Shown here: one piece after another, positions 1 through 50,882 of the stretch
Numbering within the stretch: position 1 is the first letter of the stretch
How the letters are laid out: each line of letters opens with the position of its first letter
NCBI GenBank assembly: GCA_027083135.1
Contig: JALWQH010000035.1
Coordinates: 1-50,882, forward strand
From: Desulfurococcales archaeon
GTDB lineage: Archaea > Thermoproteota > Thermoprotei_A > Sulfolobales > WAQK01
DNA length: 50,882 bases
Direction: 5' to 3'
Position numbers and translations under genes: made by a program
The notes under the pieces: generated by a model
The model's input: only the letters and a program-made list of their open reading frames with translations
What the model was told of the DNA's origin: nothing
Database searches by the model: none

Positions 1-294
1 GCATCCAAGATAAAATACAAGGTGGCGAAAGACTTCGGCGACGACCTGACCCACAATATCCACGACATCGTAAAAGCAGTCCTCGACCTACGCCTACTAG
101 ACTACACTGATACAGGGAAAGTCATAGAGTATGCAAAACCCATAGAGGATAGAATTATGGAAGCAAACCTGAAAGCCATAATCACCCACGGCTGGAAAAT
201 ATGGGAGAGGAACTACCACTACACACTCGTAAGGAGAAAATACAGCCTAAGGGATATTGTCAAGCGGGTGAGACACCATCTAACCCGTTATTAA
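1..294 (+). CDS. C-terminal part of an unknown protein (5' end outside window)
   Basis: The frame is open from the first base and ends with TAA at 292-294, so this is probably the tail of a longer gene; a GTG at 22 would otherwise give 90 residues. The visible part is charged and mostly helical, with many Lys, Arg, Asp and aromatic residues and a basic tail ending HHLTRY. No catalytic motif, membrane segment or signal peptide is visible. I do not recognise the family. It lies outside the leader-distal end of CRISPR array 1, where mobile or decaying genes are common, but nothing here proves transfer. Confidence 0.5.
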   Translation, partial: ASKIKYKVAKDFGDDLTHNIHDIVKAVLDLRLLDYTDTGKVIEYAKPIEDRIMEANLKAIITHGWKIWERNYHYTLVRRKYSLRDIVKRVRHHLTRY

Positions 295-321
295 AGAACA
301 AGCCCTGAGGAATGCGGCGCC

Positions 322-524
322 ATGCCAGAGGATAACACCATACTGGAGGAGGTTGGGGGGAGCGTAGGAGGAACCTTGAGGACATTATAGGACATGCTAG
401 GTGGGAGGCCGAGATGGTTAGGAAGCTGGGGGCGAAGTGGTTCGAGATAAGGGACAGGTGGCTCATAGAGGCCTACGAGGCTGACAGGAGAATGTGGCAG
501 AACCCGAGGATAAGGAAGCCCTAA
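322..524 (+). pseudogene. small frameshifted gene, unknown product
   Basis: An ATG at 322 opens a frame reading MPEDNTILEEVG that stops at 388-390. A second frame, open from 336 to the TAA at 522-524, carries convincing protein sequence (motifs such as LEDIIGHARWE and KWFEIRDRWLIEAYEAD). The two frames meet at a run of six G (355-360), so a one- or two-base slip there would restore a single helical protein of about 66 residues. The alternative is a short intact gene from ATG 414 (36 residues). The product is not recognised. Either a decayed gene or a sequencing slip in the G run is possible. Confidence 0.35.
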
Positions 525-809
525 TAAAACAATACTGGCCAGAGATAAACGCTTAAAGGCTTAAGCCAGACTTCTCAGGAGTACACGATATGCGTGTCTA
601 CTCATCCCACCAGCATCCCTGCACATATGGGGAGGTCTAAGCCTAGTGTAGATATGAAGGCTACGAGCCCCCGATGCCTGAAGCACTACTGGGAACCGGT
701 GGAATGCCCAGCATCCCCCTCACCCTCTTCTCCCTTGCCACATGCTTGGAGAAGGCTCTGCCAGCCATATATACTATTAGCTGGTATGATGTCTGCCAGC
801 ATCTTTACT
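525..809. other. intergenic, no gene seen
   Basis: I see no supported gene between the broken gene and the first repeat of array 1. Open frames here lack ribosome sites and recognisable sequence. The stretch holds a short inverted repeat (GCTTAA-AGGC-TTAAGC, about 553-568). There is no degenerate repeat copy just outside the leader-distal end of the array. Confidence 0.4.
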
Positions 810-2226
810 CTTTCAATTCCATTTAATGGATTCGGAGCGTGAGACGAGGCTGGCTGTGCTGGTTAAGCAGAGCTTTCAATTCCATTTAATGGATTCCGTT
901 TAACTAGATAACTGGGATGCCATACATGGGGAAGAGCTTTCAATTCCATTTAATGGATTCCAGCATACATGGAGGTTATGAAGCAGATGGCCCAGATGAT
1001 CTTTCAATTCCATTTAATGGATTCGGAACTACAGGCTTGCAGAGGAACTAGCCTCAGAGATAACTTTCAATTCCATTTAATGGATTCAAAATTGAGGAAG
1101 TAATTGATGAGGATGTTAGAATTGATACTTTCAATTCCATTTAATGGATTCATGAAACATTCGAATTCTTCGACCCCATAAACCACAACTTTCAATTCCA
1201 TTTAATGGATTCTCCAATGGAAAAAAGCAGCGGCCGCACAGGATAAGATGACTTTCAATTCCATTTAATGGATTCTTCAACATTGTTAACGGGTTTGCAG
1301 AGCTAAGCAGGCGCTTTCAATTCCATTTAATGGATTCAGCATTAGCTGCTAACGGCGTACCTGTCTCAACGGCATCTTTCAATTCCATTTAATGGATTCG
1401 AAGATAAGAATATAGTGTAGTACCATCATAATACTGTGCTTTCAATTCCATTTAATGGATTCGGTTCGGTGAGGAGGAGTGGGGTTCGCCTGGATTTGTT
1501 ATCTTTCAATTCCATTTAATGGATTCACTGGTTAGATGATTATGAGCTTGGTAAGCTGAAGGTTGACTTTCAATTCCATTTAATGGATTCGAACGTGAGG
1601 TTGTTAAGAAGTTGAGGAGGGAGTATAGGAACTTTCAATTCCATTTAATGGATTCCGGGCTACCCCCAGTTCGATGCAGGCCGATTCAATTCACCTTTCA
1701 ATTCCATTTAATGGATTCCTACATTAATGGTAGGCTGATGGGCGTAGCGGATGGATATTTCTTTCAATTCCATTTAATGGATTCTTCTAAGCTTAACGGG
1801 ATACTCATAGCTCTTCATCACATCTTTCAATTCCATTTAATGGATTCATCAAGTATAAGCGGGAGGTAAGAATAGAGAGGCTGGACTTTCAATTCCATTT
1901 AATGGATTCGAGGTAGGGTATCATGAACATTGAGGGAAGCTTATAGACTTTCAATTCCATTTAATGGATTCAAACACTTTTCTAACCACATTTATCACTA
2001 TGTCTCTCCGTAGCTTTCAATTCCATTTAATGGATTCTCGAGCATGCCTTCAGGTCCTGCAGGCTTCTCAATTGCCTTTCAATTCCATTTAATGGATTCC
2101 GTGCGTGCTGGCACCTATAACCAGGCTTGACACGGTTCTTTCAATTCCATTTAATGGATTCGGCCCTGCGGCAGTAATTGGTGCAGGTGCAGGGGCAATT
2201 GCCTTTCAATTCCATTTAATGGATTC
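810..2226 (-). CRISPR. CRISPR array 1, 23 repeats, transcribed leftward
   Basis: I count 23 copies of a 24-bp repeat, identical by eye, at 810, 873, 937, 1001, 1064, 1128, 1189, 1252, 1314, 1376, 1439, 1503, 1567, 1632, 1695, 1761, 1824, 1886, 1948, 2014, 2076, 2138 and 2203. They flank 22 unique spacers of 37-42 bp. Read on the minus strand the repeat begins GAATCCATTAAATGG and ends ATTGAAAG. That end is the usual 8-nt 5' handle of crRNAs in this repeat class, which sets the direction of transcription and places the leader at the right-hand end. The repeat contains a near-palindrome, TCCATTAAATGGA. Spacer origins cannot be judged without a search. Confidence 0.98.
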
Positions 2227-2340
2227 TGCACGTGGGATTAGGTTCATTGTTCTAAAGCATTTTGCCGATATATTTATGTTTTCCCTAGTGGCAGGGGGAC
2301 TTAATGGAAGTGCTTTTCCTTAGCTATTTAAGTCTTTTCT
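2227..2340 (-). promoter_or_regulatory. leader and promoter of CRISPR array 1
   Basis: On the minus strand the bases abutting the first repeat are AATCCCACGTGCA (2227-2239), identical to those abutting array 2. Further upstream, AACATAAATATATC (2267-2280) is a good TATA box that would start transcription near 2247, about 20 nt before the repeat. A second TATA-like element, CTTAAATAG, lies at about 2324-2332. The strand stays A/C-rich up to about 2600, so the functional leader may extend into the csa1 promoter region. Confidence 0.8.
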
Positions 2341-2613
2341 TTGGGTATCTGGTTGTTTCCTTTGGAGTTAAAGGGGGATCCCGAGGTTTTGCATGGTGGG
2401 TTGTTTTTACCCTGATGTTTTCCGTGTTTGTTAGGGTGTCTGTGGGATGGATTTGTTTTATATTTCCCTGTTTTACATGGGTTTTCCTCTGTTCTCCTCC
2501 TTGTTTCGGTGGGGAGGATGAGGGATGTTTCCTGGATGTGTTTAGGGTTTTCATGCTTCTTGCATTTTGTTTTCCTTTGGTCTGCGGGGATTTTTCTGTT
2601 GGTTATGATGGTT

Positions 2614-3522
2614 ATGGGCTTGTATTTTCTCGATGATCTATTGTCTTGGGTGGTCTGTGTGATTGGTAGGGTTGACGTGCTTAGGGGGTTGAGGAGGCTT
2701 CACTGGTTTAGGGATAGGGATCCCGTGGAGGAGGAGTTGAGGGGCTGGGAGTGGGATAGGCCTCCGGTGAGGCCTAGGGCTTATCTAGGCCTTGGTGTCA
2801 GTGAGGTTGCCTATAGGTACTGCTCCACTCTAAGGAATGTGTGGCTTAGGAGGAATAGGAGGGTTCAGGGGAGTGCTAAGGGCCCCGTGCTGCTGGGAGC
2901 ACTGCTTCACGGGGTCTTCCATGCTGCGGCGGAGGATGCTAGGAGAATGCTTGTGCTCGGTAGAAGTGGGTGGGAGGCCTATGAGGCCTTAGCCTCTAGG
3001 GCTAGGCGGCGTGTCAGGGGTCTGGGGTGCCGTGAGGAGTGGTGTGTGAGGCTATATAAGCACCTCGTGCTGGGCTGGTGTGCTGAGGCTTCTAGAGCTG
3101 AGGCTCTCATGGGGGGTGGAGGGGTTTCCTGGCTGCCCTGGCTGACCGAGTATAGGGTGGATGGCTCTGTGCTAGGATTGTCAAGCCAGCTTAGAGTCGA
3201 TGCTCTGGGGGAGGCAGGCGTGGTGGTTGAGCTGAAGTATGGTAGGCCTGGGGATAGGCATAGGGTGGGGCTGGCTGGATATGCCTTAGCGCTTGAAGCC
3301 TCACTTGAAGCCCCTGTGGATTATGGGCTGCTCATATATGTTGACAGGCTTATGGATCCCACGCCTAGAATAAAGCTGGAGCCCGTCTATATTTCAGGCA
3401 GCCTGCGCAGGGAGTTTCTAGTGGCTAGGGATGAGGCTATAGACGTGGTTCTAGGTCCCGAGCCCCCGAAGCCTTCAAGCTGCCCTGAACACTGCCCCTT
3501 CAGGGAGGTGTGTGGGCTGTGA
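2614..3522 (+). CDS. csa1: CRISPR-associated protein Csa1 (Cas4-like)
   Basis: This is the first gene of the adaptation operon. Csa1 is a Cas4-related protein of type I-A loci, thought to act with Cas1, Cas2 and Cas4 in spacer acquisition. A RecB-nuclease-like core is visible (RVDALGEAG followed by VVELKYGRPG), and a C-terminal cysteine cluster (CPEHCPFREVCGL) could hold an Fe-S cluster with the upstream Cys in AYRYC. The frame is open from 2428, but that N-terminal extension is hydrophobic junk read from the T/G-rich leader strand. I place the start at ATG 2614 or TTG 2620, giving about 300 residues as is usual. The stop overlaps the cas1 start. A possible TATA box is at 2456-2466. Confidence 0.85.
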   Translation: MGLYFLDDLLSWVVCVIGRVDVLRGLRRLHWFRDRDPVEEELRGWEWDRPPVRPRAYLGLGVSEVAYRYCSTLRNVWLRRNRRVQGSAKGPVLLGALLHGVFHAAAEDARRMLVLGRSGWEAYEALASRARRRVRGLGCREEWCVRLYKHLVLGWCAEASRAEALMGGGGVSWLPWLTEYRVDGSVLGLSSQLRVDALGEAGVVVELKYGRPGDRHRVGLAGYALALEASLEAPVDYGLLIYVDRLMDPTPRIKLEPVYISGSLRREFLVARDEAIDVVLGPEPPKPSSCPEHCPFREVCGL

Positions 3523-4499
3523 GGAGCCTTATAGTATCGGACTATGGGGTTAAGCTGAGGGTAAGCGGCCAGATGATAGTGGTGGAGCATAATGGTGGGA
3601 AAATGAAGGTGCCTGTATCCGAGGTGGATCAACTGGTAGTGGCGACGGGAGCCGTCTCCCTGACCAGCAGCCTGGTAAGACTGTTGGCGAGGCATGGGGT
3701 TGAACTCGTCTTCCTCTCAGGCAGAGGCGAACCGCTGGCCATGATGTATACACCCCACTATACTAGGACTCCTCACACTAGGAGGGAGCAGTATAGGGCT
3801 ATGCTTGACGGGAGGTCGGGGCAGATTTCAGCAGAGATTACTTGGTGCAAGATGTGGAACCAGGCTGTGCATCTTGAGAGAAGGGCTGTAGAGAACCATG
3901 AGCCGAGGCTGAGAGCCGCGGCAGAGGCTATAAGGGCCAGGATGCAGAAGCTATCCCAAGCATCATCCCTGGGTTCAAAGGGGATCATGAGGGTGGAGGC
4001 CGAGGCAGCAAGGATCTACTGGTCCTCACTAGCCCTACTAGTACCCGGGGAAATAGGGTTTGAGGGGCGGAACCCCGAGTCACCAGACCCTATAAACACC
4101 ATGCTGAACTACAGCTACGCTATACTATACTCAGCCTCATGGAGGGAGCTGCTGCTGGCGGGCTTAGACCCGTATGCAGGCTTCCTCCACACTGATAGGA
4201 GCGGTAGGCCTGTATTGGTCTACGATTACTCAGAGATGTTTAAGCCAGGCGTGGTGGACACCGTGGTTATTGGGGCTGTGCTTAGGGGATGGTTGCCTGA
4301 AATGAGGGGAGGGATGCTGGTTAAGGAGAGTAGGGCTAGGCTGGCTGAAATGATCGCTAAGAGGATGAAGGCTAAGGCTAGAAGCATAATGGATAGGGAG
4401 CCCATGGCTTACGGCGACGCTATGAGGCGCTACGCCTACCGTCTCGCAAAATCCCTGAGGAACCATGCAGTCTATAAGGGGTTCGCGGAGAGGAGGTGA
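3519..4499 (+). CDS. cas1: CRISPR-associated endonuclease Cas1
   Basis: Cas1 is the metal-dependent integrase that inserts new spacers as a complex with Cas2. The N-terminal beta domain (MRSLIVSDYGVKLRV) is followed by the helical catalytic domain. The expected metal ligands are visible: Glu in MRVEAEAARIYW (about residue 160), His in GFLHTDRSG, and Asp/Glu in LVYDYSEMFKP. I chose GTG 3519 because GGAGGTG (3504-3510) lies 8 nt upstream and the start overlaps the csa1 stop; GTG 3510 is in frame but sits on the ribosome site. The length of 326 residues is normal. Confidence 0.97.
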   Translation: MRSLIVSDYGVKLRVSGQMIVVEHNGGKMKVPVSEVDQLVVATGAVSLTSSLVRLLARHGVELVFLSGRGEPLAMMYTPHYTRTPHTRREQYRAMLDGRSGQISAEITWCKMWNQAVHLERRAVENHEPRLRAAAEAIRARMQKLSQASSLGSKGIMRVEAEAARIYWSSLALLVPGEIGFEGRNPESPDPINTMLNYSYAILYSASWRELLLAGLDPYAGFLHTDRSGRPVLVYDYSEMFKPGVVDTVVIGAVLRGWLPEMRGGMLVKESRARLAEMIAKRMKAKARSIMDREPMAYGDAMRRYAYRLAKSLRNHAVYKGFAERR

Positions 4500-4506
4500 G
4501 GAAGCC

Positions 4507-4797
4507 GTGGTAAGAGTGCTGGTAATATATGATGTAAGCGATAATGCTAAGCGTAGCAGGCTCTCCAAGACCCTTGAGTCAATGGGACTTTCAAGGATAC
4601 AGAGAAGCGCCTTTGCAGGCGAGATACCTGCAGCCAGGATCAAGGATGTGGAGAGGGCTGCGTCCAGGATCATTGATCGTGGAAGCGATGTAGTCCACAT
4701 AATCCCCCTGGCTGAGAGGGACTGGGCTGCACGTAGGGTTCTAGGCACTCCTGTGTGGGGTGACCAGCTTGCCAGAGGCCTCCTGGTCATCGCGTGA
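4507..4797 (+). CDS. cas2: CRISPR-associated protein Cas2
   Basis: This small ferredoxin-fold partner of Cas1 scaffolds the integration complex. The first strand and conserved Asp are seen in VLVIYDVSDNAKR, and the protein is 96 residues, the usual size. I place the start at GTG 4507, preceded by GGAGGTGA (about 4491-4498) with 8 nt spacing. A longer frame from 4465 would add an unrelated basic extension. It lies 7 bp after cas1, and its 3' end overlaps the start of cas4, so translation of the adaptation genes is likely coupled. Confidence 0.93.
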   Translation: MVRVLVIYDVSDNAKRSRLSKTLESMGLSRIQRSAFAGEIPAARIKDVERAASRIIDRGSDVVHIIPLAERDWAARRVLGTPVWGDQLARGLLVIA

Positions 4798-5347
4798 ACT
4801 TCTATCAGCCTCAATGGCCAAGCAGTATGCCTACTGCCCCGTGATCCCCTGGATCATGGCTGCCATGGGGTTCTCGGAGCCCCCTACACCCAGCATGGAG
4901 TCAGGCCGCCTCAATGCCTTTCAGAAGGAAGAGATTGCTGCTGAGCTCAGGCTGCCTAAGCCCTGGAGAATAGAGTATGAGGTCGTTAGCTCTAGGCTGG
5001 GGCTTCGTGGAAGGGTTGACATAGTTGCTGGCGGAGGACCCTACATTGTGGTGGAGGTTAAACGGTATGCTAGGCGTGTTAAGAGGCTCGGGCATTTTAA
5101 GGCGCAGCTGATGGTCTACGCTCTCCTAGTAAGCGATGTTTTGGGGCCTGTAAGGGAGGCGATACTGGTGGTTGGGAGGAAGCCTCTAGTCTACACTGTT
5201 ACGGGCGGGGATCTCCGCAGGGCTGCACGTATGGTTGAGGAGACTAGAAGGGTGTTGGTGTCGGAGGAGCCTCCGCGCACTACTGCTAGGCCTGAGATGT
5301 GCGAGTACTGCTGGTATAGGAGGCTGTGTCCTTGGAGAAGCCTGTGA
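4760..5347 (+). CDS. cas4: CRISPR-associated exonuclease Cas4
   Basis: Cas4 is a RecB-family Fe-S nuclease that trims and selects prespacers before integration. The N-terminal Cys lies in KQYAYCPVIPW, the nuclease motifs in GLRGRVDIVAGG and YIVVEVKRYARR, and the C-terminal Cys ligands in MCEYCWYRRLCPW. Together these give the four cysteines for a 4Fe-4S cluster. The start GTG 4760 lies inside cas2 and keeps the LLSASMAKQYAYC region that family members carry; ATG 4814 is possible but shortens it. It is the last adaptation gene and ends 8 bp from the convergent csa3 gene. Confidence 0.93.
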   Translation: MTSLPEASWSSRELLSASMAKQYAYCPVIPWIMAAMGFSEPPTPSMESGRLNAFQKEEIAAELRLPKPWRIEYEVVSSRLGLRGRVDIVAGGGPYIVVEVKRYARRVKRLGHFKAQLMVYALLVSDVLGPVREAILVVGRKPLVYTVTGGDLRRAARMVEETRRVLVSEEPPRTTARPEMCEYCWYRRLCPWRSL

Positions 5348-5355
5348 TCATTATT

Positions 5356-5997
5356 CTAGGCTTTCCTAGGGGTGAAGAGTCTCCCCCAGCTTGTCACATA
5401 TAGGCCTCCTCCCCTCCCCTTCTGGCTGACGAGTCCTAGGCGCTTAAGCTCGGATAAGTTGTTCTGAACAGTCTTCTGTGTTAATCCCAGCTCGCCGGCT
5501 ATTTCAATAGGCCTTATACCTGGATTATCCTTGATTACTGCAAGTATCCGTCTCTTAGCCTCGCTGACGCCTTCCCTCAGCACCCTTAGTATTTTGAGGG
5601 GTATTCTATCCTCGCCTCCCTCTCCCCCCTCGATCTGTATCCATGCCTCCCCCTCAGCGCTGCTTGCCAGTAATCCTAGGAGAACGGCTATTACGACGCA
5701 TCTAGCCCCTCCAGTGAGGTCGGCTATTATTCTCCCCTCCAGGGACTCTATCCTGGATTTAACGGTTGCTGAGGCTTCAGCCATGTTCATGCAGTCTAGT
5801 TCTATTAACCCCCTAGCCTCCACTCCCAGCCTTGAGGCGAAGGCTCTGAGATTCTCCCAGGCGTTAAGTGTGGCGCCTGCCGCGGGTTTCAATGTGAATC
5901 CGAGCATGAGATCCCTGTTCGACGCGTGGTGCTCCATGAGCCTCCTAATAGCGAAGTTCTCATGGTATCCTAGGGTGAAGGCGAATAGCCTTGGCAA
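5356..5997 (-). CDS. csa3: Csa3 regulator (CARF plus winged helix), adaptation side
   Basis: This is a dimeric transcription factor with an N-terminal CARF domain (LFAFTLGYHENFAIRRL; ligand-loop motif DLTGGAR) and a C-terminal MarR/ArsR-like winged helix (about residues 145-210, GELGLTQKTVQNNLSELKR). CARF domains bind cyclic oligoadenylate-type signals. In Sulfolobus, Csa3a next to the adaptation genes activates spacer acquisition; the same role is inferred from position here. The start is TTG 5997 behind GAGGAGG. Its own TATA box lies in the short gap after cas6, so it can be expressed apart from the interference operon. Confidence 0.88.
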   Translation of the reverse strand: MPRLFAFTLGYHENFAIRRLMEHHASNRDLMLGFTLKPAAGATLNAWENLRAFASRLGVEARGLIELDCMNMAEASATVKSRIESLEGRIIADLTGGARCVVIAVLLGLLASSAEGEAWIQIEGGEGGEDRIPLKILRVLREGVSEAKRRILAVIKDNPGIRPIEIAGELGLTQKTVQNNLSELKRLGLVSQKGRGGGLYVTSWGRLFTPRKA

Positions 5998-6030
5998 GAG
6001 GCCTCCTCACACTAGAATTAGGATCTTCAT

Positions 6031-6040
6031 AATATATTTA
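6031..6040 (-). promoter_or_regulatory. TATA box for csa3
   Basis: TAAATATATT on the minus strand is placed to start transcription near 6005, just ahead of the GGAGG site and TTG start of csa3. It lies in the 45-bp gap after cas6. Confidence 0.55.
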
Positions 6041-6042
6041 TG

Positions 6043-6948
6043 CTAGCCTACCCTCCTGACGCTGACCTGCCCCATCCCTATCCCCCTGGATTTACCTATA
6101 CCCAGATACTTGGCCAGGGCTAGCAGCCTTGAGAGGACATCCATGGGCTTGCGGTGTAGAACCCTGTAATGTATCCATCCAACAGTACCCCTGATCTCCC
6201 TGAACCTCCCATTCCTCTTATCATACAATACTGTCACGGGTTTAAGCCTATAGTTAACCTCAGCCAACACTATGTCGGCTACACGGCCCACCTTGTAGGG
6301 AGCCCATAATCCATCCGAGCCCGGCTTAGGTAACGCTAGCTCGGGAGGCGCATTAGAGTTCCAGAGCTTAGTGAGATAGGCGAATATGAAGCCTGCTGAA
6401 GGAAGAAGCTTATACATGCCTCTAACCCTCCTCCTACCACTGAATACTGGGGGCATCATGATTTTAGTCGACAATATGAGGGGAGTCTCAAACCTCAATA
6501 CAAAGCTGCTCCCTACATCTAGCCTCAGCCCCTCAAGGCTCCTAACATCCACCTCAAGAGGTTCGACCAGGAACTCGCCGTAAGGAGACCTAATCCTTAC
6601 AGTGTCAAGAGGCATAACCGATGAAAGCAGGCTGCCGGAAACTATGAAGGAGACATTAGCAGCACACTGCTCGCCCCCCCTAAGCACCAGGGGAGGCCCA
6701 TCAAGCCTAGACTTATAGATAGGCCTACCCTCACAGTATAGCGGCGAAATACTGAATCCCTTAAACCCCCTCCTCTCCCGGTAAAGCAAACCCACCGTGC
6801 GGGGGGCATAACGCTCCACATAAAACTTCACAATCTTAGAAGTATAAGGAGGAGCAATCACGTCTCTCAGCGGGGTGAATAGAAGTTTTAGCCTAGATAC
6901 ATAGACCTGAGACCTAGAGGATTTACTAGTATTATTGTCCTTTAGCAA
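6043..6948 (-). CDS. cas6: Cas6 pre-crRNA endoribonuclease
   Basis: Cas6 cuts each repeat to leave the 8-nt handle. The C-terminal glycine-rich loop that defines the family is clear (KSRGIGMGQVSVRR, about residues 285-299), as is the preceding LLALAKYLGIG helix. The length of 301 residues is normal. The start is TTG 6948, overlapping the cas3'' stop. The N-terminal half has no histidine at all (the only His residues are in WIHYRVLHRK), so the classical general acid of Cas6 is missing, as reported for some Sulfolobus Cas6 proteins. It is the last gene of the interference operon. Confidence 0.88.
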   Translation of the reverse strand: MLKDNNTSKSSRSQVYVSRLKLLFTPLRDVIAPPYTSKIVKFYVERYAPRTVGLLYRERRGFKGFSISPLYCEGRPIYKSRLDGPPLVLRGGEQCAANVSFIVSGSLLSSVMPLDTVRIRSPYGEFLVEPLEVDVRSLEGLRLDVGSSFVLRFETPLILSTKIMMPPVFSGRRRVRGMYKLLPSAGFIFAYLTKLWNSNAPPELALPKPGSDGLWAPYKVGRVADIVLAEVNYRLKPVTVLYDKRNGRFREIRGTVGWIHYRVLHRKPMDVLSRLLALAKYLGIGKSRGIGMGQVSVRRVG

Positions 6949-7832
6949 GATTCATCACTTATTTCAAGTTCAGATGACATTCTCCTATAGAATAATGATT
7001 TTCCAGGCCTATTATCATATAGATTTGCTGCTAATGTGTCGGCAGCCGAGATTACTCCGGTGATGGCGTAGGATGATGCTCTTAGTAGGTAAAGCATTCT
7101 ACGGGCAGGAGGATTGGGGTCGAAGAGAGCCTTATAAATAGCTCCATCCTCTATGATGCGATGCATCCTGCTAAGGATTGAAGCAATGCTCCAAGAAATT
7201 GAACCCATCCTCCTAGCCGTATATGTAGTTATCTCTAGCACATCTTTTACTAGAATGGAAGCATCATCTCCAAGTACCTGTCTTATAAGGCTCCTAGTAC
7301 TATTATAGGCCTGAAGTGGAGAATCTTCTTCCACAAGCCTGCCACATCTGATTCCACACCATTTCTCCCTGCACCCTGCATATAATGCTTCTAATCCTCT
7401 TCCACCCATGGCATGGTGGTGGCTTAGTACACCATAAGTTGTAAGCGCGAAGAGAGCCTCTGCAGGCTCCTCACCCAAATCGCTGGAAATGCTGCATTCA
7501 TGGTTTAGACACCAGTAATAACCGCTAAGCACATAGTATGCAGAGATTATTTCATGGCCTGCAAACCCTGTTTTACCTCGTCTCACACAGGCTTCGGAGA
7601 AATAGATGCATCCTTTACCTAGATCATGGAGAAGTGCTGCGGCCGAGGAGGCTGCTGGAACAATATATTCAGGCCATTTCCCGTAAACTTTTATTCTCAT
7701 GCCTAGTGTTAGAAGCGGTTCTACAAGCCTCTTATAATGCAGCATAGCTTTAAGCGTGTTCGCTAAATGTATCCAGAGAGGAAGCCTATACCCTTCACGA
7801 CAATAGGCGTATGCATGAATATTCCTAGTCAA
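6942..7832 (-). CDS. cas3'': Cas3'' HD nuclease
   Basis: This stand-alone HD nuclease degrades target DNA with the Cas3' helicase during type I-A interference. Metal-binding motifs visible are LLHDLGKG (the HD pair near residue 70), a following GHEIISA histidine, and VLSHHHAMGG further on. The frame is open from GTG 7850, but I favour TTG 7832, which has GGGAGGG about 8 nt upstream and overlaps the cas3' stop. The C-terminus is helical with no other domain. Separate helicase and nuclease genes are the norm in type I-A. Confidence 0.9.
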   Translation of the reverse strand: MTRNIHAYAYCREGYRLPLWIHLANTLKAMLHYKRLVEPLLTLGMRIKVYGKWPEYIVPAASSAAALLHDLGKGCIYFSEACVRRGKTGFAGHEIISAYYVLSGYYWCLNHECSISSDLGEEPAEALFALTTYGVLSHHHAMGGRGLEALYAGCREKWCGIRCGRLVEEDSPLQAYNSTRSLIRQVLGDDASILVKDVLEITTYTARRMGSISWSIASILSRMHRIIEDGAIYKALFDPNPPARRMLYLLRASSYAITGVISAADTLAANLYDNRPGKSLFYRRMSSELEISDESC

Positions 7833-9483
7833 ACACCAATCCCTCCCCACGTCTATAAAGGCCCGGAGAAACGGATAGGTAAGCTCCTTTAAACAGGATG
7901 TTGCGCCATATATACCTACACCTTTCCCTTCTACTCATCTTAACTAGTTCTCTGCCTAAGGGCTGGCACCCGTTTTCCCTACATATTTGCAGAATATCTT
8001 TCGCAGCGAGTTTGACCACTTGATCAGGCCCTACGGGTATTTCACCCATTCCGCCTACTCTTAACGTTAATACTAACAGCTCCTCGCCCAGCATAACGCA
8101 TGGATCTAGTTTAAGGAGTTCATCAATGAGGCTAGAACCTATAGCAGGACTAGCCATCAGCCTAATTAAGCCTGCAGGACCAGCTCCACTCTTAGGGGCA
8201 GGCTCATATAATGCTAGGTCAACGGGCGACACTTTTTCTCCCGTCTTTTTAAAAGGGCATCTCCACTGAATGCTCGTCGGCCCATATTTATCCACAAGTT
8301 CTTCTAGAAATTCTAGGAGGCCCCTTATCTCCTTCTCCCATGGTTTATAAGGCCCAAGCTCCTCGAGTTCCTCGGAATAAACTATAGTTATAATGCCTTC
8401 TCCCCCACTCCTAGCAGCTCTGCCTGCTCTCTGAATGAGAGAGGATGGGGTGGTTGGGGCAGTTATAATAGCGTCAAAACCCAGGTTTAATCCTGCCTCT
8501 ACAGCCTGTGTTCCCACAAGAATCTGTGTTTTACCCTCCTCATAGAGCCTTATTGATTCCTCTCGATCCCTGGTGGTCATCCTACCATGAATTAGGGGAG
8601 CCTTTACTCCCTGCCTTTCTAATATTCTCTTAACTTTAACAGTCTGCTCAGGTGTGTTCAATACTACCAGTGTTCTTCTTCCTTCCCTGAGGCTCCTTAA
8701 TGCCTCGTTGGAAAGCCTCTCAAAATAAATGCTTGAAGGTGTATCTATTATCCTGGTGAACCAGTGCGCGGAGCATCCGCTCATTTTAAATTCATTATCT
8801 TCTACTAGGATTTCCCTGCATGCAGCCTCGGTTCTCATGCCTTTAAGTTTCACTTCAATGCACTCTGCATGGGGTTCTATATTGGCAGCCTCCTCGGCCA
8901 TGATCCTAGATAGGCTGGGTGTGGGAGTGGCTGTTTCTACCACTATAGGAACACCATGCTGCGCTAAGAATCGTAGAGCAAGGTGGAATTGAGGAAGCCC
9001 TCCATAGAGATGTGCCTCATCAAATACTGTAAGGGAAGAAAGAATATAGGCTCGGGGAAGCTCGAAATGCCTGGAATTCTGCAGGGCTTCGGCTACAGGA
9101 ATTCTGGCTAGGTTAAGGAGAAAGGAATGCATAGTGGTGTAAATTATTTCCCTAGTATAGTATGGGGTTTTACCCTCTAGGGAGAGAGCCATAGCCTGGT
9201 AACCGACGGCTCTAGATATATTGCTTCCCACTATGCCTTGCAGCATTATTCTAGCAGGACCTTCTAAAGCTGACTTCATTGCCTCCCTTACAAGGGCACG
9301 TAGAGGCATCACGTGCATGTAGGATGATGCTAGGCCTGACTTCCTAAGCTCTGCGTAAAGCATGGGGGATGAGGTCGTCTTGCCATAGGATGTGGGGGCA
9401 AACACTAGGATCAGTGGTGTAACGCCTTTCCTAAGAGTAAGGCCTAAGAGTTTTGATGCCTCCGCTATAAGAGGCCTAGGCAT
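7825..9483 (-). CDS. cas3': Cas3' superfamily 2 helicase
   Basis: This is an ATP-dependent DNA helicase of the CRISPR interference complex. The Walker A motif is APTSYGKT (residues 29-36), Walker B is DEAH (155-158), and the C-terminal RecA lobe holds ILVGTQAVEAGLNLGFDA and motif VI in QRAGRAARSGG. It has no HD domain, which is encoded separately just downstream. The length of 552 residues fits the family. The start is ATG 9483, 17 bp after cas8a2, and the gene overlaps cas3''. Confidence 0.93.
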   Translation of the reverse strand: MPRPLIAEASKLLGLTLRKGVTPLILVFAPTSYGKTTSSPMLYAELRKSGLASSYMHVMPLRALVREAMKSALEGPARIMLQGIVGSNISRAVGYQAMALSLEGKTPYYTREIIYTTMHSFLLNLARIPVAEALQNSRHFELPRAYILSSLTVFDEAHLYGGLPQFHLALRFLAQHGVPIVVETATPTPSLSRIMAEEAANIEPHAECIEVKLKGMRTEAACREILVEDNEFKMSGCSAHWFTRIIDTPSSIYFERLSNEALRSLREGRRTLVVLNTPEQTVKVKRILERQGVKAPLIHGRMTTRDREESIRLYEEGKTQILVGTQAVEAGLNLGFDAIITAPTTPSSLIQRAGRAARSGGEGIITIVYSEELEELGPYKPWEKEIRGLLEFLEELVDKYGPTSIQWRCPFKKTGEKVSPVDLALYEPAPKSGAGPAGLIRLMASPAIGSSLIDELLKLDPCVMLGEELLVLTLRVGGMGEIPVGPDQVVKLAAKDILQICRENGCQPLGRELVKMSRRERCRYIWRNILFKGAYLSVSPGLYRRGEGLVFD

Positions 9484-9500
9484 GATCCTGAAACCGCCTC

Positions 9501-10589
9501 CTAAGAAGCCTTGATTTCTATGATTCTGTTTTTCAGCCTGCCTAAGAATTCCACGGGATCACTTATCTCTGCTCTTTTGAACGCCCTTATTATCTTCATC
9601 TTATCCTCCCCCTTACCTCTCCTAAGAAGCCATTCAGCCACGTCTAGCTCTCTCAGAGAAGCATACTTGTAGATATTACTGCCTGTAGAAAGGTAAGCTA
9701 GTAGGCTGTTAGCTACCTTTATGCCCGTTCCCCTCACAGCCTCATCCTGAGCCGTTATTCTCAGGAATGCTTTGAGCATAGAGGCTGCTCCTGAAAGCCT
9801 CTTCGCCATAGAGCCCACTATGTATGGATAAGTGCTTATCACCGTGACTCTATTTCCTTTCTGCAGGTGCACTTCATCGGCTACATGCTCTATAATAACT
9901 CCTGCTTCTGCTACTATTGATGCAACAGCAATGATTTTAGCGGATTCAGGCATCTCACTCATTCCCTTAGAGGAGAAGAGCCTGACAATGCTGCTATGGA
10001 TTTCTGCCAGCCTTAGTATTTCGGATTTAGGTGGAAGAATATATACCATTATGCCATCCTTGGTTCGGGCTGCATATGATGCTAGGGCGCCTAAGCCTGC
10101 CAGTAGTATTGAGAGGGTTGAGGCTTCAAAATCCTTTTTCCGTGAGCTGAGATATGATGATGAGTACTCCATATAGTTGGCTTTAAGGATGGAGGGGAGC
10201 TTAGCCTTAGAAGCTGGATCCATTATTTCAGGTATCTTCCCTTCAATAAGGATCTCCGAGAGCTTCCTCAGTGCTGCACCGATGGTATCCCTTCTCTCCA
10301 GGCCCAGCGAGCTTAGAATACCTCCCAGCACTTTAGGCTTATTATCATTACCTGTCCTCGGAATATCTAGTACTTCAGGGCCTGTAGGCCTTCCCTTAGA
10401 GATCATTCTAAGTGCTTCATCGATTCCTTCGCCTAGAACTTTAGGCTTGGAGGATAATACCAGCCTATCCCCTCTGATCTCAAGTGCTCTGAGACCTGTA
10501 GCCTGATTTACATAGAGGATAGCTGTCTCAAGGAATTTTACGCCAAGTGTTCCAGGAGGCGGCGCTAAGTATGACTGAGGGATCCTCAT
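9501..10589 (-). CDS. cas8a2: Cas8a2 (Csa4-like) large subunit of the type I-A effector
   Basis: The assignment rests mainly on position: between cas5 and cas3' in an otherwise complete type I-A operon, with a size (362 residues) that fits Csa4/Cas8a2. Large subunits recognise the PAM and recruit Cas3 but are too divergent to show clear motifs. Visible features are an N-terminal segment rich in aliphatic residues and a long helical C-terminal half. There is no nuclease motif and no zinc cluster. Its start overlaps the cas5 stop by 4 bp (ATGA). A highly divergent Csx-type protein cannot be excluded. Confidence 0.72.
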   Translation of the reverse strand: MRIPQSYLAPPPGTLGVKFLETAILYVNQATGLRALEIRGDRLVLSSKPKVLGEGIDEALRMISKGRPTGPEVLDIPRTGNDNKPKVLGGILSSLGLERRDTIGAALRKLSEILIEGKIPEIMDPASKAKLPSILKANYMEYSSSYLSSRKKDFEASTLSILLAGLGALASYAARTKDGIMVYILPPKSEILRLAEIHSSIVRLFSSKGMSEMPESAKIIAVASIVAEAGVIIEHVADEVHLQKGNRVTVISTYPYIVGSMAKRLSGAASMLKAFLRITAQDEAVRGTGIKVANSLLAYLSTGSNIYKYASLRELDVAEWLLRRGKGEDKMKIIRAFKRAEISDPVEFLGRLKNRIIEIKAS

Positions 10590-11383
10590 TGTTTACCCGC
10601 CTCACCAATGTGTTCTCTCGGAATAACTGCAGCCATTTTACCCTTAGGCGTATTAAATAGAACAGTGATGCATTTCTTAGCGTTTATAATGTCTGGTGCG
10701 AGTCTCCCCCAACCTCCATACATTCCTGCCCGATATGGTACAAGCCATGTAGACAGCTCAGAGGATATATCGCTGCTAAAGGCCTTAGAGGACGGTGGAA
10801 CGTATTCTGTTTCAACCCAACTGCTAGGCCTCTTCAACACGCAGTGGGAAGGAATGGGGAAAAAGATTCTATGTATTAATGTAGCGGCTTCTAGAGGGCT
10901 TAGTGAAACATCTATTACTTCAACCAAGGATTCCTTGTTTCCTAAAGCTGTTATGCCCCATCCATACTTAGCTAGATCCCATGCCCACTTATCTCCAACT
11001 ATATAGAGGAGAATTGCTTCTCCATCGTAGCTTATCCTACCTAGAGTAGTTGCTGCAAAAGCCATTGCCAGCGTTCTATTCTGAGGTCTGAGATAGGGGA
11101 GTGATAAAGCTTTAAACAAGGCGCGGTAAGGGGTGGCCTTAGCCTCCATGAGTGCCGGAGCAGCCCACCTTACTTTTTCTAAGAGTCTGCTAGCGTATGA
11201 GCATGGCCTGTCATCCACGTGTATAACTTCAGGTTCTCCTAGAGTTCTGGCCTCAGCTGCTGCAAGCGCTCCAATTAAAGTGGTTGGTGAAGGATAGATC
11301 ATGGGCTCCCTAGCACTACTCTGGCCAGGATATTTAATTGAGTAGCCTTCTAAAAAACGAATTAGTATTGTAAGAGCCTTCAA
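10586..11383 (-). CDS. cas5: Cas5 effector subunit (type I-A)
   Basis: Cas5 is a RAMP-fold protein that caps the 5' handle of crRNA in the Cascade complex. The N-terminus has the family signature, a first strand (LTILIRFLEGYSIKYPG) followed by a Pro/Tyr-rich loop and the helix YPSPTTLIGALAAAE. The start is TTG 11383 with GGAG just upstream, 7 bp after cas7. The length of 265 residues is typical. No catalytic residues are expected, because Cas6 does the processing. Confidence 0.88.
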   Translation of the reverse strand: MKALTILIRFLEGYSIKYPGQSSAREPMIYPSPTTLIGALAAAEARTLGEPEVIHVDDRPCSYASRLLEKVRWAAPALMEAKATPYRALFKALSLPYLRPQNRTLAMAFAATTLGRISYDGEAILLYIVGDKWAWDLAKYGWGITALGNKESLVEVIDVSLSPLEAATLIHRIFFPIPSHCVLKRPSSWVETEYVPPSSKAFSSDISSELSTWLVPYRAGMYGGWGRLAPDIINAKKCITVLFNTPKGKMAAVIPREHIGEAGKQ

Positions 11384-11390
11384 GGCTCCT

Positions 11391-12389
11391 TCACTCCACG
11401 GTACCCTTGTTTTTTATCTCTGTGAGAACCCATGTCATCAGCTCCTCGAAATTCTCCAGTATCTCTACCTTAATTTTCTGGGGTTCTACTGTGGGCTTTA
11501 CTCCCATTATGCCTATGGATATATTCTGTAGAATGCTAGTGCTGCCTTTAGAAAGATGTTTGAGCATGCTTTGTGCTCTGTGAAGCGTCTGCTCTACATA
11601 GTTTTCAAGTCTAGGGCTGGATGCTGTGAAGGGTATTGGATGCGATATTACTGCTACCGCGTTAAGCATCTCCCAGTCGGCTGGGAAGAACCTGGCCTTC
11701 TTTGCCCCGAAGCCCATATTACCCAGGGTTACTGTAAGGGCCTTAATAGCTGCTTCTATTCTTTTAATCCTCTCTTCTTTACCTACAATGTATTTAGCCT
11801 CTCCTAGGGCTGATTTGCCTATACCGTCTACGTCTAGCTCCGCTTTAAGACCATATATGGCTGTGGCTACTTCAACATTATATATTGCCTGCATCTCCTT
11901 GGCTTCAGGTTCATATCTCACGTGGAATTCAGGTTCTACGGCTACTGCTCTCAGAGCTTCACGTATAGGAACCATGTAGCCGAATGTTATCCTCGAAGTT
12001 CTTTTAACCGTCTTCTTGGGGTATAGGAAGCCTCCAACATCCTCTACGACACAGTTCTTGACTACATGCTCCTCTATTTCCTCGGGCTTCTTCTCCGCTG
12101 GTTTAATTCCGTGGAAGTACTTGTCATCAGCATGTTTAACTAGCACTCCCTTTCTGCACCATTCGCAAACGGGTAGCCCTAGCTCATCAGCCAGTTTTGC
12201 CAGGTTGACCTGATAGGCATGGGCTAGAGACTCCCCGCTTATCGCAGGAACATATTCTATTCTATAGCCGTCTTCTGCCTCCACTATTACTGGTGCCCTC
12301 CTTCTTCTCACATAGTTTCCAATGGATTCGGACATGTTTAGGGCTTCTACATCGAGCCTTATTCTCGCGGAGAGTGAAACATAGACCAT
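11391..12389 (-). CDS. cas7: Cas7 (Csa2) backbone subunit
   Basis: Cas7 polymerises along the crRNA spacer to form the Cascade backbone. The N-terminus (VYVSLSARIRLDVEALN followed by MSESIGNYVRRRRAP) is characteristic of the Csa2/DevR group. CEWCRKG and a second Cys in the 85-120 region might bind metal. The frame opens at TTG 12404, but ATG 12389 has GGTGGG close upstream and starts at the conserved first strand, giving 332 residues. It lies 22 bp after csa5. As in other type I-A operons, it is probably the most abundant product. Confidence 0.9.
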   Translation of the reverse strand: MVYVSLSARIRLDVEALNMSESIGNYVRRRRAPVIVEAEDGYRIEYVPAISGESLAHAYQVNLAKLADELGLPVCEWCRKGVLVKHADDKYFHGIKPAEKKPEEIEEHVVKNCVVEDVGGFLYPKKTVKRTSRITFGYMVPIREALRAVAVEPEFHVRYEPEAKEMQAIYNVEVATAIYGLKAELDVDGIGKSALGEAKYIVGKEERIKRIEAAIKALTVTLGNMGFGAKKARFFPADWEMLNAVAVISHPIPFTASSPRLENYVEQTLHRAQSMLKHLSKGSTSILQNISIGIMGVKPTVEPQKIKVEILENFEELMTWVLTEIKNKGTVE

Positions 12390-12411
12390 GTTTCCCACCT
12401 GCAACTATAAG

Positions 12412-12864
12412 TTATGATTTAGAGGGCCTATAGGCGTGGGCTAGGATCGCCACTTCTTTAGCTATGGAGACATCTTTGCTTATCTTTTCTAAAAAACCTC
12501 GCAGCTCCTCCTCAGAGGGTATGGGAGGGCAGGGTATACAGTAGATTCTTGCACCTTTAAGGTCTTCAGGCCCCTCCAATAACCCCTCCACTACGCCTTG
12601 AATCCCATATCCTAGTTCTTCTCCATACTCGCAGCATTGAAGCTGATATGTTTTTTCTTCGCCTTGAGAAGTTTTAGTTCTTAGTGCTATTCTTATGCTT
12701 CTTGCTTTAAGTGAGTTAGCTATTCTTAGGGCTTCATATAATGAAGCTTTTATTGCCGCAGGTGATGTTGCATTAGCTATCCTATCAACAATACTATACC
12801 GCCCCGATTCAATGAAGAATCTTAGTAGACCTATTATTCCCCAATATTCCGAGTCCGAGTACAT
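12412..12864 (-). CDS. csa5: Csa5 (Cas11-type small subunit)
   Basis: This is the first gene of the interference operon. Csa5 is the small helical subunit of the type I-A complex, lining the non-target strand or R-loop. The protein is 150 residues from ATG 12864, which has GGAGGGT 7 nt upstream. An in-frame ATG at 12897 would add 11 residues and lies too close to the likely TATA box. The N-terminal helices (YWGIIGLLRFFIESGRYSIV) fit the family. The C-terminus is helical, and Cys residues in LQCCEYGEE are unusual but without a clear role. Confidence 0.82.
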   Translation of the reverse strand: MYSDSEYWGIIGLLRFFIESGRYSIVDRIANATSPAAIKASLYEALRIANSLKARSIRIALRTKTSQGEEKTYQLQCCEYGEELGYGIQGVVEGLLEGPEDLKGARIYCIPCPPIPSEEELRGFLEKISKDVSIAKEVAILAHAYRPSKS

Positions 12865-12898
12865 ATTGCAGACCCTCCACAATATACTTGGCTGCATC

Positions 12899-12908
12899 CC
12901 TTAAAAAT
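12899..12908 (-). promoter_or_regulatory. TATA box of the interference operon
   Basis: ATTTTTAAGG on the minus strand is placed so that transcription would begin near 12875, about 10 nt before the ATG of csa5 and just ahead of its GGAGGGT site. It directly abuts the inverted repeat at 12910-12947. Confidence 0.5.
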
Positions 12909-12909
12909 C

Positions 12910-12947
12910 TTTCATTTGGAAAATGGATTTTCAGCTTCCAAATGAAA
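12910..12947. promoter_or_regulatory. perfect inverted repeat, probable operator between csa5 and csa3
   Basis: TTTCATTTGGAA (12910-12921) and TTCCAAATGAAA (12936-12947) are exact reverse complements separated by 14 bp. The element lies between the divergent csa5 operon and the second csa3 gene, immediately upstream of the csa5 TATA box. This is the place where a dimeric winged-helix regulator such as Csa3 would bind. Binding is inferred from symmetry and position. Confidence 0.65.
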
Positions 12948-13014
12948 TATGAAAGGAGATACCATCAAACTATTTACCTTCAGAAGTACTTACAGAATTC
13001 TGGTGTAAAGGAAC

Positions 13015-13701
13015 ATGGTTTCCATTGTAGCTGCTATGGGTTTTGATTGGAGGCATGTAGTGAGATCCATATTGAGAATCGGATTTAAGGAGTGTACATC
13101 TATTCACCTCCTCCTACCTCCTTGGAGCGATGAAAGAGCAGAAGCAGGAATAAAAGAAGTGGAAAAGATAGCATTAGCCGCAGGGCTATCTAAGGAAAAA
13201 ATACATACACATAGGCTGGATGTGAGGAATTACCAGGAAACTATAATGCAATTAGCAAAAATGTATGTTGACCTAATGAGTGAGGGAGGAGTCCTTCTCT
13301 CGCTAGGTGGGGGCATGAGAATATTGGTAGTGGAGGCTTTGGCGGCAGCATTAATGCTAGGTGAGAAGGATTGGAGAAAGCATGTTAGGATAGTAGTGGA
13401 TCTAGAGGGGAGAGAGGAATCCGTAGAGTTCTCCGCAGAAGACCTAGCATCTCTAAGCCTTAAACCACCTAACGCTAGAGAACTAGAAGCCATTAAAATA
13501 GCTTTAGACTCAGGGACAGTAACACCTAAGAAGCTTTCAGAAATCCTAGAGATTCCACGCTCAACAGCTCACGCCATCCTTGGAGAGGCTTTACGCAAAG
13601 GCTATTTAGAGAAAATAGGATGGGGAAAATACAGGGCAACGTCATTAGGCAAAGCCATACTATACCTCCATAAAATACAAAGGAACAACAAACTCCCTTG
13701 A
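13015..13701 (+). CDS. csa3: second Csa3 regulator (CARF plus winged helix), interference side
   Basis: An N-terminal CARF domain (MVSIVAAMGFDWRHVVRSI; ligand-loop LSLGGGMRILVVEALAAAL at about 95-115) is joined to a winged helix (about 150-220, KKLSEILEIPRSTAHAILG). It differs clearly in sequence from the other Csa3 in the window. It is divergent from csa5 and upstream of array 2. In Sulfolobus, Csa3b next to the interference genes represses them together with Cascade; the same role is inferred here. The start is ATG 13015 with a weak AAAGGAA site. A possible TATA box (ACTATTTACC) lies near 12970-12979. Confidence 0.87.
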   Translation: MVSIVAAMGFDWRHVVRSILRIGFKECTSIHLLLPPWSDERAEAGIKEVEKIALAAGLSKEKIHTHRLDVRNYQETIMQLAKMYVDLMSEGGVLLSLGGGMRILVVEALAAALMLGEKDWRKHVRIVVDLEGREESVEFSAEDLASLSLKPPNARELEAIKIALDSGTVTPKKLSEILEIPRSTAHAILGEALRKGYLEKIGWGKYRATSLGKAILYLHKIQRNNKLP

Positions 13702-13949
13702 AAAAGAGGGAGATATATAAGCTTTACCTACAGAATCCAGCCCACAATCATCATTAAGCATGAGAACAAATGCATCTAAATGAAACAAACCCTCCAATTC
13801 CCTGAACATCCAAGGGAGCAAGCATCTTCAACGAATAGTAAAACTTATTAACACACAAAGCCTCCCACACGAAGCTTAATTAACGCCAACATAAATTTTA
13901 TAAACGAAGCCAGAATCCACTCATGGAATACACAGAAATCCCACGTGCA
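13702..13949 (+). promoter_or_regulatory. leader and promoter of CRISPR array 2
   Basis: This is a gene-free A/C-rich stretch ending in AATCCCACGTGCA (13937-13949) against the first repeat, identical to array 1. AACATAAATTTTATAAACG (13888-13906) is a strong TATA element in the same relative place as the one in leader 1. It would start transcription about 24-29 nt before the repeat. A degenerate repeat-like copy (GAATCCACTCATGGAAT, 13913-13929) lies within the leader. Confidence 0.8.
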
Positions 13950-14860
13950 GAATCCATTAAATGGAATTGAAAGCTACAAGCAATATAAACTACGGGCTGA
14001 GAAGTATCTTACAAGAATCCATTAAATGGAATTGAAAGTGCGGGACATAAGCTAACAGCTGAATTTGATGCATCAGAATCCATTAAATGGAATTGAAAGA
14101 TAAACTCTGCATTGGCTGCCAAAGCGGTGGTGGTCTCTACGAATCCATTAAATGGAATTGAAAGTCTTCTTCCCACGCTTCCGCCTCTTCGCCTGTTTCT
14201 CTGAATCCATTAAATGGAATTGAAAGGCGCAGGCCTCTCGACCCAGGCAATGAGCATAGTGTTAAGGGAATCCATTAAATGGAATTGAAAGCGGCCAACA
14301 CCACGCTGACAGTATACGGCTACCAGATGGGCGAATCCATTAAATGGAATTGAAAGGGCCAAATATTCAAGCTCGTAGGATTGTTCACGGGTCTGGGAAT
14401 CCATTAAATGGAATTGAAAGTCAATCACCCTTCTAACGTATTCCTTGTGCAGCAATATGAATCCATTAAATGGAATTGAAAGTGATGGCCCGCCTAGGCA
14501 TACCGACCCACGTCATAGACTGAATCCATTAAATGGAATTGAAAGTATGTTGGTGACCCAGAGGCCCGCGGTGCCTAGTGAATCCATTAAATGGAATTGA
14601 AAGCTTATCCGGCCTGTAGCTCTCCACCCCTACATGCTCATGAATCCATATAAATGGAATTGAAAGCCAGCCCACACCCATGCAAAATCATCGCCAGTTA
14701 TGGTTATCAGGAATCCATTAAATGGAATTGAAAGGTATTACATCTTCAATCCAGTTGACGAATATGTTGGATGCTGAATCCATTAAATGGAATTGAAAGA
14801 TAACCGTCTTCAACCTATGCCCCGACTCCAAGAGCAGAATCCATTAAATGGAATTGAAAG
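13950..14860 (+). CRISPR. CRISPR array 2, 15 repeats, transcribed rightward
   Basis: Fifteen copies of the array 1 repeat in the opposite orientation start at 13950, 14015, 14076, 14141, 14203, 14268, 14333, 14397, 14459, 14522, 14580, 14642, 14711, 14776 and 14837. They flank 14 unique spacers, mostly 37-41 bp with extremes of 34 and 44 bp. The copy at 14642 is 25 bp long, with an extra base in the loop of the palindrome. The 3' end ATTGAAAG fixes plus-strand transcription, with the leader on the left next to csa3. Confidence 0.98.
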
Positions 14861-14933
14861 ACATAGGCGGGTGGCTGGGCGAGGGGTTAGCACTCAAGTC
14901 TTAATAGAGGTAGGGTGAACTAGTGGTTATTAG

Positions 14934-16046
14934 GTGGATAATGTTTTGAAGCTTCGCTATCCTCCAGAGGTTCTCCGCCTAAGGCTTAAGCGGTTTCAGG
15001 AGGAGCTTAGGGAGGCAGGCATCGATGCGGCGATGATCCGTGTTAAGTCGACATTCACGTACTTTACCGGCGTGAAGTGGCTTAGGCCGGCTATGCTTGT
15101 CCCGGCTGAGGGAGACCCGGTCCTGTTTGCCGCTAAGGGTGAGGAGGACGAGCTGATGGAGAGGACGTGGGTGAGGAATGTGGAGGCCTTCAGGGAGGGA
15201 GGCGAGCTGATGGGCAGGGTCTCCGGGCTAATAAGGGGGAACGGCTACCGCGTCATCGGGCTGGAGTACGGTATTGAGAGGGACGCATACATATTGTTCT
15301 ACGAGATGTTTAAGCGCCTCAACCCTGGTGTCGAGGTCAAGGATATCTCAAGCATTATTGTTGAGCTAAGGATGATTAAGGATGCATACGAGTTAGAGGC
15401 GATTAGAAGAGCAGGACAGGCTGCCTCCAAGGTTATGGAGAAGGTTCTACAGGTAATTAAGCCTGGAACCACTGAGACGGAGATCGCGGCTGAGGCCTAC
15501 TACCATGCCTACAAGCTGGGCGCCGAGGAGCCACACATACATGTGGCTGCCGGGCCTAACCCCAGGGTGCATGCAGAGCCCTTCCGCGACGCTAAGGTGG
15601 CTGAAGGCACAGCAGTAACAGTTGTCCTAGGAGTAGATCACGACTACTACTATGCAAACATGACGCGCACAGTAATCGTAGGTAGCAGTGAGAAGGGGAG
15701 AAGAGCCCTCAACGCATTCAAGGAGGCGTACACCAGGGCAGCAGAGCTCACGGGGCCAGGTGTGAGGCCAGCCGACGTTATGAAGGAGCTTGACAAGCTC
15801 CTCAAGAAGCGAGGACTAGCTGACGAGGCAGTCACCGGGTACCTACACGGCGTCGGACTACAGGTGGAGGAAACCCCGATAACAACCATAGTCCCCCAGC
15901 ACCGCATCATCAGGCTAGCGCCAGGCATGGCCGTAGCCTTCATTCATGCACCCCTACTCGTTAAGGGCGTAGGCCAGGTAAAACATGAAGACACATTCAT
16001 AGTGACTGAAGACAGCTTAGAACCCGTAACAGCGGCGAAGCCCTAA
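14934..16046 (+). CDS. M24 peptidase-fold protein lacking most metal ligands
   Basis: An N-terminal creatinase-like domain (to about residue 140) is followed by a pita-bread M24 domain. M24 aminopeptidases such as Xaa-Pro dipeptidase use five metal ligands (Asp, Asp, His, Glu, Glu). Aligning by eye, the first two fall at Val231 (in TVVLGVDHDYYY) and Asn242 (ANMTRT), and the first Glu at Ala339 (FIHAP). Only His305 (LHGVG) and Glu352 (KHEDT) remain. A metal-free, creatinase-like or non-peptidase role is therefore more likely than a standard aminopeptidase. The start is GTG 14934, with a TATA-like TCTTAATAGA about 30 bp upstream. The gene begins 73 bp after array 2. Confidence 0.85.
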   Translation: MDNVLKLRYPPEVLRLRLKRFQEELREAGIDAAMIRVKSTFTYFTGVKWLRPAMLVPAEGDPVLFAAKGEEDELMERTWVRNVEAFREGGELMGRVSGLIRGNGYRVIGLEYGIERDAYILFYEMFKRLNPGVEVKDISSIIVELRMIKDAYELEAIRRAGQAASKVMEKVLQVIKPGTTETEIAAEAYYHAYKLGAEEPHIHVAAGPNPRVHAEPFRDAKVAEGTAVTVVLGVDHDYYYANMTRTVIVGSSEKGRRALNAFKEAYTRAAELTGPGVRPADVMKELDKLLKKRGLADEAVTGYLHGVGLQVEETPITTIVPQHRIIRLAPGMAVAFIHAPLLVKGVGQVKHEDTFIVTEDSLEPVTAAKP

Positions 16047-16175
16047 GCAAGACACAGCCGGCGAGGAGAGGAGTAAGCCGCCGCAGCGCCACAGCCTCAA
16101 AGAACCAGCATGATGAGAAGAGCGAGAACTCAGCAACATGTAATCAGCTACTAATAGCCAGGCTTAGAGGAGAAT

Positions 16176-16313
16176 ATGGAGGCTGAGCTGACATGCATGA
16201 GGACAAGATACTATGATAGGATTAATAGGGAGCGGGAGAAGCCATCCGGGTGTGCAGGAAAATGCGGCGAGAGGCTTGATCCCCGAGAATTCAAGTCGAC
16301 CCTATATTCATAG
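16176..16313 (+). CDS. possible 45-residue protein with Cys residues
   Basis: An ATG at 16176 is preceded by AGAGGAG within a few bases and opens 45 codons to TAG at 16311. The protein is basic, with three Cys in TCMR and SGCAGKCGE. It occupies the 295-bp gap between the M24 gene and the convergent lipoate ligase gene. No family is recognised. The ribosome site and lack of overlap argue for a gene, while the short length argues against. Confidence 0.35.
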   Translation: MEAELTCMRTRYYDRINREREKPSGCAGKCGERLDPREFKSTLYS

Positions 16314-16341
16314 GAGCCTGGTAATATTGTCGGCATGATTG

Positions 16342-17160
16342 TTATAGGGATTCATCTATGATTTCCGCTATTTCTCTGTATAGTTTTGTATACCTGTAGG
16401 TTGCTGTTCTCTCCATGTTCCATTTCTCATCGCGGTATTTCTTCCTGTATAGGAGGTCTGCTATCCTTGTTTCCAGGCTTGACGGCCTGTCATTGTAGGC
16501 TTCAGCCCCATATAGCTCCTCGTATGCTGCGATGATGTGTTCTGCAAGCTCCCTCACCCCTATGCCCTCCCCAAGGATTCTGGCCAGCGTTGTGACCCTG
16601 TATTTTGCTGGTGAGACTCCTGGAGGAGGCTTTTCAGGCATTCTGAGCAGCCTGTATAGTCTTTCAATACTGGATGATACGAGGAGCGAGCCGTGGAAGA
16701 AGAGGGTGTTCCACTTGTAGCTTGCAGCAGTGCCGCTAACCTTCCTGCCGCGAACCACTATGTCGCTCTTATTCTCGATTCCCGGAGACAGGCCTAGGCT
16801 CCTCAAAGCATTAACGGCTCCTCTTATCAGGAAGCCGTAAGCCGTGTCGACAGGCCTGAACCCCCTCCCCCCAGCAAGGGTTACCGCGTAGTTCAGGTTG
16901 CCTAGATCATGGTAAACCGTCCCCCCACCAGTAAACCTGCGTACAATGGCTGTACCGCTCCTCCAAGCCTCCTCCAGGACAACATCCTCCTCCACCCGCC
17001 TGAAAAACCCTAGTACAACCGCATCCCTATTCTTCCACAGCCGCAGAGTCTCATCCTCCACACCCCCCCTAGCCCTCACCAGGAAGAACGCCTCCTCAAA
17101 TGCAAGATTATAGTAGGGGTCATCCACTGTTTCAAATAATAGTACGCGCAGCCTCCTCAC
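16342..17160 (-). CDS. lplA: lipoate-protein ligase A
   Basis: The enzyme activates lipoate with ATP and attaches it to a lysine of lipoyl domains. Family motifs are clear: RRFTGGGTVYHDLGNLNY, the catalytic-lysine segment GRKVSGTA and FFHGSLLVSS. At 272 residues it has the large catalytic domain, ending soon after the KWN motif. The small accessory domain of bacterial LplA is absent, so a separate LplB-like partner may be needed, as in Thermoplasma. It is last in the minus-strand cluster that contains a free lipoyl domain, its obvious substrate, and lies 9 bp after the AcoX-like gene. Confidence 0.9.
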   Translation of the reverse strand: MRRLRVLLFETVDDPYYNLAFEEAFFLVRARGGVEDETLRLWKNRDAVVLGFFRRVEEDVVLEEAWRSGTAIVRRFTGGGTVYHDLGNLNYAVTLAGGRGFRPVDTAYGFLIRGAVNALRSLGLSPGIENKSDIVVRGRKVSGTAASYKWNTLFFHGSLLVSSSIERLYRLLRMPEKPPPGVSPAKYRVTTLARILGEGIGVRELAEHIIAAYEELYGAEAYNDRPSSLETRIADLLYRKKYRDEKWNMERTATYRYTKLYREIAEIIDESL

Positions 17161-17169
17161 AGCCCCCCA

Positions 17170-18156
17170 TCACCCTGCACGCCGACGTATAAACACCTCC
17201 TCCTCCACAAGCCTTTTCAGCACAGAGTAGGGGTCTATTAGCAAGGGCCCCTCACCATCGATCAGAACACTTATCCTCTGATCCCTCACAGCCAGATCCC
17301 TCTCACCATCAAATGACAGTATACTGTAATCCACGTCAACCTCCTCCCTGTAGGGCAGCCTAACCACCCTGGCCTCCTCAACCCCCACCTCCCTTACAAG
17401 CCCAGGGGCGAGCAGCGCTATGGTCGTAAACCTATTGCCGAGAACTATCCTGGATGCAAGGGGCTCCCTCCTCCCAATAGGCCTTATATACCCTAATATC
17501 GATGTGAGGCCTATGCTTGTAGGCGTACCCATGGTTAGAAACAGCTCCCTCACCATGCCTGGATCCAGTATGGCCCTAGCCCCTATGAAGCCGTGGGTAG
17601 TGAGTGCAAGGTCAACAAGCCCTAGATCCTCCCCTCCCTCATAGCGGACGGCTATCCTCTTAGCCCTGTAAACCCCCCTGCACCGAGAACCCCTGGAAGC
17701 AGCATAGCCTACGGCAATACCAGCATACGTTGGATCCACCCTGTACGGAACAACATTATTCGTACCCATCGAGATCGGGAGGAACGGCACATCCCTACGC
17801 GCCTTCGCAACAGCCCTAGCCGTGCCGTCACCGCCCAGCACAAGCATAGCCCCAGCATTCTCCCTCCAAGCAATACGCGCGAACTCCGCTGAATCCCTCC
17901 AGCTACGCTCAAGCCTCATATCGGCAGCATACATTTCTACAGGGATCCTCCCCTTAAACTCGCCTATAATATACTCGCTGATACCGTCGGGATCAGGGTA
18001 GAAAACCACCTCGTCTACAGGTGTTACAGATAGTCCCTCAACAATCATCCTCAGCACCCTCACCCTCTCCCAGTTAGTAACAGTCCCCGCATACGATGAT
18101 ATACGCCTAATATCCCTGCCTGAATAAGGGTTCACCAGGACAGCTACCTTAACCAA
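17170..18156 (-). CDS. acoX: AcoX-like ATP-NAD kinase family protein
   Basis: This belongs to the ATP-NAD kinase/diacylglycerol kinase fold, COG3199 (AcoX) group. The nucleotide motif LVLGGDGTARAVAK and the downstream PISMGTNNVVP segment identify it. AcoX proteins accompany acetoin or 2-oxoacid dehydrogenase operons in bacteria; their reaction is poorly defined. The gene lies between the lipoyl-domain gene (44 bp) and lplA (9 bp), consistent with that pattern. A true NAD kinase (NadK) is encoded separately at 32327-33160, so this one is unlikely to be the housekeeping enzyme. Confidence 0.8.
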   Translation of the reverse strand: MVKVAVLVNPYSGRDIRRISSYAGTVTNWERVRVLRMIVEGLSVTPVDEVVFYPDPDGISEYIIGEFKGRIPVEMYAADMRLERSWRDSAEFARIAWRENAGAMLVLGGDGTARAVAKARRDVPFLPISMGTNNVVPYRVDPTYAGIAVGYAASRGSRCRGVYRAKRIAVRYEGGEDLGLVDLALTTHGFIGARAILDPGMVRELFLTMGTPTSIGLTSILGYIRPIGRREPLASRIVLGNRFTTIALLAPGLVREVGVEEARVVRLPYREEVDVDYSILSFDGERDLAVRDQRISVLIDGEGPLLIDPYSVLKRLVEEEVFIRRRAG

Positions 18157-18200
18157 GGCTACAGCACACCCAGCCCGAAGAATAAAAATAAAGGCTTAGA

Positions 18201-18452
18201 TTACGATTGTCCTTCAGCCTCCTCTATCTCAGCTATAGGGTCTCCGGGCACCACCTGGGAGTTCTTAGGCTTAATAATCCGCTTCACAATGCCTGTCGTG
18301 GGGGAGGGCACCTCCACTGTAACCTTTGATGCAAGCACCTGGCATAGATTATCACCCTTCCTCACAGTATCACCCTCCCTCACATACCACATGGTTATGG
18401 TTCCCTCCCCATACGTGTCGTAGTCCCACAGCCTAGGCATCTTCACTATCAA
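18201..18452 (-). CDS. free-standing lipoyl-domain protein
   Basis: The whole 83-residue protein is one lipoyl/biotinyl domain: MPRLWDYDTYGEGTI, the YVREGDTVRKGD turn, Lys43 in VLASKVTVEVPSP as the attachment site, and GIVKRIIKPKNSQVVPGD. Usually this domain is the N-terminal part of E2. Here it is a separate gene 16 bp after E1, while the E2 gene at 21695 lacks it. It presumably shuttles acyl groups from E1 to the E2 core after lipoylation by the nearby LplA. A glycine-cleavage H protein would be longer, and a biotin carrier would show MKM. Confidence 0.9.
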   Translation of the reverse strand: MIVKMPRLWDYDTYGEGTITMWYVREGDTVRKGDNLCQVLASKVTVEVPSPTTGIVKRIIKPKNSQVVPGDPIAEIEEAEGQS

Positions 18453-18468
18453 CCCACATGCACCCCGC

Positions 18469-20505
18469 CTACCTGCCCATCATCCCCCTAACAGCATCAA
18501 CAATCTTATCCGCGTTAGGCAGGACATACTGCTCCAGGGGCCTACTATACGGTACAGGCACATCAGGATATGCGATCCTCCTGGGAGGAGCCTCCAGCTT
18601 GCCGAGGATCCTCTCCGCAACCGATGCTATAACCTCGCTTGTCAGCCCGAAGCTCCTATAATCCTCGTCGACTACTAGCAGCCTACCCGTCTTCTCAACA
18701 GACTTAACAATAGTGTCAACATCTAGGGGTTTAATCGTCCTCACATCAATGACCTCCGCATCTATACCCATCTCCCCAAGCTTATCCGCAGCGGCTAACG
18801 CGTGGTGCACAGTCATGGCTGCGCCGACAATTGTTACATCGCTTCCCTCCCTGAGGATCCTGGCCTTACCTATGGGCACTATGTAAGGCTCCTCGGGAAC
18901 CTCTGTGACAGCTGTCTCAGGGTAAGGCATCCATGGAAGCCCCATCAACCCCTTATGGAACATGTAGATCACAGGGTTATCCTCCCTTATGCTGGCTATC
19001 ATGAGGCCCTTAGCATCGAAGGAGTCTGAGGGAGCGACAACCTTTAAGCCTGGGAGGTGGGCGAAGGTTGCGAACAACACCTGGCTATGCTGGGCTGCAT
19101 CAGAATACCCCCCGCCAATAGCCGTTGTAACAACTATGGGCATCTTCACCTGCCCGCCAGACATGTAGTAGTTCTTAGCCATATGGTTCATTATAGGGTC
19201 AAGTGTTACTCCTAGGAAATCCGCGAACATCAGCTCAACTATTGGCCTCATACCCGCCGCAGCAGCGCCTACTGCCGCGCCTATGAATCCAGCCTCGCTG
19301 ATAGGAGTATCCCTCACCCTCTCACCGCCGAACTTCTTATACAACCCATAGGTTGCGCCGAATATCCCCCCATAGACGCCTACATCCTCCCCCATGACGA
19401 ATACGCTTGGATCCCTCTCCATCTCCTGCGCTATGGCCTCAGCAATGGCCTGGTACATGGGCATCCTCCTACCCTTAGCTTCCTCGAGGACAGGTAGGCC
19501 TGTCTCAGGGAACGGGGCGTAGACGTCTCTAAGGGCTTCCTCAACACTGGGGTAGGGGCTATTCTTAGCGAACTCTACAGCCTCCTGCACCTCCCTCCTA
19601 GCATCATCTGCAAGCTTCTTATCCAGCTCCTCGTCAAGCCACCCCTTATCCATCAATAGGCTTCTAAACCTCTTAATAGGATCCTTCCTCCTAATCTCCT
19701 CGATCTCCTCCTTAGGCCTGTAGACCTGTGGATCACCCTCGAAGTGTCCGTAGAGCCTATAGGTCTCAATCTCGATGAGGGTCGGCCCCTCCCCGCGGCG
19801 GGCCCTCTCAACAGCCTCCCCCGTAGCCTCATACATTGCTACAACATCGTTGTCTGGCACGAAGACGCCGGGTATATTGTAGGCTACAGCCCTATCAGAG
19901 TTCCTTGCAACAGCTGTGGAATACTTCTTGGGTACAGATATAGCCCACCGATTATCCTCCACTATGAATACTACTGGAAGCTTCCATATGGATGCAAGGT
20001 TCAACGCCTCGTGGAACTGGCCCTGATTAGCAGCGCCGTCACCCCCGTAAGCCACGGCTACATTATCCCTGCCTAGAAGCTTGAAAGCCAGGCCTGCTCC
20101 AACAGCCTGGGGGAACGCTGCGCCTACTATGCCGCTGCACCCGAAGCCTGCCTCCCTGCTGAACAGGTGCATGTGGCCTCCCTTACCCTTACCGAGGCCT
20201 GTAGCCTTACCCATAATCTCCGCCGCCATTTTCTTCAAGTCAACGCCCTTAGCTATCGCTGTGTGATGAGCCCTATGAGTGCCGAACACCATGTCACCCT
20301 TCCTTAAATGAGCGACAATCCACACGGCTGCAGGCTCCTGGCCAGCCGCCAAATGCATCTCGCCTGGAATAGGGCCTGCAGCAATATTGAATACAGGCTT
20401 CTTACCCTCATAGTATAATCCCCTTATAGTATCCTCGAAGAACCTTATCTTCAACATGGTATAATACATCTTTAAAGCCGTATCCCTATCCAAAGGCTTA
20501 GGCAA
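18469..20505 (-). CDS. 2-oxoacid/acetoin dehydrogenase E1, alpha-beta fusion
   Basis: This is a thiamine-diphosphate-dependent E1 in one 678-residue chain. Residues 1 to about 330 are the alpha subunit (TPP motif GDGAANQG at 155-162; KGKGGHMH phosphate loop). The beta subunit begins near 347 (MPMYQAIAEAIAQEM; FVMGEDVGVYGG; DTPISEAGFIGAAVG) and runs to the end with the C-terminal VVDEDYRSFG transketolase-type domain. The start is TTG 20505 behind GAGGGGTGAG. Neighbours (AcoX-like, lipoyl domain, LplA, E2) suggest an acetoin- or branched-chain-type complex; the substrate cannot be read from sequence. Confidence 0.93.
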   Translation of the reverse strand: MPKPLDRDTALKMYYTMLKIRFFEDTIRGLYYEGKKPVFNIAAGPIPGEMHLAAGQEPAAVWIVAHLRKGDMVFGTHRAHHTAIAKGVDLKKMAAEIMGKATGLGKGKGGHMHLFSREAGFGCSGIVGAAFPQAVGAGLAFKLLGRDNVAVAYGGDGAANQGQFHEALNLASIWKLPVVFIVEDNRWAISVPKKYSTAVARNSDRAVAYNIPGVFVPDNDVVAMYEATGEAVERARRGEGPTLIEIETYRLYGHFEGDPQVYRPKEEIEEIRRKDPIKRFRSLLMDKGWLDEELDKKLADDARREVQEAVEFAKNSPYPSVEEALRDVYAPFPETGLPVLEEAKGRRMPMYQAIAEAIAQEMERDPSVFVMGEDVGVYGGIFGATYGLYKKFGGERVRDTPISEAGFIGAAVGAAAAGMRPIVELMFADFLGVTLDPIMNHMAKNYYMSGGQVKMPIVVTTAIGGGYSDAAQHSQVLFATFAHLPGLKVVAPSDSFDAKGLMIASIREDNPVIYMFHKGLMGLPWMPYPETAVTEVPEEPYIVPIGKARILREGSDVTIVGAAMTVHHALAAADKLGEMGIDAEVIDVRTIKPLDVDTIVKSVEKTGRLLVVDEDYRSFGLTSEVIASVAERILGKLEAPPRRIAYPDVPVPYSRPLEQYVLPNADKIVDAVRGMMGR

Positions 20506-20540
20506 AACTCACCCCTCTATACATAGCTATACTCCCACCC

Positions 20541-20632
20541 TAAGTATTAACCTTTACGTTATACACACATGTTTTATTACATGTTGAGTTATGTTTAACA
20601 ATATTATAGGTATATTATATATTATGTTAAAT
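20541..20632 (-). promoter_or_regulatory. E1 operon promoter with repeated ATGTT motifs
   Basis: This is an unusually AT-rich region in a GC-rich window. TTAATACTTA (minus strand, 20541-20550) can serve as the E1 TATA box. Upstream on the plus strand are ACATGTT at 20567 and 20579, TTATGTTTAAC at 20589 and TTATGTTAA at 20622. The first three are spaced 12 and 10 bp apart, about one helical turn. A related TATGTTAACGTT lies upstream of the DUF169 gene. Confidence 0.45.
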
Positions 20633-20701
20633 AATGTGGAAAGCCTGCTGTAAAGCCATATACTGTAAATAAATGGGGGTTAAGGCACATGTGCCCTGAC
20701 A

Positions 20702-21454
20702 CTACTGCCGGGGATTCCTGGCTATCAGGTATGTTAGCGGGTGTCCTGGCAGGAGGGATGATAGCAATGCCTGGCTGATTGGAGGCGGATACCTGAATCC
20801 AATGGCTCTCAGCCTGCTAAGAGCCACCGCCATATGGTCGGCCTTCATGCCCAGCCACAGCTCATCATCCTGGACGTCGGCGATAGCCCTAGCCCCACCG
20901 CACGGTATGGTGAGCCACGGTGATCTACCCTGCATGAGCGCTGCAACTATCTCGCATGCCGCATGCCCGTTGAAATCTGACCTAGCCTTACGGCCTGTTG
21001 CATCAAAGTATCCCATGAGCAGCAAGTACGCCTGAGCTGAGTTCACGAGAAGTATGATTCCATCAGGGTCGAGGCCCATGCTCTTAAACACCTTTAACGG
21101 GGCGAACAGCGCTGACCTATACTCCCCCATGGGGAGGGTATGAGTATTTTCAACAAGCCTCCTAAAAGCCTCCTCAGTGTAGCCGAAACCCCTAACCCAC
21201 CTCTCCGCGAGATCCCTGGGAGGAGCCTTGAAGCCGAGTATGTAGCTGCCAATAACGCAGGAATCAATGTTCTCAGCCTTAACGCCGATGCTCCTGCCAT
21301 ATATTGCTGAGAGCCTTATGACCTGGCATAAGGCTAGATTCCTATCCATGTATGGTAGATCAGCAGTCTCCCTGAACATCTTAAAGCCCACGGGCTCTCC
21401 CCTAGGCTTCACAGCCTCGTTGATCTCCCTGTGAAGAAGCTCGTAGTCAACCAT
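20702..21454 (-). CDS. DUF169 family protein
   Basis: The 250-residue protein matches the archaeal/bacterial DUF169 (COG2043) pattern: [12 protein letters not shown] near the N-terminus, a central [14 protein letters not shown], and a C-terminal [37 protein letters not shown]. Conserved Cys and Asp residues in that last block suggest a bound ligand or metal, but the function is unknown. The start is ATG 21454 with GAGAGGG upstream and a TATA-like TTTTAATAAC at 21496-21505. It lies between the divergently transcribed E1 operon and E2 gene, so a link with the dehydrogenase is plausible but inferred only from position. Confidence 0.82.
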
Positions 21455-21694
21455 GCCGCATCCCTCTCACTATTATTTACACTATATGTTAACGTTATTA
21501 AAACAACCTCCAGCATAGCTGCAGTGAATAATATTGTTCATATGGTTGGTGTGGCAGGCATCCTCTAGGCGTTGCGGAGCCTCACCTCGGACTAGGAGAC
21601 AGCGTGCGGCGCGGAAATACTGTGATACAGGGTGACTAGGAATAGAGAAGTGTCTATAGGGAGGCTGCAATATAGATTAAGGTGAGGAGGTAGA

Positions 21695-22537
21695 ATGGGG
21701 GAGGAGGTTAAGGCTTCAAGCGAGGCGCGTATTCTTGCAGAGCAATATGAAGTCGACTTGAAGAGAATTAAGGGGAGCGGGCCACAGGGAGAGATCACAG
21801 TGCAGGATGTTGAGAAATACATTAAGGAGCATTTCTTCCCGAAGGTGAAGGAGAGAAAGCCTCTCCGCGGGATCCGGAGGATTATTGCATCGAGGCTTAG
21901 CAAGAGCTACAGGGAGGCAGTGCATGTAACAATTAATATGGAGGTCTTAATGAATAGGCTTATAGAGTTCAGGGAGAGGATTGCAGGGAGGCTTGGATAC
22001 AAGCCGAGCTACACCATACTGCTCGCGAAATGCGTTGCAAAGGCGCTACGAGAACACATAGATGTGAACGCCGCCCTGGAGAACGATGAGATCATTGTCT
22101 ACGATACAATAAACATAAATATAGCTGTGGACACGCCCTTCGGGCTCATAACACCAGTGCTGAGAAGAGTAGATGAGAAGAGCCTGGAGGAACTAGTAAG
22201 AGAGTACAACGATATTGTCGGGAGAACTAGGAGAGGATTGCTGAAGGAGAAAGATGTTGCAGGAGGCACATTCACCATAACTAATCTCGGAATGCTGGGC
22301 GTAGACTCCTTCACACCCATAATCAACCCACCCCAGATAGCCGTTCTAGGAGTAAACAGGATGACTAGGAAGCCATACGTTGATGATGAGAAAGGGGAGA
22401 TAAAGATAGGCATCTTCATGAACCTATCACTAACATTTGACCACCGAGCAATAGATGGAGCACCCGCCGCCAGGTTCCTCCAGAAAGTAAAATACTATCT
22501 CGAGCACCCTGAGGAAATCAGTTGGACCGCTAAGTAA
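21695..22537 (+). CDS. 2-oxoacid dehydrogenase E2 acyltransferase without lipoyl domain
   Basis: Residues about 5-45 form a peripheral-subunit-binding domain (ARILAEQYEVDLKRIKGSG). The rest is the acyltransferase core, with TFTITNLGMLGVDSF and the catalytic FDHRAIDGA (His near 250). A normal E2 carries one to three lipoyl domains before this point; here translation starts directly at the binding domain from ATG 21695, behind a perfect GGTGAGGAGG. The missing domain is probably the 83-residue protein at 18201-18452. It is transcribed opposite to E1. Confidence 0.93.
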   Translation: MGEEVKASSEARILAEQYEVDLKRIKGSGPQGEITVQDVEKYIKEHFFPKVKERKPLRGIRRIIASRLSKSYREAVHVTINMEVLMNRLIEFRERIAGRLGYKPSYTILLAKCVAKALREHIDVNAALENDEIIVYDTININIAVDTPFGLITPVLRRVDEKSLEELVREYNDIVGRTRRGLLKEKDVAGGTFTITNLGMLGVDSFTPIINPPQIAVLGVNRMTRKPYVDDEKGEIKIGIFMNLSLTFDHRAIDGAPAARFLQKVKYYLEHPEEISWTAK

Positions 22538-22619
22538 CTAGATACTCAGCGGAACATAGAGCTGAGAAGAACTGATGCAAAACCTCATAGCTGTCTGTGA
22601 ATTATAATTAGAGCTGTGA

Positions 22620-22769
22620 GCTGGAATCAGCAGTAAAGATGAAGATATTGATAGCCTGCTTAAGGCATTCCAAAGATCTTCAGGAACAGCTAGAATTGAG
22701 TTTCTAACAGTGCAGGCTTACCATGCTCCTGGCATCCGGGGGTTCCCTACATATATTGTGCTATGCTAG
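22620..22769 (+). pseudogene. 49-codon open stretch without a start, possible gene remnant
   Basis: After TGA at 22617 a frame runs 49 codons to TAG at 22767. Its composition looks like protein (RIEFLTVQAYHAPGIRGF), but there is no ATG, GTG or TTG before codon 31. It lies in the 255-bp gap between E2 and the convergent surface-protein gene. It may be a decayed C-terminus. I do not recognise it and see nothing else in this gap. Confidence 0.2.
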
Positions 22770-22792
22770 AATTGTGTGGAAAAATGAGGGGT

Positions 22793-24469
22793 TTAGTGTT
22801 TTCTATGCTTATAGGCTGCTAGTATTGTTGCTAGTAGTAGTAGTGTTGTGGCTGCTGCTGGGATGAGTGGCTGTGTGGCTGCGGGTTTGGGGAGGCTGAG
22901 TGCTCCCCCCACGGGCGTCGCATTGACTGCTGCTACTAGTACTGGGTCGTCTCCGGCCTGGTATTCGTCTTGGGTTAGGTTTGCCTTTAGGGTGCCTGTG
23001 GCTGGATCATAGCTCTGCTCGCCTAGGGGCTTGTAGCTGCCACTAGAAGCATCATAGTATAGGAGGATGGGTGTGGCTGTGCCTGAAACATTTATCTCGA
23101 CGTGGATGGGCCATACAGTACTATTAGGATTGCTTAGATGGATGACGTAATAGTAGCTTGAAGCCCTGTAGGATGATTGGAGGCTGGTGTTACCCGTAGG
23201 CTCGGCATCAAAGGCTGCCAAGTATACGTACAGGTAGCCTGAAGCAGACGCGTTGAACTCGGCTCCACCCACCTGGACAGTGAACAAAGCGTTATAGTAG
23301 CCTCCATTAGCCTGATCCACTGGGACGGCGTCATAGCCCCCCAAGCCAACAGTGTAGAAAACCCTGGCATGCCATAATGAAGCCCAAGGCTGAAGCAGGA
23401 AGTCGCGGACATAGCTGCTATAGCCTCCAAGCCTAATAGTAAGGTTCCCGCCAGGCAGACTCCCATCCAGCCCTATGGTCGACAAGCTCAGCCCAGCCTC
23501 AACACTACTATTAACCCAGGACTCATTGTAGAATGGGCTTGAAGCCCTATACCACATCCACGAGTGGCCTGATACATTATACACGTATGCATAGGCACTC
23601 ACCCCTGGGTGGGAGCTCATGTAAACCTCATAGTCGACACCCCCATCATTATCCACATCAACATCGAGGGAGAAGGACGTGGAGTAATCCAGGCCTGGAA
23701 ACAGTGATGCATTAAACCTGCCCCTCAGATCAAGGCGGATAAACAGGGCATCATTATCAGCAGCCACATACACCCCCGTCAGATTGAAAACCTGGTAGGG
23801 ATCCCAGAAGCCGTCATCACTATCCACTGCTAGGGGATCGATGCCTGCCCAGTCGCCTGGATCACCATCCACACTAATCTCAGCGTAAGGCACAGTATAA
23901 TTCGCAAAATAATTGTGGCTGAGAGTATCAGTCGCCGCAACCCTCCCATTAACACCCTGTATCAGCACAGTATCCCCCCCAGACAGGTTCAGGGCTGCCA
24001 GAGGGATGGATACCACTACACCGCTACTATTAGCTGAAAGCCACTCAGCGTGAGCCTCCATGCCCTCATAGAAGCCCGTGCTATTGAAGAACTGTAAGTA
24101 CAGCCCCCCACCCCCATCAGCCGAGCGGTACGCCTCAACCTCCACCTCCCAGCCGCCATACGGGTATCCCCTACAACACCCAGTCTTCCTATTATTATCA
24201 AGGTCGAGGAAGAAGAACAGGCTTCTCTCCAAAGTATAGTTGACTGGACTGCCTGAAGGGAGAGGGGCAGCCCAGCCCGCAGTAATTATCAGGTGGGTCC
24301 CATTATCACTGACCCTGAAGCCCTCCAAGTCAACATAGGTGCCCGTCTCAACATCATCCTCAACCAGCAGTCCCTGAGCCCCAGCAACCATCGGGGCTGC
24401 CAGGAGAACCAGCATGAGAAACGGAAGCATAGGATACAAGCATCCATGCTTCAAGCCGAATACCTCCAT
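22793..24469 (-). CDS. exported, membrane-anchored surface protein
   Basis: The protein has an N-terminal signal peptide (about residues 10-31, LPFLMLVLLAAPMVAGAQG), a long extracellular part and a C-terminal hydrophobic anchor followed by KHRKH. The ectodomain is rich in Tyr, Ser, Gly and N-X-S/T glycosylation sites. It has two Asp/Asn-rich segments, FFFLDLDNNRKTG and SLDVDVDNDGGVDYE, that resemble calcium-binding loops in carbohydrate-binding or DOMON-like beta domains. Two similar halves are likely. The exact role, perhaps cell-surface binding, is not known. Possible TATA boxes CTATATATAG and CTTAAATATT lie upstream. The start is ATG 24469. Confidence 0.75.
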   Translation of the reverse strand: MEVFGLKHGCLYPMLPFLMLVLLAAPMVAGAQGLLVEDDVETGTYVDLEGFRVSDNGTHLIITAGWAAPLPSGSPVNYTLERSLFFFLDLDNNRKTGCCRGYPYGGWEVEVEAYRSADGGGGLYLQFFNSTGFYEGMEAHAEWLSANSSGVVVSIPLAALNLSGGDTVLIQGVNGRVAATDTLSHNYFANYTVPYAEISVDGDPGDWAGIDPLAVDSDDGFWDPYQVFNLTGVYVAADNDALFIRLDLRGRFNASLFPGLDYSTSFSLDVDVDNDGGVDYEVYMSSHPGVSAYAYVYNVSGHSWMWYRASSPFYNESWVNSSVEAGLSLSTIGLDGSLPGGNLTIRLGGYSSYVRDFLLQPWASLWHARVFYTVGLGGYDAVPVDQANGGYYNALFTVQVGGAEFNASASGYLYVYLAAFDAEPTGNTSLQSSYRASSYYYVIHLSNPNSTVWPIHVEINVSGTATPILLYYDASSGSYKPLGEQSYDPATGTLKANLTQDEYQAGDDPVLVAAVNATPVGGALSLPKPAATQPLIPAAATTLLLLATILAAYKHRKH

Positions 24470-24592
24470 AACACTATAATTACCCTATATATAGGTGAAA
24501 ATAATATTTAAGCATGGCTACGCCTGCAATGAAGGCATCGTGACATGATGTCTCGCCACCATTCCTCCAGGATTGAGGAGCAGGGCTTGCCG

Positions 24593-25360
24593 TCATAGCT
24601 TCATCAGCTTGTCTGTCCCCGCCCCCGCCTCGGCAGGTGTCTTCACCCTGTCTGCTATTATGCTGAGCCCCTCCTCTACCAGCAGGCTTCTAAGTATCTC
24701 TTTGCCCCTCATCCTATGGTCTCTCAGGCATTCTATGGGTGTTTTAAGAGCCACGCCTAGTACTTCTCCTGTAAGGTATGGTGCTACAACCCTTACTCCA
24801 AGGCATTCACCTATGATTAGCTCGGGATACCTGCCGTGGAGAGCGTATCTAGCTGTAAGCTCCTCCAATTCACGGGTATCCTTGTACACCATGAACCCGT
24901 AGCCCGCGAACACCTCGTCCCCGCCAGACCCAGTGTAGACGCATCTACATCCACCCCGCCTGGCCTCCTCCAACACTGAGTAGAATACTATGTCGTTTCT
25001 AAGCTCAATGTAGTCGTCCTCCACCCCCACGCACCTCTTAACCAAGCCGATCTTACCCTCAATATACTCGTCGTCAACCAGGACGTGGGTTACACTTAGG
25101 CCTAAAGCCCTGCCCAGATGATCAGCGTAGGGTAGATCCCTGGGCACTCCCCCCAGATACAGGGAGGTGTAGGCATGCAGCCTTAAACCCAGCCGGACTG
25201 CAAGCACAGCTATAAGCGACGTATCTACACCGCCGCTCAGAGCTATGCAGTCACACCTAGTCTCACCCAGAACCCGTACAAGCGATCTGCGGAGAAGCCA
25301 GGCCACACTGCTGCAGGGAAGCCTAAGCCTCCCCCCAACATCCCCGCCTGGAGCCTCCAC
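24593..25360 (-). CDS. asparagine-synthase-like PP-loop ATPase (no glutaminase domain)
   Basis: The PP-loop SGGVDTS near residue 43 and the downstream YTGSGGDEVFAGYGF motif place it in the AsnB C-terminal synthetase group. At 255 residues it has only the ATP-pyrophosphatase domain. The usual N-terminal glutaminase with its Cys2 is absent, so it either uses free ammonia or modifies a different substrate. The short C-terminus ends in AEAGAGTDKLMKL. It follows the Dph6-like gene by 1 bp on the same strand, giving a pair of PP-loop enzymes that may be co-transcribed. It is not a confirmed asparagine synthetase. Confidence 0.82.
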   Translation of the reverse strand: MEAPGGDVGGRLRLPCSSVAWLLRRSLVRVLGETRCDCIALSGGVDTSLIAVLAVRLGLRLHAYTSLYLGGVPRDLPYADHLGRALGLSVTHVLVDDEYIEGKIGLVKRCVGVEDDYIELRNDIVFYSVLEEARRGGCRCVYTGSGGDEVFAGYGFMVYKDTRELEELTARYALHGRYPELIIGECLGVRVVAPYLTGEVLGVALKTPIECLRDHRMRGKEILRSLLVEEGLSIIADRVKTPAEAGAGTDKLMKL

Positions 25361-25361
25361 G

Positions 25362-25982
25362 CTACAACACCCTCAACACAACGTAGCCCTGCAGAACACT
25401 TTTATCCACAACCCTGTAGCTGACCTCATGCTTATGGAGGGGGGATTCCAGGACAAGGGTATGATACTCGCCGTTCTCCCCCAGCGGGTCTGCCCCAATC
25501 CCCCCAGCATCATCCACGAACAACCCTATATTCCCAGAGTCCAGGATCCTGCCAACCCATCCCCCCAGCCCCTCAACACCCCCTATGACAAGAGTCCTAA
25601 ACCCCTCCCCATAGATCCTGTAGGCCAGCTCCAACGTATCCATGCCCCATAGAGGCTCCCTCAACGTGGCTCCAGCCTCCCCCGCCACAGACTCCATGTA
25701 TCTCAAGTGATCCTCAATGAATACATCCCCCGCCACAACCTCATCTGCCCCAAGCCTCCTTAGAAGGGAGACGGTCTCCCCCCTCTCCCTACCCTTATCC
25801 AGCCTAACAGCAACGAGGGGGATGCCGAGGCTAATAATAGTCTCAACACTCTTACCCAGGTTTAAGAGGTGGGGGCTAGGCCTAGGAGCATCATAGACAA
25901 GCATCAACCCCATATCCACGGGCCAAGCCCTATAAGCAGCATACATCGAGTCCTTACCGCCTGAAAGCAGGGCTACACGCAA
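25362..25982 (-). CDS. dph6: diphthine-ammonia ligase family ATPase (Dph6-like)
   Basis: This is a PP-loop ATPase of the DUF71/Dph6 family, which amidates diphthine on elongation factor 2 using ATP and ammonium. The N-terminal MRVALLSGGKDSMYAAY is the PP-loop, and the diagnostic GENGEYHTLVLESP lies in the C-terminal third. The size of 206 residues is usual for archaeal members. The C-terminus includes a short beta segment (EVSYRVVDKSVLQGYVVLRVL). It is followed directly by the AsnB-like gene. Confidence 0.88.
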   Translation of the reverse strand: MRVALLSGGKDSMYAAYRAWPVDMGLMLVYDAPRPSPHLLNLGKSVETIISLGIPLVAVRLDKGRERGETVSLLRRLGADEVVAGDVFIEDHLRYMESVAGEAGATLREPLWGMDTLELAYRIYGEGFRTLVIGGVEGLGGWVGRILDSGNIGLFVDDAGGIGADPLGENGEYHTLVLESPLHKHEVSYRVVDKSVLQGYVVLRVL

Positions 25983-26042
25983 CTACATGCACCTATATGG
26001 ATACCCTATCCACATATCCGCCACACACGATAAAAGCCTTAC

Positions 26043-26159
26043 GTGGATCCGGGCATAGGAGCACACAGCATCCAGGAGCAGGCAGCACTACTCCTAGCAG
26101 CACCCATAGCACTCCTAACAATAGTGGTGGCAATTAGGAGGAAGCCCAGGCCACAGTAA
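26043..26159 (+). CDS. possible 38-residue single-span membrane peptide
   Basis: GTG 26043 opens 38 codons ending in TAA at 26157. The protein has one hydrophobic helix (LLLAAPIALLTIVVAI) and a basic tail, RRKPRPQ, the positive-inside pattern of a real membrane segment. It sits in the 283-bp gap between the divergent Dph6 gene and the metal ATPase gene. No ribosome site is obvious, and a TATA-like GATAAAAG lies only about 10 bp upstream, so expression is uncertain. Confidence 0.35.
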   Translation: MDPGIGAHSIQEQAALLLAAPIALLTIVVAIRRKPRPQ

Positions 26160-26265
26160 AAGATGCAGGAAGCATAATACTCGATTTTAACCCTACTTTG
26201 CCGTAAGCTCCCTGGAGCCCATAGTTTTGGGGAGAGACTTATTAACAGGTGTTTAACATGCTTTT

Positions 26266-28278
26266 ATGGGATTCATTTTGCATGATATGCATGATATGGC
26301 GGGGACCCGTGGCGTAGGTGTGAGCCGTAGCGGCATGCATGGCCACCATAGCCATGCAGCCATGATTAGGGATTATTGGAGGAGATTCGTATTCTCAACT
26401 ATTCTCACGGTCCCTATACTTCTCCTGTCCCCGGGGATCAGGGAGGCTGTAGGCCTAGAAACAATGTTTCCAGGGGAGGATTACATGCTGGTGGGACTTG
26501 CCAGCCTCGTCTACGCTTACGGCGGCTGGCCTTTCATTAAAGGCATGTTCAGGGAGCTTAAGAGGAGGATTCCAGGCATGATGGTTCTAATAGGTGTTGC
26601 AGTATCAGTAGCCTACTTCTACAGCGTGTTCGCAGCACTTTACAGTGGAGGCAAGTCGTTCTTCTGGGAGCTGGCCACCCTGATAGACGTTATGCTGCTC
26701 GGCCACTGGGTTGAGATGAGATCGGTTATGGGGGCGTCAAAGGCTCTTGAAGAGATCGCCAGGCTCCTGCCATCCACTGCTAGGAGACTCGTGGATGGAG
26801 GGGTGGAGGAAGTCCCTGTAGAGGAGCTTAGGCCCGGGGACCTAGTATTGGTGAGGCCTGGGGAGAAGATACCTGTGGACGGCGAGGTTGTGGAGGGTGC
26901 GAGCAGCGTGGATGAATCAATGCTTACAGGCGAGTCGATGCCCGTGGGGAAGAAGCCTGGAGACGGGGTAATAGCAGGCTCAGTTAACGGGGAGGGATCC
27001 CTAACCATAAGGGTGCTTAAGACAGGCAGGGACACCTATGTATCCCAGGTCATAGAGCTTGTGAGGAGGGCTCAGGAGTCGAGGAGCAGGACACAGGACC
27101 TGGCGGACAAGGCTGCCCTCCTCCTAACAGTAGTAGCCCTAAGCGGAGGAGCAGTAACAATGGCTGCATGGATGCTTGCAGGCAGAAGCATTCTCTTCGC
27201 ACTTGAAAGAGCTGTGACAGTGATGGTTATAGCATGCCCCCACGCCCTAGGATTAGCCATACCCCTAGTAGTAGCAGTATCCACAAGCATAGCTGCGAGG
27301 CAGGGCTTCCTAGTGAGGATGAGGGATGCCTTCGAGAAGGCTAGGCTGCTGGACACAGTAGTATTCGACAAGACAGGCACGCTGACAAAAGGGGAGTTCG
27401 GAGTAACCGACATACTTCCACTAGCAGACATGAGCAGCGAAGAGATCCTCAGGATAGCAGCCTGCCTTGAAGCTAGATCAGAGCATCCAATAGCGGCGGG
27501 AATAGTGAGGGCCGCCGAGGAGAGAGGCCTGAAGATAAGGCCAGCCCAAAGCTTCAAAGCCATGCCTGGCAGAGGGGTGGAGGGAGTAGTTGAAGGCAGG
27601 CATTACAGGCTCCTCAGCCTACAAAGCCTAAAGGAGGAAATAAGCAGTAGAGGATTAGAGGAACTCTTAGAGCAGGGTAAAACCATAGTCATACTGCTCA
27701 GCGATGATAAGCCTCTGGGAGCCATAGGCCTGGCAGACATGGTTAGAGAGGAGTCAAGGGAGGCTGTTGAAACACTCAGGGAGATGGGGCTCCGAGTAGC
27801 AATGCTGACAGGCGATAATAAGGGGGTGGCACACTGGGTCGCAGAGCAGCTAGGCCTAGACGAATACTACGCAGAGGTCCTGCCACACGAGAAGGCAGGC
27901 ATCATAGCGGAGATGAGGAGGAAGGGGAGGAGAGTAGCAATGGTCGGCGACGGGATAAATGATGCTCCAGCCCTAGTCGAGGCGGATGTAGGCATAGCCA
28001 TAGGGGCAGGCACAGACGTAGCCATAGAGTCAGCCGACATAGTGCTAGTGAGAAATGATCCAAGAGACGTGGCCTCAGTCATAAGGCTCGCCAGGAAAAC
28101 ATATAGGAAAATGGTGGAAAACCTGTTCTGGGCTGCAGGCTACAATGCCATAGCCATACCCCTGGCGGCAGGAGTACTATACAGCATGGGAGTGCTTCTA
28201 ACACCAGCTGCAGGAGCCGCATTAATGAGTCTAAGCACAGTTATAGTGGCTGTGAATGCAAGGCTCCTCAAACCCTAG
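26266..28278 (+). CDS. copB: CopB-type heavy-metal P-type ATPase
   Basis: This P1B ATPase, with 670 residues, exports copper or silver from the cytoplasm. The ion-binding membrane motif is CPH ([11 protein letters not shown]) rather than CPC, which marks the P1B-3/CopB group. The phosphorylation site is DKTGTLTKG, the actuator loop LTGES, the nucleotide-domain motif SEHPIAAG and the hinge [10 protein letters not shown]. There is no N-terminal HMA domain; instead residues 1-33 are rich in His and Met ([16 protein letters not shown]), a likely metal sensor or chelator. ATG 26266 lies about 30 bp from TATA-like CTTATTAAC, suggesting a leaderless message. Confidence 0.93.
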
Positions 28279-28553
28279 TCTCCAGCCTTCTCCCTGCGGA
28301 GTCTCTCAACCTCCCCGCTGAGCCTGGAGACCTCCATCCTCAGCCTATGGAGCTCCTCCTCAGAGCTCCTTGAAGGCTGGGAGGCAAGCCTCACAACAGC
28401 CACTACAATCACAACTGCAACCACCAGCACCACTAGGAACCAGAGGAACCATCCAAGCCCCCACCAGCCCATATGGTCTCCCATACCCTCACAGCAGGAG
28501 CCAGCATCAAGGCTAACACCCAGCAAACCCGTAACATAGGAGTATTGATGCAT
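28275..28553 (-). CDS. small membrane protein with C-terminal coiled coil
   Basis: The 92-residue protein has one strong transmembrane helix (about 33-57, [20 protein letters not shown]) after a Gly/Trp/Met-rich segment with CC, DHM and WW. The tail is a charged heptad-like coiled coil ([20 protein letters not shown]). Its stop overlaps the end of the convergent copB gene by 4 bp. Met, His and Cys before the helix hint at metal binding, which would fit its neighbour, but this is inference. TATA-like GATATTTTACGG about 20 bp upstream suggests a leaderless ATG 28553. Confidence 0.65.
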
Positions 28554-28690
28554 ATTCTTTAACCCCGTAAAATATCCGTGCCGACACTATTAAGCCTGTC
28601 CGCCTAGCTCCCCTGAAACAGGCTTTGATACAAACCTTTCCTCATCAGCAATAAATATCATGCGTGCCACGTTATACATGGCTGCCTGGG

Positions 28691-29653
28691 ATGCGTTATT
28701 CATGGATGCCCATAGTGATAGTGGCAGCCATGCTGGCTGCAATGCTGCCTATGGCTGCTCCTACAGGGATGTGCGGCGGTAGACCTGATGCAGGCGGGTT
28801 GAAGAGGTTCCTGGAGTCACAGTATGTTGGGGAGGCTGGCCTGCTCAGAGCATCTGTGACGAGCAGGCCTGATAACACTACGATCTACCTGGCCAACGAT
28901 AATATTCTTGCAGCAAGGGCTCTGGAGGCCTTAGGCTCCCCTAAGGCACGCATGGTGCTTGAGGCGCTCAGCCGCTACAACCTCACATGGAATAATAAGA
29001 CTGACATACTTGTAGCACACTCGATAACAGGCAAGTTCTACGCGAATAGGACTGTGACCCTAGGCCATGTAGGCCCATATACTGTTAAGTGGGATGGAAT
29101 GAACCCCTCAAAGCCTATGCGGGACTGGAGGCTGTATGCTGACCTCCTAGTATACCATGCTTTAAACAGCCTCCTCCACGGCGACAAGTATACGGCTGAG
29201 GAGGACTACATAGCCCTCATATCAATGTGGGATGGATGGGGCTTCCACGACAACTCCTTCAACCAGAATGAAAGCCTGTATGATTCCTATAAGCTTGCCC
29301 TAGCCTACTATCTGCATAGAGCCCTCAAGGCCGCTGGGAGCAGCGTGCCACGCAGCCATGAAGACCTGGCTGAACAGTGGAGCCGCCTACTAGCATGCCT
29401 CCAAGACGAGGAGACGGGGGGAATAATAGCACGCTACACGGCTGAGAACGGGCGGCTGAAACCCGTGGGAGACGCGAACACGGAGACGGCCAGCATGACT
29501 GTCCTAGCATTCTACAGCAAATATCCTGAAATCATAGGCTCGAAGCATAACACTCACCCCATCCTCACGCCACGCCTAGCAGTGCTTGCAGCAACACTGC
29601 TATCAGCCACGCTGATCTACGCTGCCCTCAGGAAGAGACGTGAACCCATGTGA
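28691..29653 (+). CDS. exported protein with C-terminal membrane anchor, unknown function
   Basis: A signal peptide (PIVIVAAMLAAMLPMAAP) is followed by an extracellular domain and a C-terminal helix (LAVLAATLLSATLIYAAL) ending in RKRREPM. Alternating helical segments with Trp/Asp/Tyr (WDGWGFHDNSFNQNESLYDSY; LYADLLVYHALNSLLHG) suggest an alpha/alpha-barrel such as those of secreted glycoside-active proteins, but no catalytic motif is certain. The frame opens at GTG 28664. I prefer ATG 28691, because the TATA box AATAAATATC (about 28650-28659) predicts transcription from about 28680. Confidence 0.68.
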   Translation: MRYSWMPIVIVAAMLAAMLPMAAPTGMCGGRPDAGGLKRFLESQYVGEAGLLRASVTSRPDNTTIYLANDNILAARALEALGSPKARMVLEALSRYNLTWNNKTDILVAHSITGKFYANRTVTLGHVGPYTVKWDGMNPSKPMRDWRLYADLLVYHALNSLLHGDKYTAEEDYIALISMWDGWGFHDNSFNQNESLYDSYKLALAYYLHRALKAAGSSVPRSHEDLAEQWSRLLACLQDEETGGIIARYTAENGRLKPVGDANTETASMTVLAFYSKYPEIIGSKHNTHPILTPRLAVLAATLLSATLIYAALRKRREPM

Positions 29654-29793
29654 AGCAGAGCCGCGGAGGAGATCAGAGGGGCTGAAGACATTATGGTAAC
29701 CCCCTATAACACGCATAAAATTATGATTCTCTGAACTTATCGCGTGACTTATAATACTTGTCCACCACTATACATTAGAGCATGTCTCAATAA

Positions 29794-30648
29794 GTGCTGG
29801 GAGGCTGGCTGAGAGCCTATCCAGGGCTGGTGGTGTTCATGGGGGCTCCCCTCCTCATAGGCAATATTATCTACACTGAGGGCAGGGAGATAAGAGGGCT
29901 ATACGTGGAGGTTGAGAACAAGCCTGGAACCCTGCTCGAGATCCTCGAGGTGCTTAGAGACCTAGGCATGAATCTCTGGACCATTAACTTCAGCTCGAGG
30001 GTGGAGATAGGGGAGCTGGCCACAGGGTTCCTCGTAATAGATGCTACAGGCGTTGAGGATAGGCTTGAAGAACTGGTGGAGAAGGTTAGAAGCCTCAGCG
30101 GAGTTGCAAGGGCGGAGCTAGTTGAACCACAGTTTCCAGGAGTATTATTCGACACATATCATTTCCCAGTGGTTGATGATAGGGGTGAGAGACACATGAT
30201 CCTGAACCCAACCGGCATAAGGGGCGTAGTAGTAGGCCTCCTAGAAGAGTTCGGAGAGGCTGCCAAGGCGTTCCTATACCATCAGGGGAGAAGGATAGGG
30301 GAGGCCCTGGCACAGGAGATACTGGACAGGGGGATAAGTGATCCCGAGGAAGCCCTACGCTACACCCTACTATACAATGCTGCCTCAGGGAGGCATAGAG
30401 GAGAGATAGCGTACTACAAGTATGAGGGGGGAGGGGAGGACAGGATAGTGCTGAGGCTACGCGACAACTGGGAGTGCAGCGAGGCCGCTAGGCATGGTAT
30501 AAGAGGCCCAGCATCCCATGTGGAGCGCGGAGTATATGCAGGCCTCCTAGAGAAAATCACTGGTAGAAGAGTTGCAGTAAGAGAATCAAAATGCATAGCT
30601 TTAGGAGACCCCTACTGCGAGTTCACCATAACATTCAGCCACATGTAG
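29794..30648 (+). CDS. ACT domain - V4R domain protein
   Basis: An ACT-like domain (about residues 30-110, VEVENKPGTLLEILEVLRDLG) is joined to a V4R (4-vinyl-reductase) small-molecule-binding domain. The V4R domain ends with the characteristic Cys segment SKCIALGDPYCEFTI. Such proteins are thought to sense amino acids, hydrocarbons or porphyrin-like ligands and regulate metabolism; the ligand is unknown here. The start is GTG 29794, about 40 bp after TATA-like CTTATAATAC; ATG 29839 is an alternative that trims the N-terminus to just before the ACT domain. It stands alone between an exported-protein gene and an RNA methyltransferase gene. Confidence 0.83.
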   Translation: MLGGWLRAYPGLVVFMGAPLLIGNIIYTEGREIRGLYVEVENKPGTLLEILEVLRDLGMNLWTINFSSRVEIGELATGFLVIDATGVEDRLEELVEKVRSLSGVARAELVEPQFPGVLFDTYHFPVVDDRGERHMILNPTGIRGVVVGLLEEFGEAAKAFLYHQGRRIGEALAQEILDRGISDPEEALRYTLLYNAASGRHRGEIAYYKYEGGGEDRIVLRLRDNWECSEAARHGIRGPASHVERGVYAGLLEKITGRRVAVRESKCIALGDPYCEFTITFSHM

Positions 30649-30776
30649 ATGCAGGCATAGATAATTAACCCCAACCTGTTTTTATGGTTCCAGCAGCCTC
30701 CACACATATTCCTACACGGCTCTAAGCCATGTTGAAGGATCTGAAACCATGAGGGCTGCACCACTGTTGAGGGAGG

Positions 30777-31940
30777 ATGAGCTGCTTGGAAGGCCTGCAG
30801 GATGGATGGGATGAAAGCCTGGTTGAAAGGCTCCGCAAGGTGTATGGAGGCATGGTGTGGAGGCTTATAGATGCTCTTCGAACACCAGGCTCCAGATACT
30901 ATGTACGCATCAATACTTTGAAGACTAGTAGAGGGGAGATCCTGGACAGGCTTAGGTCAAGGGGCATCGATGTTAGGGCTGATGAGACCCTAGGGGAGGC
31001 AGCATATTTCCCCATTAAAGGCCCCTACAAGGTTCCCCAGGCTGAGAGAAGAGTGGTGGCTGACAAGAAGGCTGCGGAATCCGTTCTCATGGGCGCCGAC
31101 CTCTACGCGCCAGGAGTTCTCAGAGCGCCTAGAGGCTTGAGGAGGGGGGAGGAGGTGAACGTGGTTTCCGAGAAAGGCCACGTAGTAGCGCTCGGAGAGG
31201 CTGCTATGAGCGGCGGGGAGATGATGGATGCTGACCGGGGGCTAGCTGTTAAAACCCTGGTATCACGCTACAAGGCGCCGAAGATAAGGGGGCTCCCAGA
31301 ATACTCTGAAGGACTAATCTATAGTCAGAGCCTCCCAGCAATGCTGGCCTCAAGGATCCTGGATCCAAGGCCTGGGGAAACCATAGCCGACATGTGCGCG
31401 GCTCCTGGAGGCAAGGCAACCCACATAGCCCAGCTTACAGGCAATAAGGCTGAGATACATGCCTTCGACCACTCTAAACGTAAGGTTGAGGCCATGCGGC
31501 TTGAGGCTAAGCGCCTCGGAGCCAGGATAACTGTCCACAGGGCTGATTCAAGATACCTGCACATAGACTACCAGTGGCTTAAGGCTGATAAAGTTATACT
31601 GGACCCCCCATGCACAGCCCTGGGAGTCAGGCCCAAGCTATGGGAGAATAGGAAGGCTGAAGACATAGATCTCGCAGCAAGATATCAGGCCCAGTTCATA
31701 GAACCCGCCTACAGGATACTTAAACCAGGAGGAATACTCGTATACTCTACATGCACCATGAGCCTAGAGGAGGATGAATTGATGGCTGAGAGGATCTTGG
31801 AGAGAGGCTTCCAGCCCCTCGAACCATATCCGAGGAGAGGCTCCCCTGGAGTATGGGGGAGGAGGGACATGTACATTAGATTCCACCCCCACCTACACCC
31901 AGCCCCAGGATACTTCATAGCGGTGTTCAGGAAGACGTAG
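30777..31940 (+). CDS. RNA m5C methyltransferase, NSUN6-like (PUA domain)
   Basis: This SAM-dependent cytosine-5 RNA methyltransferase has an N-terminal RNA-binding part with an inserted PUA-like domain (about 90-165, GADLYAPGVLRAP) and a Rossmann domain. Visible motifs are DMCAAPGGKATHIA (SAM), DPPCTALG with the release Cys, and YSTCTMS with the catalytic Cys. Archaeal NSUN6-type enzymes methylate tRNA C72, the likely activity. Start ATG 30777 sits immediately after GGGAGG; TTG 30786 gives better spacing. The 3' end overlaps the convergent PIN gene by 14 bp. Confidence 0.9.
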   Translation: MSCLEGLQDGWDESLVERLRKVYGGMVWRLIDALRTPGSRYYVRINTLKTSRGEILDRLRSRGIDVRADETLGEAAYFPIKGPYKVPQAERRVVADKKAAESVLMGADLYAPGVLRAPRGLRRGEEVNVVSEKGHVVALGEAAMSGGEMMDADRGLAVKTLVSRYKAPKIRGLPEYSEGLIYSQSLPAMLASRILDPRPGETIADMCAAPGGKATHIAQLTGNKAEIHAFDHSKRKVEAMRLEAKRLGARITVHRADSRYLHIDYQWLKADKVILDPPCTALGVRPKLWENRKAEDIDLAARYQAQFIEPAYRILKPGGILVYSTCTMSLEEDELMAERILERGFQPLEPYPRRGSPGVWGRRDMYIRFHPHLHPAPGYFIAVFRKT

Positions 31941-32313
31941 CCCTATCGAACCCCAGCGTCCTGACAGCCATGTAGCATGCTCCGAGAACCACCGCCGCCT
32001 TCTGGACCAGGTAGTCGTCGCTTACAACCACAACCTCGAACCCCTCCTCCACCAGCTCGTATGCCAGTGCAAGGACCTCGAGATCAGTTTCAGACAGCCT
32101 TCCCCGGGGATCAATGCTTCTAACCCTCTCAGCAGCCATCCTTAACCACTGTTCCCCAGGCTTCCTAACCCTGAGTCTCCCGAGGCTTAAGGCCTGCTCG
32201 GCTACTAGGCGGCTATGATTATCCAGCAGTTCTCCGAGAACCCTGGGTGAAGTATAGTATTGCTGGGGAGCCATGAGAGGCAGGCCTGCGAAGAAGCCCG
32301 CCGCGTCGAGCAC
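31927..32313 (-). CDS. PIN-domain ribonuclease, NOB1-like
   Basis: All PIN acidic residues are present: Asp in VLDAAGFFAG, Glu in RVLGELLDN, SETDLEVLALA and VVVSDDYLVQ. The TSP segment followed by the SETD motif is typical of NOB1, the endonuclease that finishes the 3' end of 16S rRNA. The gene ends after the PIN domain (128 residues) without the usual C-terminal zinc ribbon. A longer frame opens at 32376 inside nadK; GTG 32313 is better, with GGAGGGT 4 nt upstream and just past the nadK stop. Confidence 0.8.
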   Translation of the reverse strand: MLDAAGFFAGLPLMAPQQYYTSPRVLGELLDNHSRLVAEQALSLGRLRVRKPGEQWLRMAAERVRSIDPRGRLSETDLEVLALAYELVEEGFEVVVVSDDYLVQKAAVVLGACYMAVRTLGFDRATSS

Positions 32314-32326
32314 GTAGACCCTCCGC

Positions 32327-33160
32327 CTACCAGTACTGGAAGACCCTTGTAAACAGCCTCTCATAGAACCCCTCAACCCTGAACCTAGCGATCCTGACGG
32401 GGCTATAAGCCCTCCTCACATCAACCTCCACTCCAGGCCCAGCCTCAACGCCTGTCTGACCATCGCTTAAAACCCTTGCCACAGGGCTGCCGCTACGGAT
32501 CTCAACCCTCACCTCAGCATCAAGGGGTAGGACCACGGGCCTCAGGTGAAGCTGAATAGGGTTTAGGGGAGCTATCACTATGGCCTGAAGCCCCGGGTCA
32601 ACTATGGGGCCCCCAGCCGACAAGGCGTAGGCCGTTGACCCAGCAGTAGTAGCTATTATCAGGCCGTCACCGTCCAGACTATATATCTTCTCATCATCCC
32701 TGTACACAGTGATCCTTATGATCTTCCCCTCCCTGGCGAGCACAGCATCCTCATTCAAGGCTAGGGGGAGAGCCTCACCCCCAACCGTGGCTGCAAGCCT
32801 CTCATACTCGAAGACCTTAAACCTCCCCCTAACAAAATCCTCAAACCTCTCCTCAACCTCGTAGGGCTCAACATCGAAGAAGAAGCCCCTCCTACCAGCC
32901 CTAACCGTCATTATGAGCGGAGGCTCCCCGCCTATATGGTGCAGGGTTCTGAGAAGAGTTCCATCCCCACCCACGATCACCAGGCGCTCGGGAACCTCCC
33001 CTCCAAGCTCGAATAACCCTGTATCCCTGGGCCTCATATCCTCCACGCCGCTCCTCTCAAACACAGCCTCCACTCCAAGCCTCCTAGCAGCCGAGGCGAC
33101 CCTCAACCCTATCTCATAGGCCTGCAGGCTCCCCTTCTTAACGACCACTCCAACCCTCAA
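32327..33160 (-). CDS. nadK: NAD kinase
   Basis: The enzyme phosphorylates NAD to NADP. The family motifs are IVGGDGTLLRTLHHIGG, LNEDAVLAR and DGLIIATTAGSTAYALSAGGP, in the usual order. The length of 277 residues is normal. The start is TTG 33160, preceded by GTGATC, part of the sequence complementary to the 16S tail. The downstream PIN gene starts 13 bp after its stop and is probably co-transcribed. Confidence 0.95.
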   Translation of the reverse strand: MRVGVVVKKGSLQAYEIGLRVASAARRLGVEAVFERSGVEDMRPRDTGLFELGGEVPERLVIVGGDGTLLRTLHHIGGEPPLIMTVRAGRRGFFFDVEPYEVEERFEDFVRGRFKVFEYERLAATVGGEALPLALNEDAVLAREGKIIRITVYRDDEKIYSLDGDGLIIATTAGSTAYALSAGGPIVDPGLQAIVIAPLNPIQLHLRPVVLPLDAEVRVEIRSGSPVARVLSDGQTGVEAGPGVEVDVRRAYSPVRIARFRVEGFYERLFTRVFQYW

Positions 33161-33220
33161 TACCGATCACTATGATTTTCAGCCCCAGCATAATTTAAGG
33201 TTATTAGGGTAAGGGGATGC

Positions 33221-34270
33221 GTGTTGAGGAGGAGCCCATGCCTAAAGATTCCTAGGAGAAGCGCCGAGGAGGCTAGGAGGAGGCTTCTAAGCCTAGGCCT
33301 GCTCGACGGATCCCTGAAGCCACGCTCAGATGAAGGCTTCGTCTACCTCCCCCTGAAGAAGCCGGTGAGCCTCGAGGAGGCGGCGAGCCTCGGAGGAGAG
33401 CCGTGCACAGGGTTCTTCGAGGAGAGGTTTGAGGGTCCTAGAAGCATAGGGGAAGTGTTAAGGGAGAAGCTGGGAGACGCTGCGCCGAGGATAACGTCTT
33501 ACAGCATTGTAGGGGACATAGCAATAATCTCAATAACACCCGGGATAGCGGGGCGTGAAGCCCTGGTGGGAGAAGCCATAACCAGGGTTCAGAGAAACAT
33601 AAAGGCTGTCTACGGGAAAATCGGGACTGAGGGGGACTACAGGGTTCAAAGGCTGATACACCTCTACGGGGAGAAGCGCACCCACACAGTATACAGGGAG
33701 AACGGGCTTAGATTCTGGGTGGACATAGCATCCATGTATGTTAACCCGAGGCTAGCCTCAGAGCATCTAAGAATAGCATTAGCCGCGGGGGATGGAGAGA
33801 AGGTGCTCGACATGTTCTCAGGGTTCGGGGGATTCCCGATCAATATTGCCGCCATGAGGAGAGTGGTCGCAGTGGCAGTGGATCTAAACCCAGCCGCACT
33901 GGAAGCGCTGAGGAGGAGCCTCAGCCTAAACAGGCTTAGAGGAATAGTTGAAGCAATGCAGGCTGATTCAAGCATTCTCTCCAGGATTCTTAGAGGAGGC
34001 TTCACGAGGATAATCATGAACCTACCCCACCGCTCACACGAATATCTTGGAGAGGCATGCAGCCTAGCCTCGCCTCAAGCCTGGATCCACGTATACGTGG
34101 TCGCCTCCAGGGGGGAGGAGGCTGCTGGGAGAGTAGTGGAGTCAGCCTTGAGGGAGGGGTGCCCTGAGCCAAGCCTAAAGAATACTAGGAGGGTGCTCGA
34201 CTATGCTCCATACAAGTATATCTACGCTGTCGACATGCAGCTTGGATCAAAGGCTATGAGGACTAGTTGA
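33221..34270 (+). CDS. trm5: tRNA (guanine37-N1) methyltransferase Trm5
   Basis: Trm5 methylates G37 next to the anticodon to prevent frameshifting. The N-terminal D1-like region (SLGLLDGSLKPRSDEGFVYLPL) is followed by an RNA-binding domain and a class I Rossmann fold with VLDMFSGFGGFPINIA (SAM) and the substrate motif IMNLPHRSHEYL. An intervening TEGDYRVQRLIHLYGEKRTHT block is typical. At 349 residues it is the archaeal type. GTG 33221 lies 60 bp from the divergent nadK start. Its last 49 bp overlap the convergent DUF371 gene. Confidence 0.92.
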   Translation: MLRRSPCLKIPRRSAEEARRRLLSLGLLDGSLKPRSDEGFVYLPLKKPVSLEEAASLGGEPCTGFFEERFEGPRSIGEVLREKLGDAAPRITSYSIVGDIAIISITPGIAGREALVGEAITRVQRNIKAVYGKIGTEGDYRVQRLIHLYGEKRTHTVYRENGLRFWVDIASMYVNPRLASEHLRIALAAGDGEKVLDMFSGFGGFPINIAAMRRVVAVAVDLNPAALEALRRSLSLNRLRGIVEAMQADSSILSRILRGGFTRIIMNLPHRSHEYLGEACSLASPQAWIHVYVVASRGEEAAGRVVESALREGCPEPSLKNTRRVLDYAPYKYIYAVDMQLGSKAMRTS

Positions 34271-34677
34271 AGCCTAGCCTCCCCGCTCCTAAGGGAACGT
34301 ATAAGCCTCCTATCAAGATCGACTGCAGCCTTATCGGCGCCGACCATGACTGTGGAGCCGTCGACATACATGCTCCTCCTAAACACCATTCTAACACTGC
34401 TCGTAAAGCTCAGCCTCCTTGAGCCTCTCCCAACAACAGCGTCGCATCCCCCAGGCCCGCACAGCACAGCCACTATGATTGAATCATCCCTGCCAGCAAT
34501 GCTTCTAAAACCATCTGACAGCATGCTGGGAGACTTGTCGGCTGAAACCCCTACTATGCAGTCCCCCCTCGGGGAAAGGTTATCCTCCCTTGTAACCTCG
34601 AACGTCGACCTATGAGTAGCCCTTACGTTGGGATGCCCCCGCGCCGACACATACTCGTACGCCACGCATCCAGCCAT
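34222..34677 (-). CDS. DUF371 family protein
   Basis: This small archaeal protein of unknown function is recognisable by its N-terminal [17 protein letters not shown] followed by [17 protein letters not shown], the hallmark of DUF371. Conserved His and Cys residues in these blocks may bind a ligand. It has 151 residues, the normal size. It overlaps the end of trm5 in the opposite direction and is divergent from pcm (29 bp between starts), so the two promoters must be compressed. Confidence 0.85.
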
Positions 34678-34706
34678 CCCTCATACCCGCTAGAATAATA
34701 GGGCTC

Positions 34707-35399
34707 GTGCAACCCTATAAGTATCTGCGAGGATCAGGGGGCTTGGAGTACGCGGAGCTTCGTAGAAGGCTTGTTGAAAGGCTTGTTAGGGAAGGCATCA
34801 TAAAGTCGAGGAGCGTTAGGGAGGCATTCCTAAAGGTTCCCAGAGAACTATTCGTACCCGAAGACCTTAGGAGAGCAGCCTACGATGACACCCCCCTACC
34901 CATAGGGTACGGGCAGACCATAAGCGCTCCACACATGGTTGCAATAATGGTTGAGGAGCTTGAGCTTGAAAAGGGGCTCAGAGTACTGGAGATTGGAACA
35001 GGCTCGGGATACCAGGCTGCAATCATGGCTGAGATCACGGGGCCTGAAGGCATAGTCTACACTGTTGAACGGATACCAGGGCTGGCGGAGAAGGCTAGGA
35101 GGAACCTGGAGGCAGCAGGGTATGCTGGGAGAGTGGAGGTAATAGTGGGTGATGGGAGCAAAGGATACCCTGAGGCAGCACCATACGACCGCATAGTGGT
35201 GACAGCGGCTGCACCAAGCATCCCGCCCCCACTAGTAGAGCAGCTTAAGCCTGGCGGAATACTCGTAGCACCGGTGGGGGACAGGTATATGCAGAGGCTT
35301 GTGAAGGCTGTTAAGAAGAGGGATGGAAGCCTGGATGCTAGGAGCGGCGTATACTGCCTCTTCGTCCCCCTGATAGGGGAGTATGGGTGGCCGGGCTAG
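34707..35399 (+). CDS. pcm: protein-L-isoaspartate O-methyltransferase
   Basis: The enzyme repairs isoaspartyl damage in proteins using SAM, important at high temperature. The specific motif [14 protein letters not shown] (about 70-85) precedes the SAM-binding [18 protein letters not shown], and [21 protein letters not shown] follows. At 230 residues it is complete. The GTG start at 34707 lies about 30 bp from the divergent DUF371 start, so a leaderless message is likely. The stop overlaps that of fen by 4 bp (convergent). Confidence 0.95.
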
Positions 35400-36454
35400 C
35401 TGAACCACCTGTCCAGGCCCAGCTGCCTCGTCTCAACATGCTCCCTGTAAGCCTTCTCAAGCCTCGCCAAAGCATTGTTAACCCTCTGCGGGGAGAAGTC
35501 GTGTTCATCTACAAGTATCCTTGCAACAGCCTCCCTGTCAGGCCTCCTCCACTCAACCTTATAGTCGCTTGTAACCGGAGGCTTCAGGAAATACTCGTAG
35601 ATCTCTTCAGGCGGGACGGGGAACTCTCCGCGTGGAATGATTTTAAGCAGCTCCTCAGGCCTCCTACCCTTAACGAACTGTAAAGCCCTCTTAGGCCCAT
35701 ACCCTCTCACACCGTCAGGATTATAATCCGTCCCGACAAGCATACCTATTATTATGAGGTGCTCCCTCCCTATGCCTAGGGCTTCAAGCAGCCTTCCAAG
35801 CTCTATGATCTCGGGCTTAACCTCCACCTCAATGTTTCTCCGGGGAAGCTTCCTCCTACCAGTTATGGAGAGGTTTCTAACCAGGCGTGGAGCGCCGAAG
35901 AGCAGTGAGTCGTAGTCCTGGCTTCCAGCAGCCCATGCGTCACCCCTGGACGCCATGTATGCTGCCTGAGCCTCCCCCTCAGCTGGAGCCTGGATCCACG
36001 GCACACCCATGGCTTCCAGCAGCCTCTTAGCATCCTCGACCATAGGCTCCGTGAGCCTCGAGGACATCTGGGCATACCTCCTAGCCTCCTCCACGAGCCC
36101 CGCCTTCAACGCCTCCTCATACTTCCTCTCAGCCTCCTCCCTGATCTTCTTCCTCCTCTCAATCTCAGCCTGCTTGAGTTCAGGAGGCTTCCCGTCGAAA
36201 ACATAGATAGGCTTAACACCATGCTCCATCATGTTTATAGTCCTGTAGAACAGGCCGCTGAGATGGCTTGTCACCCTCCCCTTAGAATCCATCAGCGGGG
36301 TGCCGTCAGGCTGCCTTATAGATGCTAGGAACTGGTATAAGGCGTTATAAGCATCCACAGCGATCTCCCTCCCCCTAAGCTCCCTTAAATCAACCGTCCT
36401 AACAGCCTCGGAGGGCACTATGTCACGTATATTGACACCCATGACGGCCACCAT
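35396..36454 (-). CDS. fen: flap endonuclease FEN-1
   Basis: FEN-1 removes 5' flaps in Okazaki-fragment maturation and repair. The N-terminal nuclease region has [13 protein letters not shown] and IYVFDGKPP; the internal region has the acidic ligands in [12 protein letters not shown] and [11 protein letters not shown]; the helix-hairpin-helix follows [17 protein letters not shown]. The C-terminal QLGLDRWF is a PCNA-binding (PIP) box. At 352 residues it is full length. ATG 36454 may be replaced by an internal ATG three codons later without changing the fold. It is divergent from the VapBC-like pair. Confidence 0.96.
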
Positions 36455-36547
36455 GATAACTAAGAGTTGTCGAGGAGGATAAAGGTTCCCTCAACCCTAT
36501 GGGAATGCTTGAAAGCCTCTGAGGCAATACTAGCATAGGGGGCAGTC

Positions 36548-36721
36548 TTGCCGGATACTATTCCCATAGAGGTTCCAAGAAGCCTTGTAGAGGAGACGCG
36601 TAGATGCATCTCAATGCTGATGGAGATGAATGGAGCCCTCTCAAGGGAGGAGTACCTATTCCTCCTGGAGATGCTCGGCCTGGATCCAGACATTATTCCG
36701 GAGCCCGGCTGGGAGGTGTGA
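36548..36721 (+). CDS. VapB-like antitoxin
   Basis: TTG 36548 opens 57 codons to TGA 36719, reading PDTIPIEVPRSLVEETRR, then a helix and an acidic end (DPDIIPEPGWEV). The start resembles an AbrB/RHH-type strand-helix. The next gene is a PIN-domain toxin starting only a few bases past this stop, the normal antitoxin-toxin order. I base the call on that arrangement. The family of DNA-binding fold is uncertain, and the start codon is weakly supported. Confidence 0.6.
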   Translation: MPDTIPIEVPRSLVEETRRCISMLMEMNGALSREEYLFLLEMLGLDPDIIPEPGWEV

Positions 36722-36726
36722 GAGCC

Positions 36727-37053
36727 TTGGCCATACTTGACACAGATGTGGCTGTAGAGATGGCTAGGAGGGGGAGAGCAATAGTGGATAATGTGACAGA
36801 GGTGACGGTTGCAGAGTATCCTGCAATCCTCCGCTACAGGCTGTTCAGAGGCAAGGTGTATCTTGCAAGGAGGGTCGACTGGCGGCTGGCAGTGGAGCTT
36901 CAATCAAAGCTGATCCGCCTAGGCAGACCTAAGAAGCTTCAGGAACTCCTAGTGGCAGCCATAGCGATAAACAGGGGTGAGAGGCTCCTGTCAAGGAATA
37001 AGGGGCTTGCAGACATAGTTAAAGTGGCAGGCCTCAAGCTAACAGTAATATGA
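36727..37053 (+). CDS. vapC: VapC-like PIN-domain toxin
   Basis: The PIN fold begins with AILDTDVAVEMARRG (Asp5 of the acidic site); further acidic residues are Glu30 (VTVAEYPAI) and Glu73 (LQELLVAAIAI, where Asp is commoner). The LLSRN motif follows the usual LVTRN pattern. VapC toxins are ribonucleases held in check by a VapB. TTG 36727 has GGAGGTG 8 nt upstream and gives 108 residues; GTG 36718 overlaps the antitoxin stop and is an alternative. Frames opening at 36604 read through the antitoxin gene and are unlikely. Confidence 0.78.
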   Translation: MAILDTDVAVEMARRGRAIVDNVTEVTVAEYPAILRYRLFRGKVYLARRVDWRLAVELQSKLIRLGRPKKLQELLVAAIAINRGERLLSRNKGLADIVKVAGLKLTVI

Positions 37054-37060
37054 CAGGCCA

Positions 37061-37297
37061 TTATGCCTCGGATCTACTGGTCAGGCTGACCTTCCGTAGA
37101 TCCTCCCTCATAGTTGACACTGACACTAGTCCCCGCAGCTCAAGGGTCATGAGGGCCTTCAGGAAATCAGAGTAGGATACATCATGCTCCGAGCGTATAG
37201 CTTCAAACAGATCTGTATCCTTAGCTGTCCCCCCACGCCTCTCCAAAGCCTCTATTATCAGCGCGTGGAGAGGCCTAGACCTCCATGTAAGACTCAA
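37061..37297 (-). CDS. small winged-helix-like protein
   Basis: The 78-residue protein has the pattern of a winged helix: a first helix (LHALIIEALERRGG), a second (KDTDLFEAIRSE), a recognition-like helix (SYSDFLKALMTLELRGLV) and a wing strand (SVSTMREDLRKVSL). Similar small archaeal proteins are common, without assigned function. It may bind DNA or RNA. It lies 39 bp after the EMAP-domain gene on the same strand, so co-transcription is likely. Its stop is 7 bp from the convergent vapC stop. Confidence 0.7.
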   Translation of the reverse strand: MSLTWRSRPLHALIIEALERRGGTAKDTDLFEAIRSEHDVSYSDFLKALMTLELRGLVSVSTMREDLRKVSLTSRSEA

Positions 37298-37336
37298 GGC
37301 AGCAACACCTGCTGGGAAGTATTAGTGAGGGGTGTA

Positions 37337-38035
37337 TTAACGCTTACCCGCAGCTATCCTCATAACCTCCGCCCTAACACCCGACCCTATGAGGCCTAGG
37401 GGGACCCGCCTCCCCTTAAACCCGCCTCCAGGCAGAGGAGCACTGCCTGCGAACATGGCTTCACTCACAATGCCTCCAAACATCACGGGCGGGAGGATGG
37501 CGGCTCCCCTAACCTCACCCACCCTTACTCCAGGAATATTGGTCACAATGGTGAGAACAGCTCTGCCCGTCGACGCCCTGGTCACCGTGAGGCCTGGGAG
37601 GCCTGGATGCCGATAAGCCCTGGTAACCTCGACTCCTATCACGTCGACAGCGTGTTCAGGCACATTATCGTCGCCCAGCATAAGCCTGCCTCTAAGGCCG
37701 AGGATCATCCATAAAGCATATTTTATCTCAGCCAGCCTCAGCCTCTGCTTGGAGCTTAGCTTAGCCTGATTCAGCCCTGAAGCCCCGCCTAGAAGCTTAT
37801 CTTTAAGCCGCTCAGCATCCTGTTCAAGCACCCTGTACTCATCCATCTCCAGGATCATCCTGGCTGGCAGGAAGCTGTACTTCACTCTCAGCAGGCTGCT
37901 CCTCATGGATCTAAGTATGCCTAGACATCCAGACTTATCTATAGGGTAGGGGAGAATCCACCCTCTAATAGCCTCCTCAAGCCTCCTCAAAGCATCCTCC
38001 GCTAACAATATTCTATAATCCTTCGAAGTATCCAT
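37337..38035 (-). CDS. tRNA-binding (EMAP/Myf-like) domain protein
   Basis: The N-terminal half is helical (to about residue 120). The C-terminal half is an OB fold of the EMAP II/Arc1p type: DVIGVEVTRAYRHPG, LTVTRASTGRAVLTIVTNIPGVRVGEVRGAAILPPVMFGGIVSEAMFAGSA. This matches the C-terminal tRNA-binding domain attached to methionyl-tRNA synthetase in other organisms. In archaea such proteins are thought to aid aminoacylation or act as structure-specific tRNA binders. ATG 38035 is 68 bp downstream of cdc48 on the same strand. The enzyme partner is not in this window. Confidence 0.75.
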   Translation of the reverse strand: MDTSKDYRILLAEDALRRLEEAIRGWILPYPIDKSGCLGILRSMRSSLLRVKYSFLPARMILEMDEYRVLEQDAERLKDKLLGGASGLNQAKLSSKQRLRLAEIKYALWMILGLRGRLMLGDDNVPEHAVDVIGVEVTRAYRHPGLPGLTVTRASTGRAVLTIVTNIPGVRVGEVRGAAILPPVMFGGIVSEAMFAGSAPLPGGGFKGRRVPLGLIGSGVRAEVMRIAAGKR

Positions 38036-38103
38036 TCCTGCAGGCCCATGCTAACTAGGATCCCCAGAGGTATAAAGACCCGGGGTTTAAGGGCGGAGGC
38101 GGT

Positions 38104-40308
<2,205 letters not shown>

Positions 40309-40384
40309 TCAACTACTATTATCCCGGGTAGGCGTAGAATCGGGGTGGGGTAATAAACTGCTTGGTACGGATTAATGTATCCTG

Positions 40385-40660
40385 CTAGTAGCTGAGCCTG
40401 TGAACAGACTCCACCTCGAACTCCTCTACCCCCTCAATACCTGAGAGTATCTCCTCTATTCTACTCGTGCCTCCCTCAGTCTCCTCGGGCATCACTATGT
40501 ATAGTCTAAGCGCGTTCAGCCCGAATGCTATTGGCTCCACGCTCTTCCTGGCAAGCTCGTATCCCTTAGGCAGGCTCTCAGCAATAGTCTCGGCAAGCTT
40601 GTCGAGATCAATATCTATGCTGCTCGGATACACCTTGACAACCACGAGCACATTCGCCAT
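40385..40660 (-). CDS. ef1b: translation elongation factor 1 beta
   Basis: EF-1 beta is the nucleotide exchange factor of EF-1 alpha. The 91-residue protein has the ferredoxin-like pattern MANVLVVVKVYPSSIDIDL and the exchange-loop region SVEPIAFGLNALRLYIVMPE, matching the archaeal family in size and order. It lies 10 bp after the zinc-ribbon gene on the same strand and upstream of cdc48. This zinc-ribbon/EF-1 beta pairing is a known archaeal gene neighbourhood. Confidence 0.95.
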   Translation of the reverse strand: MANVLVVVKVYPSSIDIDLDKLAETIAESLPKGYELARKSVEPIAFGLNALRLYIVMPEETEGGTSRIEEILSGIEGVEEFEVESVHRLSY

Positions 40661-40670
40661 TCACACCACC

Positions 40671-40871
40671 TCACGGGCCCTCAAACCCGCATTTAGGGCA
40701 CTTGTAAGACACACCTAGCTTTCTGCAACGATAGCATCTCCAGATCAATACTTCACCGCATCTGGGGCAATAGAAGCTCACAGCCTTCTCCCTAGGATGA
40801 ATAGGCCTGCCACAGCTGCTGCACACAGGCATCTCAGCTTGATCATAGACGCTCAGCTGCTTCTCAGCCAC
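40671..40871 (-). CDS. zinc-ribbon protein linked to EF-1 beta
   Basis: Two zinc knuckle modules are visible: CSSCG with CPRCG, and CYRC with CPKCG, eight cysteines in 66 residues. It is a small archaeal zinc-ribbon protein that typically precedes EF-1 beta and probably binds RNA or the ribosome. ATG 40871 gives 66 residues; an ATG before MPVCSSCG would shorten it by 13. No other domain is present. It is not the missing zinc ribbon of the NOB1-like protein, because its double-knuckle pattern belongs to a different family. Confidence 0.85.
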
Positions 40872-41051
40872 GGCTTAACACCCTACCAGCACAGCCCTAC
40901 ACGTGCCGAGCAATATTAAGTATTCCGTCCCCTCCCCTCAGCCTCCCCGCAGAGAATACTGCTTGACGCGGAGCCCTCCATGCCTCTCGCCTCCTAGATG
41001 CGGCTTAATAGGGAGGATGCTAGAAGTTGACGCTGACTCCCAGCAGCCTGG

Positions 41052-41417
41052 GTGGAAGCCTTGCATAAGCAGGTGATAGTGATACGCGTCGACCTCGGCA
41101 TGAGTAGGGGTAAGATGGTTGTCCAGGGAGCCCATGCATCGGTTTCAGCCGTGATGGAGGCTATGGGGAGGGAGGATTGGAGGAGGTGGCTTGACTCATG
41201 GTTCGAGGAGGGGCAGAAGAAGATCGCTGTTAGAGTGGGCTCCGAGGAGGAGCTCAGGCAGATCTACCTTGAAGCCAGGGATGCAGGGCTGCCCTCAGCC
41301 CTGATAAGGGATGCTGGGCTGACGGAACTCCCCCCAGGCACAGCCACAGCCGTGGCCGTAGGCCCCGCCCCAGAAGACATGATTGACCCTATAACAAGGA
41401 GGCTTAAGCTGCTATGA
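41052..41417 (+). CDS. pth2: peptidyl-tRNA hydrolase, Pth2 type
   Basis: Pth2 releases peptides stuck on tRNA. The conserved N-terminal strand-loop VIVIRVDLGMSRGKMVVQGAH holds the catalytic Lys and Gln/His region, followed by QKKIAVRVGSEEEL and ALIRDAGLTELPPGTATAVAVGP, all diagnostic. The length is 121 residues. GTG 41052 starts the gene, and the stop overlaps truD by 4 bp (ATGA), so the two are translationally coupled. The 180-bp gap upstream, towards the divergent zinc-ribbon gene, should hold both promoters. Confidence 0.95.
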   Translation: MEALHKQVIVIRVDLGMSRGKMVVQGAHASVSAVMEAMGREDWRRWLDSWFEEGQKKIAVRVGSEEELRQIYLEARDAGLPSALIRDAGLTELPPGTATAVAVGPAPEDMIDPITRRLKLL

Positions 41418-42646
41418 GGCCTCCCCCCATAGACCTTGAGCTCGGATTAGAAGTATATGTGACAAGCACGCCTCCCCTGGAGGCAAGGCTAGCCAACAGA
41501 CCTTCATCCCTAATAGTCGAGGAGATCCCCCCCAAGGATCTCGAAGTTAAGGGGGAGGGCAAGTACGCCATATACCTGTTGGAGAAGAGGATGATGACTA
41601 CCACTAGGGCTGTAGCCAAGGCTGCCAGGATCCTCGGCGTCCCCCGAGGCATCGTAGGCTACGCTGGGCTCAAGGATAAGGATGCTGTTACAAGGCAGCT
41701 TATAAGCGTCCCAGTAAGGCTTACGGGAAGACTGGTGGAGAATGCCGGGGAGAACGGCTTGAAGCTGAAGTTCCTAGGATTCTCGGATAAGCCTCTTAGA
41801 AGAGGAATGCTTGAGGGAAACAGGTTTAAGCTGAGGCTAACCACACCCAGCCCGAGCAAAGCCTGCATGGCTTTCGAGGAACTCCGAGCAATAGGCGGAA
41901 TACCCGGATACTACGGGTACCAGAGATTCGGCACTAGGAGGCCTAACACGCATAAAGTAGGAATGATGATTCACAGGAGGATGTGGATGAACGCTGTGCA
42001 GGAGATAGCAGGCCACCCCTACCCACATGAGGATGAGAGGAGCAGGGAGGCGCGCAGGCTCTTCGACAAAGGATTGTACGGAGAGGCGTTGAAGAAGTAT
42101 CCGAGGAGCCTCACATATGAGAGAATCATCGCACGCCTAGCAGCCAAGGGTAGAAGCCCTATCCAGATGCTCAGAGCCCTGCCTAGAAGGCTGCTTGAAT
42201 TCTTCCTTGAAGCATATGCCTCATACCTGTATAATAGGATACTGTCCCGCAAGCTCCTTGAAACAGGAGGGGATCCTGCAGCAACGATCAGCGGCGAGGC
42301 CCCTGAAACCTGCAGCAGGGGGGATGTGGCGAGAGGGGCTTGCCGACCATTCCTGCCAGTCCCAGGCTACAGGCTCAGCAGGCTGGGCGTGAAGGGAAGG
42401 GTAAGAGAGATTGTGAGGGAAGTGCTGGCAGAGGAGGAGGCTGAGCCCAGCCGCTTCAAGGTGGAGGAGCTTGGCATCAGGGTTAAAGCCTATTGGAGGA
42501 GATCATTCGCCCCCTTCATCGAAGAGGCCCTGTGCATTGAAGGGGAGGGTGAAGCCACCCTCAGCTTCGCGTTGCCGGGAGGGATGTATGCAAGCATAGT
42601 TGTCAGAGAGATCGCTAAGAAGGATCCTCTTAGAATAGGCTTCTAG
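41414..42646 (+). CDS. truD: tRNA pseudouridine synthase TruD
   Basis: TruD makes pseudouridine 13 in tRNA. The catalytic loop GYAGLKDKDAVTRQ carries the nucleophilic Asp, FLGFSDKPLRRGMLEGNRF follows, and GIPGYYGYQRFGTRRPNTHKVG marks the family; the TRUD insertion domain lies between. At 410 residues it is full length. It overlaps pth2 by 4 bp and ends 16 bp before the convergent NusA-like gene, so transcription of the two strands meets here. Confidence 0.95.
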   Translation: MRPPPIDLELGLEVYVTSTPPLEARLANRPSSLIVEEIPPKDLEVKGEGKYAIYLLEKRMMTTTRAVAKAARILGVPRGIVGYAGLKDKDAVTRQLISVPVRLTGRLVENAGENGLKLKFLGFSDKPLRRGMLEGNRFKLRLTTPSPSKACMAFEELRAIGGIPGYYGYQRFGTRRPNTHKVGMMIHRRMWMNAVQEIAGHPYPHEDERSREARRLFDKGLYGEALKKYPRSLTYERIIARLAAKGRSPIQMLRALPRRLLEFFLEAYASYLYNRILSRKLLETGGDPAATISGEAPETCSRGDVARGACRPFLPVPGYRLSRLGVKGRVREIVREVLAEEEAEPSRFKVEELGIRVKAYWRRSFAPFIEEALCIEGEGEATLSFALPGGMYASIVVREIAKKDPLRIGF

Positions 42647-42661
42647 CCTACAGCCCCCGGT

Positions 42662-43159
42662 TTACTCAGCCTTTATTCTAACAGGGATCTTGAGTATCTG
42701 GGATAATATGTTCTCAATGGTCTCAGCAGGGGCTGGCAGGTGCTTAAGCTCGTAGCGTGGCACCCTGACAGTATACCTTGTAGACCCGTCGGGCAGCCAT
42801 AGGGTGTTTATGCCTGAAACCCTCGCCGGGTAGAGTATCTGGCCCACCATTGTCTTAGCATCACCCTGGCTGGTCACAACCTTAACCTTCTTTCCGAGAA
42901 GCTCGCCGAGCCTCCTCGCCAGACGCATAACCTGGTAGGGGCTCACACCCCCCGCCTCCAACACCACTACAACCATGTCGTCGGCAAAGTATGATTTCAC
43001 ATACCTGGTCTTCTTAAGCCACTTGAACTCAGAGTCATTCTCCTCAGCCTCTATAAGGGCCCTCATAACGCCTACCTCCTCCCTGCCAACCTTGCCTGAG
43101 TCGACTAGGCTCTGACACCGGGGGCAGAGCACACCGCTCTTAACGCACACGTAGTCCAA
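42662..43159 (-). CDS. nusA: NusA-like KH-domain transcription factor
   Basis: The N-terminal Cys motif (CVKSGVLCPRCQSLV) is a small zinc-ribbon-like element. The rest has two KH-like units (DMVVVVLEAGGVSPYQVMRLARR with GKKVKVVT, and TLWLPDGSTRYTVRVPRYELKHL). This arrangement matches the crenarchaeal NusA-like protein thought to bind RNA in transcription or translation. The 165-residue size fits. ATG 43159 starts it; TATA-like ATTTTAG lies about 50-75 bp upstream. Confidence 0.8.
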   Translation of the reverse strand: MDYVCVKSGVLCPRCQSLVDSGKVGREEVGVMRALIEAEENDSEFKWLKKTRYVKSYFADDMVVVVLEAGGVSPYQVMRLARRLGELLGKKVKVVTSQGDAKTMVGQILYPARVSGINTLWLPDGSTRYTVRVPRYELKHLPAPAETIENILSQILKIPVRIKAE

Positions 43160-43304
43160 GGGGATCTTAACCGTGACCCTTCACCTCATCACTCCTCTAC
43201 CCTTAACCCTACTGGCCTGTTAGGTATGCTCCCTAAAATTTTAATCCATAGGCCTGGCCCGCTAGGCGGCAACCACTAATAGGCTCGGAGCAGATAGGAG
43301 ACAA

Positions 43305-43369
43305 GGCGGGCTGTGAAGAGGAATCCGGGATCCGAACCTACATGTGGAGAACCATGCTGCGAGCCCGCC
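43305..43369. other. 65-nt element closed by an 8-bp perfect stem
   Basis: GGCGGGCT (43305-43312) and AGCCCGCC (43362-43369) are exact complements enclosing 49 nt that can form inner hairpins, for example around CATGTGGAGAACCATG (43341-43356). The acceptor-like stem recalls tRNA, but no T-loop TTCGA or D-arm is found on either strand. It lies in the gap between the NusA-like gene and the next plus-strand gene and may be an untranslated leader structure or a small RNA. Confidence 0.35.
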
Positions 43370-43426
43370 TTCCAGCCAGAACACATATTATTCACCCCGT
43401 ATCACCCCTCTGCCCGGCGGTGCTTA

Positions 43427-43744
43427 ATGGCTAAGGCTAGGAAAATAATACTCGTGTCAGCGACCCATCACCCACTCCACAAGATATGGGTCCAGGTGGC
43501 TGAGAAGACTGCTGAGGAGCTTGGAGTAGAGTTTGAGACGAGGATGGAGGATTATGTGCTTCTCACGGAGCATGGAGCCACAGATGATCTCGGAATGACC
43601 TGGTTACCCCAGATCCTAGTAGAACTAGACGACGGCACAATAAAACCCGTGCTCACAGAGATGCCTCTAGGAGAAGACTACAAGGCTGATCCAAGCAGAG
43701 CAGTAGAGGTTTTGAAGAAGAATATAAGGGAGCTTGAAGCATAA
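43427..43744 (+). CDS. unknown conserved-looking protein with HHPLHK motif
   Basis: The protein is 105 residues from ATG 43427, a start supported by TATA-like ACATATTATT near 43381 and by the clean first strand KARKIILVSATHHPLHKIW. A frame open from 43313 would add a Cys/Pro-rich, low-quality N-terminus that coincides with the stem element, so I reject it. The sequence alternates strands and helices like a small alpha/beta (thioredoxin- or Rossmann-like) domain; a second block is GATDDLGMTWLPQILVELDDG. I do not recognise the family. It precedes the lysine methyltransferase by 68 bp. Confidence 0.72.
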   Translation: MAKARKIILVSATHHPLHKIWVQVAEKTAEELGVEFETRMEDYVLLTEHGATDDLGMTWLPQILVELDDGTIKPVLTEMPLGEDYKADPSRAVEVLKKNIRELEA

Positions 43745-43812
43745 GGGCCTCCACACCCTCCCCTAGGAGAGACCCTAATTAAGCTTAGAGAAGCATTGGA
43801 GGGTGAGGAGGC

Positions 43813-44286
43813 ATGCCATCCTACCCTGTAGTACCCTATGTTCCTACACCTCTGCCTGTTGCAAGGAAGATGCTGGAGCTGGCTAAGGCTGGGCCTGGAG
43901 ACGTATTATACGACCTCGGCTCAGGGGACGGGAGAATAGTTGTAATGGCTGTCAAGGAGTTCGGAGTAACCAAGGCTTACGGCATTGAGCTTAGACACGA
44001 CCTCGTCGAAGAGGCTAGGAGAAAGATACGCGGGGAGGGCGTTGAGGGGAGAGCCGAGATCATAGAGGCAGACATGTTTAACACCGGTATAAGGGATGCA
44101 ACCATAGTCACACTTTTCCTCCTAACCAGCGTGAATAGGAGGCTTAAGCCTAAGCTTGAAGCCGAGCTTAGAAGCGGGGCCCGCGTAGTCTCACATGAGT
44201 TCCAGATCCCTGGATGGGAGCCCCTCATAACAGCTAATATTTATGAAGGCATGATACCCCACTCAATCTACCTCTATGTGAGGTAG
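43813..44286 (+). CDS. protein lysine methyltransferase, aKMT-like
   Basis: This small class I SAM methyltransferase resembles Sulfolobus aKMT, which methylates many lysines on chromatin and other proteins. Seen: VPYVPTPLPVARKML at the N-terminus, the SAM motif VLYDLGSGDGRIVV, FLLTSVNRRLKPKLEAELRSG and the VSHEFQIPGWEP C-terminal block, in the same order and size (157 residues). GGAGGGTGAGGAGG lies just upstream of ATG 43813. The next gene, a LysE-family exporter, follows after 7 bp. Confidence 0.9.
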   Translation: MPSYPVVPYVPTPLPVARKMLELAKAGPGDVLYDLGSGDGRIVVMAVKEFGVTKAYGIELRHDLVEEARRKIRGEGVEGRAEIIEADMFNTGIRDATIVTLFLLTSVNRRLKPKLEAELRSGARVVSHEFQIPGWEPLITANIYEGMIPHSIYLYVR

Positions 44287-44293
44287 CATCACT

Positions 44294-44941
44294 GTGCCAA
44301 GCATCCTGGGACTGGTTGCAGCAACCCTTATGATATCGCCTAGCGGGGCATTGTCCCCAGGCCCGCTGAGCACAAGCGCCGTCATCCTGGGCGCTGAGGG
44401 GAGGGGGGCTAGGGAGGGGGCTGTCATGAGCCTCGGCCACATGGCCTTCGAGCTCCCCTACGTCTACCTTCTCACAAGATCCGCGGGCCTCATCTCCTCA
44501 TCCATGCGTGCAAGGGAGATCATGACTGCTGCTTCAGCCGCATTCATAGTCTTCTTCGCCTACCTTGCCCTCAGAGATGCTTTCAGGGGAGCTAAGCCTG
44601 GAGGAGGGGGGCGGACCCCCCTCTACGGATCCTTCGCCACGGGCCTAATGCTCACAGGCCTTAACCCATTCTTCCTGGCATGGTGGCCTAGCGTAGCTAT
44701 GCCAATAATAGAGGAGGCGGCTGCTCTAGGCGTGCTGGGCTTCGCAGTAATGTACGCGTCCCACGTATGGTATGATGTAGCATGGCTAAGCCTCCTATCC
44801 TATGCTGGGAGGAGGGGTGGAGAAGCCGTAGGGGGGAGAGCCTACAGCCTGATGCTAGTATTATTTGCAGCAATGCTTCTGCTCTTCGGGGCAGACATGG
44901 TGCTCAGGGTTTTCAGGGGAGTGTCGCTGCTCCCATTCTAG
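44294..44941 (+). CDS. LysE/RhtB-family translocator
   Basis: A 215-residue membrane protein with about six transmembrane helices. The N-terminal SPSGALSPGPLSTSAVILGAEGRG resembles the family signature of LysE and RhtB exporters (PGPxxxxxxxxGxxxG), and the TGLNPFFLAWWPS segment matches the second conserved part. Family members export amino acids such as lysine, homoserine or threonine; the substrate is not predictable here. The start is GTG 44294. It is probably co-transcribed with the methyltransferase. Confidence 0.82.
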   Translation: MPSILGLVAATLMISPSGALSPGPLSTSAVILGAEGRGAREGAVMSLGHMAFELPYVYLLTRSAGLISSSMRAREIMTAASAAFIVFFAYLALRDAFRGAKPGGGGRTPLYGSFATGLMLTGLNPFFLAWWPSVAMPIIEEAAALGVLGFAVMYASHVWYDVAWLSLLSYAGRRGGEAVGGRAYSLMLVLFAAMLLLFGADMVLRVFRGVSLLPF

Positions 44942-44991
44942 CATGAGGGTTTTTTAGGAGCGGGGCATTGCTGCTCATCTAAGCGTGAACC

Positions 44992-45717
44992 GTGTTGAAG
45001 GGAGCTAGGCTTAAGCTGGTCGCGGTTATCATAGTCATCCTGGTAGGAGTATCAGCATACATCCTCTATGAGCGGAGGAGCAGTGGAGGCGTAAAGCCTA
45101 CGGGGAAGCTCACACCCGCACAGTCCTTGAAAGACATTGTGCTGAGCGTTTCAAGCTTAAAGTACACTATGAGGCTTGATAACTCAACCTATCATGACTC
45201 ATACTATGTTGCATACCATTATGTTGGGGGAAGCGGCTCGACGGGCAGCATAAGGGTGGAGGTCTCCAAGCCCCCCATGAATATAACCATAAAGATAAAC
45301 AGGGATAACGGCACAGTATACAGCGTCACCATTGATAACGGCACAGGTGTAACAGTTTATAATGGCTCCAGAGCGCCCTACATTGGCTTCAATGTGCTTA
45401 AAGACGCGCTCATGCCCCTCGTAAACCCCTCCATGATGTCCCAGATAGTGGACTGGTCCACCATGACCTCCATAGACAAGAACTTCCAGCTAAGGCTGCT
45501 GGGCTCAAAGGAAGTAGTGGTTTCGGGGAGGAAGTATGAGGCATACATGCTTCAGCTAACCCAGCCTCCAGGAGCATCCAACCCTATACCAGGGTTCGTG
45601 AAGATGACCTACACTGTGCTAGACTGGAAAGGGATGCCAGTAGTATATGAGATGAAGGTGTATAGGAGCGACGGCGTCGTAACCATGCATCTAGACTTCT
45701 TCCAGCCCTCCAAGTAG
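44992..45717 (+). CDS. membrane-anchored extracellular protein, unknown function
   Basis: An N-terminal signal-anchor (VAVIIVILVGVSAYILY) is followed by an extracellular beta-rich domain of about 200 residues with several N-X-S/T sites (NSTY, NITI, NGTG). The repeated strands (MRLDNSTYHDSYYVAYHYVGG; FVKMTYTVLDWKGMPVVYEMKVY) resemble the lipoprotein carrier/LolA-like or DUF4382-type half barrels, but I cannot assign the family. It could bind lipid or a small ligand at the cell surface. It lies 50 bp after the LysE-type gene and 53 bp before the dehydrogenase pair, all on one strand. Confidence 0.6.
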   Translation: MLKGARLKLVAVIIVILVGVSAYILYERRSSGGVKPTGKLTPAQSLKDIVLSVSSLKYTMRLDNSTYHDSYYVAYHYVGGSGSTGSIRVEVSKPPMNITIKINRDNGTVYSVTIDNGTGVTVYNGSRAPYIGFNVLKDALMPLVNPSMMSQIVDWSTMTSIDKNFQLRLLGSKEVVVSGRKYEAYMLQLTQPPGASNPIPGFVKMTYTVLDWKGMPVVYEMKVYRSDGVVTMHLDFFQPSK

Positions 45718-45770
45718 CCGCACCAAGTATTATTTTAGAGACATGCAGCCAAGAAGTCACGGCTAAGGTT

Positions 45771-47387
45771 ATGCCAGGCTATCCTCACAGCACCCCGATA
45801 ATTATAGGTGGTAGAAGGGTCCCTGTCCCTGCAGGAGACCCCTTAGACATAGCTGTGCTCAAATCCACGGGCTTCACAGGCCTCACCATGAGCGTGAAGT
45901 ATAGGAGGCCTAGGCACCCCTTCTGCCATCATGAATGGTGTCCAGGCAACGAGGCAGTGGTTGATGGGAGGCTAGTCAACCCCACTGAAACCTACCCTAA
46001 ACAGGGGATGCATGTAGCTGAGGCATGCCCATTATCCTCGATCATGCTCAGCAGGCTTCACAGGCTGCTAGGACCCGGATTCTACCATAAGTTCTACGTG
46101 AGGATGGCTTGGCCCCTGGCCAGGAGGATCATAGCAGGTGCTGCGGGTCTTCCAAGCCTACGCGAGGCTGCATGGGGGGAGCCTACGCGTTCGAAGCTGG
46201 AGCACATGAATGTAGATGTACTGGTGGTGGGGGGAGGCATAGCAGGCCTCAAGGCAGCCTCAGCTGCAGCCAAGAGCGGGGCATCCGTCCTCCTAGTAGA
46301 GGCTCACAGGGATCTTGGGGGGAGGCAGGGCTTCCTGGAGAGGAATACTATTGGAAGGCTGCTGGAGGATGCTAGGGATAAGGGGGTGAGAATACTTCCA
46401 TCAACCCTGTATCTGGGTAGATTTCCCGAGGGATACGTGCTTGCTGAAAAGCCTCATAGGAGGCTAATAGTAGTTGAGGCTCATGCAATGATCTATGCTG
46501 GAGGCTCCATGGATCCGATCCCGCTCATGGGGAACAATGATCTGCCTGGAATAATATCGTCGGACTATGCCTTAAGAATACTTGGATACGGGTATACGCC
46601 TAAGAGGGCGGTGATCCTAGCGTCAAGGCTTACTGCCCCATGGGCTTTCAGAATAGCTTCAATCATTATTTCAAGAGGTGCAAGCGTCGCCATAATTTCC
46701 AGGGAGCCTCTACGCGGAGCACCTACTCCGAGCAGGGCGGAGGTATATGATAATGTAGGGGTGATCACGGCTCAAGGCAGATGCAGTGTAAGAGGAGTCA
46801 AGCTGAGTTCAGGTGAAAGGATCAGGGGCGACATGGTTGTCTCAGCGTTGAGGAGGCATCCCCTCATCCAACCCCTACTCCAGCTGGGGGCTAAGCCCAT
46901 GTATTGTAGGAGGAGCAGGACAATAGTCGCCCAGCCTCCTCCAGGAGTATTCGTGGTGGGGGAGGCTGGAGGAGGATGCATGGATGCAGGTGATCCTAGG
47001 AGTATAGGGGAACACGCCTCAGAGTATGCTAGGAGAGGCGGAGGGGAGCAGAGGCCTGAAGGCGTAGATGACGTGGAGTCAGTCAGCGTTGAGCAGGTTG
47101 CAGAATGGCTGAGCGGCAGGGTGGGGGGGATGCAGTTCCTCTGCCTCTGCAGCGATGTGACTCTCCAAGACCTGGTTGAAACATACCGCGTAGGCTATGA
47201 GAGCATGGAGAAGATTAAGAGGTACTCAGCCCTCGGCACGGGGCCCTGTCAGGGCAAGGCATGCATGACGACGGCCGCCCTAATATTATCCAAGATTACT
47301 GGGAGAAGTATTGGAAGCATAGGCTTGTTCAGGCAGAGGACGCCGATCATGCCCGTGGAAATAGCGTTGCTGGGTGCTGAGCCTTGA
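45771..47387 (+). CDS. FAD/NAD-binding alpha subunit of a dye-linked amine/proline dehydrogenase
   Basis: This resembles the alpha subunit of sarcosine oxidase-like and dye-linked L-proline dehydrogenase (HcnB/SoxA group). After an N-terminal 95 residues that resemble a degenerate 2Fe-2S ferredoxin domain (only CHHEWC and one more Cys), a Rossmann fold begins at DVLVVGGGIAGLKAASAAAKSG. The C-terminal domain FLCLCSDVTLQDLVE...GPCQGKAC is a BFD-type 2Fe-2S domain with four Cys. The stop overlaps the next gene by 4 bp (TTGA), so the subunits are translationally coupled. Confidence 0.85.
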   Translation: MPGYPHSTPIIIGGRRVPVPAGDPLDIAVLKSTGFTGLTMSVKYRRPRHPFCHHEWCPGNEAVVDGRLVNPTETYPKQGMHVAEACPLSSIMLSRLHRLLGPGFYHKFYVRMAWPLARRIIAGAAGLPSLREAAWGEPTRSKLEHMNVDVLVVGGGIAGLKAASAAAKSGASVLLVEAHRDLGGRQGFLERNTIGRLLEDARDKGVRILPSTLYLGRFPEGYVLAEKPHRRLIVVEAHAMIYAGGSMDPIPLMGNNDLPGIISSDYALRILGYGYTPKRAVILASRLTAPWAFRIASIIISRGASVAIISREPLRGAPTPSRAEVYDNVGVITAQGRCSVRGVKLSSGERIRGDMVVSALRRHPLIQPLLQLGAKPMYCRRSRTIVAQPPPGVFVVGEAGGGCMDAGDPRSIGEHASEYARRGGGEQRPEGVDDVESVSVEQVAEWLSGRVGGMQFLCLCSDVTLQDLVETYRVGYESMEKIKRYSALGTGPCQGKACMTTAALILSKITGRSIGSIGLFRQRTPIMPVEIALLGAEP

Positions 47388-48538
47388 AGGACAGGTATGA
47401 TGCCGTTATAATAGGGGGAGGTATAGCAGGCCTCAGCACAGCCTATAATCTAGCTAGGCTGGGTTATGGGAGCATAGCAGTGCTGGAGCGAAAATATGTT
47501 GGAAGCGGGAGCAGCACACGCAACGCCTCCCGCTTCAGAGTTCACTTCTACTCCAGGGAGAACGCTGTTTTTGCAGTGGAGTCTGCTAGGAGGCTTAAAG
47601 CACTGTCCCGGAGGCTTGGATGGAACCCCGTGATCACTACTGGAGGCTACTTATGGCTTATCCATAAGGAGGAGGAGCTCAAAGCGTTCGCCAAGTATAA
47701 TGACACTCTGTGGAGGGAGCTGGGGATCAGGGGGGAGATCCTCGAGCCTCACGAGGTTGCTGAGAGATACCCCTATCTGAGGGTTGAAGGCATAGTGGGG
47801 GCTTTCTACGGCCCGCAGGATGGGGGCTTCCACCACGATGCAGTGGTATACGGGTACGCCTACAAGGCTTCAAGGCTGGGCGTAGATATAGTGGAGCATG
47901 CCGAGGCTAGGAGAATAATAGTTGAGTCGGATAGGGTGAGAGGAGTGGAGGTTAATGGTGGAGGCATGGTGAAGACAGGTAGCGTTGTGGTTGCAGCAGG
48001 AGTGTGGAGCGGGGGGCTGCTCGAACCTCTGGGCATAAGGCTTCTCCTCAAACCCGTGAGGAAGCATGCTCTCGTGACAAGGGGCTTCAAATACACTATC
48101 AAGCCTTTCATAGTGTCGACGAGGCATAATGGATACTTCACCCAGACGCTGAAAGGGGAGCTGCTTGGAAGCCTTGAAACAGAGGGGGAGGAGGGGCTGG
48201 AGCCCCTAGAGCCTCCTCTAAGCTTCCTAACAGGTTTTTCGAGGATGCTGGTAGACCTGCTTAAGGGAGCGTCAAGCCTCAGAGTCATGAGGGCCTGGAC
48301 GGGCCACTACTACATGAGCCCTGATAAAAGCCATGTGCTTGGAAGAGACTCGGAGTGGCCTGAAGGACTATACGTGGCGACGGGTTTCAGCGGGCATGGC
48401 TTCATGATGTCCCACTATGCTGGAGAGCTGCTCGCCTCATTCATAGCTACTGGGAGAGTCCACCCCCATATGGCTCCCTACCTGCCGTCAAGGTTCCGTG
48501 AGGGCAGGCTTATCCACGAGGATCTCGTCATAGGTTAG
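47384..48538 (+). CDS. DAO-family flavoprotein, beta subunit of the same dehydrogenase
   Basis: A DAO-family flavoenzyme similar to sarcosine oxidase beta or the beta subunit of proline dehydrogenase. The FAD motif is DAVIIGGGIAGLSTAYNLARLG; the substrate-domain signatures are TRNASRFRVHFYS and the C-terminal ATGFSGHGFMMSHYAGELLA. Start TTG 47384 overlaps the upstream stop. At 384 residues it is complete. The pair should oxidise a secondary amine or proline-like substrate and pass electrons to a membrane carrier. The substrate cannot be read from sequence. Confidence 0.88.
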   Translation: MKDRYDAVIIGGGIAGLSTAYNLARLGYGSIAVLERKYVGSGSSTRNASRFRVHFYSRENAVFAVESARRLKALSRRLGWNPVITTGGYLWLIHKEEELKAFAKYNDTLWRELGIRGEILEPHEVAERYPYLRVEGIVGAFYGPQDGGFHHDAVVYGYAYKASRLGVDIVEHAEARRIIVESDRVRGVEVNGGGMVKTGSVVVAAGVWSGGLLEPLGIRLLLKPVRKHALVTRGFKYTIKPFIVSTRHNGYFTQTLKGELLGSLETEGEEGLEPLEPPLSFLTGFSRMLVDLLKGASSLRVMRAWTGHYYMSPDKSHVLGRDSEWPEGLYVATGFSGHGFMMSHYAGELLASFIATGRVHPHMAPYLPSRFREGRLIHEDLVIG

Positions 48539-49872
48539 CGGCGCCTGCCTCTCTCCAAGCGCCTCGCAGCAGCCTCCGCCGCCACGTATAGCGGGGTATA
48601 TACTTCGGAGAACCTCGGCATGTAGGCGTTTTCAAGCTCCACTGCGCTCCACACGTCTGCGCCCAGCCTTATGAGGGATGCTGTCACGTCTACTAGGCCT
48701 GTAATATCAGCCTTGCCGAACACCTCTACCCCCAGGATCCTGCCGTCATCCCTGCTTGCAACGAGTTTAACCGAAATCCTCTCAGCGCCAGGCATGTATT
48801 GGGGCTTATTATACGCCTGTATCCTTGCAGCCACGGCATCCATGCCTATTTTCTCGGCAGCCTCGAGGCTTATGCCTGCACCGCCTACAGCCGCGTCATG
48901 CAGGTTCACTATCCACGGCTTAACCGTCCCCTTATACTCCGCGCTGCCTCCAGCCGCATTGATTCCTGCAGCCCTTCCCTGCCTGAATGCGGGGGATGCA
49001 AGCATAGCCAGCGTCATGTTGCCTGAGACCAGGTCCCTAACCTCAGCGTTATCGCCTGCCGCGTATATTCCGCTCACACTCGTCTCCATATGCTTGTCAA
49101 CCATTATTCCGCCCAGGCTGCCTGTTTTCACCCCCATCCTTTCTGCAAGAGTAGTGTCAGGCCTCACACCTACAGCCAGGACTACGAGGTCTGCTTCACG
49201 CTCCTGTTTATCCCCGACTACTCTGAGCCTCCCCCCTCTCTCCTCTACAAGCCTTGCCGGATTATTCGTCAGCACCTCTATTCCCCTTGAGGCTAGAAGC
49301 GCTTCAGCCATTCGAGCCATGTCTCCGTCAAGCATTCCTGGTAGGATGTGCGGCATCATTTCGAAGACGCTTACCTTGAGGCCAAGCATGTTTAAGGCTA
49401 CTGCAACCTCTAATCCTATGGCGCCCCCGCCTATTACAACAGCCTTGGATGATGAGAGGGCCTTCTCCCTGATCCTCACACCATCCTCCACGTCCCTCAA
49501 GGTATATACTCCGCTCAGCCCTACGGCTTCCCTGAGGCTTCCGGGTACGAGGGGGGTAGCCCCAGTAGCCAGTATCAGCCTATCATACTCTATTCTCACA
49601 CCATCCTCAAGCTCGATGAAGCCTCCGCCACCATCAACCACGCGTTTACCGAGCACTGCCTCCACGCCTGGTGTGAGGGGCTTCTCCTCCCTAAGGCTTT
49701 CAAATGATACAAGGCCTGCTATAGCCTCCGGAATAGAGCATGGATGGAAGACAGCATACCTGCGTCTCTCCACAACTATGACCTTGCACTCCCTGCAGAA
49801 CCTACGCGCATAACCCGCGGCTGCGGAGCCCGCAGTCCCATAACCCACCACAACTATCCTCAAGCCAAGCAC
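48535..49872 (-). CDS. CoA-disulfide-reductase-like FAD/NAD(P) oxidoreductase
   Basis: A pyridine nucleotide-disulfide oxidoreductase with an N-terminal FAD fold (RIVVVGYGTAGSAAAGYARR), a second NAD(P) fold (AVVIGGGAIGLEVAVALNM) and a C-terminal dimerisation domain. It has one Cys in the active position (FHPCSIPEAIAG, near residue 46), the single-cysteine pattern of CoA disulfide reductase, NADH oxidase and polysulfide reductases. Dihydrolipoamide dehydrogenase instead has CXXXXC, so this is not the missing E3. GTG 49872 starts it, and the gene is convergent with the dehydrogenase subunit above (4-bp overlap of stops). Confidence 0.88.
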   Translation of the reverse strand: MLGLRIVVVGYGTAGSAAAGYARRFCRECKVIVVERRRYAVFHPCSIPEAIAGLVSFESLREEKPLTPGVEAVLGKRVVDGGGGFIELEDGVRIEYDRLILATGATPLVPGSLREAVGLSGVYTLRDVEDGVRIREKALSSSKAVVIGGGAIGLEVAVALNMLGLKVSVFEMMPHILPGMLDGDMARMAEALLASRGIEVLTNNPARLVEERGGRLRVVGDKQEREADLVVLAVGVRPDTTLAERMGVKTGSLGGIMVDKHMETSVSGIYAAGDNAEVRDLVSGNMTLAMLASPAFRQGRAAGINAAGGSAEYKGTVKPWIVNLHDAAVGGAGISLEAAEKIGMDAVAARIQAYNKPQYMPGAERISVKLVASRDDGRILGVEVFGKADITGLVDVTASLIRLGADVWSAVELENAYMPRFSEVYTPLYVAAEAAARRLERGRRR

Positions 49873-50105
49873 CTAGAAGAACTTAGCCGCATAATAGTAA
49901 TAAGATATGCTTGTGTCCAGCCTCAGGTTATGCTGCTATATAACCCCGCTTCACCGCGGCATGTGTTCCATGGGCTTCAGCCTGCCTTGAAAGCCCGCCT
50001 CAAACCCCATATTGCTGGAGCATATGTGGGAAGCCTAGTAGGGCGCCATGATCTAAGCCTCGTTCTCCGAATGATATATAGGGGGCTGGGGGGAAGGCCT
50101 CATAG

Positions 50106-50294
50106 GTGGCTGTTGTGGAGAAGACCCCTGCAATGAAGTCTAAGCTGCTTAGATGCGAGGAGAAATGCATGGATAGGTGCAGTGAAGTGGAGGACTCTGA
50201 GAATTACATGAAATGCGTGGGGGACTGTATGACGGACTGCGCTACATACGAGGAGGCTGCCCTGCTGCCTCCCCACCGCTTCTCTCACGGTTAA
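50106..50294 (+). CDS. six-cysteine helical miniprotein
   Basis: The 62-residue protein has cysteines in a strict C-X3-C-X3-C-X11-C-X3-C-X3-C pattern (residues 17, 21, 25, 37, 41, 45) in two charged amphipathic helices (LRCEEKCMDRCSE and YMKCVGDCMTDCATYEE). The helices could pack face to face to bind metal or form disulfides. TATA box GATATATAGG (50073-50082) lies about 27 bp upstream of the leaderless GTG 50106, which supports expression. No family is recognised. Its last 53 bp overlap the 3' end of the convergent ABC gene. Confidence 0.7.
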   Translation: MAVVEKTPAMKSKLLRCEEKCMDRCSEVEDSENYMKCVGDCMTDCATYEEAALLPPHRFSHG

Positions 50295-50882
50295 CAGCCT
50301 CTATGAATGCTTCCTCAAGGTTATCAGCGCCGTAAGCCTCCTTTATCCTACTCGGCGTCCCCTGGTCTATTATTCTGCCATCATAGATGAAGGCAACCCT
50401 GTCGCACAGGTATTCGACTTCAAGCATATTATGGCTGCTCAGCAGTACTGCTGAGCCTGTCTCATCCACGTATCTCCTAATTATGCGGCGCACCTCAACT
50501 GCATGATACACGTCTAGCCCTGATGTAGGCTCATCTAGGAGGGCTATCTTAGGCTTAACCATAAGCGTCCTAGCCAGCAGCAGCCTCCTCCTCATACCCC
50601 TACTGTACTCCGAGGTCTGGTCGTAGAGCCTGCCCCCAAGCCCCGAGATCTCCGCCCCTCTATGAACCATGTCTTCAGCCTCACCTTTACTGGAGGCGTA
50701 GAGCCTGGCATAGAATAACAGGTTCTCATAGCCTGTAAGCCTCTCATAAGGGCTTGCCTCTTCTGGTAGGTATGCTGTGTTTTTTCTTGCTTGTTGGGGG
50801 TTTTTCTGGGTGTCGTGGCCTGCTATGATTGCCTTGCCTCGGCTGGGTTTGAGGAGGGTTGCAAGTATTCTCAGGGTCGTTG
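50242..50882 (-). CDS. ABC transporter ATPase (5' end outside window)
   Basis: The frame runs from the window edge and ends at 50242. After the Walker A region, which lies beyond the edge, the conserved IAGHDTQKNPQQARK and Q-loop YLPEEASPYERLTGYENL are visible. The signature is YSRGMRRRLLLARTL in place of LSGGQ, followed by the Walker B IALLDEPTSGLDV and switch region LLSSHNMLEVEYLC. It looks like the CcmA/NatA group of multidrug or lipid exporters, which pair with a membrane gene outside the window. Substrate unknown. Confidence 0.9.
   Translation of the reverse strand, partial: TTLRILATLLKPSRGKAIIAGHDTQKNPQQARKNTAYLPEEASPYERLTGYENLLFYARLYASSKGEAEDMVHRGAEISGLGGRLYDQTSEYSRGMRRRLLLARTLMVKPKIALLDEPTSGLDVYHAVEVRRIIRRYVDETGSAVLLSSHNMLEVEYLCDRVAFIYDGRIIDQGTPSRIKEAYGADNLEEAFIEAVNRERSGGEAAGQPPRM

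Follow-up and report, generated by a model that had tools for sequence, protein, structure and literature searches.

A perfect 12-bp inverted repeat in the promoter shared by csa5 and a divergent csa3 gene is most plausibly (probability of roughly two in three) a two-dimer operator of the adjacent Csa3b-like Csa3 protein, through which the type I-A interference operon would be repressed. The letters of the repeat, its position, and its uniqueness in the genome are shown, the neighbouring gene fits the Csa3 family, and the TTTC..GAAA palindrome recurs in the csa3-csa5 regions of many genera. Binding by Csa3, its arrangement as a pair of dimers, and a repressive effect are inferred. The window, meaning the whole stretch of 50,882 bases that was analysed, is described by the features in Table 1, in which the promoter elements and the transcript start used below were called by eye.

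Table 1. Features of the csa5/csa3 promoter and of the surrounding type I-A locus, in window positions
Feature	Position	Strand	Basis or remark
First csa3, Csa3a-like	5356-5997		Recognition helix QKTVQNNL
Remaining operon genes under the putative operator	6043..12404	minus	cas7/csa2 and cas5 by family score
cas8a-like, cas3 helicase, cas3 HD, cas6	within 6043..12404	minus	Inferred from order and sequence, without family score
csa5, opening the type I-A interference operon	12412..12864	minus	Re-called start ATG 12864
csa5 TATA box TTTTTAAG	12900..12907	minus	Sequence; assigned by position
BRE of csa5, overlapping the proximal arm	about 12908-12913	minus	By position
Left arm of the perfect inverted repeat, TTTCATTTGGAA	12910..12921	.	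Direct sequence reading, repeat search, shuffle test
csa5-proximal palindrome TTTC-N5-GAAA	12910..12922	.	Half-sites 12910-12913 and 12919-12922; gap atypical of this family
csa5-distal palindrome TTTC-N11-GAAA (TTTCA-N9-TGAAA)	12929..12947	.	Pattern scan
Right arm, TTCCAAATGAAA, which complements the left arm exactly	12936..12947	.	Direct reading, repeat search, shuffle test
Second csa3, Csa3b-like CARF/winged-helix regulator	13015..13701	plus	TIGR01884, Csa3_N; recognition helix PRSTAHAIL

Inverted repeat: The 14-nt spacer between the arms is AATGGATTTTCAGC, and direct reading and a repeat search return the same arms, so that the coordinates and letters of the first-pass annotation are correct. 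With spacers of up to 40 nt, no other perfect inverted repeat of the window is as long as this one with its 12-bp arms; the runner-up has arms of 10, and the longest arms in ten shuffled windows are 9-11. When the 150-bp intergenic region was shuffled 2000 times, arms of 12 bp came up once, and the repeat is taken to exceed chance. The 12-mer had also been offered as a sequence for searching the genome, which did not hold up: the exact 12-mer has 2 copies in the 1,747,803-base assembly, both of which are the arms, and it thus marks one operator and not a regulon half-site. The exact operator sequence has no match in the viral contigs. Owing to its position upstream of both the csa5 TATA box and the csa3 start, the repeat is most likely a DNA element rather than an RNA hairpin.

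The repeat sits between csa5 and the divergent second csa3, and its arm is 2 bp from the csa5 TATA box, which agrees with the earlier description of a site directly upstream of that box. Read in the direction of csa5, the elements run TTTC-N11-GAAA-N6-TTTC-N5-GAAA-GA-TTTTTAAG, with the last half-site covering the BRE. When tested for its place, the putative operator is found in the promoter of csa5, the gene with which the type I-A interference operon begins. The csa5 start is probably ATG 12864 rather than the longest-ORF start at 12897, because the Shine-Dalgarno sequence GGAGGG (12878-12873, minus) lies 8 nt upstream of this ATG and the transcript start predicted from the TATA box, near 12877-12881, is downstream of 12897. 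The TATA box of csa3 is uncertain and is perhaps CTATTTACC near 12968.

Csa3 proteins: The second Csa3 scores 65.3 bits against TIGR01884 (cut-off 60.2) and 47.7 bits against Csa3_N (PF22662, cut-off 27), while its winged helix alone is below the Pfam cut-offs. A K and an N are listed as conserved in the recognition helix of Csa3a (PMC8699464). The first Csa3 of the locus keeps these residues and the second does not, and for this reason the second is called Csa3b-like. Its identity to the others in the compared set is at most about 33%, and a PDB search by sequence at a threshold of 1e-3 gave no match.

Tandem palindromes: The site consists of two tandem palindromes, TTTC-GAAA-TTTC-GAAA over 38 bp, with centres 22 bp apart and atypical spacings; their distances from the csa5 TATA box are 2 and 21 bp. 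The perfect 12-bp repeat is made of the outer two half-sites and their flanks. The distal palindrome is the sole TTTC-N7..11-GAAA in the 50.9 kb window, and the doubled pattern occurs once in the genome. In shuffles of its own region the doubled site has a P of 0.0001, with the pattern range widened to take in N5 and N11. A palindrome with the N7-10 spacing of the relatives, which is a property of this set and not a published definition, is absent from the window region. The reading with the best support is an operator for the adjacent CARF/winged-helix regulator through which effector levels would be set, as the first-pass annotation had proposed, and in position and rough length the site agrees with the Csa3b analogy. 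The motif that can be transferred to other genomes consists of the four half-sites TTTC-GAAA-TTTC-GAAA and not of the 12-bp half-site.

Comparison set: Both this csa3 and cas7 are absent from the two remaining genomes of the family, which hence cannot test the repeat. As no close relative with the locus was available, csa3-csa5 regions were drawn from genomes of the order and phylum, with csa3, csa5, and cas7 located by profiles built from these loci and gene starts estimated from the same profiles, and therefore approximate. A total of 91 regions with csa3 and csa5 close by were kept, 49 divergent and 42 co-directional. A Cas7 scan of the genome contigs gave four loci only, all of them distant. 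In two other archaeal MAGs, L037 and L038, cas7 is closer to that of the window than most cas7 of the window's own order, and a CRISPR repeat lies about 50-70 bp upstream of csa5, as the end of an array in L037 (about 540-730) and as a single repeat in L038 (4585-4622).

In an unbiased scan of 4-mer half-sites, TTTC-N7..10-GAAA is the top palindrome, present in 31 of the 91 regions versus 2.9 in shuffles (z 19.8); the next-best half-site, TCCA with a gap of 7-10, is present in 9 regions versus 0.8. The gap of TTTC/GAAA peaks at 8 (16 regions), followed by 9 and 10 (9 regions each), with less than 1 in shuffles at each of these values, and the gap of 11 found in the window occurs in 3 regions versus 0.6; both window spacings, N5 and N11, fall outside the peak at N8-10. 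A second rise at N27-30 corresponds to the outer pair of the doubled site. With one region per genus, the motif is present in 20-22 of 59 genera, versus about 1.7 in shuffles, and in 13 of 25 families. It is found in 10 of 36 promoter regions versus 10 of 931 AT-matched background stretches of the same loci, and in a second comparison in 16 of 35 versus 35 of 651. About two thirds of the 91 regions are free of the motif.

Doubled sites spanning 32-38 bp occur in 10 regions including the window, versus 0.03 in shuffles. The other nine (L149, L155, L157, L172, L177, L188, L105, L020, and L030) resemble the window in order, in span, and in the adjoining csa5 TATA box. In contrast to the window, the spacing within each palindrome is 7-10, and the outer arms form no long perfect repeat. 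The window site is ordinary in kind, and it is the comparison that yields a testable motif. In most regions with a visible csa5 TATA box, the distance from that box back to the end of the listed palindrome upstream is 0-10 bp or about 21-29 bp, and at the longer distance the gap looks, by eye only, to be filled by a second, weaker palindrome. L020 and L030, which belong to one genus, each carry three TTTC-N7-GAAA palindromes in the csa3-csa5 gap, with matching positions and different inner letters. Another region, L008 of genome G091, has a csa3 for which no neighbouring cas7 was found and which has its own repeat, ATCGTTTAG-19-CTAAACGAT (1556-1592), abutting the TATA box TTTTTAAT; the layout is the same as in the window and the letters are different.

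On the tree of the compared Csa3 proteins the motif is clustered yet scattered over several groups, with 14 changes versus 27 in shuffles. The window Csa3 has a long branch, and the members close to it include some that carry the motif and some that do not; in L049 and L050, which are among its nearest relatives, the motif is absent. A tie between recognition-helix class and motif (Fisher p 2e-6 in a plain table) was unsupported once phylogeny was controlled. A GTANCC operator for the lineage with the KQxLxKIL helix had been suggested by visual inspection of a few regions and was inconsistent on counting. A limited literature search gave no published statement of a TTTC-N8-GAAA motif.

Published systems: He et al. 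(2017) reportedly described two palindromic repeats at the csa5 promoter of Sulfolobus islandicus. The S. islandicus Csa3b operator and the window site are alike in the Csa3-family gene beside csa5 and in having palindromic elements in the promoter of csa5. At csa1 and cmr4 the S. islandicus Csa3b footprint covers about 41 bp, in sequences described as similar to the csa5 site, and a putative 39-bp site is given for cmr7 (Ye et al. 2020, PMC7480081). The window site, at 38 bp, is likened to these footprints of about 41 bp by position and length and not by letters. Differences from S. islandicus are the divergent csa3, the N5/N11 spacings, the perfect 12-bp outer repeat, and a genome in which no type III system was found. 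The Csa3b site is called unrelated to CAPPa, TCCCN8GGGA, which is associated with Csa3a (PMC8699464). CAPPa is an element of the same kind, a dyad of short half-sites about 8 bp apart that is found in leaders and directly before the BRE/TATA of cas genes, whereas the window site has the half-site TTTC/GAAA, belongs to the csa5 promoter, and is doubled.

Under the preferred operator reading, two Csa3 dimers would lie side by side, each on one TTTC..GAAA palindrome, with the outermost half-sites and their flanks making up the perfect repeat. Bound Csa3 would block TFB/TBP, because the csa5-side half-site is 2 bp from the TATA box and over the BRE, and the type I-A interference operon would be kept low. 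In S. islandicus the interference operon is described as repressed by Csa3b together with Cascade (PMC8844856, PMC10013973). By analogy with that organism only, Cascade may join the Csa3-DNA complex as a co-repressor and may leave it on finding a target, which would relieve the repression.

The main rival keeps the same operator and reverses its sign: Csa3 bound just upstream of the BRE would recruit TFB, as is reported for Csa3a at the csa1 promoter. Archaeal activators typically sit directly before the core promoter, which is stated for Csa3a (PMC4333418), and in several relatives 21-29 bp separate the listed palindrome from the TATA box. However, the proximal half-site overlaps the BRE in the window, and for Csa3b, which in Sulfolobus is the csa5-adjoining paralogue, repression of this operon is reported (PMC8844856), which leaves activation unlikely. 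It is very unlikely that the reader of the site is the other, Csa3a-like Csa3, or both proteins in competition. The locus does encode two Csa3 proteins and a published Csa3a site of S. islandicus, TTCNTAACTAAANANGGNNNGAAA, also ends in GAAA, but the Csa3a-associated motif TCCCN8GGGA (PMC8699464) is absent from 12865-13014, and the Csa3a-type K and N are in the helix of the first Csa3 and missing in that of the second.

The two remaining readings dispense with a Csa3 operator. A palindrome that arose by chance, or a BRE/TATA context without a regulator, would account for a single feature picked after reading 50 kb, and GAAA beside a TATA box can partly be BRE sequence; the repeat is nevertheless unique and rare, and 13 families show palindromes in the corresponding promoter region, which makes this explanation very improbable. 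A degenerate CRISPR repeat, belonging to a crRNA-like RNA that would regulate the cas operon, is suggested by the resemblance of CTTTCATTTGGAAAATGGATT to the repeat CTTTCAATTCCATTTAATGGATT. Since the best local alignment score is equalled in 9.5% of same-region shuffles (P 0.095) and the element is upstream of the csa5 TATA box, the chances of such an origin are close to negligible.

CRISPR leaders: Single 2-mismatch matches to the half-site in the leaders, at 2356 and 13774, were rejected, as each has a chance P of about 0.06-0.12, the two are not alignable to each other, and the one at 2356 is inside a different, CAPPa-like leader element. The pattern TCYAAAKGAAA has five genome copies only, but it was derived from these leader matches themselves. 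The leaders of the two CRISPR arrays (2227-2640 and 13702-13949) share ATCCCACGTGCA beside the first repeat, and both have a CCC..AAC.TCCAA.GG element about 130-150 bp upstream, which in leader 2 takes the form TCCC-N11-GGGA, like a stretched CAPPa site. A hairpin, CTCCCTT-GAAA-AAGAGGGAG, is present at 13693-13712, at the end of the second csa3 and just before the array 2 leader. In array 2, one repeat (14642-14666, GAATCCATATAAATGGAATTGAAAG) has an extra base, unlike the others.

Oligoadenylates: Neither the Cas10 palm (PF22335) nor the type III RAMP (PF03787) has a match in the genome, which is 99.6% complete in 57 contigs, and two CARF-type Csa3 proteins are present in it all the same. An oligoadenylate signal from a type III system in this cell is accordingly judged unlikely from sequence, and the part of the first-pass annotation that invoked cyclic oligoadenylates is weakened. 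Of the cA4 pocket motifs (GF[N/D].. and ..G-x-R; PMC8844856), GFD and GGGMR are seen by eye in the second Csa3, in which the F after motif 1 is V. We advance only tentatively, as a doubtful extension, that TTTC-N8..10-GAAA at the core promoter of csa5, in many cases as a pair spanning 32-38 bp, may be an old operator code of the Csa3b type throughout the phylum, and that in genomes lacking type III systems it may work without cyclic oligoadenylates, for example by sensing free Cascade.

As far as the literature search went, knowledge of the control of CRISPR interference by Csa3b rests on S. islandicus. The motif TTTC-N8..10-GAAA, often doubled and near the csa5 TATA box, is present in about a third of the sampled genera and predicts places of Csa3 binding in uncultivated archaea. 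The window genome, which is apparently without type III, could separate control by oligoadenylates from control based on Cascade.
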